A DNA stretch of 64,000 nt, from positions 124,001 to 188,000 of the forward strand of contig JADHOC010000002.1 in assembly GCA_016779205.1 (NCBI GenBank), given 5' to 3'. Both the position numbers and the translations under genes were made by a program. This stretch comes from Planctomycetota bacterium (GTDB lineage Bacteria > Planctomycetota > UBA1135 > GCA-002686595). Below, piece after piece: positions 1 through 64,000 of the stretch; positions within the stretch are counted from its first letter, which is position 1, and the number at the start of each line of letters is the position of its first letter. Below the pieces are notes generated by a model. It did no database searches. It was not told where the DNA came from and worked only from the letters and a program-made list of their open reading frames with translations.

Positions 1-528
1 GGTGACGCCGGGGGAGTCCGGGGCCCCGAGGGTCAGCGCGCCGCTGCCCGCGGCGACCAGGAACGAGTCCCCGTGCCCGTGGTAGCAGCCCTCGAACTTC
101 AGGATCTTCTCGCGGCCCGTCGCCGCCCGGGCGAGGCGCGCGGCGGACATGGTCGCCTCGGTGCCCGAGTTCACGAGCCGGACCATCTCCACCGAGTGGA
201 CGCGCTCGCAGATGTCGCGGGCCATCTCCAGCTCTCCCCGGGTGGGGGCGCCGAAGGTCGTGCCGCCGTCGACGGCCTCGTGGAGCGCGGCGCGCACCTC
301 GGCGTTGCCGTGCCCGAGGATCAGCGGGCCGTAGGAGCCCACCAGGTCCACGTACTCGTTGCCGTCCTCGTCCCACACGAGCGCACCTTGCCCGCGGACC
401 AGGTGCGGGGGCACGCCGCCCACGCTCCCGTAGGCGCGGACCGGGCTGTTCACGCCGCCGGGGATGAGTTCCTTTGCGGCGGCGAAGATCTCCTCGCTGC
501 GAGTTCTGACGAAGGGCTGCTGGTTCAC
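1..528 (-). CDS. hemL: glutamate-1-semialdehyde 2,1-aminomutase, partial (C-terminus beyond window)
   Basis: PLP enzyme that converts glutamate-1-semialdehyde to 5-aminolevulinate, the last step of the C5 route to haem. The first 176 codons are present, starting at a GTG (526-528); the rest lies left of position 1. Visible HemL hallmarks are [10 protein letters not shown] near residue 22, [21 protein letters not shown] and [12 protein letters not shown], the class-III aminotransferase pattern specific to GSA aminomutase. The GTG start overlaps the hemD stop by four bases (GTGA), so it is translated as the third gene of hemC-hemD-hemL. No frame break is seen. The catalytic lysine lies in the missing part. 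Identification is secure. Confidence 0.95.
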
Positions 529-1247
529 CCGCGAAGTGTAGCGAGCGTGCTGGCGAGCGCCTCCGGTGTGGGGCGGGGGAGCCGCAGTAGCCGCTGAAAT
601 CTCGAGTACGAGACGGCGAGCTCGGACTGGGTGGTCGCGCCGATGGCGATGGCGGTGACGCGCGGTGCGTCACTCCTCCGCAGCCAGGCCTTCACCGCGG
701 AAGGGCTGGCGAAGAAGACCGCGTCGATGGGGTCAGGGAGCTCGGCCTCGGGCACCTCCTCGGAGCAATAGGCCACCGGGTCCTCCACGACGCGGCCGGC
801 GAGGACGAGGTGCTCCCGGAGGTCAGAGGCCAGGTCGCCGCGCGGCCAGAGGATCCGGTCCCCGGGCTGGGTCGCCCGGGCGATGGCGTCGGCCAGGGGG
901 GCGGCCCCGCTCTCCTCGGCGCGGCCCACCAGCACCGGGTCGACGCCTGCCTGGCGGAGCGACCGCGCCGTCGCGAGCCCCACGGCGGCGTGGGGAGCCT
1001 CGCGCACGTCGACGCGCTCCTGCCAGAGCCGCTTCAGCGCGGGGATCGTGTTCTGGCTCGTGACCGCGACCATGGCGGGCAGCATGGTCACGCCTGCGGG
1101 CTCGATGGGCCTGCCCACCACGCGGACCAGGGGGCAGTGGACCGCCTCCCAGGACCCGGTCGCCGCCACCGCGTCGACCCAGCGCGCCGCGGCCCGCCGC
1201 GTGGACGGTCCGGTGAGGCAGAGCCTCGACAGTCCGCGGGGGCTCAT
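525..1247 (-). CDS. hemD: uroporphyrinogen-III synthase
   Basis: Closes hydroxymethylbilane to uroporphyrinogen III with inversion of ring D. The 240-residue length is normal. HemD is poorly conserved, so the call rests on the overall two-lobe pattern (LCLTGPS start, [12 protein letters not shown] near residue 75, [15 protein letters not shown] and [10 protein letters not shown] in the second half) plus position. The ATG (1245-1247) overlaps the hemC stop as ATGA, and the stop overlaps hemL, giving tight translational coupling. The open frame extends upstream across hemC, but that part is an arginine/proline-rich shadow, so the start inside the ATGA overlap is preferred. Confidence 0.9.
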
Positions 1248-2152
1248 GAGGTCAGCCGGCGGGCCTCGTCGACCAGCGCCGCGGCGCCCTTGGAGAGCAG
1301 GTCCTCGGCCAGCGCCGAGCCGAGGTCCTCGGCAGCGGCGGCCTCCCCGCGGACCTCCCCCTCCAGCCGCCGGGTGCCGTCCACCGAGAGGACCCGTCCA
1401 CGGAGGTGGACCTCGCCACCTCCCACGGTCGCGTGCCCGGCGATCGGCGCGTTGCAGCCTCCGTTGGTGCCCCGCAGGAACGCGCGCTCCGCGAGGGCGG
1501 CGGCCCAGGCGTCGGGGTCGCGCAGCTTGCTCTCCACGATCGCGCGGGTCTCGCTGTCGTCCTCGCGGCAGGTGATCCCCACGATCCCCTGACCCACCGC
1601 CGGGAGGAAGCGGTCGACGCCGAGCACCTCGCTGATGTGATCGGCGAGTCCGAGGCGCTCGAGCCCCGCCCGGGCGAGCAGGCAGGCGTCGAGGTCGCCA
1701 TCGAGGACCTGGGCCAGCCGGGTGTTCACGTTGCCCCGCTGGGGCACGACCTCGATGTCGCCGCGCACGGCGCGCAGCATGGAGCCGCGGCGCAGGGAGC
1801 CCGTGCCCACGCGGCTCCCCGCGGCGAGCTCGTCGAGGCTGGCGCCGTCCCTCGAGATCAGCGCGTCCTCCACGAGCCCCCTGGGGAGGCACCCGGCGAG
1901 GACGATCCCCTCCTGCAGTGTCGTGGTCATGTCCTTCATGCTGTGGACACCGACGGCCGCGCGGCCGTCGAGCACGGCTCGGTCCACCTCCACCGTGAAG
2001 ATGCCGATGCTGCCGAAGCGCGCCAGCTCCGTCGTGCGGTCGAGGTCGCCGGACGACTTGACGATCAGGAGCTCGTGCTCCTCGCCGAGGATCGCCTGGG
2101 TGGTGCGGGCCTGCCAGAGAGCGAGCTGGCTGCCTCGGGTCGCGAGGTGCAT
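1244..2152 (-). CDS. hemC: porphobilinogen deaminase (hydroxymethylbilane synthase)
   Basis: Polymerises four porphobilinogens into hydroxymethylbilane using a covalent dipyrromethane cofactor. The 302 residues match the family length. It begins with the typical TRGSQLALWQA and has VHSMKDM (residues 69-75), RRGSMLRAVR, the PQRGNVNTRL segment, and the cofactor-anchoring cysteine at about residue 233 in NGGCNAPIAG. It is first in hemC-hemD-hemL; the 32 bases to the upstream DUF3500 gene are too few for much regulation, so transcription may come from that gene or from within it. No anomalies. Confidence 0.97.
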   Translation of the reverse strand: MHLATRGSQLALWQARTTQAILGEEHELLIVKSSGDLDRTTELARFGSIGIFTVEVDRAVLDGRAAVGVHSMKDMTTTLQEGIVLAGCLPRGLVEDALISRDGASLDELAAGSRVGTGSLRRGSMLRAVRGDIEVVPQRGNVNTRLAQVLDGDLDACLLARAGLERLGLADHISEVLGVDRFLPAVGQGIVGITCREDDSETRAIVESKLRDPDAWAAALAERAFLRGTNGGCNAPIAGHATVGGGEVHLRGRVLSVDGTRRLEGEVRGEAAAAEDLGSALAEDLLSKGAAALVDEARRLTS

Positions 2153-2184
2153 GGGGAAGCGCAGGGGGTGGTAGCGAGGGACGG

Positions 2185-3204
2185 CTACTTGCCGCCGAAG
2201 TCGCGGTCGATGTCGCGGAGCACCGTGTGGAGGTGGTCCGGGCCGTCCGTCGTGAAGAGCTCGAGCGCGAAGCGCGGCGTGAGGATGGTCCAGGCCCTGG
2301 GGCCATCGAGGTCGCCGCCGCCCCAGCGCATGAAGCGCACAGTCTTCGCCCGCTCGGGGTCGAAGAGGTACGGGGTGCGCAGCGGCTCGTCCAGGAGGCC
2401 GAGGTAGGTGGTCAGCAGGTCTGCGATGGCGCTGCGGACCTTGGGCTTGAGGTCGGAGAACGGCGCGCCGTCCTCCGCCGGGAGCTCGTTCGACCCCGGG
2501 CCCATGCGGATGTCCCTGGGGCGCGGCTGCTCGGACTCGGGGAGGCCCTCGCCCCCCACCGCGAGCGCGGCGCGGTAGGCCTCGTTCAGCGCCCCGATCA
2601 CGTCGACCGTGGCGCCCTGCGTGCCGTCGTCGCGGTCCGCGAGCACGGGGCGGGCGCCCACGAAGAAGGGCGTGACGCTCGGCGTACGGCCCGGCTTGCA
2701 GTCCACATGCAGGGCGATGTGGTGCCCCTCGAACCGCCAGGACCAGCGCTGGTCGGCGTCGGGGGATCCGTAGATCCGGAGCCAGTACAGGTCGGGGTCA
2801 CGGTGGGTCGCGACCTTCTCCGGAGTGGACTCGAGCCGTCGGAGTTCGCTCTCCAGCTGCCGGACCTGGCGCCACATGGTCATGCCCTCGCTGGAGAGCG
2901 CGGTGTCCAGCAGGGCCTCGAGGGCCTTGACCTGGCCCTCGTCCATGGCGCCGATGGCGAGGCCCGCGCGCTGCACCGGGCCGAAGGCCCACTGCGTTCG
3001 TTCCTCGTCGGTGTGGGCCGCCGTGGCCTTGCGGCCGAGCTCGTCGGGCAGGGCGGCGAGCATGGCCCTTGCGGACGATGCCATCTGCTCGGCGACGCCC
3101 TTCGGCGCGGCCGGCTCCACGCGGGCGACGGCCATGGAGGCGAGGGCGACGGCCAGGCAGCCCGCCAGGGGCGCGACTCGCTGGATCCTGCGGCTGCTGC
3201 TCAT
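2185..3204 (-). CDS. DUF3500 domain protein, exported
   Basis: A 339-residue protein with an N-terminal hydrophobic segment after SSRRIQR, consistent with a signal peptide or anchor ending near residue 30. The body resembles DUF3500 proteins: it has a WSWRFEGHHIALH segment, a later PFFVGARP, and a C-terminal stretch on decline of an enzyme-like fold (DLDGPRAWTILTPRFALELFTT). No catalytic function is established for the family. The start at 3202-3204 was chosen because the upstream in-frame extension is low-complexity and a TATCTT hexamer sits six bases before this ATG. It is directly upstream of hemC on the same strand with a 32-base gap, so co-transcription is possible without an obvious biochemical link. 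Confidence 0.8.
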   Translation of the reverse strand: MSSSRRIQRVAPLAGCLAVALASMAVARVEPAAPKGVAEQMASSARAMLAALPDELGRKATAAHTDEERTQWAFGPVQRAGLAIGAMDEGQVKALEALLDTALSSEGMTMWRQVRQLESELRRLESTPEKVATHRDPDLYWLRIYGSPDADQRWSWRFEGHHIALHVDCKPGRTPSVTPFFVGARPVLADRDDGTQGATVDVIGALNEAYRAALAVGGEGLPESEQPRPRDIRMGPGSNELPAEDGAPFSDLKPKVRSAIADLLTTYLGLLDEPLRTPYLFDPERAKTVRFMRWGGGDLDGPRAWTILTPRFALELFTTDGPDHLHTVLRDIDRDFGGK

Positions 3205-3210
3205 ACCCGG

Positions 3211-3216
3211 AAGATA
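3211..3216 (-). promoter_or_regulatory. candidate -10 hexamer TATCTT for the DUF3500 gene
   Basis: Minus-strand TATCTT ends six bases before the ATG at 3204, a spacing that would place transcription start at or next to the start codon. One of a recurring series of TAnnnT hexamers in this window; not experimentally supported. Confidence 0.4.
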
Positions 3217-3379
3217 CGCGCATCGCGGCAAGCCTGCCGCGGAGAAGCGGAGGGCGCTGGGCGCGCCTCGACGGAGATCTGACGACCTTCTGCCCAACGC
3301 GCCAGGCATGGCCTCGTACCCCCCCTCCGAGAGCCGTCGCCGTGCGGGCGCGGCCCATCCCATGAGCGGAGGAAGGAAG

Positions 3380-4255
3380 ATGAACAGCCTCAAAGGAACC
3401 CTCACGATCAGCGCGACCGGCGTCCTCGCCGCGCTCCTCGCAACGTCCACCGGTGCCCTGGGCCAGGAGGGCGCCGTGCCCGGGCAGGCCCCGTCGGAGG
3501 TCCCCACGGAGACCCCGGCGGAGGGCGTGCCCCTGCGGCCCTTCGCGGTCGCCCCGCCGGTGGACGGCGCGCCGGCCCCGGGAGCCGTCGACCCCGCACC
3601 AATGGCCCGGGGAGTCGATCAGGGAGCGGAGGAGCTGAGGCTCCTCCTCTCGGAGGCTGACCTGGACCGCCGCATGGACGCCTTCGATCGGAGCTCGCGG
3701 GAGGCCGCAGTCAACGGCACCACCCGGGCCGCGCTGGAGCTCCTCGCGGCGGACCTCGCGGACCCCGAGGTGGCGTTCCTGGCTCGGCTGGCCCTCCGGG
3801 GGGCGCCGCCCGCTCCGGGCGGAGGCCGAGTGGCGCCCTTGCCCCCGTCCCTGCAGGGCCTGATGGGGGCGGACCTGTTCGCCGTGGACCCCTTCAGCGC
3901 GGGGGCCTTCGGCGGGAGCTTCTCGGGCCCCGACCCGTTCAGCGGCGACCCCTTCCGTGACCTGGAGCAGCGGGTGAAGGACCTGCACCAGCGGATGCTC
4001 TCCGGCCCCCGGTCAGGCCTTCGCCAGGCTCCGGGGTGGCCCTCACAGGCGCCGCCCGGAAGCGGGGCTGCGCCGGCGCCGTCGCGTGGGTCCTTCTCGA
4101 GCTCCAGCGTCTCGATCTCCCAGGGGCCCGGCGGTGTGCGGGTCGAGGTGACCGAGGACCAGGGGGAGGGCCGCGAGGTCTTCACCTACGAGGCGGAGTC
4201 CATGGACGCGCTCCTCAAGGCGCACCCCGAGCTCCGCGCCAAGCTCGGCCGCTGA
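3380..4255 (+). CDS. secreted hypothetical protein, Pro/Ala-rich
   Basis: Not recognised. The 291-residue product starts with a clear signal peptide (MNSLKGTLTISATG, then a hydrophobic core, cleavage likely after GALGQ near residue 26). Next come a proline/alanine-rich linker (about 30-75), an acidic alpha-helical segment (about 80-140), a Phe/Gly/Asp/Pro-rich stretch with repeated DPFS units (about 165-190), a short helix LEQRVKDLHQRM, a serine cluster, and a C-terminal helix ending in LRAKLGR. A purine-rich GGAGGAAGGAAG immediately before the ATG at 3380 supports this start over the ATG six codons upstream. Divergent from the DUF3500 gene, convergent with hemA. Confidence 0.7.
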   Translation: MNSLKGTLTISATGVLAALLATSTGALGQEGAVPGQAPSEVPTETPAEGVPLRPFAVAPPVDGAPAPGAVDPAPMARGVDQGAEELRLLLSEADLDRRMDAFDRSSREAAVNGTTRAALELLAADLADPEVAFLARLALRGAPPAPGGGRVAPLPPSLQGLMGADLFAVDPFSAGAFGGSFSGPDPFSGDPFRDLEQRVKDLHQRMLSGPRSGLRQAPGWPSQAPPGSGAAPAPSRGSFSSSSVSISQGPGGVRVEVTEDQGEGREVFTYEAESMDALLKAHPELRAKLGR

Positions 4256-4265
4256 TCCGCGGGGC

Positions 4266-5516
4266 TCAGCCAGCGTCGCCGGGGAGCCCGTCGACGAACC
4301 GAAGGTAGGCGCGCTCCAGCGCCGCCGTGGACTGGGTCTGCCGGGCGCTCTCCTTGAGCTGGGAGAGCGCCAGGTGCAGGAGCTGGCGCTCCATGGCGTG
4401 GGCGAGCTCCAGCTCCCGCGCGGTGGCCTGGCCCGAGGTGATCCGGTCGAGGAGCTGCTCGCGCTCCTCGGCGAAGCCGGTCTTGAGCTCCTCGATGGCG
4501 GGCGTGAAGGCCGCGAACGTGCGCAGGCTGAGGAACTTGTGGACCTCTCCGATGAGGATCGGCGTGACCTCCTCGGCCGCGGCGGCGCGGCCCGCGCGGT
4601 GCTCCTCCACCACGGGGAGGAGGGCGTCGAGGTCGTAGACGATCACGCCGTCCAGCCCCGCCACCTCTGGAGAGACGGCGCGCGGGACGGAGAGGTCGAG
4701 CACGACCAGGGGTTGATCGCGCTTGGCGAGGGCCTTGCGGTTGAGGTCGGCGGCGTTCACCAGCGGCTCGGCGCCGTCCACGCAGACGACGGCGAGGTCC
4801 GCGGCCTCGAACTCCTCGGGTAGGCGCTCCAACCCCGCGGACTCCACGCCGCCGCCGAGATCCAGTGCGGCCTCCGCGGAACGGGCGGGGGTCCGGTTCA
4901 TGAGGCACAGGCTCCCGATGGAGGCGGAGGCCAGGTTCCGGGCGACGAGCATCCCCGTCTCCCCGGCGCCAACGACCACGGCGCGCCGCTGTTCGAAGCG
5001 CCCGATGGCCCGCGCCGCCACCTCGAGGCCGACCCTTGCGACCGAGAGGCTCCCCTCGCCGATGGAGGTCTCCCGCCGCACCCGCTTGCCCACGGTGATC
5101 GCCTGCTCGTACAGGGGCGTGAGCTGTCGGCCGGTGACCCCCGCCTCGAGGCTCCGCTTGAGCTGGCCGAGGATCTCGGTCTCCCCGAGGACGAGGCTGT
5201 CCAGCCCCGACGCGACGCGGAAGAGGTGCATGATCGCCTCGACGCCGCGGAAGCTGTAGATGTGACGCTCCTCGACGTTCCGGAAGAGCGCTCCCCGCAG
5301 CGCGGCGGCTCCCTGGGTGCCGTCAGTGGTGGAGGCGAGGATCTCCGTGCGGTTGCAGGTGGAGAGGACCACGCCCTCCTCCACCAGGCCCCCCTGGCTC
5401 AGCTGCTGGAGGAGGGCGCGTGCGTCCTCCTCGCTGACGGCGTACTGCTCCCGCACCGCCACCGGGGCGGTTCGCTGGGACATCCCCACGAGGACCAGGT
5501 CTTCGATCGCGTGCAT
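4266..5516 (-). CDS. hemA: glutamyl-tRNA reductase
   Basis: NADPH-dependent reduction of glutamyl-tRNA to glutamate-1-semialdehyde, the committed C5-pathway step; its product feeds HemL. 416 residues, normal length. Catalytic cysteine 54 in STCNRTE, GETEILGQ (111-118), RRETSIGEG (148-156), and a Rossmann NADPH motif VVGAGETGM near 181-189 are all present, followed by the C-terminal dimerisation helices. Last gene of the hemE-hemN-hemY-ccsA/hemX-hemA group; the start lies three bases after the upstream stop. Confidence 0.97.
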   Translation of the reverse strand: MHAIEDLVLVGMSQRTAPVAVREQYAVSEEDARALLQQLSQGGLVEEGVVLSTCNRTEILASTTDGTQGAAALRGALFRNVEERHIYSFRGVEAIMHLFRVASGLDSLVLGETEILGQLKRSLEAGVTGRQLTPLYEQAITVGKRVRRETSIGEGSLSVARVGLEVAARAIGRFEQRRAVVVGAGETGMLVARNLASASIGSLCLMNRTPARSAEAALDLGGGVESAGLERLPEEFEAADLAVVCVDGAEPLVNAADLNRKALAKRDQPLVVLDLSVPRAVSPEVAGLDGVIVYDLDALLPVVEEHRAGRAAAAEEVTPILIGEVHKFLSLRTFAAFTPAIEELKTGFAEEREQLLDRITSGQATARELELAHAMERQLLHLALSQLKESARQTQSTAALERAYLRFVDGLPGDAG

Positions 5517-5519
5517 CGT

Positions 5520-6356
5520 TCAGTCCAGGGAGTGGAACGAGGCCTCGGGGACGAGGGCGGAGGCCACCAGGGCGCCGAGCAGGAGCGTGAGGCCGCCCAC
5601 GGCGGCCCAGCTCGCCCGGCTGGCGGTGATCCCCGGGATGCGCTTGGAGAAGGCGATCAGCCCGAAGTGGAAGCAGATCGCGAACATGCTCAGCACGAAC
5701 GAGTCCGTGTACCCGAAACCCTCCACGCCCCGGCTGTGGGCCATGCCGATCCCCACGTTGACGCCGAGGAGGAGCCCCAGGAAGCCGGTCAGCGCCGACA
5801 GCCGGGTCATTCGCGCCAGCTGACGGAGGTCGGGGAGCTGGCGGAAGAGGGCGCCGAAGGTCTGCCGGCGCATCTGGCGGAAGAGGAGGAGGTAGAGGAA
5901 CCCGTAGAGCCCGGAGAGCATGACCGCGGCGCTGGCGAGCACGACGGTCAGCACGTGCATCACCGTGGTGACGCTGGAGGGGCCTCGCTCGGTGAGGGCG
6001 CGCAGCGGGCCGAACATGCCCGAGGTGAGCTGGAGCAGGAAGGCCGCGATGAAGACGATGGCCGCGACGGTCGGCTGCGGCTGTCGGAGGGTGACGAGGG
6101 AGAACAGGGCCACCATCACCAGGCAGACCGCCGAGAAGGAGAGCCAGACGTCCAGCCGGGGGAAGCCGCCCGACGCATCGCCGAGGACGATGAAGAGGCA
6201 GGCGTGCAGCGCGAAGGTGGACAGCATCAGCGCACGGCGAGCCCGCTGGATGGGCGGCTCCCGGTCGCCGGCGAAGGACATCCCGTAGAGCACGCCGAGG
6301 AACAGGTACAGGCTCGGGAGCGCGACGGCGAGGGCCTGGATGAGCTCGTGATTCAT
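5520..6356 (-). CDS. CcsA/HemX-family membrane protein
   Basis: An integral membrane protein of 278 residues with about eight hydrophobic helices, related to the CcsA/CcmC cytochrome-c assembly family and to HemX, which often neighbours hemA. Histidines inside or at the ends of helices (for example in FALHACLF, VMHVLTVV and CFHFGLIAF) could bind haem. In CcsA the conserved WWD loop carries tryptophans; no clear WWD motif is visible here, so a HemX-like role in tetrapyrrole control is as likely as cytochrome assembly. The ATG overlaps the hemY stop as ATGA, and the stop is three bases before hemA. Confidence 0.8.
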   Translation of the reverse strand: MNHELIQALAVALPSLYLFLGVLYGMSFAGDREPPIQRARRALMLSTFALHACLFIVLGDASGGFPRLDVWLSFSAVCLVMVALFSLVTLRQPQPTVAAIVFIAAFLLQLTSGMFGPLRALTERGPSSVTTVMHVLTVVLASAAVMLSGLYGFLYLLLFRQMRRQTFGALFRQLPDLRQLARMTRLSALTGFLGLLLGVNVGIGMAHSRGVEGFGYTDSFVLSMFAICFHFGLIAFSKRIPGITASRASWAAVGGLTLLLGALVASALVPEASFHSLD

Positions 6357-7900
6357 GAGACCTCTCCCCTCGGTGCTGGCTGTGTGGCGCCGTCGGTGGT
6401 GGGCTCCTGGCGCCGCCCTGTGACGTGCGAGAGGCGCCCTGCGGCGGTGGCCGCGACGTCGATCCCCACGCGGATGCGGTCATCGACGGAGACCCCGCCG
6501 ACGTAGCTGCCTGCGAGGTGGAGGCCGGGGAGGTGGCGCTCGCACCCGGCCAAGAGCTGCTCCATGCGGCGGTCATGGCCCGGCGCGTAGCGCGGGATGA
6601 CGTTCGTCCAACGCTGGACTAGCGACGCCACGACCCGCGGCGCGCCGGTGGGCGCCGGAGCGTGGGGGTGGGTGGCGCGGTAGCCGGCGAGGGCGCGCTC
6701 GAGCTCGATGAGCGCCCGGTCCACCAGGCCGTCGCCCACCAGATCAGCGACGTCGCCGCCGCGGAACATGGAGGTGATGGCGGAGGTCCCGAAGGGGGCG
6801 CGCCCGTCGAAGATGCGTGAGGTGAACAGCGTGCCGAGGACCCCGGGGGTCCGCGGGTCGCGGCGTGCCTGCTCGTCGGGGGGCACGAGGAAGCCGAAGC
6901 CCGGCGGGAGGTCGACGTTCTCGAGGCCGAGGTGGACCGCGGTGACCGCGGCGTGCTCGAGGTGGAGGAGGGCGTCCAGGTTCAGCCGCTCCGGGGCGCA
7001 GAGGGCGACCAGCGGGTAGGCGACCGGCGCCGGCGTCGCGAGGACGAGGTCCCGGCAGGAGAGGGACTCGCCGCTCTCGAGGATGGCTCGCCACCCGCCC
7101 GGGCCGCGGTCGATCTCCACCACCGGGGTCGCCATGGACAGCGAACCCTCCAGGGCCCGGCGGTAGCCGTCCACGAGGGTCTCGAAGCCGCCCTGGAAGG
7201 AGATGAGGTCGGTGGCCGAGGTGCGCGGACCGGGGGGCGGCGCCGCAGCGAGCCGTCTGGCGCGGCGGGCCTGGCGCCCCCTCGCGATCATGCCCCGGAC
7301 CAGCCCGCCGCTCTCGCTGCACATGGCGTGCATGCGGGGGAAGGCGCTGCGGGCCCCGAGCTCGTCCACCTCGGCGGCGTAGACCCCGCGGACGAACGCC
7401 CCCGCGAGGGTGCGCGTGGCCTCCCGTCCGATGCGCTCGGTGAGGAAGGCCTCGAAGGTCGGCTCGGGGGCGCGGGGGTCGGGTCGGAAGCGGCGCAGGG
7501 GCTCGGAGAGGATCCGCAGCTTGGCGCGGGCGGAGAGCAGCGGGGTGCGCAGGAGCGCGAGGGGCGAGTCCGGGAGCGCGTGCAGCCCGCCGTCCTTGAA
7601 CAGGTAGCGACGCTTCGCCTCGGCGTTCGAGGCGATCAGCTTGTCGCTCAGCCCGAGCTTCTCGGCCGCCTCACGCACGTGGCGGGCGCCGGCGGGCACC
7701 GTGTTGGGCCCGCTCTCGAAGAGGAACCCGTTCCGGTCCCCGGTGCCCACGACGCCGCCCACGCGCCGGCGGGCCTCGAGGACGAGGACGCGTAGCCCAC
7801 GCGCCTGGAGCTCGTGGGCACAGGCGAGGCCCGTCAAGCCGGCGCCGACGACGATCACGTCGTTCATGGACCCGCTGTCGATGGCGTTCTCCTCCGGCAT
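6353..7900 (-). CDS. hemY: protoporphyrinogen oxidase (FAD, HemY type)
   Basis: Six-electron oxidation of protoporphyrinogen or coproporphyrinogen to the porphyrin. It begins with an FAD dinucleotide motif VVGAGLTGLACAHEL followed by VLEARRRVGG, then the family segments ESGPNTVPAG, FEAFLTERIGREATRTLAGAFVRG in part, and the C-terminal flavin-contact region LAGSYVGGVSVDDRIRVG. 515 residues from ATG 7900; the ATG 11 codons later (7867) would start exactly at the Rossmann strand, and no Shine-Dalgarno favours either. It sits four bases after hemN. Whether it acts on copro- or protoporphyrinogen cannot be told from sequence, but HemN next door favours the protoporphyrin route. Confidence 0.94.
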   Translation of the reverse strand: MPEENAIDSGSMNDVIVVGAGLTGLACAHELQARGLRVLVLEARRRVGGVVGTGDRNGFLFESGPNTVPAGARHVREAAEKLGLSDKLIASNAEAKRRYLFKDGGLHALPDSPLALLRTPLLSARAKLRILSEPLRRFRPDPRAPEPTFEAFLTERIGREATRTLAGAFVRGVYAAEVDELGARSAFPRMHAMCSESGGLVRGMIARGRQARRARRLAAAPPPGPRTSATDLISFQGGFETLVDGYRRALEGSLSMATPVVEIDRGPGGWRAILESGESLSCRDLVLATPAPVAYPLVALCAPERLNLDALLHLEHAAVTAVHLGLENVDLPPGFGFLVPPDEQARRDPRTPGVLGTLFTSRIFDGRAPFGTSAITSMFRGGDVADLVGDGLVDRALIELERALAGYRATHPHAPAPTGAPRVVASLVQRWTNVIPRYAPGHDRRMEQLLAGCERHLPGLHLAGSYVGGVSVDDRIRVGIDVAATAAGRLSHVTGRRQEPTTDGATQPAPRGEVS

Positions 7901-7904
7901 GGAA

Positions 7905-9317
7905 TCAGAGCGTCTTCGAGAAGGTGGACTTCCCGCTCTCGCCCCGCGCCTTGCGCTCGCGCAGGTACCGGTCGAAGGGGACGGCGACGTTGCGCATCAG
8001 CACCTGGCCAATGGGGGTGAGCTTGATCAGGTCCGAGCTGAGCTCCACGAGGCCGTCGCTGGCGGGCGTCTCGAGCTCCTCCAGTTCGAGGGCGAAGGTC
8101 GCGTCAAAGTCGACGCCGTGCTCGGCCTCGATCCGGCGCTTGTCCACGCGCCCGTTGCACATCAGCTCCAGGATGATGTCCCGGCGCATGCGGTCCTCCG
8201 GGCTCATGGCGTGCCCCCGGTAGGTCGCGAACCCGCGCTCAGCGACGTCCCGGACGTACTCCGGCTCGTTGGCGATGTTCTGGACGTAGCAGCCGTCGAC
8301 CTCACCGATGGAGGAGACCCCGAGGGAGACCATCTCCCGGCCCCGCTGGGTGGTGTAGCCCATGAAGTTGCGGTGCAGGGTGCCGTCTGCGGCCGCGACG
8401 CTGAGCTCGTCCTCGGGGAGGGCGAAGTGGTCCAGGCCCAGGTAGACATAGCCGGCCGCGTCGAAGGCCTCGATGGAGTCGGCGAAGAGGTCCAGCTTCT
8501 GCTCCGCGGAGGGCATGGCGTCCGTATCCATGGCCGCCTGGTGCTTCTTCATCCAGGGGACGTGGGCGTAGTGGAAGAGCGCCACGCGCTCGGGGGCGAT
8601 GTCCAGGGTGGTCTCCACGGTCCGCTTGAAGCCGTCCCTGGTCTGGTGGGGGAGGCCGTAGATGAGGTCGATGTTGACCGACTCCATCCCCGACTCCCTG
8701 GCGCTCTGGATGACGTTGCGCGTCATCTCTTCGGACTGGACTCGCTTGATCGCGCTCTGGACGTCGGGCTCGAAGTCCTGGACGCCCATGGAGACCCGGT
8801 TGAAGCCGAGGCTGGCGAGGCGCTCGATCTGCGCGGTCGTGGTGACCCGCGGGTCGACCTCGATGGAGACCTCCGCGCCTTCCGCCATGCGGAAGCGGCC
8901 CATGATCGACTCGAACAGCCGCGCCAGCTGGTCGGGGTCAAGGCTCGTGGGCGTGCCGCCGCCCCAGTGGAACTGCTTGACCTCGCGCCGCTGGATCCCG
9001 GTCCGCTCGATGAAGCGGAGCTCGTGCTCGACGGCCTCCAGGTAGCGCTCGCGGCGCTCCGCTGACCGTGAAATCTGCACGTTGCACCCGCAGAACAGGC
9101 ACAGCTCCGCGCAGTAGGGCACGTGGGTGTAGAGGGAGATCGGCTCGTCCGGTCGCGCCGTGGCCGCCGCCTCGAGGCGCTCCCCGTAGGTCGTCGGGTC
9201 GAAGGCCAGCTCGGGGTCCTTCTCCCAGTCCACCGCGGTGGGATAGGAGGTGTAGCGGGGCGCCGACGTGGCGTACCGAGCCAGGAGCTCCTTGGGGACC
9301 TCGAGCCGTCCGCTCAC
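7905..9317 (-). CDS. hemN: oxygen-independent coproporphyrinogen III oxidase (radical SAM)
   Basis: Radical SAM enzyme that decarboxylates coproporphyrinogen III to protoporphyrinogen IX without oxygen. Start taken at the GTG (9315-9317) overlapping the hemE stop; 470 residues. The HemN-specific RYTSYPTA motif (21-28) separates it from HemW. The cluster motif C69-x3-C73-x2-C76-x-C78 follows YTHVPY; HWGGGTPTSL and SMGVQDFEP are the SAM-binding segments, and the C-terminal accessory domain is present. It makes the substrate of HemY, consistent with gene order. Confidence 0.95.
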   Translation of the reverse strand: MSGRLEVPKELLARYATSAPRYTSYPTAVDWEKDPELAFDPTTYGERLEAAATARPDEPISLYTHVPYCAELCLFCGCNVQISRSAERRERYLEAVEHELRFIERTGIQRREVKQFHWGGGTPTSLDPDQLARLFESIMGRFRMAEGAEVSIEVDPRVTTTAQIERLASLGFNRVSMGVQDFEPDVQSAIKRVQSEEMTRNVIQSARESGMESVNIDLIYGLPHQTRDGFKRTVETTLDIAPERVALFHYAHVPWMKKHQAAMDTDAMPSAEQKLDLFADSIEAFDAAGYVYLGLDHFALPEDELSVAAADGTLHRNFMGYTTQRGREMVSLGVSSIGEVDGCYVQNIANEPEYVRDVAERGFATYRGHAMSPEDRMRRDIILELMCNGRVDKRRIEAEHGVDFDATFALELEELETPASDGLVELSSDLIKLTPIGQVLMRNVAVPFDRYLRERKARGESGKSTFSKTL

Positions 9318-10351
9318 GCTCCGTGGCCTCCGTCGAGGACGGTGTCCCACAGGGCCTGGACGCTGTCGAGCGGCGTCTTGGGGAGGATCCCGCTTCCGAG
9401 GTTGAAGATGTAGCCGCGCTGGTCCTTGAAGCCCTCGAGCACCCGCCGGGCCTCGGCGCGCACCACGTCGGGCGGCGCGAAGAGGGTGCAGGGGTCGAGG
9501 TTGCCCTGGAGGGCGACCCGGTCTCCCACCCGCTCGATGGCCTCGCGGGGGTCGATGCGCCAGTCGATGCCGAGCACCTCCGCGCCGCTGTCGGCCATGA
9601 CCTCGAGGAGGTGGTGGCAGCCGTTCACGTACAGGATCACCGGCACGCCGAAGCCGCGGGCCTCGGAGACCAGGCGCTCCACGTGGGGAAGGATGCGCTC
9701 CCTGTACACCTCCGCCGAGAGGGCGCCGCCCCAGGAATCGAAGACCTGGAGCACGTCAGCCCCGGCGTCGACCTGCATGCGCAGGTAGCCGATGGAGTTA
9801 TCCACCACCCGGGTCAGGAGCCGGTCGAAGGTCTCGGGCTCCCCGAGCATCATCCGCTTGGTGTTCTCGAAGTTGCGGGAGGACCGCCCCTCGACCATGT
9901 AGCTCGCCACCGTGAACGGCGCCCCGCAGAAGCCGATGATGGCGCGCTCGTCCCCCATCCCCTCGCGGACGGCGCGGATGGAGTCCCCGAGGAAGCCAGT
10001 CGCCTCCGAGGCGGTGAAGTCGACGAGGCCCTCGATGTCCGCCGCGGTGCGCACCGCGGGCTCGAGGACGGGTCCCTGGCCCTCCAGGAAGTCGACGCCC
10101 TGACCCATGGCGGCGGGGGGCACGAGGATGTCGCAGAAGATCACCGCGGCGTCCATGCCGTAGCGGCGGATGGGCTGGAGCGTCACCTCGCTGGCGCGCG
10201 CGGGGTCGTGGACCATCCCGAGGAAGCTCGAGCTGCTGCGGACCTCCCGGTACTCGGGGAGGTAGCGGCCGGCCTGGCGCATCATCCACGCCGGCGGACG
10301 ATCGGTCTCCTCGCGGCGGCAGGCGGCGAGGAATCGAGATCTGGAATTCAT
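9314..10351 (-). CDS. hemE: uroporphyrinogen decarboxylase
   Basis: Removes four acetate carboxyls of uroporphyrinogen III to give coproporphyrinogen III. 345 residues, full length, cofactor-free TIM barrel. Signature 1 (MRQAGRYLPEYRE, about 24-36) and signature 2 (GFCGAPFTVASYMVEG) are intact, as is the FDSWGGALS segment. First gene of the hemE-hemN-hemY-ccsA/hemX-hemA operon; a perfect TATAAT lies 67 bases upstream. Its GTGA junction with hemN suggests coupling. Confidence 0.97.
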   Translation of the reverse strand: MNSRSRFLAACRREETDRPPAWMMRQAGRYLPEYREVRSSSSFLGMVHDPARASEVTLQPIRRYGMDAAVIFCDILVPPAAMGQGVDFLEGQGPVLEPAVRTAADIEGLVDFTASEATGFLGDSIRAVREGMGDERAIIGFCGAPFTVASYMVEGRSSRNFENTKRMMLGEPETFDRLLTRVVDNSIGYLRMQVDAGADVLQVFDSWGGALSAEVYRERILPHVERLVSEARGFGVPVILYVNGCHHLLEVMADSGAEVLGIDWRIDPREAIERVGDRVALQGNLDPCTLFAPPDVVRAEARRVLEGFKDQRGYIFNLGSGILPKTPLDSVQALWDTVLDGGHGA

Positions 10352-10418
10352 GGGCGAGCTGGGGGCGCGTGTCCTCGGGCCGTCGAAGGGGCGCGAAGGG
10401 CGCGCGTATCCGAGCCGG

Positions 10419-10424
10419 ATTATA
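10419..10424 (-). promoter_or_regulatory. candidate -10 box TATAAT for the hemE operon
   Basis: A perfect minus-strand TATAAT in the 124-base gap upstream of hemE, which leaves an untranslated leader of about 60 bases. No good TTGACA is seen 17 bases upstream. It stands out in such GC-rich DNA. Confidence 0.55.
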
Positions 10425-10475
10425 GGACGCGCGCGGCGTGCCTTGGGGCAGAGGTCGCGGTCTGCGAACAGGGCC

Positions 10476-11717
10476 TCAGGCCGGGCCCTCGGGTAGGTTC
10501 GACACCGAGGGGCGAGCGCCCTCGAGGTCTCCCTCGCGGGGGCCCCAGTCCTGTTCCGAGAGGAATGGAAGCGCCACCTCCACGGTGCAGCCCGAAGGCT
10601 GGTCGTCCCCGCGGCCCGGGCGATTCAGGGCGCGGATCGAGCCCTTGTGGAGCGTCGCGACCCGGTGGGCGATCGCGAGGCCGAGGCCGGTCCCCCTGCC
10701 GCGGCCCTCTTCCGAGTCGGCCTGCTTGAACGGCTCGAAGACCGTGGCGATCAGCTCCTGCGGCATCCCGGCTCCCTCGTCGGACACGCTCACCCGCGCG
10801 CCCGGGCGGGCCGGCTCCGGCGGCCGGTCGGGCTCCGCTTCGGCCACCACCGCGGGGTCGGGCTCGAGGGAGACGCGCACGCTGGAGCCCTCGGGGGCGA
10901 AGCGGATGGCGTTGCGGATCAGGTTCTCAACGGCCGAGGAGATCAGCTCGGGGTCGCCCCAGCTCGGCCGGTCGAAGTAGTCGGTGTCCTCGGGGAGCTC
11001 GAGGTCCACGTGGACCTCGCGGGTCGCGGCCTGCGCGTGGGTCCTGCGGACGGCCTCCAGGAGCAGGTCGTGGAACCAGAAGTCCTCGAACTTGCGCAGC
11101 CGCTCCTCGTAGTCGATGCGAGCGAGGGTGAGGAAGCTCTCCACGATCTTGCCGAGGCGCGCCATCTGCTCCGCCACGTCCCCCACGAAGCCGGAGAGCT
11201 CGTCGGCGCTGCGCTCCTGAAGTTGGAGCCGCCGGGCCTCGGTGAGCAGCACCGCGATGGGGGTCTTGAGCTCGTGGCTGACGTTGGAGATGAAGCGCTC
11301 CTGGGACTGGTAGCCCGCCTCGATGCGGTCCAGGGCGCGGTTGAGCTCCAGGCGCGCCTCGTTGACCTCGAGCCCGACCTCCGGGATCTCCACCCGGGTC
11401 GCCTCGATGCGCTCGGGGGCCATGGCCCGGGCGGTCTCTGTGATCCGGCGGAGGGGTTCGAGGGCCACGCCGCCGATCACCCATGCCGCCAGGATGCCGC
11501 CGACCAGCGCCGCGAAGGTGCCGATGCCCACGAGGCGGATCAGCCAGTCGTAGTCCGCCCGGGTCGGGTCGAACAGGCGCCCCTCGTCGAGGATGACGAT
11601 CCCGCCCACGATCGTGGCGAGGACGGCGCCGAAGCTGATGCCGAACCAGATCGTCAGCTGGGCCCGCAGCGAGAGCCGCACCGGGGCGGAGGGGGGCTCG
11701 GCCTGCTCGGTGACCAT
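10476..11717 (-). CDS. sensor histidine kinase
   Basis: Membrane-bound kinase of 413 residues: TM1 about 22-44, a very short periplasmic loop (about 45-60), TM2 about 61-83, a HAMP-like linker, DHp with phospho-acceptor His148 in SNVSHELKTP, then the HATPase domain with an N box (VENLIRNAIRF), G1 DEGAGMP and G2 GTGLGLAIAH. The external loop is too small for a classic ligand domain, so sensing is probably intramembrane or cytoplasmic. It begins one base after the stop of the OmpR-type regulator and surely forms a pair with it. Signal unknown. Confidence 0.93.
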   Translation of the reverse strand: MVTEQAEPPSAPVRLSLRAQLTIWFGISFGAVLATIVGGIVILDEGRLFDPTRADYDWLIRLVGIGTFAALVGGILAAWVIGGVALEPLRRITETARAMAPERIEATRVEIPEVGLEVNEARLELNRALDRIEAGYQSQERFISNVSHELKTPIAVLLTEARRLQLQERSADELSGFVGDVAEQMARLGKIVESFLTLARIDYEERLRKFEDFWFHDLLLEAVRRTHAQAATREVHVDLELPEDTDYFDRPSWGDPELISSAVENLIRNAIRFAPEGSSVRVSLEPDPAVVAEAEPDRPPEPARPGARVSVSDEGAGMPQELIATVFEPFKQADSEEGRGRGTGLGLAIAHRVATLHKGSIRALNRPGRGDDQPSGCTVEVALPFLSEQDWGPREGDLEGARPSVSNLPEGPA

Positions 11718-11718
11718 C

Positions 11719-12396
11719 TCAGCCCTCGGCGGAGCCGAACCGGTATCCCGTCCCCACGACGGTGTGGATCAGCTTCTGCTCGAAGGGCTTGTCGAGCTTC
11801 CGCCGGAGGTTCGAGATGTACACGTCCACCACGTTGCTGGTGGGCTCGTAGCTCATGTCCCAGACGCGCTCGGTGATCGCGCCGCGGGTGAACGTCTCCC
11901 CGGGGTTCCGGACGAGGAACTCCAGGAGGGCGAACTCCTTGGTCGTGATGGCGACCTTGGTCCCGGCGCGGTGGACCGTTCGCTTGGTGAGGTCCATCTC
12001 CACGTCGCCGAACTTGAGCCGGGTCGAGTCGGCGGTCCCGCCGCGGCGCAGCAGCGCGCGGACGCGGGCCACCAGCTCGTCCACCTCGAAGGGCTTGGTG
12101 AGGTAGTCGTCGGCGCCCGAGTCGAGGCCGGCCACCTTGCGCGAGGTGCCCGAGAGGGCGGTCAGCATCATGATCGGCGCCTTGACGCCGCTGCCACGCA
12201 GGTCCTGGCAGAGCTGCATCCCGTCGCCGTCCGGGAGCATCAGGTCCAGCAGAAAGAGGTCGTAGGCCTCCTCACCGGCCTTCTCCCTGGCCTCGGCGAC
12301 GGTCCCCACCGTTACCACCTCGAAGCCGCTCTCCGTGAGCGTCATCTCGACGGAGCGCGCCATCTTGGGGTTGTCTTCGACGACGAGGATCTTCAT
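11719..12396 (-). CDS. OmpR/PhoB-family response regulator
   Basis: 225 residues: receiver domain with acidic pocket ED (7-8), phospho-acceptor Asp51 in LLDLMLPDGDG and Lys101 in YLTKPF, then a winged-helix DNA-binding domain (about 128-222) with the typical LTKRTVHRAG and FTRGAITERVWD segments and C-terminal VVGTGYRF. Upstream partner of the adjacent kinase, one base apart. Target genes unknown. Confidence 0.95.
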   Translation of the reverse strand: MKILVVEDNPKMARSVEMTLTESGFEVVTVGTVAEAREKAGEEAYDLFLLDLMLPDGDGMQLCQDLRGSGVKAPIMMLTALSGTSRKVAGLDSGADDYLTKPFEVDELVARVRALLRRGGTADSTRLKFGDVEMDLTKRTVHRAGTKVAITTKEFALLEFLVRNPGETFTRGAITERVWDMSYEPTSNVVDVYISNLRRKLDKPFEQKLIHTVVGTGYRFGSAEG

Positions 12397-12449
12397 GGGG
12401 GGCGTGGCGGCGGCCGGGCGGCTGCGCCGTCCCGACGAGGGTAAGGGAG

Positions 12450-12466
12450 GGGGCCGCGCGGGCCCC
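12450..12466 (-). terminator. weak hairpin downstream of ispG
   Basis: Six-base GC stem (12450-12455 with 12461-12466, five-base loop) in the 88-base gap after the ispG stop on the minus strand. The following stretch is pyrimidine-rich but not a T run, so termination is only plausible. Confidence 0.3.
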
Positions 12467-12484
12467 GGGGGTTTCGGTCTCCCG

Positions 12485-13615
12485 TCAGGACCGATCGGCG
12501 ATCAGCCGGTCGAGCTCGACGCGCATCTGGTCGAGGATCTCGTCGTAGCCGAAGGCCCCGACGGTCTCCTCGCCCTTCTTCAGGTTGACGGTCTTCGGGC
12601 CGCACCAGAGGCCGAGGTCCGCGTCGTCCGTCTCCCCCGGACCGTTCACGCGGCAGCCCATCACGGCGATCGTGATGTCGTGCTCCTTGGCGTCCTCGGT
12701 CATGCGCTTCACGTCCTCGGCGAGGTCGATGAACTTCTCGTTCTCAACCCGGCTGCAGGAGGGGCAGGCGATGATGTTGAGCCCGTCGAAGAAGTTGGGC
12801 GGCACCGAGCGGAAGCGGCCGTTGGAGACGTCGTCGATGATCTGGCGGCCGACCTCGATCTCCTGGCCCTTGTCGTCGAAGGGGACCGTCAGGGAGACGC
12901 GGAGGGTGTCGCCGATCCCGCGAGAGAGCAGCTGCTCGAAGGCGATGCGGGTCTTGATGATCCCCTCCGGCGGCATCCCAGCCTCGGTCACCCCCAGGTG
13001 AATGGGGACGTCAGGGCGCGCCTCGGCGAAGCGGGTGTTCGCGTCGATCACCAGCCGCGGGTCGGAGTCCTTGATGGACACCACGAAGTCCGTGAAGTCC
13101 ATCCCGTCGAGCAGGGCGCAATGCTCGACGGCGCAGGCGACGATGGCCCCCACGTCGTCGCCAGGGAAGCGGTCCTTGTACTCGGGGGCGATGGAGCCGG
13201 CGTTGACGCCGATCCGGATGGCGCAGTCGTTGCGGCGCGCCACGTCGACGATCCAGGCGACCTTCTCCTCGGTGGACTTGGTGCGCTCGTGGTGGTGGAG
13301 GTGGCCGGGGTTGTAGCGGAGCTTCGCCACGAAGGGGGCCACCGCCTCCGCCATGCGGTAGTTCTCCTGCAGGTCCACGGAGAGGGGCACGTGGATGCCC
13401 TCGGCGATCTCCCGGAGGGCCTCGGCGTCCTTGGGGGAGTCGATGGCGACCCGGACCAGGTCGGCCCCGGCGGCCTGGAGGCGCTCCACCTGGCCGCGGG
13501 TGGCGGCGATGTCCTGGGTTCGCGTGGCCGCCATGCTCTGGACGGCGATGGGGGCCTGTCCGCCCACCCGGAGGGGGCCGATACGGACGGTGCGGGTCTT
13601 GCGCGCAGGGATCAT
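12485..13615 (-). CDS. ispG: 4-hydroxy-3-methylbut-2-en-1-yl diphosphate synthase
   Basis: Iron-sulphur enzyme of the MEP isoprenoid pathway that reductively opens MEcPP to HMBPP. 376 residues, the compact bacterial form without the inserted domain seen in plants and some bacteria. Cluster ligands Cys284 and Cys287 (ACPSCSR) and Cys321 ([10 protein letters not shown], with the fourth ligand Glu328) are present; N-terminal TIM-barrel motifs QSMAAT and YNPGH are intact. Apparently monocistronic. A TAGAAT hexamer lies nine bases before the ATG. Confidence 0.97.
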
Positions 13616-13624
13616 GACGAGGGG

Positions 13625-13630
13625 ATTCTA
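13625..13630 (-). promoter_or_regulatory. candidate -10 hexamer TAGAAT for ispG
   Basis: Minus-strand TAGAAT, nine bases before the ispG ATG, implying a leaderless or near-leaderless mRNA. Confidence 0.45.
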
Positions 13631-13856
13631 GGCCGTGGGCGGGCGGGGGCGGGGGCCGGGCCAGCGGGGTCTGAAGAAATGTTCGGAAACGTGGCCCCCT
13701 TTCCGGACCCGGGCCGGACTCGGTGGTGTCTGGAACAACAAGCCCAGGCCCGGAGCCTTGCTCCAGTGACGCGTGATCCCCCCCTCAACACGCTCCTGGC
13801 GAACGCTCCGGTGCCTACCTAACGCGGACGGATCAACCCCCTCGACCCGTTCGCCA

Positions 13857-13890
13857 CCAGCCCGGTCGGACCGCGCCCCGACCGGGCTGG
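13857..13890 (+). terminator. perfect 13-bp hairpin followed by GCCTTTAT
   Basis: Arms 13857-13869 and 13878-13890 are perfectly complementary around an eight-base loop; the plus strand continues with a short T-containing tail. No plus-strand protein gene lies upstream, so it would terminate either an unannotated small RNA or antisense transcription of ispG. Confidence 0.55.
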
Positions 13891-13906
13891 GCCTTTATCT
13901 GCGCTC

Positions 13907-13932
13907 GCGGACGGCGACTCGTCGCCGTCCGC
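13907..13932. repeat. perfect 12-bp inverted repeat with 2-base spacer
   Basis: GCGGACGGCGAC (13907-13918) and its exact reverse complement (13921-13932) are separated only by TC. It lies 16 bases after the preceding hairpin and about 75 bases before the cytochrome start, so it could be a protein-binding operator or a second RNA hairpin. Confidence 0.6.
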
Positions 13933-13993
13933 CGGCGCCCCACCCGGGGGCCAAATGGGCGGCCTCCGTTCCGACGCGGTCTCCCCCGTGCCC

Positions 13994-13999
13994 TATCGT
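13994..13999 (+). promoter_or_regulatory. candidate -10 hexamer TATCGT for the cytochrome operon
   Basis: TATCGT ends six bases before the ATG at 14006, flanked by CCC and GGG. Spacing fits a leaderless transcript. Confidence 0.45.
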
Positions 14000-14005
14000 G
14001 GGGCC

Positions 14006-16333
14006 ATGAAGGTCTCCCCCGTTGCCCTTGGCGCCCTGGCGCTCGCCCTAGCCTCCATCGCCTCGGCCTCGACGCCGGGGGACCACCACGGCGAGGCGCC
14101 CGGGGGAGGCGGAGTCCGCCCGGCTGCGGTGGACGGAAGGGAGGAGATCGCCCGCCTGGGTTGCGCGGCCTGCCACGATGACCTCCAGCCTGCGGGGCAG
14201 CGCCTGGCGCCGGACCTTGGGCTCGCCGCGGAGCGCCTCCGCCCGGACTTCCTCCTGCGCTACCTGGCGGATCCGGTCGAGGCGCAGCCGGGGACGCGGA
14301 TGCCGGATCTGATGGCGGACCGCACCCCGGGGGAGCGAGCCGAGGTGGCCCGCGCCCTCGCCGCGTTCCTCGCCAGCGAGGCGCCGGCGACCGATGGGGC
14401 CCCGGCCGGCGGCCCCGGCGAGGCGGCCAGGGACAGCGACCCGAAGCGCGGGGATCGGATCTACCACGAGGTCGGGTGCGTCATGTGCCACGGCGAGCGT
14501 CGCGGCGGCGCCCCGCTGCCCGAGGGCGGCCGCTCCCTGGACCACGTGGCCGGGAAGTACACCGCGGACGGGCTGGCGGCCTTCCTTCACGAGCCCCTGG
14601 CCCACCGGCCCGGCGGGCTCATGCCCGACATGCACCTGGACCGTGGGGAGGCGGCGGACCTGGCGGCCTACCTGATCCCTGCGGAAGGCGCCGGGCCTGC
14701 TGGCGAGCCGCTGCCCGGGGAGGCCGCCCTCGTGGACGCGGGCCGGGAGCACTTCCGGACCCTGCGCTGCGCCGCCTGTCACGGGGACGTGGGCGGGGTC
14801 GAGGCCCCCCTGCCCTTCCCCGCGGGCCCGCTCGGGGCCGGGTGCGCGTCCAAGGCGCCGCCGGCGGGATTGCCGGTCTATGACCTGAGCGACGGGCAGC
14901 GCGTCGCCCTCGTCGAGGCCGCGGGCCAGCTGGGTGAGCCCCGCGCGCCGGAGGTGGAGCTGGCCTCCACCATGGCGGCCCTGCGCTGCACGGCCTGCCA
15001 CGAGCGTGACGGCGTCGGCGGCGTGCCCGCGGCCCTCGACGGCTTCCTGACCACCGACGAGCCAGACCTGGGTGAGCCCGCCCGCAGGCCGCCGACGCTG
15101 AGTGGCGTGGGCGCCAAGCTCCGCCGGGAGTGGCTCGAGCGAGTCCTGCACGACGGCGCGTCGGTCCGGCCCTACATGCACACGCGCATGCCGGTGTTCG
15201 GCGACGCGAACGTGGCGGATCTTCCCGGTCATCTCGAGGCCCTCGACGCGGAGGAGCCGCTCGTCTTCCCGAGGCCCGAGGGTGAGGAGTGGAAGGAGGC
15301 CCGGGAGGCCGCGCGGACCATGCTGGGGACCACGGGGCTGGGATGCGTGAGCTGCCACCAGTTCAACACCAAGGACGCCCCGGGCTTCCAGGGGGTCGAC
15401 CTGATCACCACGCCCGAGCGGCTGCGCGAGCGCTGGTTCCGGGACTTCATGGTGAAGCCCACCTCCAAGGTCGCGGACATCGTCATGCCGGAGTCCTGGC
15501 CGGGCGGGGAGCCGGTGTACGACACCCTCCTGGGCGCGGACACGGACCGTCAGCTCGGCGCCATCTGGCACTACCTGGCCCTGGGCCGCTCCGCGCGGAA
15601 CCCCAAGGGGATCGACCAGCCTCGCTGGGACGTGAACGTCGAGGGCCGCGCTCGCCTCTACCGCGGGCGGAGCCGGATCGCGGGCTTCCGCGGTGTGGCC
15701 GTGGGCTTCGAGGAGGGCCTCAACTACGCCTTCGACGCCAACAACGGGGCCCTCGCGGGGCTCTGGCGCGGCGACTTCGTCTCCGTCAACTGGAACGGGC
15801 AGGGGGCCGGGGACTTCAACCCGCGGGGCCGGCCCGTGGAGCTCCCCAGGGACCTGGCCTTCGCGGCCGGTGAGGGCCCGCCGGACCCCTGGCCGGTTCG
15901 GCCGGTGATGACCGAGGAGAACCCGGTCAACCCCGACCCCACCTATCCGCGCCAGCACGGCTACCGCTTCCGGGGCTACCACCTCGACGGGGACGGCGTC
16001 CCCACGCTGCGCTACTCCATCGGCGCGGTGGACGTGGAGGACCGGACGGTGCCCCTCAAGGAGGGCGATCGCACGGTGCTTCGGCGCTCGATCACCTTCG
16101 ACGCCCCGGGGGCCGGCCCCATGGTCTTCCGCGCCCTCGCGGGGCTCGTCGAGGTCCCCGACAGCGGCGGCTTCCTCTTCGGGAAGCTCCGGCTGACCCT
16201 GGCGCCGCTGTCTCCCCTCAAGCCGAAGATGTTCGAGCTGCGCTCCGTGGAGAGCGGCAGCGAGCTCCTCCTTCACCTGCCCCTCCCCGCCGGCCCCTCG
16301 ACCCTGGAGCTCACCTATGACCTCGCCGATTGA
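14006..16333 (+). CDS. exported multihaem cytochrome c with five CXXCH sites
   Basis: 775 residues with a signal peptide (hydrophobic 5-20, cleavage near ASAS). Five haem-c motifs are visible: CAACH 53-57, CVMCH 158-162, CAACH 255-259, CTACH 328-332 and CVSCH 447-451. Methionines in RMPD, GLMPDM, RMPVFG and VMPESW are likely distal ligands. The C-terminal ~270 residues lack haem motifs and look like a beta-rich domain (LYRGRSRIAGFRG, YAFDANNGALAGLWRGDF), as in large planctomycete dehydrogenase-associated cytochromes. The last 17 bases overlap the next gene, so the two are translationally coupled; it probably takes electrons from that protein in the periplasm. Substrate unknown. Confidence 0.85.
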   Translation: MKVSPVALGALALALASIASASTPGDHHGEAPGGGGVRPAAVDGREEIARLGCAACHDDLQPAGQRLAPDLGLAAERLRPDFLLRYLADPVEAQPGTRMPDLMADRTPGERAEVARALAAFLASEAPATDGAPAGGPGEAARDSDPKRGDRIYHEVGCVMCHGERRGGAPLPEGGRSLDHVAGKYTADGLAAFLHEPLAHRPGGLMPDMHLDRGEAADLAAYLIPAEGAGPAGEPLPGEAALVDAGREHFRTLRCAACHGDVGGVEAPLPFPAGPLGAGCASKAPPAGLPVYDLSDGQRVALVEAAGQLGEPRAPEVELASTMAALRCTACHERDGVGGVPAALDGFLTTDEPDLGEPARRPPTLSGVGAKLRREWLERVLHDGASVRPYMHTRMPVFGDANVADLPGHLEALDAEEPLVFPRPEGEEWKEAREAARTMLGTTGLGCVSCHQFNTKDAPGFQGVDLITTPERLRERWFRDFMVKPTSKVADIVMPESWPGGEPVYDTLLGADTDRQLGAIWHYLALGRSARNPKGIDQPRWDVNVEGRARLYRGRSRIAGFRGVAVGFEEGLNYAFDANNGALAGLWRGDFVSVNWNGQGAGDFNPRGRPVELPRDLAFAAGEGPPDPWPVRPVMTEENPVNPDPTYPRQHGYRFRGYHLDGDGVPTLRYSIGAVDVEDRTVPLKEGDRTVLRRSITFDAPGAGPMVFRALAGLVEVPDSGGFLFGKLRLTLAPLSPLKPKMFELRSVESGSELLLHLPLPAGPSTLELTYDLAD

Positions 16334-18779
16334 CCCCCGCGCGGTCGCGCTGCTCGCCCTCACCTCGCTCCCTGCCGTCGCGGCTCAGCCTGCCGAGGAC
16401 CTCGGCTCCAAGTGGGGAACCGAGACCGAGGAGCGCAAGTACTACCGGGTGGTGAGCCTCCCGATCCCCGAGGAGCTGACGATCGAGGCGGGCGCGTTCA
16501 CCACCCTCCCCGACGGCCGGATCGCCGTGGGGACGCGGCACGGGGACATCTACCTCGTGGACGGCGTCGACGACCCCAAGCCGGAGCCGACCTACACCCT
16601 GTTCGCCTCCGGGATGGACGAGATCTTCGGCCTCGAGGCCGTGGACGGCGGCCTGCTGGTGACCCAGAGCTGTGAGCTCACCCGGGTCTCCGACGCGGAC
16701 GGCGACGGGCGCGCGGACCGCTTCGACGTGGTCTCCGCCGGCTGGGGCTACGAGAACTACCACGAGTACGCCTTCGGCACGGGACCGGACAAGGACGGCA
16801 ACGTGCACGTGGCCCTGGGGCTCTCGTACTCCTACCACTCGCGGGCGCTGTTCCGCGGCTGGGTGCTCAAGGTCACGCCCGACGGGGAGACGATCCCCGT
16901 GGCCAGCGGCCTGCGCAGCCCGGGCGGGATCGGCCCCGACGAGAACGGCCAGGTCTTCTACATCGAGAGCCAGGGGCCCTGGAACTCGTCGTGCAGCCTC
17001 AAGGCCGTCACCGAGGGGAGCTTCCACGGGCACCCGGTGAGCTTCAACTGGTACCCCTACGCGCCGAACCTCGGCGAGGCACCCACGACGCCGAACTCGG
17101 GCACGCGCATCCTCACCGAGAAGGAGCGGGTGCCGGAGCTGACGCCGTACGCGATCGTCTTCCCGTACATCCGCATGGGCCGCTCGATCATGGGCTTCAC
17201 GGTGGATGACACGGGCGGGAGCTTCGGCCCCTTCGAGGACCAGATATTCCTCGGGGACTTCAGCCTCTCGGTCATCTTGCGGGCCACCACCGAGCAGGTG
17301 AACGGGGTCTGGCAGGGGGCCTGCTACCCCTTCCGCGAGGGGCTCTCCACCGGTCTGCTCGACGTGCACTTCAGCCCCGAGGGCAAGCTCATCGCCGGGG
17401 GGACGAACCGGGGCTGGCCGGTGCGAGGCCTCGAGCCCTTCGCCCTCGAGCGGCTCGAGTGGACCGGGATCACGCCCTTCGAGGTCGAGCGCATCACGAT
17501 CCACCCGGAGGGCTTCGACGTGCGCTTCACCCTCCCGGTGGACCCCGAGACCGCCTCCAGGCCTGAGAACTGGGTCATGGGGACGTTCACGCACATCTAC
17601 CACGGCGCCTACGGGGGCCCCGAGGTGGACCGCACCGTGCCCGAGGTCCGCTCCGTCACGGTCTCGAGCGATGGGCTCTCGGCCCGCGTGGTGCTCGACA
17701 CCCTGAAGAAGGGCCACGTCCACGAGTTCGACCTGGCGGCCCTGCGCTCCGCCGCCGGCGAGCCGCTGCTCCACCGGGACGCGTACTACACGGTGAACGA
17801 GATCCCCGCCGCCCGGAGCCATCCGGTCCCCGAGGACCCGCGCTGGCTCACCTATCCCGCGAAGGACGCCGGGGAGGACGCCCCCCACGTGGTGTTCGTG
17901 GTGGGCGACCAGGAGTACCGCAGCGAGGAGTGCTCGCCGATGCTCGCGGAGATGTTCGCGGAGCGCCACGGGATGCACACCACGGTGCTCTTCGCCCAGG
18001 ACGAGCAGGGCCGCGTGGACCCCACTGCGAAGATCAAGTGGGAGGACAGGGAGGTCGTCCACGACATCCCCGGGCTCGAGCACCTCGAGGGCGCCGACGC
18101 GGTGGTCTTCTACACCCGACTGCTCACCCTGCCGGACGACCAGCTGGCCCACATCTACCGGTACCTCGACTCCGGCCGGCCCATCCTGGCGATCCGCACG
18201 GCCAACCACGGCTTCATCGGATGGGACTACCGCGTCAACGGCGAGCGGGTCCCGTTCGGTGAGGGCGTGCTTGGCGGGTCCTTCCGGGGGCACCACGGGA
18301 ACTGGAGCCGGGACTCCACGCGGGCGAGCGTGGTGGCGGAGCACGCCGGGCACCCGATCCTCGTCGGGGTGGACGATGTTTGGGGCACGACGGACGTGTA
18401 CCGGACCTATCCGGAGGGCGGGGGGCTCCCCGAGCGGTGTGTGCCCCTGCTGATGGGCCAGCCCCTGATCGGCCGGACCCCCGATGGGCCCCCGAACGAG
18501 AAGAAGATCGCCCTCCCCGTGGCTTGGACCCGGACCTTCACCGGCTCCGCCGGCGAGGAGAGCCGGGTCTTCCACACGACCATGGGCAGCGCCAGGGACT
18601 TCGAGTGCGAGGACATGCGGCGCCTGCTCCTGAACGCGACCCTCTGGGGGCTCGACCGCGAGGCGGACATCCGGCCGGACCTCGAGGTCGCGCCCGTGGG
18701 CGCCTATGAACCGCTCGAGAGCGGTTTCAATTACGAGAAGCTCGGCGTTCGTCCCCGCCCTCCCGCGGACTTTCGCTGA
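16317..18779 (+). CDS. beta-propeller dehydrogenase-like protein fused to a ThuA domain
   Basis: 820 residues. An N-terminal signal peptide (LLALTSLPAVAA) precedes a propeller of the glucose/sorbosone-dehydrogenase/PVC membrane-bound dehydrogenase kind (about 30-390; GTRHGDIYLVDG, DADGDGRADRFD, GLRSPGGIGPDENG). A bacterial Ig-like segment follows (about 395-480). Residues about 520-790 form a ThuA-like glutamine-amidotransferase-fold domain (VVFVVGDQEYRSEE, RTANHGF, GGSFRGHHGNW, FHTTMGS), a family tied to sugar metabolism. It overlaps the five-haem cytochrome gene by 17 bases. A periplasmic sugar-oxidising complex is the likely role; this is inference. No CXXCH is present in this protein. Confidence 0.85.
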   Translation: MTSPIDPRAVALLALTSLPAVAAQPAEDLGSKWGTETEERKYYRVVSLPIPEELTIEAGAFTTLPDGRIAVGTRHGDIYLVDGVDDPKPEPTYTLFASGMDEIFGLEAVDGGLLVTQSCELTRVSDADGDGRADRFDVVSAGWGYENYHEYAFGTGPDKDGNVHVALGLSYSYHSRALFRGWVLKVTPDGETIPVASGLRSPGGIGPDENGQVFYIESQGPWNSSCSLKAVTEGSFHGHPVSFNWYPYAPNLGEAPTTPNSGTRILTEKERVPELTPYAIVFPYIRMGRSIMGFTVDDTGGSFGPFEDQIFLGDFSLSVILRATTEQVNGVWQGACYPFREGLSTGLLDVHFSPEGKLIAGGTNRGWPVRGLEPFALERLEWTGITPFEVERITIHPEGFDVRFTLPVDPETASRPENWVMGTFTHIYHGAYGGPEVDRTVPEVRSVTVSSDGLSARVVLDTLKKGHVHEFDLAALRSAAGEPLLHRDAYYTVNEIPAARSHPVPEDPRWLTYPAKDAGEDAPHVVFVVGDQEYRSEECSPMLAEMFAERHGMHTTVLFAQDEQGRVDPTAKIKWEDREVVHDIPGLEHLEGADAVVFYTRLLTLPDDQLAHIYRYLDSGRPILAIRTANHGFIGWDYRVNGERVPFGEGVLGGSFRGHHGNWSRDSTRASVVAEHAGHPILVGVDDVWGTTDVYRTYPEGGGLPERCVPLLMGQPLIGRTPDGPPNEKKIALPVAWTRTFTGSAGEESRVFHTTMGSARDFECEDMRRLLLNATLWGLDREADIRPDLEVAPVGAYEPLESGFNYEKLGVRPRPPADFR

Positions 18780-18801
18780 GCCCGCCGGGCCCCGCGGCGG
18801 C

Positions 18802-18807
18802 TAAGCT
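18802..18807 (+). promoter_or_regulatory. candidate -10 hexamer TAAGCT for the FAD oxidoreductase gene
   Basis: TAAGCT nine bases before the GTG start, enclosed by the inverted repeat GGCGGC/GCCGCC. Confidence 0.4.
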
Positions 18808-18816
18808 GAGGCCGCC

Positions 18817-20055
18817 GTGAAAGCGAAGATCCTCATCGTGGGCGGGGGTGCCATGGGCACCTCGGTCGCCCTTAGCGCAGCCAAGCGCTGCGATTCCCTG
18901 ACCGAGCCCGTCATCCTCCTCGAGAAGGGCCGGCTCGGCTCCGGCTCCTCGGGGCGCACCGGCGCGGTGGTCCACCAGGGCTACACCGAGCGCCCCCTGG
19001 CCGGCATGGCCCGGGATGCTCTGAAGGTCTACGCCACCATGCCCACCAAGGTGGGCCGGTCTGTCGGCTATCGGCGCACCGGCGTGCTCGTCGTCGCAGG
19101 GAGCGACGCGGATGAGATCTCCGCGCTCCGCGAGGACGTGGAGATGCAGCGTTCCATCGGGATCGACGTGCAGATCGTGGACGCTGCGGAGATGCGGATG
19201 ATCTGCCCGGGCATCGAGGTATCCGACGACTCCATCGGCTCCTACGAGCCCAACGGCGGCTTCGTGGATCCTCGGCGGACGATCGACACCCTCGCGGCCC
19301 TGGCCCGCACCCAGGGTGCCAGCACGCGCACCGGCGTCGAGAACCCCACCGTGCTCGTGGAGAACGGGCGCGCCGTCGGCGTGGCCACCAGCGAGGGCGA
19401 GTTCCTCGCCCCCAACGTCGTGCTCGCCACGGGCCCCTGGACCCCGATCATCCTGAAGGAGCTCGGCGTCTCCTATCCCCTGCGCGTGGTCCGCATCGAG
19501 GAGCACTTCGTGCACATGCCGGACCCCGCGGCGCTGGAGGAGATCGATGAAGGCGGCGAGGACGACGTGGAGACACGCTTCCGCCCCGACCCCCTCGACC
19601 TCATGCCGGCCGCCCACCCGGTCATCCTCGACCGGGTCAACGGCCTGCACCTGCGCTGTGAACCCTCGGCCAAGCGCACCCGCGTGGGCCGCCTCGGGTT
19701 CGACGGGCTGCCCGAGCTGGAGCGACCCGAGAGTCTCGATGAGGCGGTTGGCGACGAGATGCGCGAGTGGGCGCGGCCCAAGCTCGAGGCGCGCATGCCC
19801 GTGTACAAGGGGATGGACGACGAGGGCGGCCAGGCCGCCTGGATCACGCTCACCCCGGACCAGCGACCGATCGTGGGCGCGGTCAAGGAGATCCCCGGCC
19901 TCTACGTGGTGACGGGCTTCTCCGGCAACGACTTCCAGCTCGCGCCGAGCATCGGCGAGGGGCTGGCCCAGATGATCCTGGGCCAACCCATCAGCGCCAT
20001 CGACCCGGAGTTCTTCTCTCCGGACCGGTTCGAGGCGAGCGCCGCGAAGGGCTGA
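18817..20055 (+). CDS. FAD-dependent oxidoreductase (DAO family)
   Basis: 412 residues of the D-amino-acid-oxidase/glycine-oxidase fold. The FAD motif VGGGAMGTSVALSA is at 8-21, GSGSSGRTGAVVHQG (about 45-59) is the typical second flavin segment, and a C-terminal GLYVVTGFSGNDFQLAPSIGEGLA closes the FAD site. Related members include sarcosine oxidase, dimethylglycine dehydrogenase beta and L-2-hydroxyglutarate oxidase; substrate is not evident. Starts at a GTG 37 bases after the propeller-ThuA stop; it may have its own promoter. Confidence 0.88.
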   Translation: MKAKILIVGGGAMGTSVALSAAKRCDSLTEPVILLEKGRLGSGSSGRTGAVVHQGYTERPLAGMARDALKVYATMPTKVGRSVGYRRTGVLVVAGSDADEISALREDVEMQRSIGIDVQIVDAAEMRMICPGIEVSDDSIGSYEPNGGFVDPRRTIDTLAALARTQGASTRTGVENPTVLVENGRAVGVATSEGEFLAPNVVLATGPWTPIILKELGVSYPLRVVRIEEHFVHMPDPAALEEIDEGGEDDVETRFRPDPLDLMPAAHPVILDRVNGLHLRCEPSAKRTRVGRLGFDGLPELERPESLDEAVGDEMREWARPKLEARMPVYKGMDDEGGQAAWITLTPDQRPIVGAVKEIPGLYVVTGFSGNDFQLAPSIGEGLAQMILGQPISAIDPEFFSPDRFEASAAKG

Positions 20056-20071
20056 GCCCGGCGCCGGGCTC
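20054..20071. terminator. GC-rich palindrome between convergent genes
   Basis: Perfect eight-base arms GAGCCCGG/CCGGGCTC around CG in the 27-base gap separating the convergent oxidoreductase and esterase genes. No T run on either strand, so a GC-only bidirectional terminator is possible. Confidence 0.35.
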
Positions 20072-20082
20072 GCCGTCGCCGA

Positions 20083-22050
20083 TCAGGGGGTGCGGAAGGG
20101 CGCCATGGGCAGGCCCGCGCCGCCCATGACGGAGGCGTAGCCCGCGTCGTTCCACAGGTAGCGGGCGTGCACCGGCGCCTCGACCGCCGGGCTGCTGAGG
20201 ATGACCCCCTGGCCGTCCTCGCTGAGGCGCGCCACTGCGGGCACGTACACCCCGTCCTCACCCGCGACCTCGAACTGGTCGATCTGCTCTCCGATGGCCT
20301 GCAGCGACCCGTGGACGTGGTCGAACTCCAGCGAGAGCTCCCCTCCTGCCGGGACCGCGCGCCGCAGACGGGGGCCCTCGGCCACGGTGCCGGCGAAGCC
20401 GTACAGGTCGCGGAGGGCGAAGAGGGCGAGGCGCTCGCCCACCGTCCACTTGTTCACGGGGTGGATGTCGCGGGCGTTGCCGATGTCCGCGGTGAGGGCC
20501 ATGCCGGTGGCGGGGAGCTCCCGGGCGGCCAGGGCCTGGGCCTCGCGCACGAGCGCGGTCTTCCCGTCATCGCCGCCGCCGTAACCGTAGGGCGCCAGCT
20601 GGACGAAGTAGAAGGGCAGCTCGGGCGCCTCCCAGCGCGCGCGCCAGTCCGAGATCATGGCGGGGAAGAGCTCGCGGTACTCCTCGGCGCGGTAGCGGTT
20701 GGACTCGCCCTGGTACCAGATCGCCCCGCGGATGCCGAAGGGCAGGATCGGCGCGATCATGCCGTTGAAGAGGGCGGCGGGCGTGTTCTGGTTGGTGGTC
20801 TGCTTGGCGGGGACAGACGGCAGGGACCGGACCGGGGCGCCGCGCCGGACGCGCCACTCGCCGGTCAGGTCGAGGTCGGCGCCCTCGAAGGAGAGGCGGA
20901 TGGGAGGGCGGCCCTCGGGGTCCGCCCTCGGCGCGAAGCCGCCCGGTCCACCCGTGTCCACCGCGCGGACCGCGATCACCGCCTGCCCCGCCGTGACGAG
21001 GTGCGCCGGGACGCGATACCTGCGCACCTGGGCATGGGAGCCGGGTGCCAGGGTCGAGGCGATGCTGACGCCATTCCAGAACGTCTCGTCCATGTCGTCG
21101 ATGGGGGACAGGACGAGCTCGAGCTCCTGGGCGTCCCAGTCGCTGGGGACCTCCACGCGCCTGCGGTACCAGACGACGCCATCGTGGTCGCCCACCGGGC
21201 CCGACTCGAAGTGGGCGGGCAGGACCTGGACGTCCCAGCCCTCATCGTCGAAGTCCGCCGAGGGGAACGACTTCGTCCAGTAGCGACTGTCGTCCACGCG
21301 CTTCCAGAACGACTCCACGGCGGAGGCGTACTGGTCGGGGTCGGCGTTCCGGATGCGTTCGAGGGTGGCGGCGTGGTAGGGGAACTGCTGGACCACCTCC
21401 TCGCTGGTCCACGCCTCGGCCCGCGTCCCGCCCCAGGCGGAGACGACGAGCCCGATGGGGATGTCGAGACGGTCCTGCAGGGCGCAGGCGAAGAAGTAGG
21501 CGACGGCGCTGCAGCGCAGGCTGTCGTCGCCCGAGGCCGTCCACCAGCGCGCATTGCAGTCCTCGCGCGGCGCCTCGGCGGTGGTCTGGGGGATGTCGAA
21601 GAAGCGCACCTGGGCGCGGTCCAGGTTCGCCGTGCGCTCGTTGACCGCCTCGCTCCGCCTGGCCGCCGGGAGGATCAGGTCGAGGGTCCACTCCATGTTG
21701 GACTGGCCCGAGCAGAGCCAGACCTCACCGATCAGCACGTCGCTGAGCTCGAGGGTCTCGTCCCCGCTGGTGACCTCGACCGAGAAGGGTCCCCCCGCGG
21801 CAGGGGTGGCGAGCTCGGCGCGCCAGCGGCCCGAGGCGTCGGCCGCCGCCGTCACGGGTGCCGCGCCGGGCCAGCTCCCGCGGAGGCTGATCTGATCTCC
21901 GGGGTCCGCCCAGCCCCAGATCGGCGCGCTGGACTCGCGCTGGAGGACCATCCCGTCGGAGAACACGGCGGGCAGCCGGAGCTCTGCCGCGCTGGCGGCG
22001 TCGGCGGGGACGAGGAGGAGGAGGGAGGCGGCCGGGAGGAGGCGGAGCAT
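20083..22050 (-). CDS. sialate O-acetylesterase family protein
   Basis: Exported SGNH-type esterase of about 655 residues, predicted to remove O-acetyl groups from sialic acids or other glycans. Signal peptide is LLPAASLLLLVPADAASA. The nucleophile lies in CSGQSNMEW; AIWYQGESN forms the later block and DIGNARDIHPVNKW carries the catalytic Asp-His pair near the C-terminus. A jelly-roll-like insertion lies between. ATG 22050 is used; an in-frame GTG at 22080 adds ten residues, but a TAAGGT hexamer overlaps that GTG, favouring the ATG. Such esterases are abundant in planctomycetes, where many are thought to act on algal polysaccharides. Confidence 0.9.
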   Translation of the reverse strand: MLRLLPAASLLLLVPADAASAAELRLPAVFSDGMVLQRESSAPIWGWADPGDQISLRGSWPGAAPVTAAADASGRWRAELATPAAGGPFSVEVTSGDETLELSDVLIGEVWLCSGQSNMEWTLDLILPAARRSEAVNERTANLDRAQVRFFDIPQTTAEAPREDCNARWWTASGDDSLRCSAVAYFFACALQDRLDIPIGLVVSAWGGTRAEAWTSEEVVQQFPYHAATLERIRNADPDQYASAVESFWKRVDDSRYWTKSFPSADFDDEGWDVQVLPAHFESGPVGDHDGVVWYRRRVEVPSDWDAQELELVLSPIDDMDETFWNGVSIASTLAPGSHAQVRRYRVPAHLVTAGQAVIAVRAVDTGGPGGFAPRADPEGRPPIRLSFEGADLDLTGEWRVRRGAPVRSLPSVPAKQTTNQNTPAALFNGMIAPILPFGIRGAIWYQGESNRYRAEEYRELFPAMISDWRARWEAPELPFYFVQLAPYGYGGGDDGKTALVREAQALAARELPATGMALTADIGNARDIHPVNKWTVGERLALFALRDLYGFAGTVAEGPRLRRAVPAGGELSLEFDHVHGSLQAIGEQIDQFEVAGEDGVYVPAVARLSEDGQGVILSSPAVEAPVHARYLWNDAGYASVMGGAGLPMAPFRTP

Positions 22051-22097
22051 GGTGCGCGATGGGAGAAACGGGTTCCTCACCTTAACCGCGCTCTCCG

Positions 22098-23207
22098 TCA
22101 GGCCGCCCGGAAGCGGAGCCGGACCGTCATCGCTCCGGGAGTGTCCTCTCGTGGGACCAGGTCGAGGGACCCGCCCATGCGCTCCATCCAGCGCCGGGCT
22201 CGATAGAGGCCGAGGCCGGCGCGCGTGCTCCCGCGCTCCACCTTCTGGAAGGCGTCCGTGAGCCGCCCGGCATCCTCGGCGCCCCAGCTGCCTCCGCTGT
22301 CCGTGACCTCCACCTGGACCGAGCCGTCCGTGTCGACGGTGGCCCGGAGGTCCACGACAACCGGGCCATCCCCGGCGGCCTGCTCGGCGTTCTCGACGAG
22401 GGCGCCCAGGGCCACCTCAAGGCCTGCGGGGCAGCAGGTCAGGAGGAGGGAAGAGCCGTCAGGGGTCTGGACGCGCACGTCGGCGCCGCCACTGGCCGAG
22501 CGCCGCTCCTTCCAGGCGGCGACCCACGGGGCGAGGTCGACGGGCAGGAGCTCCACGGGCGTCGTCTCGTCCACCACCAACCCACGGCCCGCATCCAGCA
22601 GGTCGGCCAGGGCTCGGGCGGTGTCGCCGAGGCCCTCGATGAGGCCCTCGGCTTCGGGGCCCGCGGCCCGCTTGAGGGCGGCCAGCCGGAAGCTGTGATT
22701 CGTCAGCCACGACTTCCCGTCGTGGACGAGCTGGGCGGCGAGGCGTTGGGGGTGATCAGGGCCCAGCTCGCGCCGAGGGGGTGCCTCCGGGGCCGCGCCC
22801 TGGGGCGCGGGGCCGTGCGCGCCGACCTTGTCCATGGCCTCCGCCAGGCGCTCCGACGAGATCTTGCCCTTGTCCAGGAAGCCCAGGGCGCCCGCGGCCC
22901 GGGCGCCCTCTGCGACCTCGGGGTCGTCCAGGGCGCTGAGCACGAGGACCGCTGCGCCGCGCTCGGCGAACTCTGCCACGCGCTCCAGGGTCGCCTCGGG
23001 GAGGCTGTCGGGGAGCGTGAGGTCCAGGAGGACCAGGTCGGCGGGGCTGGCCCGGTGCTGCCGAAGGCCATCCTCCACGCGGCCGGCGTGGTCGATCTCG
23101 CCCACCCGGTCCCCCAGGCGCCCGAGGTGGGCGCGGAGGATCCGCTCATAGACGGGGTCGTCCTCGACGATCAGCAGGCGGAGGGGGGCTTGGGCGGGCG
23201 GACTCAT
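22098..23207 (-). CDS. response regulator fused to a histidine-kinase-like ATPase
   Basis: 369 residues. Receiver 10-130: acidic pair ED at 15-16, phospho-acceptor Asp62 (LLDLTLPD), Lys near 112. A proline-rich linker follows, then a DHp-like helix with an unusual box (LVHDGKSWLTNHSF, about 165-178) in place of HExxNP, then a HATPase domain with N box LVENAEQAA, G1 VTDSGGSWG and G2 GLGLYRARRW. The His-Asp pair in the box could still accept phosphate. No membrane segments or DNA-binding domain. Likely cytosolic signalling hub; partner unknown. Monocistronic. Confidence 0.82.
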   Translation of the reverse strand: MSPPAQAPLRLLIVEDDPVYERILRAHLGRLGDRVGEIDHAGRVEDGLRQHRASPADLVLLDLTLPDSLPEATLERVAEFAERGAAVLVLSALDDPEVAEGARAAGALGFLDKGKISSERLAEAMDKVGAHGPAPQGAAPEAPPRRELGPDHPQRLAAQLVHDGKSWLTNHSFRLAALKRAAGPEAEGLIEGLGDTARALADLLDAGRGLVVDETTPVELLPVDLAPWVAAWKERRSASGGADVRVQTPDGSSLLLTCCPAGLEVALGALVENAEQAAGDGPVVVDLRATVDTDGSVQVEVTDSGGSWGAEDAGRLTDAFQKVERGSTRAGLGLYRARRWMERMGGSLDLVPREDTPGAMTVRLRFRAA

Positions 23208-23218
23208 GCTCGTCCCTC

Positions 23219-23224
23219 AGCTTA
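23219..23224 (-). promoter_or_regulatory. candidate -10 hexamer TAAGCT for the receiver-ATPase gene
   Basis: Minus-strand TAAGCT, 11 bases before the ATG at 23207. Confidence 0.4.
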
Positions 23225-23292
23225 CGTCCTCGCGGGGGCAAAGGCGCTGACCGCGGCCAGGGGGAGTGGTCGAATCGATCGAGGCTGCCTCT

Positions 23293-23332
23293 GGCCACTA
23301 AACGCCCGGCCGGGCGAGTGGTGTGGCCTTTT
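23293..23332 (+). terminator. two-stem hairpin ending in CTTTT upstream of purF
   Basis: Outer stem GGCCA (23293-23297) with TGGCC (23324-23328), inner stem CGCCC/GGGCG (23303-23307, 23312-23316), followed by CTTTT. It looks like an intrinsic terminator reading toward purF although no plus-strand gene precedes it. An attenuator in the purF leader or the end of a small RNA are the options. A TACCCT hexamer at 23338-23343 could instead start purF transcription after the hairpin. Confidence 0.45.
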
Positions 23333-23414
23333 CCGGGTACCCTCTCCGCCGGCCGCGACCGATCCTCGGCGCGGCACACTCCCAGCACCAGCGCGACTCC
23401 AGGGAACTGAATCT

Positions 23415-24893
23415 ATGTGCGGCTTCATCGGAATCTTCGGCCCGGACGGGGTCGATGTGGCGCCCGAGATCTACGAGGGGCTCCTGGCGGTCCAGCATCG
23501 CGGCCAGGACGCGGCGGGGATCACGACCTTCACGGACCGCTTCAACGTGAAGAAGGGGTTCGGGCTCGTGGTCGAGGTCTTCGACGAGTCGAACATGAGC
23601 CGACTCAAGGGCCACCTGGGCGTGGGCCACGTCCGCTACCCAACGGTCGGCGCGAACCGCAACGAGGACGCCCAGCCCTTCCACCACACGTTCCCGATCG
23701 GGACCGCGATGGTGCACAACGGCAACGTGACCAACTTCGTGGAGCTCTCCGACTCACGCTTCAGGTCGAAGATGACCCGGCTCAACTCGACCTGTGACCT
23801 CGAGGTGCTGCTCTACGTCTTCCAGGAGGCGCTCGCGGAGCGCTACAACGCGAGCGGGGGCAAGGTCACCGTGGACGACGTCTTCCACGCGGTGGCGCGG
23901 GTCTACAAGGAGGTCAAGGGCGCCTACTCCGTGTGCGCCACGATCGCCGACGTGGGGATGGTGGCCTTCCGCGACCCGTTCGGGATCAAGCCCGCGGTCT
24001 TCGGGCAGCGGACCGACGAGCACGGCGAGTGGTTCGCGTGCGCCTCGGAGAGCGTCGTCCTCGACGTGAACGGCTACGAACGGACGATCGACATCGGCCC
24101 CGGCGAGGCGATCTTCGTGGACAGCAGCCGCAAGGTGCACCGGCGCCAGGTGGGCGATCAGCCCCATCGTCCCTGCATCTTCGAGTACGTCTACTTCGCG
24201 CGCCCTGACTCGTTCATCGATGACATCAGCGTCTACAAGACGCGCCACCGCTTCGGGATCGCCCTCGCGCAGCAGTGGAAGGCCTCCGGGGCCCCGATGC
24301 CCGACGCGGTCATCCCCGTCCCCGATAGCTCGCGCGATGCGGCCCAGGCCTGCGCCGCCGAGCTCGGCGTCCCCTACCGCGAGGGCCTCGTGAAGAACCG
24401 GTACATCGGCCGGACCTTCATCATGCCCAACCAGCAGGCTCGGACCTCCTCGATCCGGCGCAAGCTGAACCCGATCCCGATCGAGTTCGACGGGAAGGAC
24501 GTGCTGCTCGTGGACGACTCGGTGGTTCGAGGGAACACCTCGCGCCGGATCGTGGACACGGCGCGCGGCGCCGGGGCTCGCAACGTCTACCTCGGCGTCA
24601 CGAGCCCGCCGCTGGTGGCTCCCTGCCCCTACGGCGTCGACATGGCGAGCAAGCGCGAGTTCATCGCGACGGACCGGACCGTGGACGAGATCGCGGAGTC
24701 CCTGGGCGTGGACCGACTGATCTACCTGGACCGAGAGGCGATGAACGAGGCGGCGCGGGTCGGCAACCGAAACATCTCCAAGTTCTGCAACGCGTGCTTC
24801 ACGGGCGACTATCCGACGCCGGACGTGACGCTGGACCGGCTGCGCAAGATCGAAGCGGAGCGCGAGGAGCAACGGGACAACGTTCCGGTCTGA
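23415..24893 (+). CDS. purF: amidophosphoribosyltransferase
   Basis: First committed step of purine synthesis: PRPP plus glutamine gives phosphoribosylamine. 492 residues. Met1 is followed directly by the nucleophile Cys2 in MCGFIGIFG with no propeptide, so only Met removal is needed. HRGQDAAGI, GHVRYPTVG and VHNGNVTNF mark the glutaminase; the PRPP-binding VLLVDDSVVRGNTS lies in the C-terminal phosphoribosyltransferase half. Three cysteines near the C-terminus (one in VAPCPYG, two in KFCNACF) could be ligands of an iron-sulphur cluster as in Bacillus PurF. The longer upstream frame is not used because the Ntn nucleophile must be exposed. Confidence 0.97.
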   Translation: MCGFIGIFGPDGVDVAPEIYEGLLAVQHRGQDAAGITTFTDRFNVKKGFGLVVEVFDESNMSRLKGHLGVGHVRYPTVGANRNEDAQPFHHTFPIGTAMVHNGNVTNFVELSDSRFRSKMTRLNSTCDLEVLLYVFQEALAERYNASGGKVTVDDVFHAVARVYKEVKGAYSVCATIADVGMVAFRDPFGIKPAVFGQRTDEHGEWFACASESVVLDVNGYERTIDIGPGEAIFVDSSRKVHRRQVGDQPHRPCIFEYVYFARPDSFIDDISVYKTRHRFGIALAQQWKASGAPMPDAVIPVPDSSRDAAQACAAELGVPYREGLVKNRYIGRTFIMPNQQARTSSIRRKLNPIPIEFDGKDVLLVDDSVVRGNTSRRIVDTARGAGARNVYLGVTSPPLVAPCPYGVDMASKREFIATDRTVDEIAESLGVDRLIYLDREAMNEAARVGNRNISKFCNACFTGDYPTPDVTLDRLRKIEAEREEQRDNVPV

Positions 24894-24933
24894 GCGCCCC
24901 ACGCCCCACGCCCCTCAGCCCGCCTGGGCCCAT

Positions 24934-24973
24934 CGACGGGCGAGTCCCCAGCGGGCCTCGCCCGTCGTCTTTT
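24934..24973 (+). terminator. intrinsic terminator of purF
   Basis: An 11-base perfect stem (24934-24944 with 24957-24967), 12-base loop, followed by TCTTTT, 40 bases after the purF stop. Confidence 0.85.
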
Positions 24974-25108
24974 GAGACCGTGGGCCCTGTGCGCTGGGGC
25001 AAAACGAGGCACGCGGCAGGTATCGACGATTCGCTCCGTGGCGCCCCGGCGGTGCGGCCGATGAACGGGCCCAAGGCCGCAGTCCGACGGAGTCCACCGA
25101 TCCCAGCC

Positions 25109-25564
25109 ATGCAGAAGGTCCTCATCGCAGAGAAAGATCCCGAGACGCGGGAGCACTACGCCTCCCTCGTCAAGGCGCTGGGGCACCGTCCGCTGGTCTG
25201 TGAGGACGCGATCGCAGTCCTCGACTGCGCGAGCGCGCACCCCGAGATCGACGCCATCGTCATGGACCTCGACCTCCCCGGAGCGTGGGGCGAGCAGCTC
25301 CTCGAGGTCCTCAGCGGCCTCGATCACCTGGCCCAGGCGCCCATCATCGTGGTCTCGGCCCCCCGCTCGCGCACCGAGTTGATGCGCCTGCTGGTCATGG
25401 GGATGCACCAGTGGTTCGAGAAGCCGCCGGAGTCCGAGGAGCTGATGGGGGCGATCCGCACCTGCCTCGAGCGGAGCGCGGCCCTGGATATCTTCGACGT
25501 GGACGGGCCCATGCCCGCCGCGAACCAGGGTGCCGAGGGCGGCTCCTGGTTGATGCACGCGTGA
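25109..25564 (+). CDS. single-domain response regulator
   Basis: 151 residues, essentially a lone receiver domain with a short tail. Acidic pair near EKD (8-10), phospho-acceptor Asp53 (IVMDLDLPG), switch Ser in VVSAP and Lys105 in WFEKPP are all present, so it should be phosphorylated. No output domain; it likely works by protein contact or as a phosphate sink. ATG 25109 is used; an in-frame ATG 16 codons upstream is possible. The gene stands alone between purF and the glycosyltransferase. Confidence 0.82.
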   Translation: MQKVLIAEKDPETREHYASLVKALGHRPLVCEDAIAVLDCASAHPEIDAIVMDLDLPGAWGEQLLEVLSGLDHLAQAPIIVVSAPRSRTELMRLLVMGMHQWFEKPPESEELMGAIRTCLERSAALDIFDVDGPMPAANQGAEGGSWLMHA

Positions 25565-25630
25565 TCCCGAGCGGCGCGGCTGCCGCGATGGAGAACCGGC
25601 GCGCGCCTGCGGACGTTGGCGGCCGCGCAC

Positions 25631-25636
25631 TAGACT
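25631..25636 (+). promoter_or_regulatory. candidate -10 hexamer TAGACT for the glycosyltransferase gene
   Basis: TAGACT in the 106-base gap before the GT4 gene, 34 bases from the ATG. Confidence 0.35.
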
Positions 25637-25670
25637 CCAGGGGCGTCGAACCGCGAGCTCACCTCTCCCC

Positions 25671-26834
25671 ATGCGCGTCCTGATCACGTCCCCCGTCTTC
25701 CCGCCAGACCTCGGCGGGCCCGCGGTCTACGTGCCCAGCATCGGCCGCTTCCTCATGGACCGGGGGCATGAGGTCCGGGTGATCGCGTTCTGCAGCGAGG
25801 AGCAGCCGTCCGGCCACCCGTTCCCGGTCCAGGCCATCCCGCGCGGTCCCCTGCCGATCCGCTACCTGCGCGCGTTCTTCGCCGTGCTGAAGGCGGCGGC
25901 GTGGGCAGACGTGGTGTACGTCCAGGAGCACCTCGCCCTGCTCCATGTGCTGGCTGCGCGCCTCCGGCGGCGCCCGGTCGTGATCCGGATCATGGTGGAC
26001 GGCGCCTGGGAGATCGCCCACCGCAAGGGCTGGGCGCGCGGCGACGACATCGTCAAGTTCCAGGGCCGCTCCTACGGCTGGAAGGTCGGGCTGACCCGCG
26101 CGCTGCAGCGACGGTGGTGGGGGTGGACCACGCGGATCATCTGCTGCTCGGAGTTCCTGCGGGGGATCCTCGTGAACGAGCACGGCGTGCCCGCGGACAA
26201 GGCCGTGACGGTCCTCAACGCCTACCACGGCCCGCGGGCCAGCGACGTCCCCGAGACGCGGGAGGCGGCGCGGGAGGCCCTGGGCCTGGAGCCTGGTCAC
26301 CGGTACGCGCTGACCATTTGCCGGCTCATGGGCTGGAAGCGCGTGGACGGCATCATCCGGGCGCTGGCCCGGCTGGACGACGACGTCGTGCTCCTGGTCG
26401 CCGGGGACGGCGACATGCAGGAGCCCTGGGAGGAGCTCGCCCGGGACCTCGGCGTGGAGTCCCGGGTGCGCTTCCTCGGGAACGTGCCCCACGGGAGGAT
26501 CCCCCTGCTGATCCGGGCGGCGGACGTGTTCGTGCTCAACAGCGAGTACGAGGGGCTGTCGCACACGCTGCTGGAGGTCCAGGCCATCGGCACGCCGATG
26601 ATCGCGAGCGGGGTCTGCGGGAACCCCGAGGTGGTGGAGGACGGCGTCAACGGGCTGCTCGTGGACCCCTCCGATCCCGAGGGCCTGGCGGCGGCGATGG
26701 GTCGCATCCTCGGGGACCCGGAGCTGGGTGCCAGGTTCGTGGACGCCGCCCACGGTCGCGAGGCGAGGTTCGACCGGGAGCGGACCTTCTCCCGGGTGGA
26801 GGAGCTCCTCCGGAGCGCGTCAGGGCAGACCTGA
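25671..26834 (+). CDS. glycosyltransferase family 4
   Basis: 387 residues, GT-B fold. The N-terminal half opens with VLITSPVFPPDLGGPAVY, typical of GT4 enzymes. The C-terminal half has the nucleotide-sugar site: LTICRLMGWKRVDG, LVAGDGDMQEPW, FLGNVPHGRIPLL, and the E-x7-E type segment NSEYEGLSHTLLEVQAIG followed by GVCGNPEVVEDGVNGLLVD. Likely adds a sugar to a lipid carrier or envelope glycan; donor and acceptor unknown. Followed after 213 bases by a radical SAM gene on the same strand. Confidence 0.92.
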   Translation: MRVLITSPVFPPDLGGPAVYVPSIGRFLMDRGHEVRVIAFCSEEQPSGHPFPVQAIPRGPLPIRYLRAFFAVLKAAAWADVVYVQEHLALLHVLAARLRRRPVVIRIMVDGAWEIAHRKGWARGDDIVKFQGRSYGWKVGLTRALQRRWWGWTTRIICCSEFLRGILVNEHGVPADKAVTVLNAYHGPRASDVPETREAAREALGLEPGHRYALTICRLMGWKRVDGIIRALARLDDDVVLLVAGDGDMQEPWEELARDLGVESRVRFLGNVPHGRIPLLIRAADVFVLNSEYEGLSHTLLEVQAIGTPMIASGVCGNPEVVEDGVNGLLVDPSDPEGLAAAMGRILGDPELGARFVDAAHGREARFDRERTFSRVEELLRSASGQT

Positions 26835-27047
26835 CCCCCAGAAGGCGGCTGGACCGTCTCATTCGTGGAGCGCGGCCCCGCTCGAGGGGCGATCGTTCGG
26901 TTCCTGGTTTTCTGTACCGCAGGCCCCGGGTGCTCACAGGCCGATAACATTAGGGCGTCGCCCCCGACGCGCCTCGCCGTAGCTGGGCCCTCCCCCGGGG
27001 ACGACGAAGAACCAAGCGGCCACGGGCCGCCCCCACGCCTCGCTTCC

Positions 27048-28664
27048 ATGACGCTCACCGATATCGGCCCCGGAACTGCCACGGCGATCACCTCCAACAG
27101 CCCGGCCAAGTCGATGAAGGTCCTCTTCATCAACGACTATCTCCCGCAGGAGATGCTCGGGCTCATGTGGCTCAGCCGTTCGATCAAGGACGCGGGCCAC
27201 CACGCCCAGGCGCTCTTCCTGCCGGACACGGACTGGGTCCAGAAGGCGAAGGACTACGCGCCGGACGTGGTGTGCTTCTCGGTGACGACGGGGATGCACC
27301 TGTACTTCCTCGACCTCGCGAAGCGCATCCGTACGGAGATGCCGGAGGTGTTCATCCTCTTCGGCGGCCCGCACCCCACCTTCAGCCCCGAGGTGATCGA
27401 GCTCAACGAGCACGTGGACGCGATCTGCCGCGGCGAGGGAGAGCTGGCGACGGTCGAGCTCCTCGACAAGCTCGCCGCTGGCGAGGACTACCAGTTCGTC
27501 CAGAACATGTGGTTCCGCGACCGCGAGTCGGGCGAGATCCGGAAGAACTCCCAGCGCCCGCCGGTGCAGGACCTCGACTCGCTCGGCTTCCCCGACCGCT
27601 CGATCATCTACGACGCCGGGTCGATCTACCGGGACAGCGACCGCAAGGTCTTCGTGACCCAGCGCGGCTGCCCGATGAACTGCTCCTTCTGCTTCCACCA
27701 CGCGCTGAAGAAGAAGGTCGTGGGGACCACGAACGCCAAGTACGTGCGCAAGCGGACCGTGGACCACGTGATCGCCGAGATCAAGGACGTCCGCGACAAG
27801 TACAACCTGAAGTTCGTCCACTTCCTCGACGACATCTTCAACCTCTCCGGCAAGTGGCTGGACGAGTTCTGCGAGAAGTACCCCAAGGAGGTGGGCCTCC
27901 CGTTCGACGTCATCCTGATGGCGAACATGACGCGGGAGCACCACATCGAGAAGCTCAAGAAGGCCGGCTGCGTCTACGCGCGGATCGCCTTCGAGTCGGC
28001 GAACGACTACATCCGGAACGCTGTCTTCCGCAAGAACACGACGCTTCAGCAGCTCGAGGACTCCGCGCGCTGGATCAAGGAGCACGGCATCCGCCTCGGC
28101 TCCCTCAACATGCTCGGCGGCCCCGGCGCCTCGCTCGACGACGAGCTTGAGACGGTGGAGCTCAACATCCGCTGCAAGGTGGACCACCCCCTGGTCTCGA
28201 TCATGCAGCCGTACCCCATGTTCGACATCGAGGAGATGACCGAGGACATGGGCTACGCGGTGGCGGCCTACGACGACTTCCCCGTGAAGTTCAACCGGAC
28301 CTCGTCCATCGAGTTCGAGAACAAGCGGCAGATCGAGAACCTGCACAAGCTCTTCCCGATCGTCATCCGCAGCCCGTGGATGATGCGCTTCATCAAGCCG
28401 ATGATCCGCCAGATCTGGCTGAGCCGGGTGTACCTGATCATGTACATGCTCCACTCCGAGTGGATGGTGTCGGAGCAGGCGAAGCTCTACGCGAACGCCC
28501 AGGGTCTGAGCGGCCCGCGGTACTGGACGAGCGTGGACTTCGTGCGCCGCGTCTCCGTCAAGGGCTTCATCCGGACCTGGGAGAACCTGTTCGGCAAGGT
28601 GGCGCAGCGCGTGGCGCTGAAGCTGCAGATGGGCGACGAGCGGGTCGTCGCTCACATGGACTGA
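27048..28664 (+). CDS. B12-binding-domain radical SAM protein
   Basis: 538 residues. An N-terminal cobalamin-binding-like Rossmann domain (about 23-140; MKVLFINDYLP, VVCFSVTTGMH, ILFGGPHPTFSPE) precedes a radical SAM core whose cluster motif is Cys208-x3-Cys212-x2-Cys215 in RGCPMNCSFCF. FLDDIFNLS and NMLGGPGASLDDE are later family segments. The C-terminus contains a hydrophobic basic region (about 440-480), suggesting membrane association. Such proteins methylate or rearrange unactivated carbons in lipids and cofactors. The start is uncertain: ATG 27114 begins exactly at the domain, ATG 27048 adds 22 low-complexity residues. No Shine-Dalgarno helps. The 213 bases upstream hold a TAACAT near 26944 but nothing else clear. 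Confidence 0.85.
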   Translation: MTLTDIGPGTATAITSNSPAKSMKVLFINDYLPQEMLGLMWLSRSIKDAGHHAQALFLPDTDWVQKAKDYAPDVVCFSVTTGMHLYFLDLAKRIRTEMPEVFILFGGPHPTFSPEVIELNEHVDAICRGEGELATVELLDKLAAGEDYQFVQNMWFRDRESGEIRKNSQRPPVQDLDSLGFPDRSIIYDAGSIYRDSDRKVFVTQRGCPMNCSFCFHHALKKKVVGTTNAKYVRKRTVDHVIAEIKDVRDKYNLKFVHFLDDIFNLSGKWLDEFCEKYPKEVGLPFDVILMANMTREHHIEKLKKAGCVYARIAFESANDYIRNAVFRKNTTLQQLEDSARWIKEHGIRLGSLNMLGGPGASLDDELETVELNIRCKVDHPLVSIMQPYPMFDIEEMTEDMGYAVAAYDDFPVKFNRTSSIEFENKRQIENLHKLFPIVIRSPWMMRFIKPMIRQIWLSRVYLIMYMLHSEWMVSEQAKLYANAQGLSGPRYWTSVDFVRRVSVKGFIRTWENLFGKVAQRVALKLQMGDERVVAHMD

Positions 28665-28699
28665 GCGGGCTGGCCCCGAACGCCCCTTCGACGGAAGGC

Positions 28700-28721
28700 G
28701 GGCGAGCGAGTAGGCTCGCCC
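28700..28721 (+). promoter_or_regulatory. hairpin with TAGGCT hexamer directly before the selenoprotein start
   Basis: Eight-base arms (28700-28707, 28714-28721) around GAGTAG end one base before the ATG at 28723; TAGGCT (28711-28716), six bases from the ATG, is a candidate -10. If transcription starts near the ATG, the hairpin is DNA-level symmetry rather than RNA. Confidence 0.4.
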
Positions 28722-28722
28722 C

Positions 28723-30051
28723 ATGCTCATCACGTCCCTCCTCGTTGCGGTGCTCCAGCAGGGGCCGCCGGCTCAGGCGCTGCCTGCAGAGGCCACCCCC
28801 GCGTCCCAGGCCGACGCTCCCCTGCTGCGCCGCGTCGACCTCGAGGACTGGCGCGCGCACCTGCTGCCTGGCGCGGCGGATCTGCGCTTCGCTCAGATCG
28901 CCTGGGAGCCGACCTTCATGGACGGGGTGCGCCGGGCGAGCGAGGAGGAGCGGCCGCTCCTGCTCTGGCTGATGAACGGGCACCCGCTCGGGTGCACATG
29001 AGGCAATGGCCTGGCGGACCGGAGGTCCGTCTTCACCGAGGAGGTCGTCGAGCGGGCGGCCCGCTTCACCTGCGCGGCGGACGAGGTCTGGCGCCTCCAG
29101 CGGGGTTCTGACGACGACTGCGTCCTGTTCCAGCGCTGGAGCAACGGCGGCAAGCGCATCACCGACGGCGGGACACGGCAGGGCTTCTGGGTCTTCGCCC
29201 CGGGGGGCAAGGTGCTCGGGCGCATCAACTCCCGGTCGCCGGAGCGGGTGGGCGCCATGCTCGACGCGGCCCTGGAGCGCTGGGGAGACCTGGCGGAGGA
29301 GGAGCGGCGGCTGGACCCCGAGGCCGATCGCGCCCCCGCTCACCGCTGGGAGGACGGCTTCCCGGAGGGCGGCCTCGTGCTCTCCAGGATCTCCCGCGAC
29401 CTCTCCCCCGAGGGGCTCAGCGCGAGCCCCTCGAACCGCTGGAACCGGGACACCCTGTGGTGCTCGAAGGGGGAGGTGAAGGCCATGCTGCCCGAGCTGT
29501 CGGAGGTCATCCTCGGACCGGCAGGGCCGGAGGGCATCGACCTTCAGCCGCTGGCGGACCGGTTGGCGCAGTTCGCCCTGGTGGACGACGCTCGCGGGCA
29601 GACCCTCCCCTACGCCCCGGCGGAGATCGAGCGCGCGCGGCTGGTCGGGCGCGTGGTGGAGGTGAACGGGCCGAAGGTGAGGGTCGAGCTCACCGGGAGC
29701 ACCAAGGCGAGTGCGGCGGACACCTGGCTCCTGGGGGACAACAACTGGACCCCCAGGCGGAGGATCCCCCACGGCGTGGAGTGCGAGCTGCTCGGCACGG
29801 CCACCCTGGACCTCGAGGACCGCTCGTTCGAGGCGTTCGAGCTCGTGGCCGTCGGGACCCGGTGGGGCCGGACGACCTTCAATGGCCGGGGCAAGGACCT
29901 CGGCCCGAGCCCGATCGGCTTCCACCTCACCCTGACCGCCGACCGCGTGGCGCCCACCTTCGCGTCGCTCTACGGTGTGGACTGGATCCCCCGGCCCGAG
30001 GTCCCCACCTGGCGAGATTCACCCGCGGAGTCGGGATTGGAGCGGCGCTGA
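28723..30051 (+). CDS. putative selenoprotein, thioredoxin-like domain, in-frame UGA at codon 93
   Basis: Read through the TGA at 28999-29001, the frame stays open for 442 residues. The N-terminal signal peptide (LLVAVLQQGPPAQA) leads into RPLLLWLMNGHPLGCT-U-GNGLADR, a thioredoxin-like setting with Cys91 two residues before the UGA-encoded position 93. Downstream are FTCAADEVW, FWVFAPGGKVLGRI (fold-completing strands) and a separate C-terminal domain (about 255-430). Protein-like sequence on both sides, no ATG or GTG restart for 200 bases after the UGA, and a hairpin with a GG-starting loop at the right distance all point to selenocysteine. Alternatives are a nonsense mutation or read error. 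UGA is a normal stop elsewhere in the window, so recoding must be local. The selA/selB/selC genes are not in view. Confidence 0.72.
29007..29038 (+). promoter_or_regulatory. SECIS-like hairpin just downstream of the in-frame UGA
   Basis: Upper stem of eight pairs (29013-29020 with 29024-29031, one G-U) closed by a GGA loop at 29021-29023; a short lower stem (29007-29009 with 29036-29038) lies across internal loops. The apical loop begins 20 bases after the UGA and starts with two Gs, which fits the published bacterial SECIS pattern of a loop 16-37 bases downstream with an early G. Confidence 0.6.
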
Positions 30052-30077
30052 CGGGTTTGAACGCGGCGCCGGTCGCC

Positions 30078-30083
30078 TATCCT
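30078..30083 (+). promoter_or_regulatory. candidate -10 hexamer TATCCT
   Basis: TATCCT seven bases before the ATG at 30091. A TTTGAAC stretch about 15-16 bases upstream could serve as -35. Confidence 0.45.
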
Positions 30084-30090
30084 CCGTCCC

Positions 30091-31221
30091 ATGGCTCGCT
30101 TCATCACCCTCATCCTCGCGCTGGTCGCCGTCGCCATCGCCAGCTTCGCGCTCTGGATGAGGGCGGGGAGCGACGCCGCCGATCTGTCCGAGGCCGAGAT
30201 CGAGGCCGCCCGTACGAGCGGCTCCGGCGCACGCGCCATCGAGCTGGAGGCCGCCGAGGACGCCCGGCCCCTCGCCACGCTGACCGGCCTGCGTGAGATG
30301 GTGGACCGCGCGGCGCTCGCGACCGAGGTCGCGCGGATCGAGGCCCGCCTCGCGGCTGCGGAGGGCGAGGAGCGCGGGCTGCTCACGGTCCTGCTGGCCG
30401 AGGGGAACCGGATGTTGGGTGACCTCGAACGGGCCTTCGGCCTCGCCGAGGCCGGCGTCGAGCTCCTCCCGGGGAACAGCCAGGCGCACTTCATCCTCGC
30501 GGAGACCATCATGGCGCGGGTCGTCCGGGAGGCCGAGACCGGCGGCGTGTCCGCCATGGTGAGCGCCCTTGATGAGGTGAAGCGCTACCAGTCCGAGCTC
30601 GCGGCTGCTGTGGCCCTTGATCCGGCCAACGTGGACGCTCGGGTGCGCCAGATCATCGTCTACGCCTTCGGCCCGTGGCCGATCGGGAGCAAGAAGAAGG
30701 CCCGCGGCCTGATCGAGGAGCTCGGTGAGTTCGACGCCTTCCGCCGCGACTTCTGGGAGGTGCAGCTGCTCGTCGGGGACGACGATCGGATCGACGAGGC
30801 GCTCGCGGGGTTCCGCGGGCTGCAGGCGGCGCGGCCCGATGACCCCGATGTGATCTACAACATCGGCGAGCTCCTGGCGAAGAAGGACGAGTGGGCAGGC
30901 GCCGCCGCCGAGTTCGATCGGCTCGTGGAGGTCCCCCGGACGCAGCGCGCGTTCCAGGCCATGTACCAGGGGGCCAAGGCCCGCTCGAGCGGGGGCTTCG
31001 AGCTCGAACGCGCGCTCTCGGACCTCGAGGAGTACGAGTCTGCTCGACCCCTCGGGGACCTGATGCCGAACCTCGCGCGGGTGGCCTATCACCGGGGCAA
31101 CGTGCTCTCGAAGCTCGGGCGTGAGGGCGAGGCCCGGGCGGCGTACGAGCGCTCGCTGGAGCTCGACCCGGATCGTGAACGGGTGAAGCAGGCGCTGGAG
31201 GCGCTGGGCTCCGGTGAGTGA
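30091..31221 (+). CDS. membrane-anchored TPR protein
   Basis: 376 residues. A single N-terminal membrane segment (about 4-24) without an obvious cleavage site, then helical repeats. TPR-like units are recognisable around 95-130 (AEGNRMLGDLERAFGLAEAG), 245-300 (VIYNIGELLAKKDEWAGAAAEF) and 330-370 (AYHRGNVLSKLGREGEARAAYE, ending LELDPDRERV). Likely scaffolding role at the membrane. The next gene starts inside its last codons, so the two are coupled. Confidence 0.8.
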   Translation: MARFITLILALVAVAIASFALWMRAGSDAADLSEAEIEAARTSGSGARAIELEAAEDARPLATLTGLREMVDRAALATEVARIEARLAAAEGEERGLLTVLLAEGNRMLGDLERAFGLAEAGVELLPGNSQAHFILAETIMARVVREAETGGVSAMVSALDEVKRYQSELAAAVALDPANVDARVRQIIVYAFGPWPIGSKKKARGLIEELGEFDAFRRDFWEVQLLVGDDDRIDEALAGFRGLQAARPDDPDVIYNIGELLAKKDEWAGAAAEFDRLVEVPRTQRAFQAMYQGAKARSSGGFELERALSDLEEYESARPLGDLMPNLARVAYHRGNVLSKLGREGEARAAYERSLELDPDRERVKQALEALGSGE

Positions 31222-32206
31222 GCCGTCGCGGTCGGGGGCCGTCGCGGTGGGGATCGACGGGGGCGGGACCAGCACGCGGGTGCTGCTGGTGGACGGTGAG
31301 GGGCGGCGGCTCGGCGAGGGGCAGAGCGGGAGCGGCAATCTCCACGACGTGGGGGCGTCCCAGCTCCAGGTCCATGTCGACGAGGCGTGGCGTGGCGCCT
31401 GGGCCGCTGCGGGGACCGAACCGCGCGCGGCCGACTCGGTCTTCTGCGCCATGGCCAGCGTCGGCACCCCGGGGAACCGGGAGACGGTGCGCGACCTCGT
31501 CGCGAGGGTCGGCGTGGGGGCGCCTGGAGCCGTGGAGGTGGACATCGACCTCGTGGGCGCGCTCGCCGGAGGGCTGGGCGGCGGCGACGGGATCGTGCTC
31601 ATCGCGGGCACAGGGAGCTCCTGCTTCGGGCGCGACGGTTCGGGCCGCACGTTCCAATCGGGCGGCTGGGGGAGCCTGTTGGATGACGTGGGGAGCGCGA
31701 CCTGGCTCGGAACCGGCGCCATGATCGCCGCGATCCGCGCCTTCGATGGCCGAGGCCCTGGGACCTCCCTCGAGGGCAGCGTCATGGAGACCCTCGGCCT
31801 CGGGCACATGAGAGAGCTGCTCCCGGTGATCGACAGCGGGACCGGCGTGCGGGCCCGCCGGGCCAGGCTGGCGCGCCTGGTGACCGGGGCCGCCGAGGAG
31901 GGGGACGAGGTGGCCCGGCGCCTCCTCAAGGAGGGCGCCGCCGCGCTCGCCGAGTGCGTGGAGGCGGTCCACGGGAGGCTCGAATTCCGGGGCGAGGCCG
32001 TCGAGGTGGCGCTCACGGGGGGGCTGGGCGAGCACGTCCCCGCCTACCGGGAGCTGGTGCACCGCGCCGTCGAGCGGCGGATCCCAGGGGCCCGGTGCGT
32101 CAGGGCGCGGGCGTCCAACCTGGTGGGCGCGGCGCTCGAGGCCCTCCAGCGCCTACCCGGGGACCCCGGGCCCGCGGCCCGCGCCCGGCTCCTCGGAGCC
32201 GACTGA
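31214..32206 (+). CDS. BadF/BadG-type kinase, N-acetylglucosamine-kinase-like
   Basis: 330 residues of the ASKHA fold. Phosphate 1 motif GIDGGGTSTRVLLVD (13-27), then the DIDLVGALAGG region, the IAGTGSS adenosine/phosphate 2 loop, GGWGSLLDDVGSATWLG (substrate lid typical of the GlcNAc kinase branch) and ALTGGLGEHV near the C-terminus. Probably phosphorylates an amino sugar for recycling of cell-wall or glycan fragments. GTG start overlaps the TPR stop by eight bases. Confidence 0.87.
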   Translation: MSEPSRSGAVAVGIDGGGTSTRVLLVDGEGRRLGEGQSGSGNLHDVGASQLQVHVDEAWRGAWAAAGTEPRAADSVFCAMASVGTPGNRETVRDLVARVGVGAPGAVEVDIDLVGALAGGLGGGDGIVLIAGTGSSCFGRDGSGRTFQSGGWGSLLDDVGSATWLGTGAMIAAIRAFDGRGPGTSLEGSVMETLGLGHMRELLPVIDSGTGVRARRARLARLVTGAAEEGDEVARRLLKEGAAALAECVEAVHGRLEFRGEAVEVALTGGLGEHVPAYRELVHRAVERRIPGARCVRARASNLVGAALEALQRLPGDPGPAARARLLGAD

Positions 32207-32367
32207 ACCGTCGCCCGACGGGCCGCCTGCTTCAGATGGGCTCCCGGGCCCCCGTGGGGGCCTATCCCGGCTATCCTGTCGCGACTGCGTCCACCCCTGT
32301 TCCGGTCCCGTGACACCCCTCTCCTTGGAGCGGGCCCAGGCGACCCACAGGCCCGGCGACGCGGGGA

Positions 32368-32382
32368 TGGCACAGCCCTTGC
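32368..32382 (+). promoter_or_regulatory. sigma-54-type promoter TGGCAC-N5-TTGC
   Basis: TGGCAC (32368-32373), five bases, TTGC (32379-32382): both invariant doublets GG and GC at the standard spacing. It lies 34 bases before the ATG at 32417 in a 210-base gap. An alternative TATCCT at 32272-32277 would give a 140-base leader. Confidence 0.55.
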
Positions 32383-32416
32383 GACCTGCGGGGGAGAACC
32401 CGTCCCGGAACCTCCC

Positions 32417-33448
32417 ATGCGACTCCGCCCCCAAGCTCCCACCGCCCTGATCCTCGCCCTCGCGGTGATCTCCTGCCAGGCAGGGGAGGGTGGCGTGCGG
32501 GTCGAGTCAGCGGGCACCACGGCCACCCGGGTCGCGCCGCCCCTGCCCCTCGAGGGCAGCGCCTGGGACGCCGCCGGTGAGTTCGCGCTTCCGGAGGTGC
32601 CCCCTGGCAACTACCCCGGGCTGCACAACGTCTACCGGTTCAGCGACCGGATCATCACGGGGAGCGAGCCGGTGGACCGCGAGGCCCTGGCCCAGCTCGA
32701 GGCCTGGGGTGTGAAGACGATCCTCTCCGTTGACGGCAAGGCGCCGGACGTGGAGGGGGCGGAGCTGCTCGGGCTGCGGTACGTGCACGTGCCCATTCAG
32801 TACAAGGGGATCACGGAGGACCAGGTGCTCCAGATCGCCAAGGCCTTCCGTGAGCTGGAGGCGCCCTTCTACGTGCACTGCTTCCACGGGCGCCACCGCG
32901 GCCCGGCCGCCGCGGCGATCGGCTCGGTGGCCCTCGACGGGTTGAACCGCGACCGCGCCATCGCAGAGATGCGGCACTGGTGCACCACCGCGAAGAAGTA
33001 CGAGGGGCTGTACCTCACCGTGGCCACGGCGGAGTTCCCCACGGCCGAGGAGACCGCGGCCTATGACTTCGACTTCGCGTCGGCTCAGCGTCCCTCCGGT
33101 CTGCGCGAGGCGATGATCACCCTCACCCGTTCCTGGGACGAGGTGAAGCTGATCCGCAAGAACGGCTGGGAGCCGAGCGCGGATCACCCGGACGTCGATC
33201 CGCTGCGGTCGGCGACCACGGTGCTCCAGCACCTGGACGCCTGCGCCGAGATGGACGAGACCGCGGCGTTCGCCGACGACTTCCGGGCGTGGCTGACGGA
33301 CAGCCGCGAGGGGACCGGGCGGATCGTCGAGCTCCTGACCGACTGCCGCGCCGAGCCGGGCGCAGACCGCTCGGCTGAGCTCGAGCTGGCCTACGAGGCG
33401 GTCGCCGAGAGCTGCCTCGAGTGTCACTCGGTCTACCGCAACCGCTGA
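32417..33448 (+). CDS. lipoprotein: tyrosine-phosphatase-like domain fused to a cytochrome c'-like domain
   Basis: 343 residues. A type II signal ends at Cys20 (LAVISC). Residues about 65-215 form a dual-specificity phosphatase-like fold: YRFSDRIITGSEP, a strand ILSVDGKAPD, and the P-loop HCFHGRHRG with nucleophile Cys155 and Arg161 (C-x5-R). The remaining helical part ends with CLECHSVYR (Cys333-His337), a single haem-c site at the extreme C-terminus followed by a Tyr-Arg, as in four-helix-bundle cytochrome c'. Both parts face the periplasm. A haem-gated or redox-sensitive phosphatase is possible; function is inference. Confidence 0.8.
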   Translation: MRLRPQAPTALILALAVISCQAGEGGVRVESAGTTATRVAPPLPLEGSAWDAAGEFALPEVPPGNYPGLHNVYRFSDRIITGSEPVDREALAQLEAWGVKTILSVDGKAPDVEGAELLGLRYVHVPIQYKGITEDQVLQIAKAFRELEAPFYVHCFHGRHRGPAAAAIGSVALDGLNRDRAIAEMRHWCTTAKKYEGLYLTVATAEFPTAEETAAYDFDFASAQRPSGLREAMITLTRSWDEVKLIRKNGWEPSADHPDVDPLRSATTVLQHLDACAEMDETAAFADDFRAWLTDSREGTGRIVELLTDCRAEPGADRSAELELAYEAVAESCLECHSVYRNR

Positions 33449-33465
33449 TCGCATCCCCTGCGTGG

Positions 33466-33471
33466 TAGCCT
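33466..33471 (+). promoter_or_regulatory. candidate -10 hexamer TAGCCT
   Basis: TAGCCT in the 85-base gap before the LABN gene, 62 bases from its ATG. Confidence 0.3.
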
Positions 33472-33533
33472 CTTGAGAGGCCGGCACGGCGAGCGAGCCT
33501 CCCTGGACCGCTGAAACACGCCGCCCCTCGAAG

Positions 33534-34139
33534 ATGACGTGGATGGAGGCAATCGGCTGGCTGGGCAACGCCTGTTACTTCTCCAGGTTCGTCGTCCAGT
33601 GGCTGCTCTCCGAGCGCGCTGGCCGGAGCGTGGCGCCGCGGGCTTTCTGGTGGCTCTCCGTGGCCGGCGCCGTGCTGCTGGGCGGCTACGCCGTCCACCT
33701 CGGTGACCTTCCGCTGAGCCTCGGGTACGGGCTGACGTTCATCATCTACCTGCGCAACGTGTCCATCGCCTACCTGGGCCCCAGGGCCGGGCGCCTCAGC
33801 CGCCGACCGGCCCTCCTGCTCGCGGGCCTCAGCGGCCTCGGGTTCCTCACGCTGGCCCTGGAGCGGGCCGTCGCCGGCACCGCCGACGCCCTCTGGGTCG
33901 CCGTCGCGTTCCTCGGCCAGTCCCTCTTCGGCTCGCGCTTCGTGGTTCAGTGGTACGCGAGCGAGCGAACGGGGGACGCCCACTTCCCGGCGTCCTTCTG
34001 GTGGCTGAGCCTCTCCGGCAACCTGCTGCTGCTGGCCTATGTCTTCGAGCTCGGGGACCCGATCTTCATCGCGGGGTTCCTCCCGGGGCCCCTCGTCCAG
34101 GCCCGGAACCTCTGGCTCCTCCGTCGAGCCGCCGCGTGA
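33534..34139 (+). CDS. membrane protein with two LABN (lipid A biosynthesis N-terminal) domains
   Basis: 201 residues, six hydrophobic helices arranged as two tandem copies of the three-helix LABN unit. Each copy has the motif SRFVVQW followed by SER, a WWLS segment and LG(D)P/L: first copy about 14-90 (YFSRFVVQWLLSERAG), second about 128-197 (FGSRFVVQWYASERTG). LABN occurs fused to LpxB or alone in SWEET/PQ-loop-like membrane proteins. No LpxB enzyme domain here, so a lipid-handling or transporter role is possible. Stops directly next to the convergent channel gene. Confidence 0.85.
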   Translation: MTWMEAIGWLGNACYFSRFVVQWLLSERAGRSVAPRAFWWLSVAGAVLLGGYAVHLGDLPLSLGYGLTFIIYLRNVSIAYLGPRAGRLSRRPALLLAGLSGLGFLTLALERAVAGTADALWVAVAFLGQSLFGSRFVVQWYASERTGDAHFPASFWWLSLSGNLLLLAYVFELGDPIFIAGFLPGPLVQARNLWLLRRAAA

Positions 34140-35143
34140 TCAGAGGTAGAACGCCCGCAGGGCGACGGCGCTCAGCAGGAGGGGGAAGGCCCAGCGGGCG
34201 TGGAAGTCGACTCTCTCCGCCGCCGCGATGCGCTCCCTGTAGATGAGCCGGGCGGTGAGGATCACCTCCACCAGCGCCAGGAAGGCGAGGATGAAGGCGC
34301 CGTTCAGGAAGACGTCCAGCCGCGTGCTGTAGGAGAGCGGGGGCACCTGGTTGGCGAGGGCAAAGCGGTACGCGATGACCGTGAGGATCGACGTGGCGGA
34401 GAAGCCGAACTGGACGGCGATCTGCGCCGGGGGAGCCCAGAACACCGTCCATGACATCATCACGATGACGATCAGCGGGAGGATCGTGTTCCAGATGTAG
34501 TGGGAGGTGATCCGCTTGGCCTGGATCGTGAAGGTGCCCCGGGGACGGGCGGCAACGACGCGCTGATCGGGAGCGGCTCCGTGGAGAGCTCGCCGCCGGT
34601 GATCTCCCAGTCCGGAGTGGAGAGGAGGTTCGAGACCTCGACGAGCGGCCCCTCTCTGACCTCGTAGTCAACGACCCCCTCGCTCGTCGCGAAGAAGAAG
34701 GGGAACGAGATCTCGTGCTGGTCGAAGGGGAAGTCGGCCAGGAAGGTCGGCGCGCCGAACCGACCGGTGAGCCGCTGGGTGTAGGTGGCGTTGCCGTCTT
34801 CGTCCACGATGGCGATCCGAGGGAGCATCTCCCGGGCGCCACGGATCGTGGTGGACTGAAAATTGGGCGCCCAGATGTCGTCCACCTTCAGGAAGCGACT
34901 GCCGTCTTCCTCGCTCGAGAGGCGGGGGTCCGTCCAGTTGATCCTGAAGAAGAGGTCAGCGTTGATCTCCTGATCGGCGTCGAGCACGGCCATCACGTCG
35001 ACCAGGAGGAACGAGACGTCGACCTTCACCACGCCGTCCTCGTCCACGGGCGGGGCGGTCAGAGCCTGTTGTGCGCGGGCCAGGTCCGGGGTGCTCAGCG
35101 CGAGGCTGAGGAGGACGAGGAGGATCTTCGTGGTGCGAGTCAT
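34140..35143 (-). pseudogene. pentameric ligand-gated ion channel (GLIC-like), broken by one frameshift
   Basis: An extracellular ligand-binding domain (34472-35143: signal peptide, FFRINWTDPRLSSEE, DDIWAPNF, FPFDQHEISFPF) and the transmembrane part (frame ending 34140: KRITSHYIWNTILPLIVI, MMSWTVFWAP, an M2 helix with TSILTVIAYRF, then M3 and M4 ending FYL) lie in different frames. Together they would give about 334 residues, the size of prokaryotic Cys-loop-type channels. The break is between about 34545 and 34580, after PLPISA; the total of 1004 bases needs one more base (or two fewer) to restore the frame. Either a sequencing slip at a GC homopolymer or a true pseudogene. No loop cysteines, as usual in bacteria. 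Confidence 0.8.
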
Positions 35144-35245
35144 CGGTGCAGGAGCGGGGTCAACGGTCCCGAATTCTGCCCTGAGGGTGCGCTCCGTGCA
35201 GCGCCGACCGAGGAATGTGGGTGGAGCGCGCCTCGGGCTCTCGCC

Positions 35246-35947
35246 TCACCCGAGGGAGAGGCTCCCGTAGACCAGCTCGAGCGCCGCCAGGTAGGCGGGT
35301 TCGAAGAGCAGGGGGAAGAGGTTCCAGGCCAGCACGAGGCCGATGATCGACATGCCGGGCTGGCTCACCAGCCGCGAGTACGAGGAGAAGGTCCTCGACG
35401 GCAGCACCAGGGCGACGGCAGCGCTCCCGTCCAGGGGTGCCACGGGGATCAGGTTGAAGATCAGCAGCAGCAGGTTCTGGACGAAGACGAGGCTGAGGAA
35501 GATGGCGAAGGAGCGCCCGACGGGGGAACCGGCGGTCTCGACCACGGAGTAGAGGCTGAGGGTCTCGGGGGCCTGGAAGAGCCCGCCCGCGAGGCCCCAG
35601 CGGAGCCCGGCTGCGGCCAAGAGGAACAGGAGCAGATTGGCGGCGGGCCCGGCGAGGGCCATCCAGCCCGCGCGGCGCGGGTAGCGGTCGGCCCAGACCG
35701 GATCGTAGGGCGCGCTCGCGAAGCCGAGGGGCCAGCCGATGAAGGCGAGGGTCAGGATCGGCAGCAGGACCATGCCGATGGGCTCCCGGATGATGTGAGG
35801 GATCGGGTCGAGGGAGACCTGTCCCGCTTGCTGGGCCGTGTCGTCCCCGAGGCGCAGCGCCGCCCATGCGTGGGCCGCCTCGTGGAGGACGGTGGAGAGC
35901 ACGAAGACCACGTAGAAGCCCGCGGCCAGGACGAACTGAGGATCCAT
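35246..35947 (-). CDS. site-2 protease family (M50) membrane metalloprotease
   Basis: 233 residues, about six membrane helices. Zinc-binding HEAAH at residues 22-26 in the first long helix and the third ligand motif NLIPVAPLDG near 165-174. No PDZ or CBS domain, so it belongs to the small soluble-substrate-like group of rhomboid-unrelated S2P proteins. Targets unknown. A TAACCT hexamer lies seven bases before the ATG; the gene diverges from the DUF1080 lipoprotein. Confidence 0.9.
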   Translation of the reverse strand: MDPQFVLAAGFYVVFVLSTVLHEAAHAWAALRLGDDTAQQAGQVSLDPIPHIIREPIGMVLLPILTLAFIGWPLGFASAPYDPVWADRYPRRAGWMALAGPAANLLLFLLAAAGLRWGLAGGLFQAPETLSLYSVVETAGSPVGRSFAIFLSLVFVQNLLLLIFNLIPVAPLDGSAAVALVLPSRTFSSYSRLVSQPGMSIIGLVLAWNLFPLLFEPAYLAALELVYGSLSLG

Positions 35948-35954
35948 CGGGGCG

Positions 35955-35960
35955 AGGTTA
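35955..35960 (-). promoter_or_regulatory. candidate -10 hexamer TAACCT for the M50 gene
   Basis: Minus-strand TAACCT, seven bases before the ATG at 35947, flanked by GGGG and CCCC. Confidence 0.4.
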
Positions 35961-36009
35961 GTCTCCCCGGGGTTCCGCAGGGACGCCGTTCGAGATTGTC
36001 ATGGGTCGT

Positions 36010-36015
36010 TATCCT
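36010..36015 (+). promoter_or_regulatory. candidate -10 hexamer TATCCT for the DUF1080 gene
   Basis: TATCCT 39 bases before the ATG at 36055 in the divergent gap. Confidence 0.35.
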
Positions 36016-36054
36016 TGGCCCTCTCCCGTGGCTCTCTGACCCCCTCTTCACCCG

Positions 36055-36792
36055 ATGGATCACTCACCCCTCAGCCTCCGGGCGCTCTCCGCCGCCCTCC
36101 TCGCTGTCGGCGGCTCCCTCGCTGTCGGCGGCCTCGTCGGCTGTGGTGGCGACCAAGGGGGAGAGGAGCGCGCGCCGGTTCGTGAGGCGCTCTTCGACGG
36201 GAAGACCCTCGACGGCTGGCATGTGGACATCCCCGAGGGTGACGATGACCCGAGCATCGAGCCCACGTTCATCGTCCGCGACGGGCTCCTCGTCAGTCGC
36301 GGAGCTCCCCAGGGGCACCTGATCACCGACCGGTCCTTCCGCGACTACCGGCTCGAGGTCGAGTACCGGTGGACCGGGAAGCCGGGCAACTGCGGGGTGC
36401 TCGTGCACTGTTCGACGCCCCGGCGCCTGTACGGGATGTTCCCCCAGTCCATCGAGTGCCAGATGCACCACGGGAACGCCGGGGACTTCTGGTGCATCGG
36501 CGAGGACATCCGGACGCCGGACATGGAGACGCGACGTGGCCCGGACCCCGCCAAGTGGGGGGTCGAGGAGGGCGAGCGCCGCCGCATCCTGAACCTCACC
36601 GACGGGTCCGAGAAGCCCGAGGGGGAGTGGAACCAGATGGTCATCGAGTGCCGCTACCGGGACATCAAGATCTGGGTCAACGGGGAGCTCGTGAACGAGG
36701 GGACCGACTGCACGGCCTCCTCGGGCCAGATCGCGCTCCAGGCCGAGGGGGCCGAGGCGGAATTCCGAAGGGTCGACCTCTTCAAGCTCTGA
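36055..36792 (+). CDS. DUF1080 (3-keto-disaccharide hydrolase-like) lipoprotein
   Basis: 245 residues. A lipobox GLVGC puts the lipidated cysteine at residue 30. The DUF1080 concanavalin-like fold starts with LFDGKTLDGWH and continues with ITDRSFRDYRLEVEYRW, SQSIECQM-type segment (PQSIECQMHHGNAGDFW) and WNQMVIECRYRDIKIWVNGELV, ending DLFKL. Members cleave 3-keto-glycosides or bind glycans and are greatly expanded in planctomycetes. Surface-exposed glycan processing is the likely role. Confidence 0.9.
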   Translation: MDHSPLSLRALSAALLAVGGSLAVGGLVGCGGDQGGEERAPVREALFDGKTLDGWHVDIPEGDDDPSIEPTFIVRDGLLVSRGAPQGHLITDRSFRDYRLEVEYRWTGKPGNCGVLVHCSTPRRLYGMFPQSIECQMHHGNAGDFWCIGEDIRTPDMETRRGPDPAKWGVEEGERRRILNLTDGSEKPEGEWNQMVIECRYRDIKIWVNGELVNEGTDCTASSGQIALQAEGAEAEFRRVDLFKL

Positions 36793-36805
36793 GCGAGCGT
36801 GCGGT

Positions 36806-36811
36806 TAGAAT
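36806..36811 (+). promoter_or_regulatory. candidate -10 hexamer TAGAAT for the Tat-like pair
   Basis: TAGAAT 16 bases before the ATG at 36828, flanked by GCGG and CCGC. Confidence 0.4.
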
Positions 36812-36827
36812 CCGCGCCATCTCCCCC

Positions 36828-36965
36828 ATGCTCTCCGCACCCCTCGCGCTCCTCGGCTCCCTCCACCTGACGGAGGTGCTCCTCATCTGCGCCGCTGCCC
36901 TGGCGCTGGTGGGCGCCCGCGTGCCGGCCTTCCTCGTTCGCTGGGACCGGCGGGTGGAGCGCTGA
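36828..36965 (+). CDS. short TatA-like membrane protein
   Basis: 45 residues: a hydrophobic helix (about 12-31, LTEVLLICAAALALVG) followed by a basic amphipathic stretch ARVPAFLVRWDRRVER. This matches the layout of a minimal TatA/TatE, but the usual FG hinge is VG and the amphipathic helix is very short. Its stop overlaps the start of the next Tat-like gene as TGATG, which supports a real coding role. Confidence 0.6.
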   Translation: MLSAPLALLGSLHLTEVLLICAAALALVGARVPAFLVRWDRRVER

Positions 36966-37516
36966 TGATCCCCTGCGCGCTCGCGATCTTCGGCACGATC
37001 AACGGGTTCGAGCTCCTGGTCGTCGTCGCTGCGGCGCTGATGGTCTTCGGGTCGCGGCTCCCGGACGTGGCCCTGCGCGCTGTGGCCCACGTCATGCGCG
37101 CCCGTCGCGCGGTGAGCAAGATGTGGCGTGATACGGGCCTCGAGGAGGAGCTGCGCCGCGTGCGGCGGGACATCGAGATGAGCGTCCCCAGGGTGGCGGA
37201 CTTCGATGTGGCGTCCTCTTCCCCGCCCCCTGCAGCCGATTCAGACCCCTACGACGACTCCGAGGACCCGGACGCCGCGCGCGCGGAGGAGTACTACGAC
37301 TCCTCGGTGGACATCCGACCGGCCGAGGGGATCATCGCCAGCGGCGAGTGGTCGGCGGAGGAGGACCTGGATCGCAGGGAGCCGACCGGAGAGGAGGGGC
37401 CCGACCCGCATGAGGCCGAGGAGCCGTCCACGGCCCGCGATGAGGCGCCGACCGAGCCTGCGGTGTCCGAGCCGGGCACGGGTGAGGAGGAGGACCCCTC
37501 GCGCCGCGAGGGCTGA
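36965..37516 (+). CDS. TatA/TatB-family protein with long acidic tail
   Basis: 183 residues. Residues about 12-33 are a TatA/B membrane helix with the hinge VFGSRLPDV, followed by a charged amphipathic helix (RAVAHVMRARRAVSKMWRD, about 40-75). The rest (about 85-183) is a disordered, Glu/Asp/Pro-rich tail. Together with the short upstream partner it could form a Tat translocase component pair; no tatC is nearby. The long acidic tail is more typical of TatB. Confidence 0.75.
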   Translation: MIPCALAIFGTINGFELLVVVAAALMVFGSRLPDVALRAVAHVMRARRAVSKMWRDTGLEEELRRVRRDIEMSVPRVADFDVASSSPPPAADSDPYDDSEDPDAARAEEYYDSSVDIRPAEGIIASGEWSAEEDLDRREPTGEEGPDPHEAEEPSTARDEAPTEPAVSEPGTGEEEDPSRREG

Positions 37517-37527
37517 TCCACGGGCTC

Positions 37528-38400
37528 ATGTTCCGGATCGGCTACAACACGAACGGGCTGGGCTCTCACCGTCTGCCGGAGGCGCTCGACCTCATCGGGG
37601 ACCTCGGCTACGAGGCCGTCGCCATCACGCCAGACGTGGGCGGGCTGGACCCCTTTCACCTGCGACAGGGCGAGGTGGCCGGCATCCATGCCCGGCTGCA
37701 GGACCTGGGCCTCGCCGTCGCCATCGAGACGGGGGCGCGATTCCTGCTGGACCCCAGGCGCAAGCACCGCCCCTCACTCCTGGAGGCGGACGCCCTCGGT
37801 CGCTCAAGGCGCATCGACTTCTACAGGCGCTGTGTGGACCTCGCCACAGACCTCGGGGCGGACGTGGTCTCCCTCTGGGCGGGCTCGGCCCCCGAGGGTG
37901 AGCACGGCACCCTCGACGGGGAGCCGGACCATGGGCTGGGCGATCGCCTCGTCGAGGGCCTCGCGCAGGTGCTCGAACATGCGCACGGGGCGGCGGTCCG
38001 CGTCGCCTTCGAGCCGGAGCCGGGGATGTTCGTGGAGCGCCCGGCGGGCTTCGCGGCCCTCCTCGAGCGGGGAGGATCGGCCCTCGATGGGCTGGGCCTT
38101 ACCCTCGACGTGGGGCACTGCGTGGTGACCGGCGACGAGCCCGTGAGCGGCGTCATCGAGCGCTGGGCCCCGCGGCTGGCGCACGTTCACCTGGCGGACT
38201 GCCCGAGGGGCCTTCACCAGCATGTCGCATTCGGCCAGGGGGACCTGGACCTCGAAGATGCCCTCGGCGGACTCGTCAGCAGTGGCTTCACGGGCGTCGC
38301 CGCGGTGGAGCTCTCGCGCGACGGCCATCGCGGGCCGGACGCCGCGCGTGAGGCGATGACCTCGATTCGCCGGGCCTTGGGGGCCTCGGGTGTATCGTGA
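37528..38400 (+). CDS. sugar phosphate isomerase/epimerase-like TIM-barrel protein
   Basis: 290 residues of the AP-endonuclease-2 superfamily (xylose isomerase-like barrel). Metal-ligand positions are suggested by FEPEPGMFVER (Glu), LTLDVGHC (Asp/His), HVHLADCPRG (His) and AAVELSRDGH (Glu). Starts MFRIGYNTNGLG. Related proteins isomerise or epimerise sugars and inositols, and one relative is found in Ebo-type clusters. Eleven bases after the Tat-like gene, so possibly in one transcript, though functions seem unrelated. Confidence 0.85.
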   Translation: MFRIGYNTNGLGSHRLPEALDLIGDLGYEAVAITPDVGGLDPFHLRQGEVAGIHARLQDLGLAVAIETGARFLLDPRRKHRPSLLEADALGRSRRIDFYRRCVDLATDLGADVVSLWAGSAPEGEHGTLDGEPDHGLGDRLVEGLAQVLEHAHGAAVRVAFEPEPGMFVERPAGFAALLERGGSALDGLGLTLDVGHCVVTGDEPVSGVIERWAPRLAHVHLADCPRGLHQHVAFGQGDLDLEDALGGLVSSGFTGVAAVELSRDGHRGPDAAREAMTSIRRALGASGVS

Positions 38401-38545
38401 GCCCCGAAGCCGTCATTTTTTGGTCAATCCTCGGCGCCGTGGACCGATAGCCCCCTTAGAACGTGGCTGGCGCACCGAGGGTCGAGGTGCCGGGCGTTTT
38501 CCCGGTGTCCATGGATCATCGGTGAGAAGAGGGGATCCGTGACCG

Positions 38546-38578
38546 GATGCGCTGAGCGCATCAGCGTCTGAGGAGGAG
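38546..38578 (+). promoter_or_regulatory. leader hairpin and strong Shine-Dalgarno before the small Cys protein
   Basis: A seven-base stem GATGCGC/GCGCATC (38546-38552, 38556-38562) with TGA loop is followed within ten bases by GGAGGAG (38572-38578), seven bases from the ATG at 38586. A strong ribosome site is exceptional in this window. The rest of the 185-base leader has a T6 run near 38416 and no other clear element. Confidence 0.6.
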
Positions 38579-38585
38579 AGCACCG

Positions 38586-38810
38586 ATGAGCGGGAGAAAC
38601 CAAGGACCGGCCGTCCAGGCCGAACTGTTCGAGTCCAGCGTGGAGTACGCAGCGGCGAAGCCCGAGGCTGAGCCCGCGATGCAGTGCCCGACACGCGTGG
38701 ACGGTGTCACGCCGCTCATCCAGCACCGCCTCACCCAGAATCAGTGCCAGTCGAAGCAGCGCGGTCTCTACCACAAGTGCTTCACCTGCTCCCACGCCAA
38801 CGGGCGCTAG
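38586..38810 (+). CDS. small Cys-rich protein, possible zinc-binding
   Basis: 74 residues. Not assigned to a family. Cysteines at 34, 54, 65 and 68; the last three lie in CQSKQRGLYHKCFTCSHANG, a C-x10-C-x2-C arrangement with neighbouring histidines, suggestive of a small metal site. The first 30 residues are acidic and probably flexible. A strong GGAGGAG ribosome site and a leader hairpin suggest high or regulated expression. It immediately precedes a signalling operon but is separated from it by 261 bases. Confidence 0.65.
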   Translation: MSGRNQGPAVQAELFESSVEYAAAKPEAEPAMQCPTRVDGVTPLIQHRLTQNQCQSKQRGLYHKCFTCSHANGR

Positions 38811-39044
38811 GGCAGCCAGGACCAGCCTGACCCGGGCCATCTGGCCCGAGACCCGTTGGAGGCGCACGGCCTCACGCGTCTCGTATTGATCGAGGGCTGC
38901 GGAGAGCCTCCCAGGGAGGCAATGGGGGTCTGGGGGCGGCATGTGTGCCCTTCTGGGGCTTGTGGCCGTGGGAGTGGGGATCCCTAAAGGTCCCCCGGGA
39001 GGACTCCCGATCAGACTCTTTCGCGGCCCATGGGGGTTTACCCT

Positions 39045-39050
39045 TATTCT
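39045..39050 (+). promoter_or_regulatory. candidate -10 hexamer TATTCT for the signalling operon
   Basis: TATTCT 21 bases before the ATG at 39072; this also argues against the ATG at 39030 as start, which would lie upstream of the hexamer. Confidence 0.4.
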
Positions 39051-39071
39051 GGGTCCGTGCAACAGCCGCCC

Positions 39072-39698
39072 ATGGACATCCCTGCCAATCACGACTCCGC
39101 GCTCCACCAATCCGTCGACCTGCTCAGGGCCTTGGAGGTGGGGCCCGGCCTGGGGTCAGAGGTCGCGGAGCGCTTGAGGGAGCTCGTCTCCGTGGTCCGG
39201 GAAGGGGTCCTCGAGGGACGCCTCTGCGCCTCCAGCCGCGCGCTGGGCACCTGGCCCGCCATCACCGAGTCGATGTCCGCCGACGAGCTCCGCGATCTCG
39301 CGGAGCTCCTGAACTCGATCACCGGCGCCGCACCTGCGGAGTCACACTCCCTGGCGCTCGCCGTTCACTCCGCGCTTCAGCGGTTCGAAGGGGACGCCGA
39401 ACTGCTCGGGGAGGTGCTCGAGATCTTCCTCGAGCAGGTCCCCATTCAGCTCCAGCAGATGCACCAGGCGGGCGCTGCGGGGGACACGGATCGGATCGCG
39501 GAGATCGCCCATGAGCTGCGCGGGGCCGCGGCGAACGTGGGGGCCGAGGGCCTGAGGACGGTGGCCTGCCAGGTGGAGCTCGACCTCAAGGGGGGCGACC
39601 CGAAGGACGTGACCGCCGAGCTCGAGAGCCTCCAGGTGGAGCTGGCTCGCCTGCGGCTCGCGGTCGAGGCGTTCCGCGCGGGAGGTGCCCGATCATGA
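39072..39698 (+). CDS. histidine phosphotransfer (Hpt) protein
   Basis: 208 residues. The C-terminal ~100 residues form an Hpt four-helix domain with phospho-accepting His147 in IAEIAHELRGAAANVGAEG; FLEQVPIQLQQM is the typical preceding helix. The N-terminal 90 residues are helical and unassigned. First gene of a four-gene operon; its stop overlaps the next ATG as ATGA. It most likely relays phosphate between the downstream receiver domains. Confidence 0.88.
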   Translation: MDIPANHDSALHQSVDLLRALEVGPGLGSEVAERLRELVSVVREGVLEGRLCASSRALGTWPAITESMSADELRDLAELLNSITGAAPAESHSLALAVHSALQRFEGDAELLGEVLEIFLEQVPIQLQQMHQAGAAGDTDRIAEIAHELRGAAANVGAEGLRTVACQVELDLKGGDPKDVTAELESLQVELARLRLAVEAFRAGGARS

Positions 39699-40945
39699 GC
39701 GCTCCCCAGACCATCCTCATCGTCGACGACAACCGCACGAACCGAACCCTGTTGGCCCGATCGCTCTCGAACTCCGGCTATCGGACCCTCGAGGGCTCAG
39801 ACGGTCTCCAGGCGATCGAGATGGCCGTGGAGCACCGCCCCGCCATCATCTTGCTCGACGTCCAGATGCCCTCCATGGATGGCTTCGAGGCCTGCCTGCG
39901 CCTCAAGGCCATGCCCAAGACGGCCGCCATCCCGGTGCTCTTCCTGACGAGCCACTCGGAGCCCGCCAACATCGAGCGCGCGTTCGCCGTGGGCGGTTGC
40001 GACTGCATCGCCAAGCCCTTCCACATGGGCGAGGTGAAGGCGCGGATCGCGGTTCACCTCGGCCTGCGTGAGGCCACGGACATGCTGGAGGAGACCCACG
40101 CCCAGCTTCTGCTCGCCCAGAAGATGGAGTCCATCGGTCAGCTCGCGGCGGGGGTCGCCCACGAGATCAACACCCCGACTCAGTTCGTGGGGGACAACAC
40201 CCGCTTCCTGAAGGACACCTTCGAGCAGCTCGCGCCGGCCCTCGGCAGGGTCCGCGAGCTCCTGGAGACCGCCATCGCCGGCGGGGACTGCGAGGGCGAG
40301 GCGAAGGCGCTGAAGGCAACCTTCGAGGACATCGAGCTCGACTACATCCTCGAGGAGTTCCCGACGGCCCTCGACCAGTCCATCGAGGGGCTCCAACGGG
40401 TGAGCACGATCGTGAAGGCGATGAAGGAGTTCTCGCACTCCGGGGCATCGGAGATGGCCCTCGCGGATCTCAACCGGTCGCTGGAGACCACGATCAACGT
40501 CGCCTCCCACGAGTGGAAGTACGTCGCCAATGTGGAGCGCGACTTCGACGAGGGCCTTCCCCACGTCTTCTGTCACGCGGGCGAGATCTCACAGGTCCTC
40601 CTGAACATGATCGTGAACGCCGCCTACGCGCTGCGGGAGAAGCTCGGGGACGGGGCGTCGGAGAAGGGCCTCATCAAGCTCACCACGCGCCACGCCGGGG
40701 AGTTCGCCGAGATCTGTGTGAGCGACACCGGCGCGGGCATCCCGCCCGAGATCCGGCAGCGGATCTTCGACCCGTTCTTCACCACGAAGGCCGTGGGTGA
40801 CGGCACGGGGCAGGGCCTCTCGATGGCGCACAAGGTGGTGGTTCAGGAGCACCAGGGGACCATCTCCGTCGAGAGCGAGGTGGGGGTGGGGACCACCTTC
40901 ACCATTCGCCTGCCCCTGGGCCGTGAGCGGGAGGCCGTCTCTTGA
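39695..40945 (+). CDS. receiver-histidine kinase hybrid (soluble)
   Basis: 416 residues, no membrane segments. Receiver 1-125 with DD at 11-12, Asp55 ([11 protein letters not shown]) and Lys107 (IAKPFH); a coiled linker ([20 protein letters not shown]) leads to the H box with His156 in [15 protein letters not shown]; HATPase domain has N box [13 protein letters not shown]1 VSDTGAGIP and G2 [13 protein letters not shown]. The receiver-first order implies the kinase is switched by phosphorylation of its own N-terminus, perhaps via the Hpt gene just upstream. The next gene starts in its stop (TTGA). Confidence 0.93.
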
Positions 40946-42099
40946 AGCGGCTGGTGGTCGTCGACGACGAGCAGATGGTCCTGGACGCCATCCGGCGCCA
41001 GTTCTACTCACGGCGGAAGGAGTGGGAGTCCCACTATTTCCTGACGGGGGCGGAGGCGCTCTCGTTCATGGAGGACCACCCCACCGACGTCGTGATGACG
41101 GACCTGAACATGGCGCCGATGGACGGTGCGGAGCTCCTGAGGGTCGTCCAGGACCGCTTCCCGGGCACGGTCCGGTTGCTCCTGACCGGCGCGGCTGGCG
41201 TGAAGATGACCCTCCCCGCCGCGCTCCTCGCCCACCAGTCATTCTCCAAGCCGTGCGATCCGATGGGGCTGAGGGAGGCGATCGAGCGCGCCTTCCGGAC
41301 GCGCCTCTCGTCGACGACGGATCGCATGCGCGACCTGGTGGGGTCCATGGGCGCGCTGCCCTCGGTCCCGGAGGTCTACAGCGCACTCACGCGGGTCATG
41401 AGTGACCCCGACGCGGGACTCAACGAGGTGGCGGCCATCATCGAGCGGGACGCGGCGATCAGCATGAAGCTGATCCAGCTGGCCAACTCGAGCATGTTCG
41501 CGGTGGCCCAGAGGGTGGAGAGCGTCCGAGACGCGACCTCGTACCTCGGAATGAACCTCGTGCGGATGCTCGTCCTGTCGGCCGAGGTGCATCAGGGCTT
41601 CAGCGCGGCGGCGGCGCAGCCGGGCTTCTCGCTCCACCGTGAGCAGGCGCACGGTTCCCTGGTCGCAAACATTGCCCGCGGCATGTCCGACGAGCGTGAG
41701 GTTGCGGACAGGTACTTCCTCGCCGGGCTCCTCCACGACGTGGGGCGGCTCGTGCTCGCATCGGCCGGGTCCGTGGACCAGGGGGCCCTCGATGGCGAGG
41801 TGCCGCTCCACGCGAGCGTCGGCGCCTACCTGCTGACGCTCTGGGGGATCCCGCTCCCCGTGGTGGAGGCGGTCGGCCGGCACCACGACCCCGCGGCGGC
41901 CGAGCCCAGGGAGTTCGGGATCGTGACGGCCGTGCACGTGGCGGACGCGCTCGCCCACGAGGTCACCCTGGAGGATCACGCACCCGCCGCGCCGATGGAC
42001 GAGGACCACCTTCGCCGACTCGGCGTCCTGGGCCGCGTCCCCGAGTGGCGCTCCCTCGCCGAGCAGCTCGTTCGCCCCAGCGGAGCCGACGCCGCCTGA
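40942..42099 (+). CDS. receiver-HDOD protein
   Basis: 385 residues, TTG start overlapping the previous stop. Receiver 1-120 (DD 8-9, Asp54 in VMTDLNMAPMDG, Lys103 in SFSKPCD) followed by an HDOD domain (about 125-340: GALPSVPEVYSAL, IIERDAAISMKLIQLANSS, YLAGLLHDVGRLVL-like segment FLAGLLHDVG, HASVGAYLLTLWGIPLPVVEAVGRHH). HDOD domains are usually non-catalytic relatives of HD phosphohydrolases used in signalling. Third gene of the operon. Confidence 0.93.
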   Translation: MKRLVVVDDEQMVLDAIRRQFYSRRKEWESHYFLTGAEALSFMEDHPTDVVMTDLNMAPMDGAELLRVVQDRFPGTVRLLLTGAAGVKMTLPAALLAHQSFSKPCDPMGLREAIERAFRTRLSSTTDRMRDLVGSMGALPSVPEVYSALTRVMSDPDAGLNEVAAIIERDAAISMKLIQLANSSMFAVAQRVESVRDATSYLGMNLVRMLVLSAEVHQGFSAAAAQPGFSLHREQAHGSLVANIARGMSDEREVADRYFLAGLLHDVGRLVLASAGSVDQGALDGEVPLHASVGAYLLTLWGIPLPVVEAVGRHHDPAAAEPREFGIVTAVHVADALAHEVTLEDHAPAAPMDEDHLRRLGVLGRVPEWRSLAEQLVRPSGADAA

Positions 42100-42104
42100 G
42101 TTCG

Positions 42105-43295
42105 ATGTCGACGCAACCGCAAGCACAGCCTCCGCGCGGTCTATCGGGCCGGCGGATCCTCGTGGTGGACGACGAGCAGAGCCTGCTCGACGGCATCCGG
42201 CGGGTCCACCGCAAGACGTACGACATCCAGGTCGCCTGCGGGGCACGGGCTGGCCTCGCGGCGCTGAAGGAGGATGGACCCTTCGCCCTGGTGATCTGCG
42301 ACTATCAGATGCCGGGGATGAACGGCGCGGAGTTCCTGGAGCAGGCTCGCGACCTCTGCCCAAGCACGGTGCGCCTGATGCTGTCGGGCAACGCGGACCT
42401 GGACGCGGCGATCGACGCGGTCAACCAGGGCCACATCTTCCGCTTCCTGACCAAGCCGTGCCCGCCGCAGACCTTCCGGTCGGCGGTGGATGCCGGGCTG
42501 GAGCAATTCAGCCTGTACGAGGCCGAGCGCCTGCTGCTGGAGGAGACGGTTCGCGGCAGCATCGAGGTCCTCGTGGATGTGCTCGCCCTCTCGAGCCCGG
42601 AGACCTTCGGGCGCTCGAGCCGAGTGCGTGCGTACGTCCGTCAGATCGCCCTGGGCCTTGGCCTCGCCGATCCGTGGCGATTCGAGACGGCCGCGCTGCT
42701 CTCGCAGATCGGTCACATCGCCGTCCCGCCCGACATCCTCCACCGACGCTCGAACGGAGAGCCGCTCTCCTCCCACGCGGAGAAGATGCTGAGTCGTCAC
42801 GCCGAGGTGGCGAAGGAGCTCCTGTGCAAGATCCCCCGGCTGGAGGAGGTGGCAGAGATCATCGCCCACCAGGGGCTTCGCTTCGACAGCGCCGGCAGCG
42901 AGAGCCTCTCGCGGACGGTGGAGGTGGGGGCGCTGGCCCTCACCGCGGCGCTGGCGTTCGATGAACTGGTCGTTCGTGGGCACTCCCCGGAGTCAGCGGT
43001 CGGGCTCATGTCCCGAGACGACGGCCGCTTCGAGCCGCGCGCGCTCCAGCTCCTCCGGGGCGCGAAGCTCCCCGGGCAGGAGCGCGTGGTCAGGCGCCTG
43101 AACGTCAAGGAGCTGCACGTGGGGATGGTGATCGACGAGGACGTCTACGCCAGCTCCGGGACCTTGATCGTCGCGCGCGGGAACGAGATCTCGGCGAGCA
43201 TGCTCGAGCGCCTCTGCAACGCCGCCTCCTCCGGAGCGATCAGCCCGTCGGTCCAGGTGACCGCGCCGCCACAGGTGGCGGACGACGCCGCCTGA
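42105..43295 (+). CDS. receiver protein with degenerate HD-GYP domain
   Basis: 396 residues. Receiver about 16-135 (DD 22-23, Asp66 in ICDYQMPGMNG, Lys117 in FLTKPCP) as in RpfG-type proteins. The following domain aligns with HD-GYP by pattern (LLSQIGHIAVPPDIL, SSHAEKMLSRHAEVAKELL, AEIIAHQGLRFD), but the HD dyad is SQ and the HHE/GYP residues are missing, so cyclic-di-GMP hydrolysis is unlikely. A C-terminal ~75-residue extension (VVRRLNVKELHVGMVIDEDVY) is also typical of RpfG relatives. ATG 42105 chosen, five bases after the previous stop. Last gene of the operon. Confidence 0.88.
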   Translation: MSTQPQAQPPRGLSGRRILVVDDEQSLLDGIRRVHRKTYDIQVACGARAGLAALKEDGPFALVICDYQMPGMNGAEFLEQARDLCPSTVRLMLSGNADLDAAIDAVNQGHIFRFLTKPCPPQTFRSAVDAGLEQFSLYEAERLLLEETVRGSIEVLVDVLALSSPETFGRSSRVRAYVRQIALGLGLADPWRFETAALLSQIGHIAVPPDILHRRSNGEPLSSHAEKMLSRHAEVAKELLCKIPRLEEVAEIIAHQGLRFDSAGSESLSRTVEVGALALTAALAFDELVVRGHSPESAVGLMSRDDGRFEPRALQLLRGAKLPGQERVVRRLNVKELHVGMVIDEDVYASSGTLIVARGNEISASMLERLCNAASSGAISPSVQVTAPPQVADDAA

Positions 43296-43314
43296 CCGAG
43301 CCTGGGCTCAACGC

Positions 43315-43354
43315 GAGAGGCCCCGCCGTTCCCGGAGGAACGGCGGGGCCTCTC
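43315..43354. terminator. bidirectional terminator, 18-bp perfect stem
   Basis: Arms 43315-43332 and 43337-43354 pair perfectly around CGGA; the plus strand continues TTCGTG. It ends the signalling operon and faces the convergent secreted-protein gene at 43404. Confidence 0.85.
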
Positions 43355-43403
43355 TTCGTGAGGAGCGCCGCGCTCGCCGGCGCCGCGCCCCTCTCTCATT
43401 CGC

Positions 43404-44684
43404 TCACTGGAAGGAGATGGAGAGCCCGTCGGAGAAGTTCGACGTGGCCGAGCCGCCGACGGCGTCGCGATACCAGGCCTGGAAGTTCCAGGTCTCACCC
43501 GCGGCGACGCTGACCAGGCCCGTCGGGGTCGGCGTCTGGGTGAGGTCCAGGGCGAGGTCGAAGACGCCGGCGGTTCCAGAGTTCTTGATCTGCCCGGCGC
43601 CCACGTAGCGTCCGATGGCGCCCGAGAGGCACAGGTTGCCCTGGCTGCCGCCGGGGTTGGCGGTGAAGCCCTGGCTCGTGCTCGTGAGGAAGAAGCCGAA
43701 GGAGTTCAACGGGAGGTCACTGGCCGAGAGCGTCACGGTGTTGTCCGTGGCGAACTCGCTGCCCACCGCGCCCATCGCGCCGAAGAGGCCGGTCGAGTTG
43801 GCGTTGGCGGTGCAGTAGTTGCTCCCGATCGTGCTGGAGGGGACCTCGACGCGGAAGTTGTCGTAGAGGGTGAAGTTGTTCGCCGTGGACACCGACGAGA
43901 AGACGTCCGCGATGCTGAGGCTCGCGTAGCCGTTGAAGTCGTTGGCGAAGTCGCCCTGGAACGTCAGCTGGCCGTCGAAGTAGAAGGAGATCTGCCCGTT
44001 CACGTTGTCGACCTCGATGGTGACGGTGGTCCAGATGTTGCCCGGCGAGCCGGCGACGGTGGACGGGGGAGCGGGGAAGAGGCTCTGGAAGAACGACCCC
44101 GTTCCGTTGCTGCCGTGGCCGAGGTAGCTCGGGTGGCTGTTCGGGAGGGTGGTGTTGTCCGTCTCGCCGGCCGGCGTGTTCGGCACGGCGCGGAACCAGC
44201 GGAAGTCAGACGCGGAGCCGCCGTCGCCCGTGAAGGCGATGAACGCTCCGGAGCCCTCGATGGGAAGGAAGACGGAGTTGTAGGTGACGCCGTCGCCGCC
44301 GACGCCGACCTCCGCGTACTCGGTGGTGCCGGAACCGGAGCCGAAGTTCATCCAGACGTCGACGCTCAGGACGTAGAAGTCGGCCGTGATCGGGTTGAGG
44401 TGGAAGAGGGTCCACGCGTCGCTCGACCCCGCGGTGTCGTTGGCGGTCAGCTTCAGCCCGCCCGTGTCTCCGGGGGCCGAGTTGGGGGCCAGGGGGATGC
44501 CCGCGGCGACGTAGTCGTAGGCGAAGGACTGGGTCCCGTCCGGCGTGCCGTCGCTGGCGATGATGTAGTCCGCGGAGGTGTCCGTCTCGAAGTTGTCGTT
44601 GATGAAGACGGACTGACCAGCGGCAGAGCTGGCGAGGAGGCCGAAGGCGACGGCGGGGACGAGTAGTTGGAGTTGGAGCTTCAT
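43404..44684 (-). CDS. secreted protein with laminin-G/concanavalin-like region and a distinctive C-terminal module
   Basis: 426 residues with a signal peptide (LLVPAVAFGLLASSAAG). The middle (about 25-285) is beta-rich with repeated Ser/Thr/Asn/Gly and an FDGQLTFQGDF segment, like concanavalin A-fold glycan-binding domains. The last ~130 residues begin IGSNYCTANANSTG and run through GGSQGNLCLSGAIGRYVG, GQIKNSGTAGVFDLALDL and WNFQAWYRDAVGGSATSNFSDG; I recall this as a recurrent C-terminal module in secreted planctomycete proteins, possibly a surface-sorting or assembly domain, though that is from memory. Two cysteines may form a disulphide. Confidence 0.72.
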   Translation of the reverse strand: MKLQLQLLVPAVAFGLLASSAAGQSVFINDNFETDTSADYIIASDGTPDGTQSFAYDYVAAGIPLAPNSAPGDTGGLKLTANDTAGSSDAWTLFHLNPITADFYVLSVDVWMNFGSGSGTTEYAEVGVGGDGVTYNSVFLPIEGSGAFIAFTGDGGSASDFRWFRAVPNTPAGETDNTTLPNSHPSYLGHGSNGTGSFFQSLFPAPPSTVAGSPGNIWTTVTIEVDNVNGQISFYFDGQLTFQGDFANDFNGYASLSIADVFSSVSTANNFTLYDNFRVEVPSSTIGSNYCTANANSTGLFGAMGAVGSEFATDNTVTLSASDLPLNSFGFFLTSTSQGFTANPGGSQGNLCLSGAIGRYVGAGQIKNSGTAGVFDLALDLTQTPTPTGLVSVAAGETWNFQAWYRDAVGGSATSNFSDGLSISFQ

Positions 44685-44926
44685 CTGAGGGAGGAGTCGA
44701 TCGATGGGGCGGGAAGGCCCGGAGGGGCAAGACAGGGTGGCGCGGTGGGCGTTAGTCAAACGCCGTGGACTGCACCGTATCGCAAGACGGCCCGTGCGTG
44801 GGGCCCACCGGGGCGAGCTCCCGTACGAGCTACGTCGAGTCGCGAGCGCGCCTCCGCCCTCGCTCGAATTGCACTCTGCGGGATGCACTCGGTGCCCGTA
44901 TCGCATGGGTGGGTCTCAAACGAGGA

Positions 44927-44958
44927 CGGCCGCGCAGCCCCGGGGGGGTGCGCGGCCG
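44927..44958 (-). terminator. hairpin downstream of pntB
   Basis: Ten-base perfect arms (44927-44936, 44949-44958), extended by C/G pairing inside, 22 bases after the pntB stop on the minus strand. The remaining ~240 bases up to 44684 contain TTGACT (minus, 44754-44759), a possible -35 for the secreted-protein gene, and nothing else clear. Confidence 0.6.
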
Positions 44959-44979
44959 CGAAGCTGAGTCGTGGGTCTG

Positions 44980-46383
44980 TCAGGAGCCAGAGCGCTCGCG
45001 GAGCGCTCCGACGATGCCGTCCATGGAGTCGCCCGCGTCTCCGAAGAGCATCCGGGTGCAGGGCTCGACGAAGAGGGGGTTGTCCACGCCGGCATAGCCG
45101 GTGCCGCGGCTGCGCTTCATCATCACGACGAACTCGGACTTCCAGACCTCGAGCACCGGCATGCCGTAGATCGGACTCGACTCGTCGGTCATGGCGCTGG
45201 GGTTGACGATGTCGTTGGCGCCGATCACGAGCACCACGTCCGTGGAAGGGAAGTCGTCGTTGAGCTCGTCCATCTCGAGGACGATGTCGTACGGGACGTT
45301 GGCCTCGGCAAGCAGCACGTTCATGTGGCCAGGCAGCCGCCCTGCGACGGGGTGGATGCCGAAGCGGATGTTGACGCCCTGCTCCCGCAGCAACTCGGTC
45401 ATCTCCTGGACCTTGTGCTGGGCGCGGGCCACGGCCATGCCGTATCCGGGGACGACGATGACGTTCTTCGCCCCGGCGAGGCGCTCGACCACCTCCGCAA
45501 CGTCCGTCTCCTGGATGTCGCCGGTCACCGCGGCGGCCGACCCGGCCGCGGGCGCCGGGGCGCCTCCGCCGGTGCCGAAGCCACCGAAGATCACATTGAC
45601 GATCGAGCGGTTCATGGCGCGGCACATGATGATGCTCAGGATCGCGCCGCTGCTGCCGACGAGCGCGCCGGTGATGATCAGCAGGTCGTTACCGAGCATG
45701 AAGCCCGCCGCGGAGGCCGTCCAGCCGGAGTAGCTGTTGAGCATGGACACGACCACCGGCATGTCGGCGCCGCCGATCGCGGCCACCAGGTGCGCGCCCA
45801 GGGCGAACGAGATCACCGTCATGAGGGCCAGGGGCAGGAGCCCCTCTGCGCCATCGAAGGTGGTGAACCAGTACCCCATGCCCACCGCCGCGAGGGCCGC
45901 GACGAGGTTCAGGGCGTGCCTGCCGGGCAGCAGCAGGGGCTTGCCGCTGAGGCTGCCCTTGAGCTTGAGGTAGGCGACGACCGAGCCCGTGAAGGTGATG
46001 CCGCCGATGAAGACGTCGACGAAGATCTCGGTCTCGAAGACCGATCCGGTCTTCGTCTGGGCGATGTACGTCGCGTATCCCACGAGCACCGCGGCGAGGC
46101 CGACGAAGCTGTGCAGGAGCGCCACGAGCTCGGGCATGGCCGTCATGGCGACCTTGGCCGCCATGTTGCGCCCGACGAGGGCGCCGACGACGAGGGCGAC
46201 CGCGATGAACGCGTACTGGTTGATGCCGTCCGCGGTGACCGTCGCGAAGATCGCGATGGCCATGCCGAGCATGCCGTAAGTGTTGCCCGAGCGCGCCGTC
46301 TCCTGGCTGGAGAGGCCCCGCAGGCTGAGGATGAACAGGACCGCCGACGTGAGGTAGGCGATGGTGATGAGTGCCGTTTCCAT
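44980..46383 (-). CDS. pntB: NAD(P) transhydrogenase subunit beta
   Basis: 467 residues. Proton-pumping transhydrogenase beta subunit: about nine membrane helices (1-265) forming the proton channel, then the cytosolic NADP-binding domain III with [14 protein letters not shown], the [20 protein letters not shown] stretch (residues about 335-354), [26 protein letters not shown]. Transfers hydride from NADH to NADP, supplying NADPH for biosynthesis. Twelve bases downstream of pntA. Confidence 0.97.
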
Positions 46384-46395
46384 GGTGCGGTCGCG

Positions 46396-48003
46396 CTACT
46401 TGTTGAACATCCGCAGCATGCGCCGCGTGACCATGAAGCCGCCGACGATGTTGATCGTGGCGAAGAGGATGGCGATGGCGCCGATGATCGCGGCAACCTG
46501 TGGGACGTCGTCGGTGGCCAGCACGAGGCCGCCCACGACGATGATGCCGCTGATGGCGTTCGTGACGCTCATGAGCGGGGTGTGCAGGGCCGCGGTGACG
46601 CTCCAGATGACCTGCCAGCCGACGAAGCAGGCGAGGATGAAGACCGTCACGTGCTGCAGGAACTCGCTCTCGGTCTCGCCGACCGAGTTGCTCGCCCCGC
46701 TCCCGAAGCGGAGCCAAAGCCACAGGGCCGTGAGCGCCAGCCCGACGAGGACCTTTCCGGAGAAGCCGCCGCCTTCGGAGGTGGCCGCCGGGGCCTCAGG
46801 GGTGACCGCAGCGGCGGCGGGCTTGGGAGCCGGCTCCGGAGCGGGCTTGGGCGTGGGCTTGGCCGCGGGGGAGGGCTCGGGGGCCGCCGGGGGCGGCCAG
46901 AGGACCTCGCCTTCCTGGGTGATGATGGCGCCGCGGATGATGTCGTTGTCGAGGTCGACGTTGAACGTACCCGCACCCCCGAGTTCGTCCAGGAGGTGGC
47001 CCAGGTTGGTCCCGTACAGGTCGCTGGCCACCGTCGCCATGCGGCTCGGCATGTCCGTGTAGCCGAGGATGACCACGCCGTCGTGCACCGCGCGGGCGCC
47101 GGGCTCGGTGAGGTCGCAGTTGCCACCCTGCTCGGCCGCGAGGTCCACGACCACGGAGCCGGGCTTCATGGTCTCGACCATGTCCTTGAGCCACAGCTTG
47201 GGGGCGGGCTTGCCGGGGATCAGCGCCGTCGTGATGACGATGTCGACCTCCTTGGCCTGTTCGCGGAAGAGGGCCATCTCGGCGTCGATGAACTCCTTGC
47301 TCATCGTCTTGGCGTAGCCGCCGCCGCCCTCACCGCTCTCCTCGATCTCGACCGTGAGGAACTCACCGCCGAGGCTCTTGATCTGGTCGCGGACCGACTC
47401 GCGGGTGTCGAAGGCCCTGACGATGGCGCCCAGGCCGCGGGCCGCGCCGATGGCCGAGAGGCCAGCGACGCCGGCGCCGATGACCAGGACCTTGGCCGGG
47501 GGAACCTTGCCGGCGGCGGTGAACTGGCCGGTGAAGAAGCTCCCGAACTCGTTGGCCGCCTCGATCACGGCGCGGTAGCCGGCGATGTTGGCCATGGAGC
47601 TGAGGGAGTCCACCTTCTGGGCCCGCGTGATGCGGGGCACGCAGTCCATGGCGAGGGCGGTGATCTTGCGCGCCTGAAGGCTGGCGACGAGGGCGTCGTT
47701 CTGGGCGGGGAAGACGTAGCTGATCAGCGTCGCGTCCTCGCGGATGAGGTCGAGCTCTCGGGCGTCGTCCTCGTCGCGCGGCGCGCGGACCTTGAGGACG
47801 ACGTCCGCGCTGAACGCGTCCTCCTTGCTGCCGATCTTGGCGCCGATGGCCTCGTAGGCCGAGTCGGGGTAGGACGCGCCATCGCCGGCGCCGGCCTCGA
47901 CGGTGACGTCGAAGCCGAGCTCCACGAAGCGGCTGGCGGCGGCCGGAGAGGCCGCCACGCGGCGCTCGCCGGGGTGGGATTCCTTGGGGATTCCGAGGTT
48001 CAT
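46396..48003 (-). CDS. pntA: NAD(P) transhydrogenase subunit alpha (fused domain I and II)
   Basis: 535 residues. Domain I, related to alanine dehydrogenase, fills about 1-385 (start [21 protein letters not shown] motif [36 protein letters not shown]). A Pro/Ala/Lys linker (about 395-440) joins it to four membrane helices (about 445-535). This is the undivided E. coli-like alpha subunit rather than the split alpha1/alpha2 form. ATG 48003 starts exactly at the conserved N-terminus; the longer in-frame extension has no such support. Confidence 0.96.
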
Positions 48004-48138
48004 ACGAGTCGACCAGGGGCCGAGTTCGGGTCGTAGCGAATGGCCGCGCACCGCGACGAGAGGGTCGCGGCGGACATTTGGACCCAAGAAGGAGACCCGC
48101 CACGGCGTCAGGTTGCAAGCCGCGGAGTGCGGGTCCGC

Positions 48139-48144
48139 TATCGT
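48139..48144 (+). promoter_or_regulatory. candidate -10 hexamer TATCGT for the hydrolase gene
   Basis: TATCGT eight bases before the ATG at 48153, in the divergent gap with pntA. Confidence 0.4.
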
Positions 48145-48152
48145 CATCTTCG

Positions 48153-48995
48153 ATGCGTCCGTCCACGACCCAGATCCAGCAGCGAGTTCGAGGCGAGTCC
48201 GTGCCGGTCACGGTGGTTGAGCCCCCCCCTGGGGGCTCCGGAGGGGGGGGCCATGACGTGCTCTTCCTCCACGGCTACGCCCGACATCCGCTGGACTACC
48301 GCCTCGTCCTCGAGGAGGCCGCCGAGCGCGGATGGCGGATCGTCGCGCCATTCCTCTTCGCGAACAACGGCCTGCGGACCCCGCCCCGACACTTCTGGTC
48401 CTGCGCGGCCCTGGCGGCGCGGACCGTCGAGGCCCTGAACCGGGAGGGGGTGCTGTCGGCCGGGGCGCCGGTCTTCGGCCACTCGACGGGCGGAGCGGTG
48501 AGCTACACCCTCGCGCGCCTCGACGAGGCCCCCTCGGCCATCCTCGCCATCAACCCGGTGCAGCCCTCTTCGAGCGCGTCCGTGGCCTTCATGGCCCGCT
48601 CGGCGTGGATGAACACCAAGATGTTCACTGGCCTCTCGGGGGACGGCCCCACGGCCCGGGCGGTTCTGGCCGAGGGGGCGGGGCGGTTCTACCGGAACTG
48701 GCTCCGCCGGCCAGCTCCGGCCTTCCAGCTCATCGGCGGGCTCCGGGCGTTCCGCTACGAGCGCCTCGCCAGATGGATCCGCGGGGGCGGCGGCCACGAC
48801 GTCCCGGTCCGGGTCCTCTACGGGTGTGGGGACGAGTTCTACCCTGACCACGGGGGAATCGAGGCCGGCCTACGGGACGCGTTCTCGAGGGTGTCGTTGG
48901 AGGTGCTGGCCGAGGAGAACAGCCATGAGTGGCTCCTCTTCAGGCCCCGGCAGACCGTCGACGCCCTCGAAGCCTTCCTCGTGGGCAGCGACTAG
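48153..48995 (+). CDS. alpha/beta hydrolase
   Basis: 280 residues. Oxyanion segment LFLHGYARH (37-45), nucleophile elbow FGHSTGGA with Ser111, acid likely Asp in [13 protein letters not shown] and His in ENSHEW near the C-terminus. Cytosolic; substrate unknown. The stop overlaps the stop of the convergent SDR gene by four bases. Confidence 0.87.
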
Positions 48996-49771
48996 CCGCG
49001 CCGAGGCGACTCTTCGTCGGGCTCCTTGCGGGCCAGCAGCCGGCGCCAGACCCCGCGGGGCGCGCTCGACGCGATGGCTCGCAAGGGCCACGCGAGCCGC
49101 CGGGGGTAGCGGACCACCGAGTGGCCAGCCTCCAGGCCATCGACGGTGCGGCGGGCGGCGGCCTCGACGTCCATGAGGAACGGCATGGGGAACCGGTTGG
49201 GCGCTGTCATGGGCGTCCGTACGAAGCCGGGCTGTACATCCACGAGCCGGACCGGGTGCCCGGAGAGCTCGACCTGGCGGGCCTCCACGTAGGTCGAGAC
49301 CGCAGCCTTGCTCGCGCAATAGGCCGCCGCGCCCGGGAGGCCTCGGGTTCCCGCGAGGCTCGAGAGGACCCCCACGGTGCCCCCCCGGCGGGCCAGGACC
49401 TCGATCCCGGCCTCGATGGTGCTCACGGCCCCGGCGAGGTTCACGTCCAGGAGCTGGTGGGTCCTGTCGGCGCGCCGCTCTCCCTGGATGGAGTGTTCCG
49501 CCACCCCTGCGCCGGCGAGCACCAGGTCCAGTGGGCCGTCCTTGTCGGCCCGAAGGACCGTCTCCCTGACCGCTGCGGACGAGGTCACGTCGAGCTCCAC
49601 CGCACGGGCTCGGCCCCCACGGGCCTCGAGGTCGCGGACGAGCGTCTCGAGCAGAGCACCGCGCCGGGCGCAGGCGATGACCTCGGCGCCACGGGCGGAT
49701 AACTCCTCGCAGATGGCGCGCCCCAGGCCTGAGGACGCACCCGTCACCAGGGCCTTTCGGAACGACGGCAT
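48992..49771 (-). CDS. short-chain dehydrogenase/reductase
   Basis: 259 residues, classical SDR. TGASSGLG nucleotide-binding motif (10-17), NAG-type segment replaced by LAGAGVAEH, catalytic Ser in GVLSSLAG, and YCASK with Tyr151/Lys155. C-terminal region is basic and helical. Start at ATG 49771 with TAGACT eight bases upstream; the longer extension is rejected for lack of homology. Substrate unknown; a second SDR lies at 61079-61861. Confidence 0.9.
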   Translation of the reverse strand: MPSFRKALVTGASSGLGRAICEELSARGAEVIACARRGALLETLVRDLEARGGRARAVELDVTSSAAVRETVLRADKDGPLDLVLAGAGVAEHSIQGERRADRTHQLLDVNLAGAVSTIEAGIEVLARRGGTVGVLSSLAGTRGLPGAAAYCASKAAVSTYVEARQVELSGHPVRLVDVQPGFVRTPMTAPNRFPMPFLMDVEAAARRTVDGLEAGHSVVRYPRRLAWPLRAIASSAPRGVWRRLLARKEPDEESPRRG

Positions 49772-49779
49772 GGTCACCG

Positions 49780-49785
49780 AGTCTA
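49780..49785 (-). promoter_or_regulatory. candidate -10 hexamer TAGACT for the SDR gene
   Basis: Minus-strand TAGACT, eight bases before the ATG at 49771. Confidence 0.4.
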
Positions 49786-49965
49786 CGCCGAGGCTCGCTC
49801 GGGGGCTCTGGCATCGCCCAGGGGGCCGCTGAGCGCCGCACCGCGCCTCGAATCTGGCCGATGGGAAAATTCCCACATGGCGGCGTCTGGGGTCTTCCCT
49901 CAGTTTGGTGAATCGGGCACCTGGAGCTTCAGGTTGCCTGCCAAGACTCCTTACTCCCGGAATTC

Positions 49966-51729
49966 ATGATCTCCCAGACTCTCGCCACAGGGGCCGTCGT
50001 GGCCATCCTGCTCGCCGCTCCAGCGCCCGCGCAGCTCAACCAGAGCACGCCGACCTCGCGCAACGCCGTCACTGAACTCGAGGATGGCTCCATCCTCGCC
50101 CACGACATCCAGGGCACCTACCTCTTCGCCGACTGGGACGAGTACCTCGCCTCGTCCTTCTTCACTCGCAACGGCAAGCGCTGCGGGATCGGCGCGCTGA
50201 ACATGCCGCCTTCGGTGGCGTTCATCGGCTCGCAGAGTGACTGCACCAACTCCGTGACGGTCCCCGACCCGGGCTACGACCCGTCGGGTGCGGGCGCCAA
50301 CGTCTACGACATCCCCGTGGTCTTCCACGTGCTGTACTCGAACAACGGGACCGGCAATATTCCCGACGCCCGCATCTTCGAGCAGGTCGCCATCCTCAAC
50401 GCCGACTTCGCCGCGTTGACGAACTCGAAGATCCAGTTCCACCTCGCGACCGTGGACCCGACCGGGAACCCGACGTCGGGGATCACGCGGCACCGGAACA
50501 AGAACTGGTACAACGACCGCGGGAGCTACGCCTCCAGCATCGGCTGGGACACGACGCGCTACCTGAACATCTACACGAACACCGCCGGCGGAAACCTCGG
50601 CTACGCCTACCTGCCCAACGGCGGGGGTGTGGTCGGCTCGGACTTCGACGGCGTTCGCCTCCTCTGGCGCGCGGTGGGCTACACCAACTACTCGCCGTAC
50701 GACCTGGGTCGCACGGGGACCCACGAGGTGGGCCACTATCTCGGCCTCCAGCACACCTTCCAGGGCGGCTGCGGCACCAGCAACTGCTACGCCAGCGGTG
50801 ACCTCTGCTGCGATACGAACCCCGAGAGCTCGCCCAACTACTCGGCCTGTTCCCCGACCGAGCGCGCCACCTGCGGTAGCCCGGACCCGGTGCGCAACTT
50901 CATGGACTACTCCGAGGACGCGTGCATGGACCACTTCACCCTGGACCAGTCGCTCCGCATGCGCTGCACCCTGGAGAACTGGCGAGTCAACCTGACCACC
51001 TGGGAGAACGGCGGCGGCGGAGGCGGCGGGACGGCTCCGGACCAGGTCTCCGGGGGCTCCCCCTCGAACGGGGCCACCGAGGTGGCAGCGTCCACCACGC
51101 TGTCCTGGGGCGCGGCCAACGGCGCGAGCCAGTACGACGTCTACTTTGGCACTTCCACCAACCCGTCCCTCGTGTCCGCGGATCAGTCGGGGACCTCCTA
51201 TGACCCCGGGACCCTCGCCGACGGGACCACTTACTACTGGCGCGTCGACTCGGAGAACTCCAACGGCGTGACGGCCGGCTCCACCTGGAGCTTCACCACG
51301 GCCGCCGGCGGCGGTGGCGGTGGCGGCGGAGGGGGCGGCGTCATCTTCTCGGATGGCTTCGAGTCCGGTTCCTTCGCCAACTGGTCCCGCCAGAACAACG
51401 ACGCCCGTATTGGCACGAACGCTCTGACCGGGACGTACGCCGCCGACCTCCGCAAGTCCACCGGGATCACCACCTCGGTGAGCACCTCGCAGACCGAGGT
51501 CACGGTCAGCTGGGCCTGGCTCACCAGCGGCTACGACAACGGTGAGCGGATCCAGGCGACCATCACCGGCGGCGCCGGAGGCGCCCAGGTCGTGACCTAC
51601 AGCAGCACCAGCTGGGCCAGCCCGTCGGTCACGCTCACGGGCGTGAGCGGCACGATCGGGATCACGTTCGACACCAACGCCAATCGCAATAACGAGCGCG
51701 CCTACGTGGACGACGTCCTCGTCCAGTGA
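49966..51729 (+). CDS. secreted M43-like zinc metalloprotease with Fn3-like domain
   Basis: 587 residues. Signal peptide to about residue 23 (LLAAPAPAQ). Catalytic domain about 110-345: zinc site HEVGHYLGLQH (253-263) with Glu254, Met-turn NFMDY (Met313), and many paired cysteines, as in ulilysin/pappalysin (M43). After a Gly7 linker comes a fibronectin-type-III-like domain (about 355-445; TLSWGAANGASQYDVYFG, TTYYWRVDSENSNG), then a Gly11 linker and a C-terminal beta domain (about 457-587; FSDGFESGSFANW). Extracellular protein degradation is likely. Well matched to genomic neighbours only by being secreted. Confidence 0.88.
   Translation: MISQTLATGAVVAILLAAPAPAQLNQSTPTSRNAVTELEDGSILAHDIQGTYLFADWDEYLASSFFTRNGKRCGIGALNMPPSVAFIGSQSDCTNSVTVPDPGYDPSGAGANVYDIPVVFHVLYSNNGTGNIPDARIFEQVAILNADFAALTNSKIQFHLATVDPTGNPTSGITRHRNKNWYNDRGSYASSIGWDTTRYLNIYTNTAGGNLGYAYLPNGGGVVGSDFDGVRLLWRAVGYTNYSPYDLGRTGTHEVGHYLGLQHTFQGGCGTSNCYASGDLCCDTNPESSPNYSACSPTERATCGSPDPVRNFMDYSEDACMDHFTLDQSLRMRCTLENWRVNLTTWENGGGGGGGTAPDQVSGGSPSNGATEVAASTTLSWGAANGASQYDVYFGTSTNPSLVSADQSGTSYDPGTLADGTTYYWRVDSENSNGVTAGSTWSFTTAAGGGGGGGGGGGVIFSDGFESGSFANWSRQNNDARIGTNALTGTYAADLRKSTGITTSVSTSQTEVTVSWAWLTSGYDNGERIQATITGGAGGAQVVTYSSTSWASPSVTLTGVSGTIGITFDTNANRNNERAYVDDVLVQ
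51010..51030 (+). repeat. Gly7 linker-coding GGN repeat
   Basis: Seven consecutive glycine codons joining the protease and Fn3-like domains; prone to length variation and to read errors. Confidence 0.8.
51307..51339 (+). repeat. Gly11 linker-coding GGN repeat
   Basis: Eleven consecutive glycine codons between the Fn3-like and C-terminal domains of the same protease. Confidence 0.8.
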
Positions 51730-51747
51730 CCCGGCAGGGTTGAAACC

Positions 51748-51786
51748 AGCGCGCGCGGGGCCGGTTCGACCGACCCCGCGCGCGCT
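51748..51786. terminator. terminator between the protease and carB
   Basis: Thirteen-base perfect arms (51748-51760, 51774-51786), with a small inner CGGT/ACCG stem in the loop, lying between convergent genes. Followed on the plus strand by CTTC. Confidence 0.75.
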
Positions 51787-51810
51787 CTTCTATGTGGCGC
51801 CTCTCGGCGG

Positions 51811-54800
51811 CTACTTGGTCGCGGCGACGTCCTTGGCCGCGCCGGGGGTGGGCTCCTTCTGGATCGGTCGCACCGAGGTCGGTCCCTGGTGCAGCGCGTT
51901 GAGGGCGCTGACCACGGCCTGGATCCCGGACATGGTCGTCACGCAGGGGATGCCCTGGGTGATGGAGGTCGAGCGGATGTAGGTGTCGTCGTGCCGCGAG
52001 CCCGGCCCCGAGGGGGTGTTGAAGACCATGTCGATGGTCCCGTTCTTGATGGCGTCCACGATGTGGGGCCGGCCCTCGTGCACCTTGTTGATGCGCTCCA
52101 CAGGCAGGCCCGCGGCGCGCAGGGCGCGCCAGGTGCCGCCGGTAGCCAGGAGCTCGTAGCCGAGCTGGGCCAGGGTCCTCGCCTCGGAGACGATGGCGCG
52201 CTTGTCGCCGTGCTTGACCGTGATCAGGACTCGGCCCCGAAGGGGGAGACGCATTCCTGCCGCCTCATAGGCCTTCGCGAAGGCGTAGCCGAGCTCGGTG
52301 TCCGAGCCCATCACCTCACCGGTGGACCGCATCTCCGGCGAGAGCAGCATGTCCGTGCCGGGGAACTTGTTGAAGGGGAAGACCGGGACCTTGACGTTGA
52401 AGCGGTCGGGGGCGACCTCCTCCGTGAAGCCCAGCTCCTCGAGGGTCTTGCCCATCATCACCTTGGCGGCGAGTTTCGCGAGGGGGACCCCGATGGCCTT
52501 GGAGACAAAGGGCACCGTTCGGGAGGCCCGCGGGTTGACCTCGATGACGTAGACGTCGCCGTCCTTCACCGCGTACTGCACGTTCATCAGCCCGATCACC
52601 CCGAGCTCCCTGGCCATGGCCTTGGTCGCTCGTGAGATCTCCTCCTGGATCGCGTCGGACAACGAATAGGGTGGAAGGACACATGCGGAGTCGCCGGAGT
52701 GGATACCGGCCTCCTCGATGTGCTCCATGATCGCTCCGATCACGACGTGGTTACCGTCCGAGATGCAGTCCACGTCCACCTCGATAGCGTCCTGGAGGAA
52801 CTTGTCCACGAGGACGGGCTTGTCGGGCGAGGCGTCCACCGCGTTCGTCATGTAGCGGTCAAGGGCCTCATCGTCATAGACGATCTCCATGGCCCGCCCG
52901 CCGAGCACGTAGCTGGGGCGTACCAGCACCGGATAGCCGATGGTGCGGGCGATCTCGAAGGCCTCGCCGACGCTCTTGGCGATCCCGTTGGGGGGTTGGC
53001 GGAGGTCGAGATCGGAGAGCACTTGCTGGAACCGCTCGCGGTCCTCGGCGCGGTCGATGGAGTCCACCGAGGTGCCGATGAGCGGGGCGCCCGCCTTCTC
53101 AAGGCTGCTCGCGAGGTTCAGGGGCGTCTGGCCGCCGAACTGCACGATGATGCCCTTGGGCTTGACCGTGTGGACGATGCTCATCACGTCCTCGTGGGTC
53201 AGGGGCTCGAAGAAGAGGTGGTCCGAGGTGTCGTAGTCCGTGGAGACGGTCTCGGGGTTCGAGTTGACCATGACCGCCTCGTAGCCGATCTCCTGGGCGG
53301 CGAATGCGGCGTGGACGCAGCAGTAGTCGAACTCGATGCCCTGTCCGATCCGGTTGGGGCCCCCGCCGAGGATCATGATCTTCTCGGCGTCGGTGGTGCG
53401 GACCTCCGTCTCCTGCTCGAACGTGGAGTAGTAGTACGGCGTCGCCGCCTCGAACTCCGCGGCGCAGGTGTCCACGAGCTTGTAGACGCGTTCGATGCCG
53501 AACTCGCGCCGTGCGGCCTCGACCGCTTGGGGCTCGGTCCCGACGGCCACGGCGATCTGGGCGTCGCTGTAGCCGTACTCCTTGGCGCGGCGCAGCAGGG
53601 GCTCCTCGAGGAGGGAGCCGGCGAGCTCCTGCTCGAATTCCACCAGCTGCCGCATGTTCTCCAGGAACCACGGGTCGATGTGGGTGGCCTCGTGGATCTC
53701 CTCGGTGCTCCACCCGGCGCGGTAGGCGTGGCGCAGGTAGATCATGCGCTCCGCGTTGGGGACCCGGAGCTTGCGGGAGAGCTCGTCGTTGGCGGTGGGG
53801 GTGACCGGGTCGATCGGGGCCTTGGGGTCGAGCCCGAAGCCGGCCATGCCGGTCTCGAGGCCGCGCAGGGCCTTCTGGAACGACTCCTTGAAGGTCCGCC
53901 CGATGGCCATGGTCTCGCCCACGCTCTTCATCTGCGTGGTGAGGGTGGGGTCGGCGCTGGGGAACTTCTCGAAGGCGAAGCGCGGGATCTTGGTGACGCA
54001 GTAGTCGATCGTCGGCTCGAAGCACGCCGGGGTCTGCCGCGTGATGTCGTTGGAGAGCTCATCCAGCGAATACCCGACGGCGAGCTTCGCGGCGATCTTG
54101 GCGATCGGGAACCCGGTGGCCTTGGACGCCAGGGCCGAGGAGCGCGAGACCCTCGGGTTCATCTCGATGACGATGATGCGGCCCGACTTGGGGTCGATGG
54201 CGAACTGGCAGTTCGAGCCGCCGCACTCGACCCCGATCTCCCGCATGATCGTGATCGATGCGTTGCGCAGGGCCTGGTACTCGCGGTCCGTCAGGGTCTG
54301 CGACGGCGCCACGGTGATCGAGTCGCCAGTGTGGACGCCCATGGGGTCCAGGTTCTCGATGGAGCAGATGATGACGACGTTGTCCTTGCCGTCCCGCATC
54401 ACTTCCATCTCGAACTCCTTCCAGCCCACCAGGGACTCCTCGACGAGCACCTCGGAGTTCATGGAGAGGGAGAGGCCCCGGGACACGATGTCCTCGAACT
54501 CCTCGACGTTGTAGGCGATGCCGCCGCCCGCGCCGCCCATGGTGAACGCGGGGCGGATGACGCAGGGCAGGCCGATCTGGGCCAGGACGCGGCGCGCGTC
54601 GTCCATGTCGTTGGCGATCCCCGAGCGGGCCGACTCGAGCCCTGCCTTGGTCATCGCGGCCCGGAACAGGTCCCGGTCCTCGGCCTTGCGGATGACCTGG
54701 GCGTCGGCGCCGAGCATCTCGATGCCGAGCCGCTCGAAGGTCCCGCGGTCGTGGAGGGCGAGCGCGGTGTTGAGGGCGGTCTGCCCGCCCAGGGTCGGCA

Positions 54801-55059
54801 GGACGGCGTTCGGCTTCTCCTTCTCCAGGATCCGCTCGACGACCTCCGGGGTGATGGGCTCGATGTACGTGGCATCGGCCATCTCCGGGTCCGTCATGAT
54901 CGTGGCCGGGTTGGAGTTGACCAGGATGACCCTGTACCCCTCCTCACGCAGGGCCTTGCAGGCCTGGGTGCCGGAATAGTCGAACTCGCAGGCCTGACCG
55001 ATGATGATCGGTCCGCTTCCAATGATCAGGATCGACTCGAGGTCGTCTCGACGGGGCAT
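51811..55059 (-). CDS. carB: carbamoyl-phosphate synthase large subunit
   Basis: 1082 residues, full length. Makes carbamoyl phosphate for arginine and pyrimidine synthesis from bicarbonate, ammonia (delivered by CarA) and two ATP. Starts with [19 protein letters not shown]; the two ATP-grasp halves are each seen (first about 128-400 with [11 protein letters not shown] and [21 protein letters not shown]; second about 680-870 with [14 protein letters not shown] and [18 protein letters not shown]), separated by the oligomerisation domain, and the C-terminal MGS-like allosteric domain (about 940-1070, [14 protein letters not shown]). carA is not adjacent. The 266-base divergent gap upstream has no clear operator. 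Confidence 0.98.
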
Positions 55060-55325
55060 CGCGCGATTGGGGGCTTGGGTGGGGGGGCGCGGTGTTCAGC
55101 CGAGTCGGCCAAACTTCCCAAGTAGACCAGATCCAGGGGGGCGGATCTACGGCCCTTGGCTGGATCTCGTCCCGCCCCGGAGCGAGCCCGTCGCGGCCCG
55201 CCGTGTCCAGGGAGGGTTAGGTGTAGATCAATCTTGGTTCAAGGGGCGGCGGGCGCGGCGGATACGTTGGCGCGGGAGCGCAAGATGACGGCGCCTCACA
55301 CGGCAACCCGCGTCCGGCACTCCCC

Positions 55326-57431
55326 ATGGCCAAGTCCCTCCTCCTCCCGTTCGTTGCCCTCCCCCTCATCGCGGCCTGCGGCGGGGGAGGGAGCGCCGCG
55401 TCGCCGGACTCCGGGGCGAATCTGACGACCTACGCTGGCTTCGAGCGTGACTTCGTGACCCTGGGGGGCGATCAGATCCTCCTCGGGTCCCTCATGCGCG
55501 GGAACAAGGACTTCGTCTCCGGGTCGTTCTCCATCATCGGTCAGGCGGATGAGGGCCTCGTCCTCGACTACTTCGGGAACGCCTTCCAGGCGTCCGATAC
55601 CCCGGACCTGCCGGCGACGGTGCGGGTCCTTGGGCAGGTGCGGGATCGCTCCCAGGCGACCCAGAGCGTCGTCCTGCGCCTCGACCGGGACCGGGACCTC
55701 GGCTTCAAGTTCGATCCCTTCAATCCGGGCGCGTCCTCGGAGACGACCCTGGTGGCGCCCAAGGCGGTGGAGCTCGCCCAGGTCGCCGGGTTCATGATCG
55801 TCACGGACGCGGGTGACCCAGCGATCAAGGTCTGGGGGAGCGCTGCCGCGGGCAACGTGGCCCCCTCCTTCTCGTCCGCGGTCCCGGCCCCAGCCTGGGA
55901 CGTGGCCCTGGATGAGCCCACGGACCGCCTCTACGCCGCGCTGACGGACGGCACCATCGCCGTCTTCGACGACTTCCTCTCGACCAGGCCGGCGGCGCCG
56001 AGCCGCATCATCGTCCCCTCGTTGAACGGGGTGGACCCCGCGGCGACGAGCCTTAGGGGCATCATCCACACCACCGCCAGGTTCGCCGACCAGCTCATCG
56101 TCTGCGATATCGGCGTCGAGGGGTCGGCGGCTGGGGCAGACGGGTCGCTGATCTTCATCGACGGCGCGTCCACGGCCAGCGGGCTGATCCTCCCCGCCCT
56201 GGTCATGGACGACCCCGCGAGCGGCCTCATGGACCCCTCGGACCTGGTCCTCGCGCCCGATGGCCGGCTGCGGGTCGCCGACCCCACGGCGGACCGGCTC
56301 GCCCTGTTCAACCCCGTGGACTCCCCGGCCCGCTTCGCGCCGATCCCCGCGCGGACCAGCGCCCTCCAGAACGCCAACGGGATCGCCATCGAGCCCATCG
56401 ACGCGCCGCGACTCGCGGGGGTCAGCGACGTGGACGACCCCTCGACCGCGCTCGCCGGGCTGGTGGCGACCACGCGTCCGGCGCTGGGGAACGGGAGCCT
56501 GCTCCGGCTGGCGGACGATCTCCAGACCCCACCCTCCGCGTCGTTCGACGTGGCCGGTGCGGCCACCTTCGCCACCCTCGACGTGGCCGGCGACGCCTAC
56601 GTCGGCGTCCCCGGTGGAGTCGCGGTGGTGAATCGCTTCGCCAAGCAGCGCGGCACGGCGCCGGACGTGGCCTTCGATCCCTCCCGGGACCGGCTCGTTC
56701 AGAACGTCCTCGGCCCCTTCGATCCGCCCGACCCGATCCTCGAGCCCGTGGCGGTCGAGGTGGACGACCGGGGCGGCCTGCTGCTCATCGCCGACGTCGG
56801 GCTCCCGGGGGTCTGGGTCTTCGGCCAGAACGCCGGTCCCGCCGCCAACGCGACCCGGCGCCTGCTCGCTGGCTTCTCGGTGGGCGTCAACGTGCCCCAG
56901 GGGCTCGACTACGACTTCGGGTCCGACACGCTCTACGTGGCCTGCTCCAGCGGGGCGGTCTTCGTCTACGAGGACTTCGTCGCGGTGCCGGGTGACCTGC
57001 CGGACCGGACGATCACACCCGGTGACGCCCTGGGCTCCGTCCAGATCTCCACCAACCTGCACGGCATCGTCCACGACGCCGAGCGTGACCTGCTCGTGCT
57101 CACGGACGCCGGTGGCGCGGCCGGTGGCGGTGGCGACGGGGCGATCTACGTCATCGAGGCAGCCTCCACCTCCAGCGGGCTCGTCCCGGTGGCGTCCGTG
57201 GTCGCGGGACCCGCGACCCAGCTGGACGAGCCCGGCGACCTGGCCTGGAACGGGAGCACGCTCTGGGTGGCGGAGCGGGAGAACGACCTGCTGCTCCGCT
57301 TCGACGGGCTCCTGGGCCTCTCCGGCGACGCCGCCCCGAGCGCGTCACTCGCGCTCCCTGACGTCTACTCCGTGGAGCTGAACCCCGAGTTCCTCTCCCC
57401 GGGGACCGGCGGCTCCATCACAACCGACTGA
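55326..57431 (+). CDS. lipoprotein with NHL/propeller-like repeats
   Basis: 701 residues. Lipobox PLIAAC gives the lipidated Cys18, followed by a Gly-rich stretch. The rest consists of repeated ~50-residue blades with motifs such as GLVLDYFG, DPAIKVWG, DRLYAALTDGTIAVFDDF, LLIADVGLPGVWVFG, DTLYVACSSGAVFVYEDF and STLWVAERENDLLLRFDG, consistent with an NHL- or SMP-like beta-propeller (possibly two). No catalytic residues are evident. Likely a surface-exposed binding protein. Convergent with the HAD gene, five bases apart. Confidence 0.75.
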   Translation: MAKSLLLPFVALPLIAACGGGGSAASPDSGANLTTYAGFERDFVTLGGDQILLGSLMRGNKDFVSGSFSIIGQADEGLVLDYFGNAFQASDTPDLPATVRVLGQVRDRSQATQSVVLRLDRDRDLGFKFDPFNPGASSETTLVAPKAVELAQVAGFMIVTDAGDPAIKVWGSAAAGNVAPSFSSAVPAPAWDVALDEPTDRLYAALTDGTIAVFDDFLSTRPAAPSRIIVPSLNGVDPAATSLRGIIHTTARFADQLIVCDIGVEGSAAGADGSLIFIDGASTASGLILPALVMDDPASGLMDPSDLVLAPDGRLRVADPTADRLALFNPVDSPARFAPIPARTSALQNANGIAIEPIDAPRLAGVSDVDDPSTALAGLVATTRPALGNGSLLRLADDLQTPPSASFDVAGAATFATLDVAGDAYVGVPGGVAVVNRFAKQRGTAPDVAFDPSRDRLVQNVLGPFDPPDPILEPVAVEVDDRGGLLLIADVGLPGVWVFGQNAGPAANATRRLLAGFSVGVNVPQGLDYDFGSDTLYVACSSGAVFVYEDFVAVPGDLPDRTITPGDALGSVQISTNLHGIVHDAERDLLVLTDAGGAAGGGGDGAIYVIEAASTSSGLVPVASVVAGPATQLDEPGDLAWNGSTLWVAERENDLLLRFDGLLGLSGDAAPSASLALPDVYSVELNPEFLSPGTGGSITTD

Positions 57432-57436
57432 GCGGC

Positions 57437-58117
57437 TCAGAGCTGCAGCTCGGTCAGGCAGCGGACGGAGCGGACGCCCCTCCGGGTGCCAGGGCCCGAC
57501 CGTTCCAGGAGCACCGGCTCGACGCCGACGGATCGCGCGCCCACGACGTCGTTCTCGAAGGAGTCGCCCACGTGGAGGGAGCCCTCGGCGCTCGCCCCCA
57601 GGCGTTCCAGCGCCCTGAGGAAGAGCACCTCGGAGGGCTTCTCGGCCTCCTCGACGGCGCTGCACAGCACGGCATCCGGCCGGAGCCCGAGGTCCCCCAG
57701 GAGCGGCTCGAGGGCATAGCTCCAGTTGGACACCACGCCCACTCGCCACCCGCCCGTGCGGGCGCGGTCGATGAGATCGGTGGCTCCGGGGAAGAGCCGG
57801 AAGGTCCCGGCGTCCTCGTAGACGGAGAAGAGGTGCTCCTGGGCCAGAGCGGCGTCTCGGCTGGACAGCCCGAGCCGATCCGCGAAGATGATCCCGATGA
57901 AGCGCTCGAACCAACCACGGCTGTACCGGAACGCGGGCCCCTGGGCCGTCGAGATCGTGAGGGGGAGCGACGCGTGAGTCTCCGACATGAGGCCGGACAT
58001 CGCGGCGGGGCTCACCTCGACCCCGAATCGGGCGGCCGCGGCGGCGTAGATCGAGGCCCGCGAGGACCGCTCGATGGCCAGGGTGCCGCCGAAGTCGAGG
58101 AGGAGGGCTCTGTTCAT
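57437..58117 (-). CDS. HAD-superfamily hydrolase
   Basis: 226 residues. Motif I LLLDFGGTLA has nucleophile Asp8 with Gly at +2 instead of Asp; motif II VVSNWSY (Ser/Asn), motif III Lys in EEAEKPS, motif IV GDSFENDVVGA. A helical cap lies between about 20 and 90. The +2 Gly occurs in some HAD members and may lower phosphatase activity. Likely a small-metabolite phosphatase or dehalogenase; substrate unknown. ATG 58117 is preferred; the longer frame runs through the opposite TPR gene. Confidence 0.88.
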   Translation of the reverse strand: MNRALLLDFGGTLAIERSSRASIYAAAAARFGVEVSPAAMSGLMSETHASLPLTISTAQGPAFRYSRGWFERFIGIIFADRLGLSSRDAALAQEHLFSVYEDAGTFRLFPGATDLIDRARTGGWRVGVVSNWSYALEPLLGDLGLRPDAVLCSAVEEAEKPSEVLFLRALERLGASAEGSLHVGDSFENDVVGARSVGVEPVLLERSGPGTRRGVRSVRCLTELQL

Positions 58118-58150
58118 CTGCGCAGGGGCGCCAGCGGGCGCGGGGTCATC

Positions 58151-59131
58151 ATGCCCGCGCTCTTGGCGTCCGTCCTCGTGCTGCAGGGAGTCTCCTGCGT
58201 CAGCGCCCCGGTGGACGACCCGCGCGCGGCCCGGGCCGAGGCCTTCGAGCGCGTGGGGTCCTGGTCCGACGCGGCTGGGCTCTGGACGCAGATCTACTTT
58301 GACTCGGGGTTCGAGGACGTCGAGGCGGGCCGGCAGGCGGCGCGTGCGTCGCTGGTGGCGGGCCGGGCGGACGACGCCCTCGTGCGGCTCAATGACCTCC
58401 TCGCCCGGGACCCCGGCGCCCCTCGCCTGCTCGAGATGCGGGGCACGGCCCGGGAGGCGCTGGGTCAGCCCTCCGCGGCCCGCGCCGACTACGAGGCCGC
58501 CCTCGCGGTGGAGCCTGACCTCCCGCGGGCGCTCGTTCGCCTGGGCACCCTCGATGTGGCTGCGGGCCAGGTGGAGGTGGGGTTGCAGCGCCTCGCCCGC
58601 GGCGTCGCCCTGGACCCGGGCGACCGGGAGGCCCAGTTCAGCCTCGCGGTCGCGCTGGCTGGCGCCGGGGACCCCGACGGGGCGGCCGAGGCCTTCGAGG
58701 TGGCGTTCCGCGGGGAGCCCGGCGCGACCGCGGCCTCCCTCGGTCAGCGGCTGGAAGCGTCCCGCCTGCTCGGGAGCCACCCCTCGTGCGCGGCCTGGCT
58801 CGCGCCGCTGCTCGCGGCCAACCCCCAGCACACCGAGGCCCTGTGGCGCGTCGGCCAGTCCGAGGTCGCCGGCGGGCGCAGGGCCGACGGCCTCCGTCAC
58901 CTGGAGCGGGCGGCGGAGTCAGACCCCGGGGACGTGGCGGCCCTCGCAGCCTACGCCGCGGCGCTGCTCCTCGAGGGCCGTGATGGCGACGCGCAGGCGA
59001 TCATCGACCACGCCCTCGGCCTGGAGCTCACCCCGGCCGAGTCCGAGCTCCTGGATGGGCTCGCCCGTCCCGAGGGAGAAGGGACTGCCGGAGGAGACTC
59101 CGGGACGGACAGCGTCAGTCGCCCTCGATGA
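58151..59131 (+). CDS. TPR lipoprotein
   Basis: 326 residues. Short lipoprotein signal with lipobox QGVSC (Cys16). At least six TPR-like helix pairs follow (for example DALVRLNDLLARDPGAPRL, AARADYEAALAVEPDLPRAL, GLQRLARGVALDPGDREA, GAAEAFEVAFRGEPG, GLRHLERAAESDPGDV). Probably an outer-membrane-associated scaffold or secretion pilotin. Divergent start, 33 bases from the HAD gene; its 3' end overlaps the next convergent gene by 17 bases. Confidence 0.82.
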   Translation: MPALLASVLVLQGVSCVSAPVDDPRAARAEAFERVGSWSDAAGLWTQIYFDSGFEDVEAGRQAARASLVAGRADDALVRLNDLLARDPGAPRLLEMRGTAREALGQPSAARADYEAALAVEPDLPRALVRLGTLDVAAGQVEVGLQRLARGVALDPGDREAQFSLAVALAGAGDPDGAAEAFEVAFRGEPGATAASLGQRLEASRLLGSHPSCAAWLAPLLAANPQHTEALWRVGQSEVAGGRRADGLRHLERAAESDPGDVAALAAYAAALLLEGRDGDAQAIIDHALGLELTPAESELLDGLARPEGEGTAGGDSGTDSVSRPR

Positions 59132-59357
59132 CCTTCTGGACGGCTTCCTCGAGCTTCTCCTCGAGCTCCTCGGCGAAGTCGTCCCCGAAGTCGGTGGCGA
59201 GGACGTCCAGCTCCTCGAAGGTGAAGCGGCCCGTGTCCGGGCTGTAGGGGACGCCGTACTCCCACTTGTTGCCGTCCGAGGCGTGGATCGTGATCGCGAT
59301 CTGGGCGTCACCCTCGACGGGCTCGATGGTGTAGGAGACGACTTCGAACTCGGACAT
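59115..59357 (-). CDS. small acidic protein of unknown function
   Basis: 80 residues, not recognised. A beta-rich first half (FEVVSYTIEPVEGDAQIAI, then GNKWEYGVPYSPDTGRFTFEEL) and an acidic C-terminal helix (DDFAEELEEKLEEAVQKVIE). No signal peptide, no cysteine. The start at 59357 removes an arginine/proline-rich shadow extension. Its end overlaps the convergent TPR lipoprotein gene by 17 bases. Composition and length suggest a genuine conserved small protein, but nothing indicates its role. Confidence 0.6.
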   Translation of the reverse strand: MSEFEVVSYTIEPVEGDAQIAITIHASDGNKWEYGVPYSPDTGRFTFEELDVLATDFGDDFAEELEEKLEEAVQKVIEGD

Positions 59358-59431
59358 CTGGCGTGGTGGAAGGGGGTGGAGCGGACCTGGGCACGGGATC
59401 TTGCCCGATCCAGGGCGAGCGGGCCAAGCTT

Positions 59432-59893
59432 CTAGGGTTTCGCCGGGAGGCGCTCGATGGTGGCACCGCGCCGGAGAATCCCGGGTTCGACCACCCGGCA
59501 GACCCACCCGCTGCGCCCCACCATGAGCTCTGGGAAGCGCCTGTCGACGGCCTTGAGGGTCGCACAGGGGGCGCGCACGTCGTGGATCTCGATCACGAGC
59601 TCGTCGCCGATGCGGAGCCGGTCCCCCGGCCTCAGCGTCGAGTCATCGAGGCCCCGGGTGAGGACGTTCTCGCCGAAGGTCCCCGGCGCCGTGCAGTCCA
59701 CATCGTCGTCGCGAAGGGCCTCGTAGGCCTCCTCGGAGAGGAGGCACACGGCCCGGTTGGGGCCCCCATGGCGGTGGAACCGGTGCCCGTCCCCCTCGAG
59801 CCCCTCGACCGTGACCGCGCAGGACTCCACCTCAGGCTTGGGGATGCCGCCGGGCCCGACGCAGACGGCAAGCACCTCCGCGGCGCGGCTCAT
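59432..59893 (-). CDS. MOSC-domain protein
   Basis: 153 residues, a lone MOSC domain (molybdenum cofactor sulfurase C-terminal type). Typical segments: GLEGDGHRFHRHGGPNRAVCLLS (residues about 32-54), PGTFGENVLTRGLDDSTLRPGDRLRIG, and a conserved cysteine in RAPCATLK. Single-domain MOSC proteins are thought to carry sulphur or bind molybdopterin for detoxifying oxidoreductases. Its ATG overlaps the mltA stop as ATGA, so it is in one operon with mltA and an SDR, an unusual grouping. Confidence 0.87.
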   Translation of the reverse strand: MSRAAEVLAVCVGPGGIPKPEVESCAVTVEGLEGDGHRFHRHGGPNRAVCLLSEEAYEALRDDDVDCTAPGTFGENVLTRGLDDSTLRPGDRLRIGDELVIEIHDVRAPCATLKAVDRRFPELMVGRSGWVCRVVEPGILRRGATIERLPAKP

Positions 59894-61068
59894 GGGCGCA
59901 GGAAGAAGTAGTACAGCTGGCCGGTGGCGCGGGTGGCGCCGGAGCGCCGCTCCGCCACGGGTCCAACGCCGAGGTACAGGTCCGCCCGGCCAGCGGTCCG
60001 GATCGCGCCGCCCGTGTCCTGGTCGAGCATGAGCTGGGAGAAGGTCTGGGTGCCGCCCGCGCTCCCGGGGAGCGCCGTCTCCACGAAGCACAGGGCGCCG
60101 CGGGGGAACAGGGTCTTGTCCGTGGCGATCGTCCGCTCGGCGGCGACCTCGAGGTTGAGGCTGCCGCGCGGGTTCCCATCGATCGGGGTGAAGAAGACGT
60201 AGCTTTCGTTGCGAGCGAGGAACGACTCCACCTCCGCCGGGTGGCTGGCCGCCCACCGGCGGATCGCGGCGAGGTTCATGTCCTCCGCCGCCACGCGGCC
60301 CGCCGCGATGAGCTCCTTGCCCAGGGAGGTGTACGGTCGCCCGTTCTTGCCCGCGTACCCGAAGCGGGCGATCTCACCGTCCTCGAGCTGGACGAAGGCG
60401 GAACCGTTCACGTGGGCGATGTAGGCGTCCACCGGGTCGGCGAGCCAGACGATCTCGAGGTCCCGGTAGCTGGCGTCGGCGAGGATCGCCCTGCGGTCGG
60501 GATATCGGCGCAGGCCTGCATCCGTCGTCTGGCCCAGGGTGGTGCCGTCCTCTGCCTTGACCAGGTCCGCCGGCAGCGCGTGGAGCGGGTGCCGATAGCG
60601 CGCCGTCCTCACGAGGCTCCCCGGGAGCAGGGGAGTGCAGTAGCCGGTGAAGAGTACGCCGCCGCCCTGGCCGTCCCAGCCGGCGCTCTTGTAGACGGTG
60701 AACTCACGGTCGAAGGCTGCGGCGAACTCGTCGGCGTTCCGCGCCTCGTCCAGGAGCTCACGGAAGCGCTCGAGGCTCGCCAGGGCCCGCTCATGGGTGA
60801 TGCCCGCCATGGGGAAGAACTGCCGGGAGTGCTTCGAGCGGGTCCAGCTGATGGACCGCTCCAGGGCGGGGAGGATCTCCTCACGCTCCGGCCAGGTCCA
60901 GGTCTCGCGCATGTCCGGGCGTCGCTCGTCCGGCCCGAGCTCGATGAGCGCGGCGGCGCCCGGCGCCAGCGGCCTCCCGTAGTCGGGGACCTTTGGCGTG
61001 GTGCTGAAGAGGGAGCAGGCCGGAGCCGTGGCGCAGGCGAGGAGGGCGGGGAGCGTTTTCCAGTTCAT
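59890..61068 (-). CDS. mltA: MltA-type membrane-bound lytic transglycosylase
   Basis: 392 residues. Lipobox APAC (Cys18) for attachment to the outer membrane. It cleaves the peptidoglycan MurNAc-GlcNAc bond with 1,6-anhydro product formation. The N-terminal MltA domain (about 100-260; FTGYCTPLLPGS) is followed by the 3D domain with catalytic Asp in MLDQDTGGAIRTAGRADLYLG near 360-380. FFTPIDGNPRGSLN is the linking segment. Middle gene of SDR-mltA-MOSC; overlaps MOSC by four bases. Confidence 0.92.
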   Translation of the reverse strand: MNWKTLPALLACATAPACSLFSTTPKVPDYGRPLAPGAAALIELGPDERRPDMRETWTWPEREEILPALERSISWTRSKHSRQFFPMAGITHERALASLERFRELLDEARNADEFAAAFDREFTVYKSAGWDGQGGGVLFTGYCTPLLPGSLVRTARYRHPLHALPADLVKAEDGTTLGQTTDAGLRRYPDRRAILADASYRDLEIVWLADPVDAYIAHVNGSAFVQLEDGEIARFGYAGKNGRPYTSLGKELIAAGRVAAEDMNLAAIRRWAASHPAEVESFLARNESYVFFTPIDGNPRGSLNLEVAAERTIATDKTLFPRGALCFVETALPGSAGGTQTFSQLMLDQDTGGAIRTAGRADLYLGVGPVAERRSGATRATGQLYYFFLRP

Positions 61069-61078
61069 CGTGATGGGG

Positions 61079-61861
61079 TCACTCGAGGACTTTGCGGGCC
61101 AGCGTGGCCTGCAGGCGACGGGGGATCACGCGCAATCCCGCGGTCGTGAGCTTGTTGGCGAGGCCGGGCACGGTGACCCTTCGGCCCCGCTGCAGCGCAT
61201 CGACGCCCGCGCGGGCCACCGCCGCCGGGTCGAGGCTGGTGGCGACCTGGGCTCGTCCGCGCACGTTGCCGGAGATCTCGAAGAAGTCCGTGTTGGTGCT
61301 CCCGGGGCACAGGGCCAGCACGCGGACGTCCACGTCCCTGAGCTCCTCGTCCAGGGCTTCTGCGTGGTGCAGGACGAAGGCCTTCGTGGCGCCGTACGCG
61401 GCGTAACCCGGGCACGGTAGGAAGGACGCCGTGGAGGCCACCTGGAGGATCCGGCCCGTGCCGCGGGAGCGCATTCGGCTGGCGAAGTGCTTGGTGAGCT
61501 CGGCGACCGCGATGACGTTGAGCTGGATCATCTGGCGCTCGTCTACCCAGGCGTGGCCCACGCCGTCCCCGTGCATGCCGACCCCGGCGTTGTTGACGAG
61601 CACATCGATCTCGGGGCCCTCGCCGCAGGCGGCGATCAGGTCCCCGGCGCCGTGGGAATGGGCGAGGTCCGCCTCGACGACCTCGACCTCGACCCCGTGG
61701 GCCTCGCGGAGGGCCACGGCGAGCTCCTCCAGGCGGTCGAGCCTGCGGGCGGCCAGGGTCAGGTGGGCGCCGCGGGCGGCCAGCTCCCGGGCGATCTCCC
61801 GCCCGATACCAGCGGACGCCCCCGTCACCAGCGCCCGCCTGCCCCCGAGTTCAAACCCCAT
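61079..61861 (-). CDS. short-chain dehydrogenase/reductase
   Basis: 260 residues from ATG 61861 (an ATG six codons upstream at 61879 is equally possible). TGASAGIG nucleotide motif, DVLVNNAGVGMHG, catalytic Ser in QVASTASFL, YAAYGATK with Tyr-x3-Lys. The C-terminal part (ALCPGSTNTDFF, LQATLARKVLE) resembles the fatty-acid or steroid-type SDRs. First gene of the SDR-mltA-MOSC operon, ten bases before mltA. Confidence 0.9.
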   Translation of the reverse strand: MGFELGGRRALVTGASAGIGREIARELAARGAHLTLAARRLDRLEELAVALREAHGVEVEVVEADLAHSHGAGDLIAACGEGPEIDVLVNNAGVGMHGDGVGHAWVDERQMIQLNVIAVAELTKHFASRMRSRGTGRILQVASTASFLPCPGYAAYGATKAFVLHHAEALDEELRDVDVRVLALCPGSTNTDFFEISGNVRGRAQVATSLDPAAVARAGVDALQRGRRVTVPGLANKLTTAGLRVIPRRLQATLARKVLE

Positions 61862-61988
61862 GGCCGCATGATGGAACATGGGGCGCCCCAGTTGAAGGGC
61901 GGGGCGGAGACCACCGGGAACTGGGCCGGCCGCCCGCCCTGGGTGGGGCGTGCGGCCGGGGGTCCGTCGCGCGGGGCCGCGGATCGGC

Positions 61989-63248
61989 TCAGAGGTCGAT
62001 GATCACGTCGGAGAAGTGCAGCCGTGTGATCTGCCGGACGTCATCCACCCCGTCGCGGCCGGGGACGGTGTCGGTCACCCGGGTCACCGTCGGGTCCAGG
62101 GGGACGATGGTGTACTCGGTGGAGGGCCCGCTGAAGAAGGCCTCGTCCATGCCGAGGTCTCCCTCGATCCGGTCGTCCCCGCCGCGGCCTTCGAACTGAT
62201 CGTCGAGGTCCCCGCCGAGGAACGTGTTGTCGAGCTCGTTGCCGTTGATGCGCCCGGTGGTCACGCCCCGGAAGCCGGCTCGCTCCAGGTACCGGGAGCG
62301 GTGGGTGTACGGGAGGGCCGGGTCGAACTGCATCTCGAAGGTGCCGGAGAACGTCGAGGCGAGGTACGCCGGGAAGCTCTGGCTGGGCGCGAAGAAGGAC
62401 TCGATGAGGGCCACCGTGCCGGGGTCACCGGCGGCCATGGCGTCCCGGTCGCAGAAGTCGTACTCACCCTCGTCCCCCGAGGTGCCATTCCCTGCGGGGT
62501 CGTGGCCCCAGACGCCGTAGTAGACCGCGAGGCTGAGCCCCAGGAATTCGGCGTCGGCGAGGCCCTGGGCCTGCCCGGCGGCCGGACGATAGGTCCCCTG
62601 GGTCTGGGCGTTGAGGCGGGCTGCGGTGAGGTCCGCTGAGAACTGGGGGACCGTCGCGCCGAGCCCGAAGCGGAGGAGGATCCCGGAGGTCTCCCGCAGG
62701 GTGTCGTCGATGGCGGGGTCAGGGAGCAGGAACTCGGGGCTCCCCTCCTGGATCACGTTGGAGCAGTTGACGCTCGCGTAGAGGCCTTCGAAGAAGCTCA
62801 CGAAGGAGGCGACGTTGGCGTCGGTCTCGTCGAACGTCTGCTGCTCCTCGACGACGACGATGGTGGTGTCGAGCGCCGCAACGGCCTCCAGGACCGCGGC
62901 CTTGTCGGCACCGAGGGGGCTCCCGGGGACGTCGGTCACCAGCTGCTCGAAGACCGCCTTCACCCGGAAGAGCCGCTCATCCGAGACGCCGGGCTGCCCG
63001 AGGAAGTGGACCCGCTCGCCGCTGGGCGCGTCGAGGTTTGCGTACTTGTCGAAGACGGCGCGGATTCGAATGTCGACGGTGGGGGGCAGCGGGACCACCC
63101 CGTCCAGCTCGTTGGAGGTGTCGATCCCATCCAGCGAGGCCGTCGGATTCACAGCGGGCGCGGAGGAGCCTCCACCGCTGCACGCAGCGGCGAGCAGGGC
63201 GACGGCGGAGAGGGAGGTCTTGATGGCGGTGCTGGCGGTCACTTGCAT
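61989..63248 (-). CDS. lipoprotein with C-terminal RTX-like nonapeptide repeats
   Basis: 419 residues. Lipobox LLAAAC (Cys23). A long helical central domain (about 45-330) of unknown type, with short phrases such as VHFLGQPGVSDERLFRVKAV and GVWGHDPAGNGTSGDEGEYD, is followed by NGNELDNTFLGGDLDDQFEGRG and GDDRIEGDLGMDEAF (about 335-375), which match calcium-binding RTX-type repeats, and a closing domain. A calcium-stabilised surface protein is likely; the enzymatic role, if any, is not evident. Confidence 0.72.
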   Translation of the reverse strand: MQVTASTAIKTSLSAVALLAAACSGGGSSAPAVNPTASLDGIDTSNELDGVVPLPPTVDIRIRAVFDKYANLDAPSGERVHFLGQPGVSDERLFRVKAVFEQLVTDVPGSPLGADKAAVLEAVAALDTTIVVVEEQQTFDETDANVASFVSFFEGLYASVNCSNVIQEGSPEFLLPDPAIDDTLRETSGILLRFGLGATVPQFSADLTAARLNAQTQGTYRPAAGQAQGLADAEFLGLSLAVYYGVWGHDPAGNGTSGDEGEYDFCDRDAMAAGDPGTVALIESFFAPSQSFPAYLASTFSGTFEMQFDPALPYTHRSRYLERAGFRGVTTGRINGNELDNTFLGGDLDDQFEGRGGDDRIEGDLGMDEAFFSGPSTEYTIVPLDPTVTRVTDTVPGRDGVDDVRQITRLHFSDVIIDL

Positions 63249-63258
63249 CGTTCTCGGT

Positions 63259-64000
63259 TCAGTCTTCAGGGCTGAGGGGCTCCGCTTGGAGCCGCACGTG
63301 GAGGTCGACCAGTCCCTGGCCCGCCTCCTCGATCGTGAAGGCGCGAGGGGGCGAGGTGCCCTCCGTGCTCTGGACGGTGAGCTGGTACGAGCCGGCGGGC
63401 AGCGGGCGGATCGCGGCCCGTCCCCGGTCGTCCGTGTAGCGGGTCACGGGGGCGTGGGCGCCGTCTCGCTGGATCAGGAGCCGGGCGCGTTCGGCGGGGA
63501 GGCCCCCGGGGGAGTCCACCTGCACCGACAGGACGGTGGACGTGACGAGCCGGTGGTCGGCCTGCGCCCACTCGCCGTCGCGGAGCGCCATCGGCCTCGA
63601 GAGGTGGGTCACCCCGGCGACCTCCACGGAGGTCCGGTAGACGCCAGGCTCGAGCGCGTCGAAGGTGAAGGCGCCTGCCCCGTCGGTGCGCCGCAGCGTC
63701 GGACGCCCGACGCCGTCTCCCGAGGGGTCCTCGGCCGCCCCGGCGTTGGCGATGAGCCGCACGCTCGCGTGGGGCATCGGCGCGCCGTCGGCGTCGCGGA
63801 CGACCCCGCGCAGGGTCGTGCTGCGGGTGAGGCGGATCTCCCGAACCTCGTCCTCGCGGACCGTGGTCGCCTGGGAGCGGAAGCCCGCCGCGCCGATCTC
63901 GAGGTGCTGATCGGGCGTCGCGAGGTCGAGGAGGATGGGCTGGCCGCCGAGGGACTCGAGTCGCTCGACGCGACCGGCGAGGGTCACGGTGAACGCACCG
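63259..64000 (-). CDS. carboxypeptidase-regulatory-like (SdrD/Cna B-type) protein, 5' end beyond window
   Basis: The frame is open to the right edge; the last ~247 residues are present. They contain at least two beta-sandwich units of the carboxypeptidase-regulatory-like type (TLRGVVRDADGAPMPHASVRL, then TDGAGAFTFDALEPGVYRTSV; RYTDDRGRAAIRPLPAGSYQL). Such units usually form repeats in secreted surface proteins. Stop ten bases before the RTX-like lipoprotein start, so co-transcription is possible. Confidence 0.78.
   Translation of the reverse strand, partial: GAFTVTLAGRVERLESLGGQPILLDLATPDQHLEIGAAGFRSQATTVREDEVREIRLTRSTTLRGVVRDADGAPMPHASVRLIANAGAAEDPSGDGVGRPTLRRTDGAGAFTFDALEPGVYRTSVEVAGVTHLSRPMALRDGEWAQADHRLVTSTVLSVQVDSPGGLPAERARLLIQRDGAHAPVTRYTDDRGRAAIRPLPAGSYQLTVQSTEGTSPPRAFTIEEAGQGLVDLHVRLQAEPLSPED

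Follow-up and report, generated by a model that had tools for sequence, protein, structure and literature searches.

The DNA analysed here, a stretch of 64,000 nucleotides referred to below as the window, carries on its plus strand a gene (28723..30051) that very probably encodes a real selenoprotein of 442 residues with selenocysteine (Sec) at position 93, a reading that rests on sequence and lacks biochemical proof of Sec insertion. A single frame runs from the ATG at 28723 to the TGA at 30049-30051 and spans an internal TGA at 28999..29001 (plus strand), which we read as the UGA for Sec93 as it is conserved in relatives and a stop stands at the same position in the aligned loci. The codon of Cys91, a possible resolving residue, lies two codons upstream (28993..28995, plus strand). 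Standard translation stops the protein at residue 92. The preliminary description had reported the in-frame TGA, the unbroken frame and the cysteine two residues before, and all of these held; its selenocysteine reading is supported by the results given below, with direct protein-level proof of Sec still lacking. Its statement that no start codon near the break would allow separate translation of the second half had to be corrected: from the GTG at 29212, in the same frame, 279 aa could be translated, and this product would omit residues 94-163, which are conserved among relatives.

The same triplet terminates both the 28723-30051 gene and its upstream neighbour, so TGA still functions as a stop in the window's genome, and a changed genetic code was ruled out on these grounds. 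The G+C content of the selenoprotein gene is 73%, at which long open frames come cheaply, and most of the gene is also covered by a 452-aa frame on the opposite strand; the open frame alone is therefore weak evidence, and it is homology that carries the weight of the case for readthrough. The TGA is kept in all four close-relative loci (79-97% identity; one of them, L012, is truncated at residue 360), which were found in one scan of genome contigs of many phyla with six exact 8-residue patterns, a search that could reach close relatives only. Among aligned Planctomycetota loci, a stop occupies query position 93 in 30 of 30, the window's own gene included. Residues 94-190, downstream of the UGA, are under purifying selection, with dN/dS of 0.09-0.11 against L010, L011 and L012 and no nonsynonymous change at all against L009. 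Some family matches show what could be another recoded stop, TAG or TAA. Of these, only L022 and L029 were inspected individually; their extra stop stands at query position 427, close to the end, and was read as the normal terminator.

A SECIS-like hairpin with an 8-bp stem and the loop GGA was located at 29013..29031 (plus strand), 12-30 nt downstream of the UGA and with a UGA-to-loop spacing of 19 nt. It fits the bacterial SECIS model in section 5 of PMC13188914, which asks for G in the first two positions of a loop that measures 3-9 nt, a stem of 4-16 bp, a spacing of 16-37 nt and an energy of -7.5 or lower. The energy of the window's hairpin alone is not unusual (z -0.53 and -0.99) and the family average lies just slightly on the low side (mean z -0.37, 69 sequences); as stem energy is weak evidence for a SECIS element, we used model fit and covariation instead. 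The model was met by 49 of 67 distinct family sequences against 20.1 expected (minimum-energy folds, synonymous resampling; z 8.1, not to be taken as a probability since the 67 sequences are related). The third-position pair 17/29 was the strongest of 81 pairs with 21 sequences, of 70 with 14 and of 91 with all 67, and its two positions pair in 52/67 sequences where 34.6 were expected. Its states G-C, C-G and U-A cluster by clade; the covariation counts sequences and not events, such that as few as two double changes may underlie it. Some family sequences fold in another register or fail the model, and a search of the window with Rfam found nothing. On model fit and covariation, with energy adding little, it is likely that a SECIS hairpin meeting the published model stands just after the UGA.

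The genome from which the window comes encodes tRNA-Sec (70.5 bits), SelA, SelB and SelD, each above cut-off. Its SelD (L198, G000:C23:108916-109860, minus strand) has an in-frame TGA of its own, with Sec in CAGU, and two further frames, L196 (G000:C10:6111-6374) and L197 (G000:C26:88412-88663), are likely selenoproteins of the Thioredoxin_7 type with UxxC motifs (LUSQC and WUSWC). Across 392 Planctomycetota genomes, tRNA-Sec was found in 93 of the 99 with the family and in 157 of the 293 without it, an odds ratio of 13.4 uncorrected for relatedness. Six family genomes yielded no tRNA-Sec. Three of them (G097, G174 and G296) contributed rows with Ser or Pro at the column; in the other three (G102, G214 and G280) the matches contain TGA, and the assemblies are 67-87% complete. 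Of the latter three, only the G214 match (L084) is aligned at the Sec column.

The protein begins with a hydrophobic stretch, MLITSLLVAVLQ (28723..28782, plus strand; mean hydropathy 2.23), a probable export signal, and the N-terminal hydropathy reaches 2.0 or more in 57/68 rows with Sec. Export is thus likely, as inferred from this stretch and without a signal-peptide predictor. Residues 45-192 (28855..29298, plus strand) very likely form a thioredoxin-like domain: the N-terminal profile compared with a Thioredoxin_7 profile gave an hhalign probability of 98.5 (98.2 on a rerun), against 0.1 for the reversed control and at most 3.9 for 25 column shuffles. For the Thioredoxin_7 profile, 28 stretches from related genomes were used, and this was a single pairwise comparison and not a database search; no usable structure backs it, as the two AlphaFold models (pLDDT 38 and 47) were too poor to use. 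This alignment sets Sec93 against the first Cys of CxxC, Gly96 against the second and Gln153 (29179..29181, plus strand) against the cis-proline, and the GHPLG of the selenoprotein falls in a gap of the template. From about residue 200 to 425 (29320..29997, plus strand) extends a family-specific C-terminal domain with conserved columns and no Pfam match, which showed no similarity to the Thioredoxin_7 profile (probability 0.4). Domain libraries returned little. The window protein had only two sub-cut-off matches in Pfam, with no Thioredoxin_7 match at E 1, and no match in NCBIfam at E 1. Among 38 members, Pfam gave Thioredoxin_7 in 2 (best E 0.0064) and DUF255 in 2 (E 0.036), NCBIfam gave NF041383 (VPGUxxT) in 1 (E 0.035), and NF041199, the Trx7/PDZ selenoprotein, matched none up to E 0.1. 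Profile searching also gave weak hits on AGR2 and DUF255 chains (E 1.3-1.9).

At an E cut-off of 1e-3, the window protein has matches in 99 of 392 Planctomycetota genomes, one of which is its own, and a 38-row profile finds matches in 117/392 at 1e-5; the weak profile matches that we re-inspected (21 in 15 genomes) are remote thioredoxin-like proteins with Cys, Sec or another residue at the column. No relatives turned up in viral contigs by protein or by motif search, and plasmids held no match. For the alignment, 60 further stretches were fetched and the profile was iterated; rows of at least 60 bits were kept and duplicates removed, which left 80 rows. The raw counts at the Sec column were U 68, S 6, D 2, P 1, V 1 and gap 2. 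The row with V (L092) has Sec one place earlier and was counted as Sec, and L067 (D) and the two gap rows, fragments without the site, were dropped, such that the 77 rows covering the site comprise 69 Sec, 6 Ser, 1 Asp, 1 Pro and no Cys. These counts cover fetched and aligned matches only, and family matches that were not fetched stand outside them. Cys at the Sec column is thus absent from 77 family rows, all of them Planctomycetota, and was seen solely in remote relatives (L175, L180 and L186), so the no-Cys claim is limited to Planctomycetota rows of the family proper. The same three relatives make a Cys thioredoxin the likely ancestor of the family. In a tree of 74 rows, Sec requires 4 changes and the rows without it are nested, from which we infer that Sec is likely ancestral within the family; the tree is midpoint-rooted, some of its forks are weak, and the fork from which the long branch of the Pro row arises is unresolved.

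Several members are joined to other domains. In L058 (5210-9886, minus strand) a frame of 1559 residues fuses a protein kinase domain and Kelch repeats to a member that follows them, and the same contig stretch holds a second family copy of the Asp type. Divergent members share one frame with a Metal_resist domain in L092 (3409-5334, minus strand) and with a FecR domain in L065 (3059-5035, plus strand).

Certain residues follow Sec closely. The 68 Sec rows keep Met84 in 63, His87 in 63, Cys91 in 59, Asn95 in 64 and Gln153 in 64, whereas the 8 non-Sec rows keep them in 0, 5, 0, 5 and 0, respectively. Trp61 and Arg100 are retained in nearly all rows of both kinds, and Gly stands at +3 from Sec in 65/68 Sec rows. 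Three of the 8 non-Sec rows have a small insertion before the site, and the columns there are less certain. From this coupling we infer that Met84, Cys91 and Gln153 likely belong to the Sec active site. Most other points of the preliminary description fared well. The check it had proposed on homologues came out favourably in that relatives have UGA at the column, with Cys there in no aligned family member, and so did its check for sel genes, tRNA-Sec, selA, selB and selD all being present. The thioredoxin-like domain it had named is supported by the profile comparison, and the secreted or periplasmic location by the hydrophobic N-terminal stretch tested in the Sec members, export itself remaining an inference. 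Its suggestion of perhaps a new family is supported in that the window protein is assigned to no family of Pfam or NCBIfam, and its C-x-U arrangement held in part, being common (59/68 Sec rows) and not universal.

We consider it likely (about 0.85) that the gene encodes a Sec-dependent, thioredoxin-like redox protein, with neither detection of Sec nor an assay to prove it. The inferred function is that of an exported Sec-dependent peroxidase or thiol oxidoreductase. Peroxidase-type chemistry in particular, proposed by analogy with glutathione peroxidases and without an assay, has no better than an even chance of being right; it is our first guess, with disulfide exchange and metal binding next. 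In the proposed mechanism, SelB and tRNA-Sec, directed by the hairpin 12-30 nt past the UGA, would insert Sec at residue 93. Gln153 and Asn95 would stabilise the Sec93 selenolate, which would attack peroxide or another oxidised substrate; Cys91 would then form a Cys91-Sec93 selenenylsulfide, to be reduced by an extracytoplasmic thiol donor. Cys91 is absent in 9/68 Sec rows, which counts against this reading; in members without it an external thiol would have to take over. In a survey of 60 loci, based on crude gene calls, we recognised no conserved neighbour that would encode a reductase or a substrate, and beyond the family itself similar frames recurred as a cluster in 7 loci at most. The radical SAM gene upstream has a counterpart, 25% identical, near the member in L045, a resemblance that we provisionally ascribe to chance.

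The closest competitor is an enzyme that isomerises or reduces disulfides in exported proteins, the redox pair being Cys91-Sec93. It remains possible, and the thioredoxin-like domain, the presence of Cys91 in 59/68 Sec rows, the probable export and the weak AGR2 and DUF255 hits (E 1.3-1.9) all suit it; however, the second Cys of CxxC is Gly (65/68 at +3), the cis-proline is Gln, and 9/68 Sec rows lack Cys91. In another reading, Met84, His87, Cys91 and Sec93 of MNGHPLGCTU would bind copper, mercury or silver in an extracytoplasmic scavenger or sensor. In its favour, Met84 and Cys91 track Sec (63/68 and 59/68 Sec rows, none of the 8 others), His87 is kept in 63/68, and the divergent member L092 is fused to a Metal_resist domain. 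Yet Gln153, which is not a soft-metal ligand, is equally coupled to Sec, the thioredoxin-like register places Sec at the catalytic position, and L092 is without the MNGHPLGC stretch, such that we regard this reading as unlikely.

A pseudogene, an assembly error or two genes separated by a normal stop could also be imagined, as GTG 29212 might begin a second product and long frames arise readily by chance at 73% G+C. Against this stand the same TGA in many genomes, the dN/dS of 0.09-0.11 immediately downstream, the Sec machinery in the genome and the constrained RNA after the TGA, and these explanations are all but excluded.

The redox selenoprotein that we favour appears to belong to a family not yet described. 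None of the 119 families in Table 1 of PMC13188914 was seen to combine its motif and domain, and the relevant passages of PMC5330540, PMC9312934 and PMC4807772 name no such family. This is likely and not certain, as mostly open-access literature was searched and the supplementary table of PMC4807772 (two planctomycetes) may list a member. Cys homologues are usual in nearly all bacterial selenoprotein families without being defining (PMC13188914); all known selenoproteins now seem to have them, according to a 2025 study whose method may miss those without (PMC12013277), and PMC2398784 worked from Sec/Cys pairs. The family seems to be an exception to this rule, with the reservations that remote relatives have Cys and that the profile was run on Planctomycetota only. 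A bolder reading, on which we would not come down on either side, is that of a widespread Sec-dependent family without Cys counterparts, its reaction being impossible with Cys; on loss of Sec (four changes in the tree) the Met84, Cys91 and Gln153 site would decay to Ser, Asp and Pro forms and not to Cys. If this is true, here is a bacterial selenoprotein family lacking Cys counterparts, and methods that use Sec/Cys pairs have a blind spot in which such a family could be overlooked. Why certain proteins retain costly selenium although Cys usually suffices is an open question; efficiency alone cannot fully explain it (PMC13188914), and this family (99/392 genomes, no Cys rows aligned) offers a clean test case.

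With the Thioredoxin_7 and DUF255-type thioredoxins (PF13899, PF03190) the family shares the profile over residues 45-192 and the active-site column, but its motif is UxNG and not CxxC, Gln replaces the cis-proline, and it has an inserted GHPLGCT loop and an extra C-terminal domain; having neither CxxC nor the cis-proline and falling below the Pfam cut-off, it does not meet the criteria of PF13899. Glutathione peroxidases possess a peroxidase tetrad in which conserved Gln and Asn accompany Sec, on a thioredoxin-like fold; the likeness is an analogy only, PF00255 matching none of 38 family members up to E 0.1. Sec.1 of Brachyspira (PF13192) has a CxU motif and a thioredoxin domain, as the family does (PMC13188914, PMC5330540); unlike the family, its Sec lies in an extension before that domain and Cys homologues exist (PMC5330540), and PF13192 found no match in the 38 members up to E 0.1. 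A set of small thioredoxin-like CU-motif proteins of Planctomycetota (L176, L178, L179, L184, L193 and L195) shares the Sec column and a conserved downstream Arg; they are remote (E 2e-10 to 7e-5), align in the N-terminal region only, lack HPLGCT and, unlike the family, have Cys forms (L175, L180 and L186). L176 and L178 are of the GHCUATATQ form, and L193 holds two such TGA-containing stretches. These six may represent further selenoprotein families.
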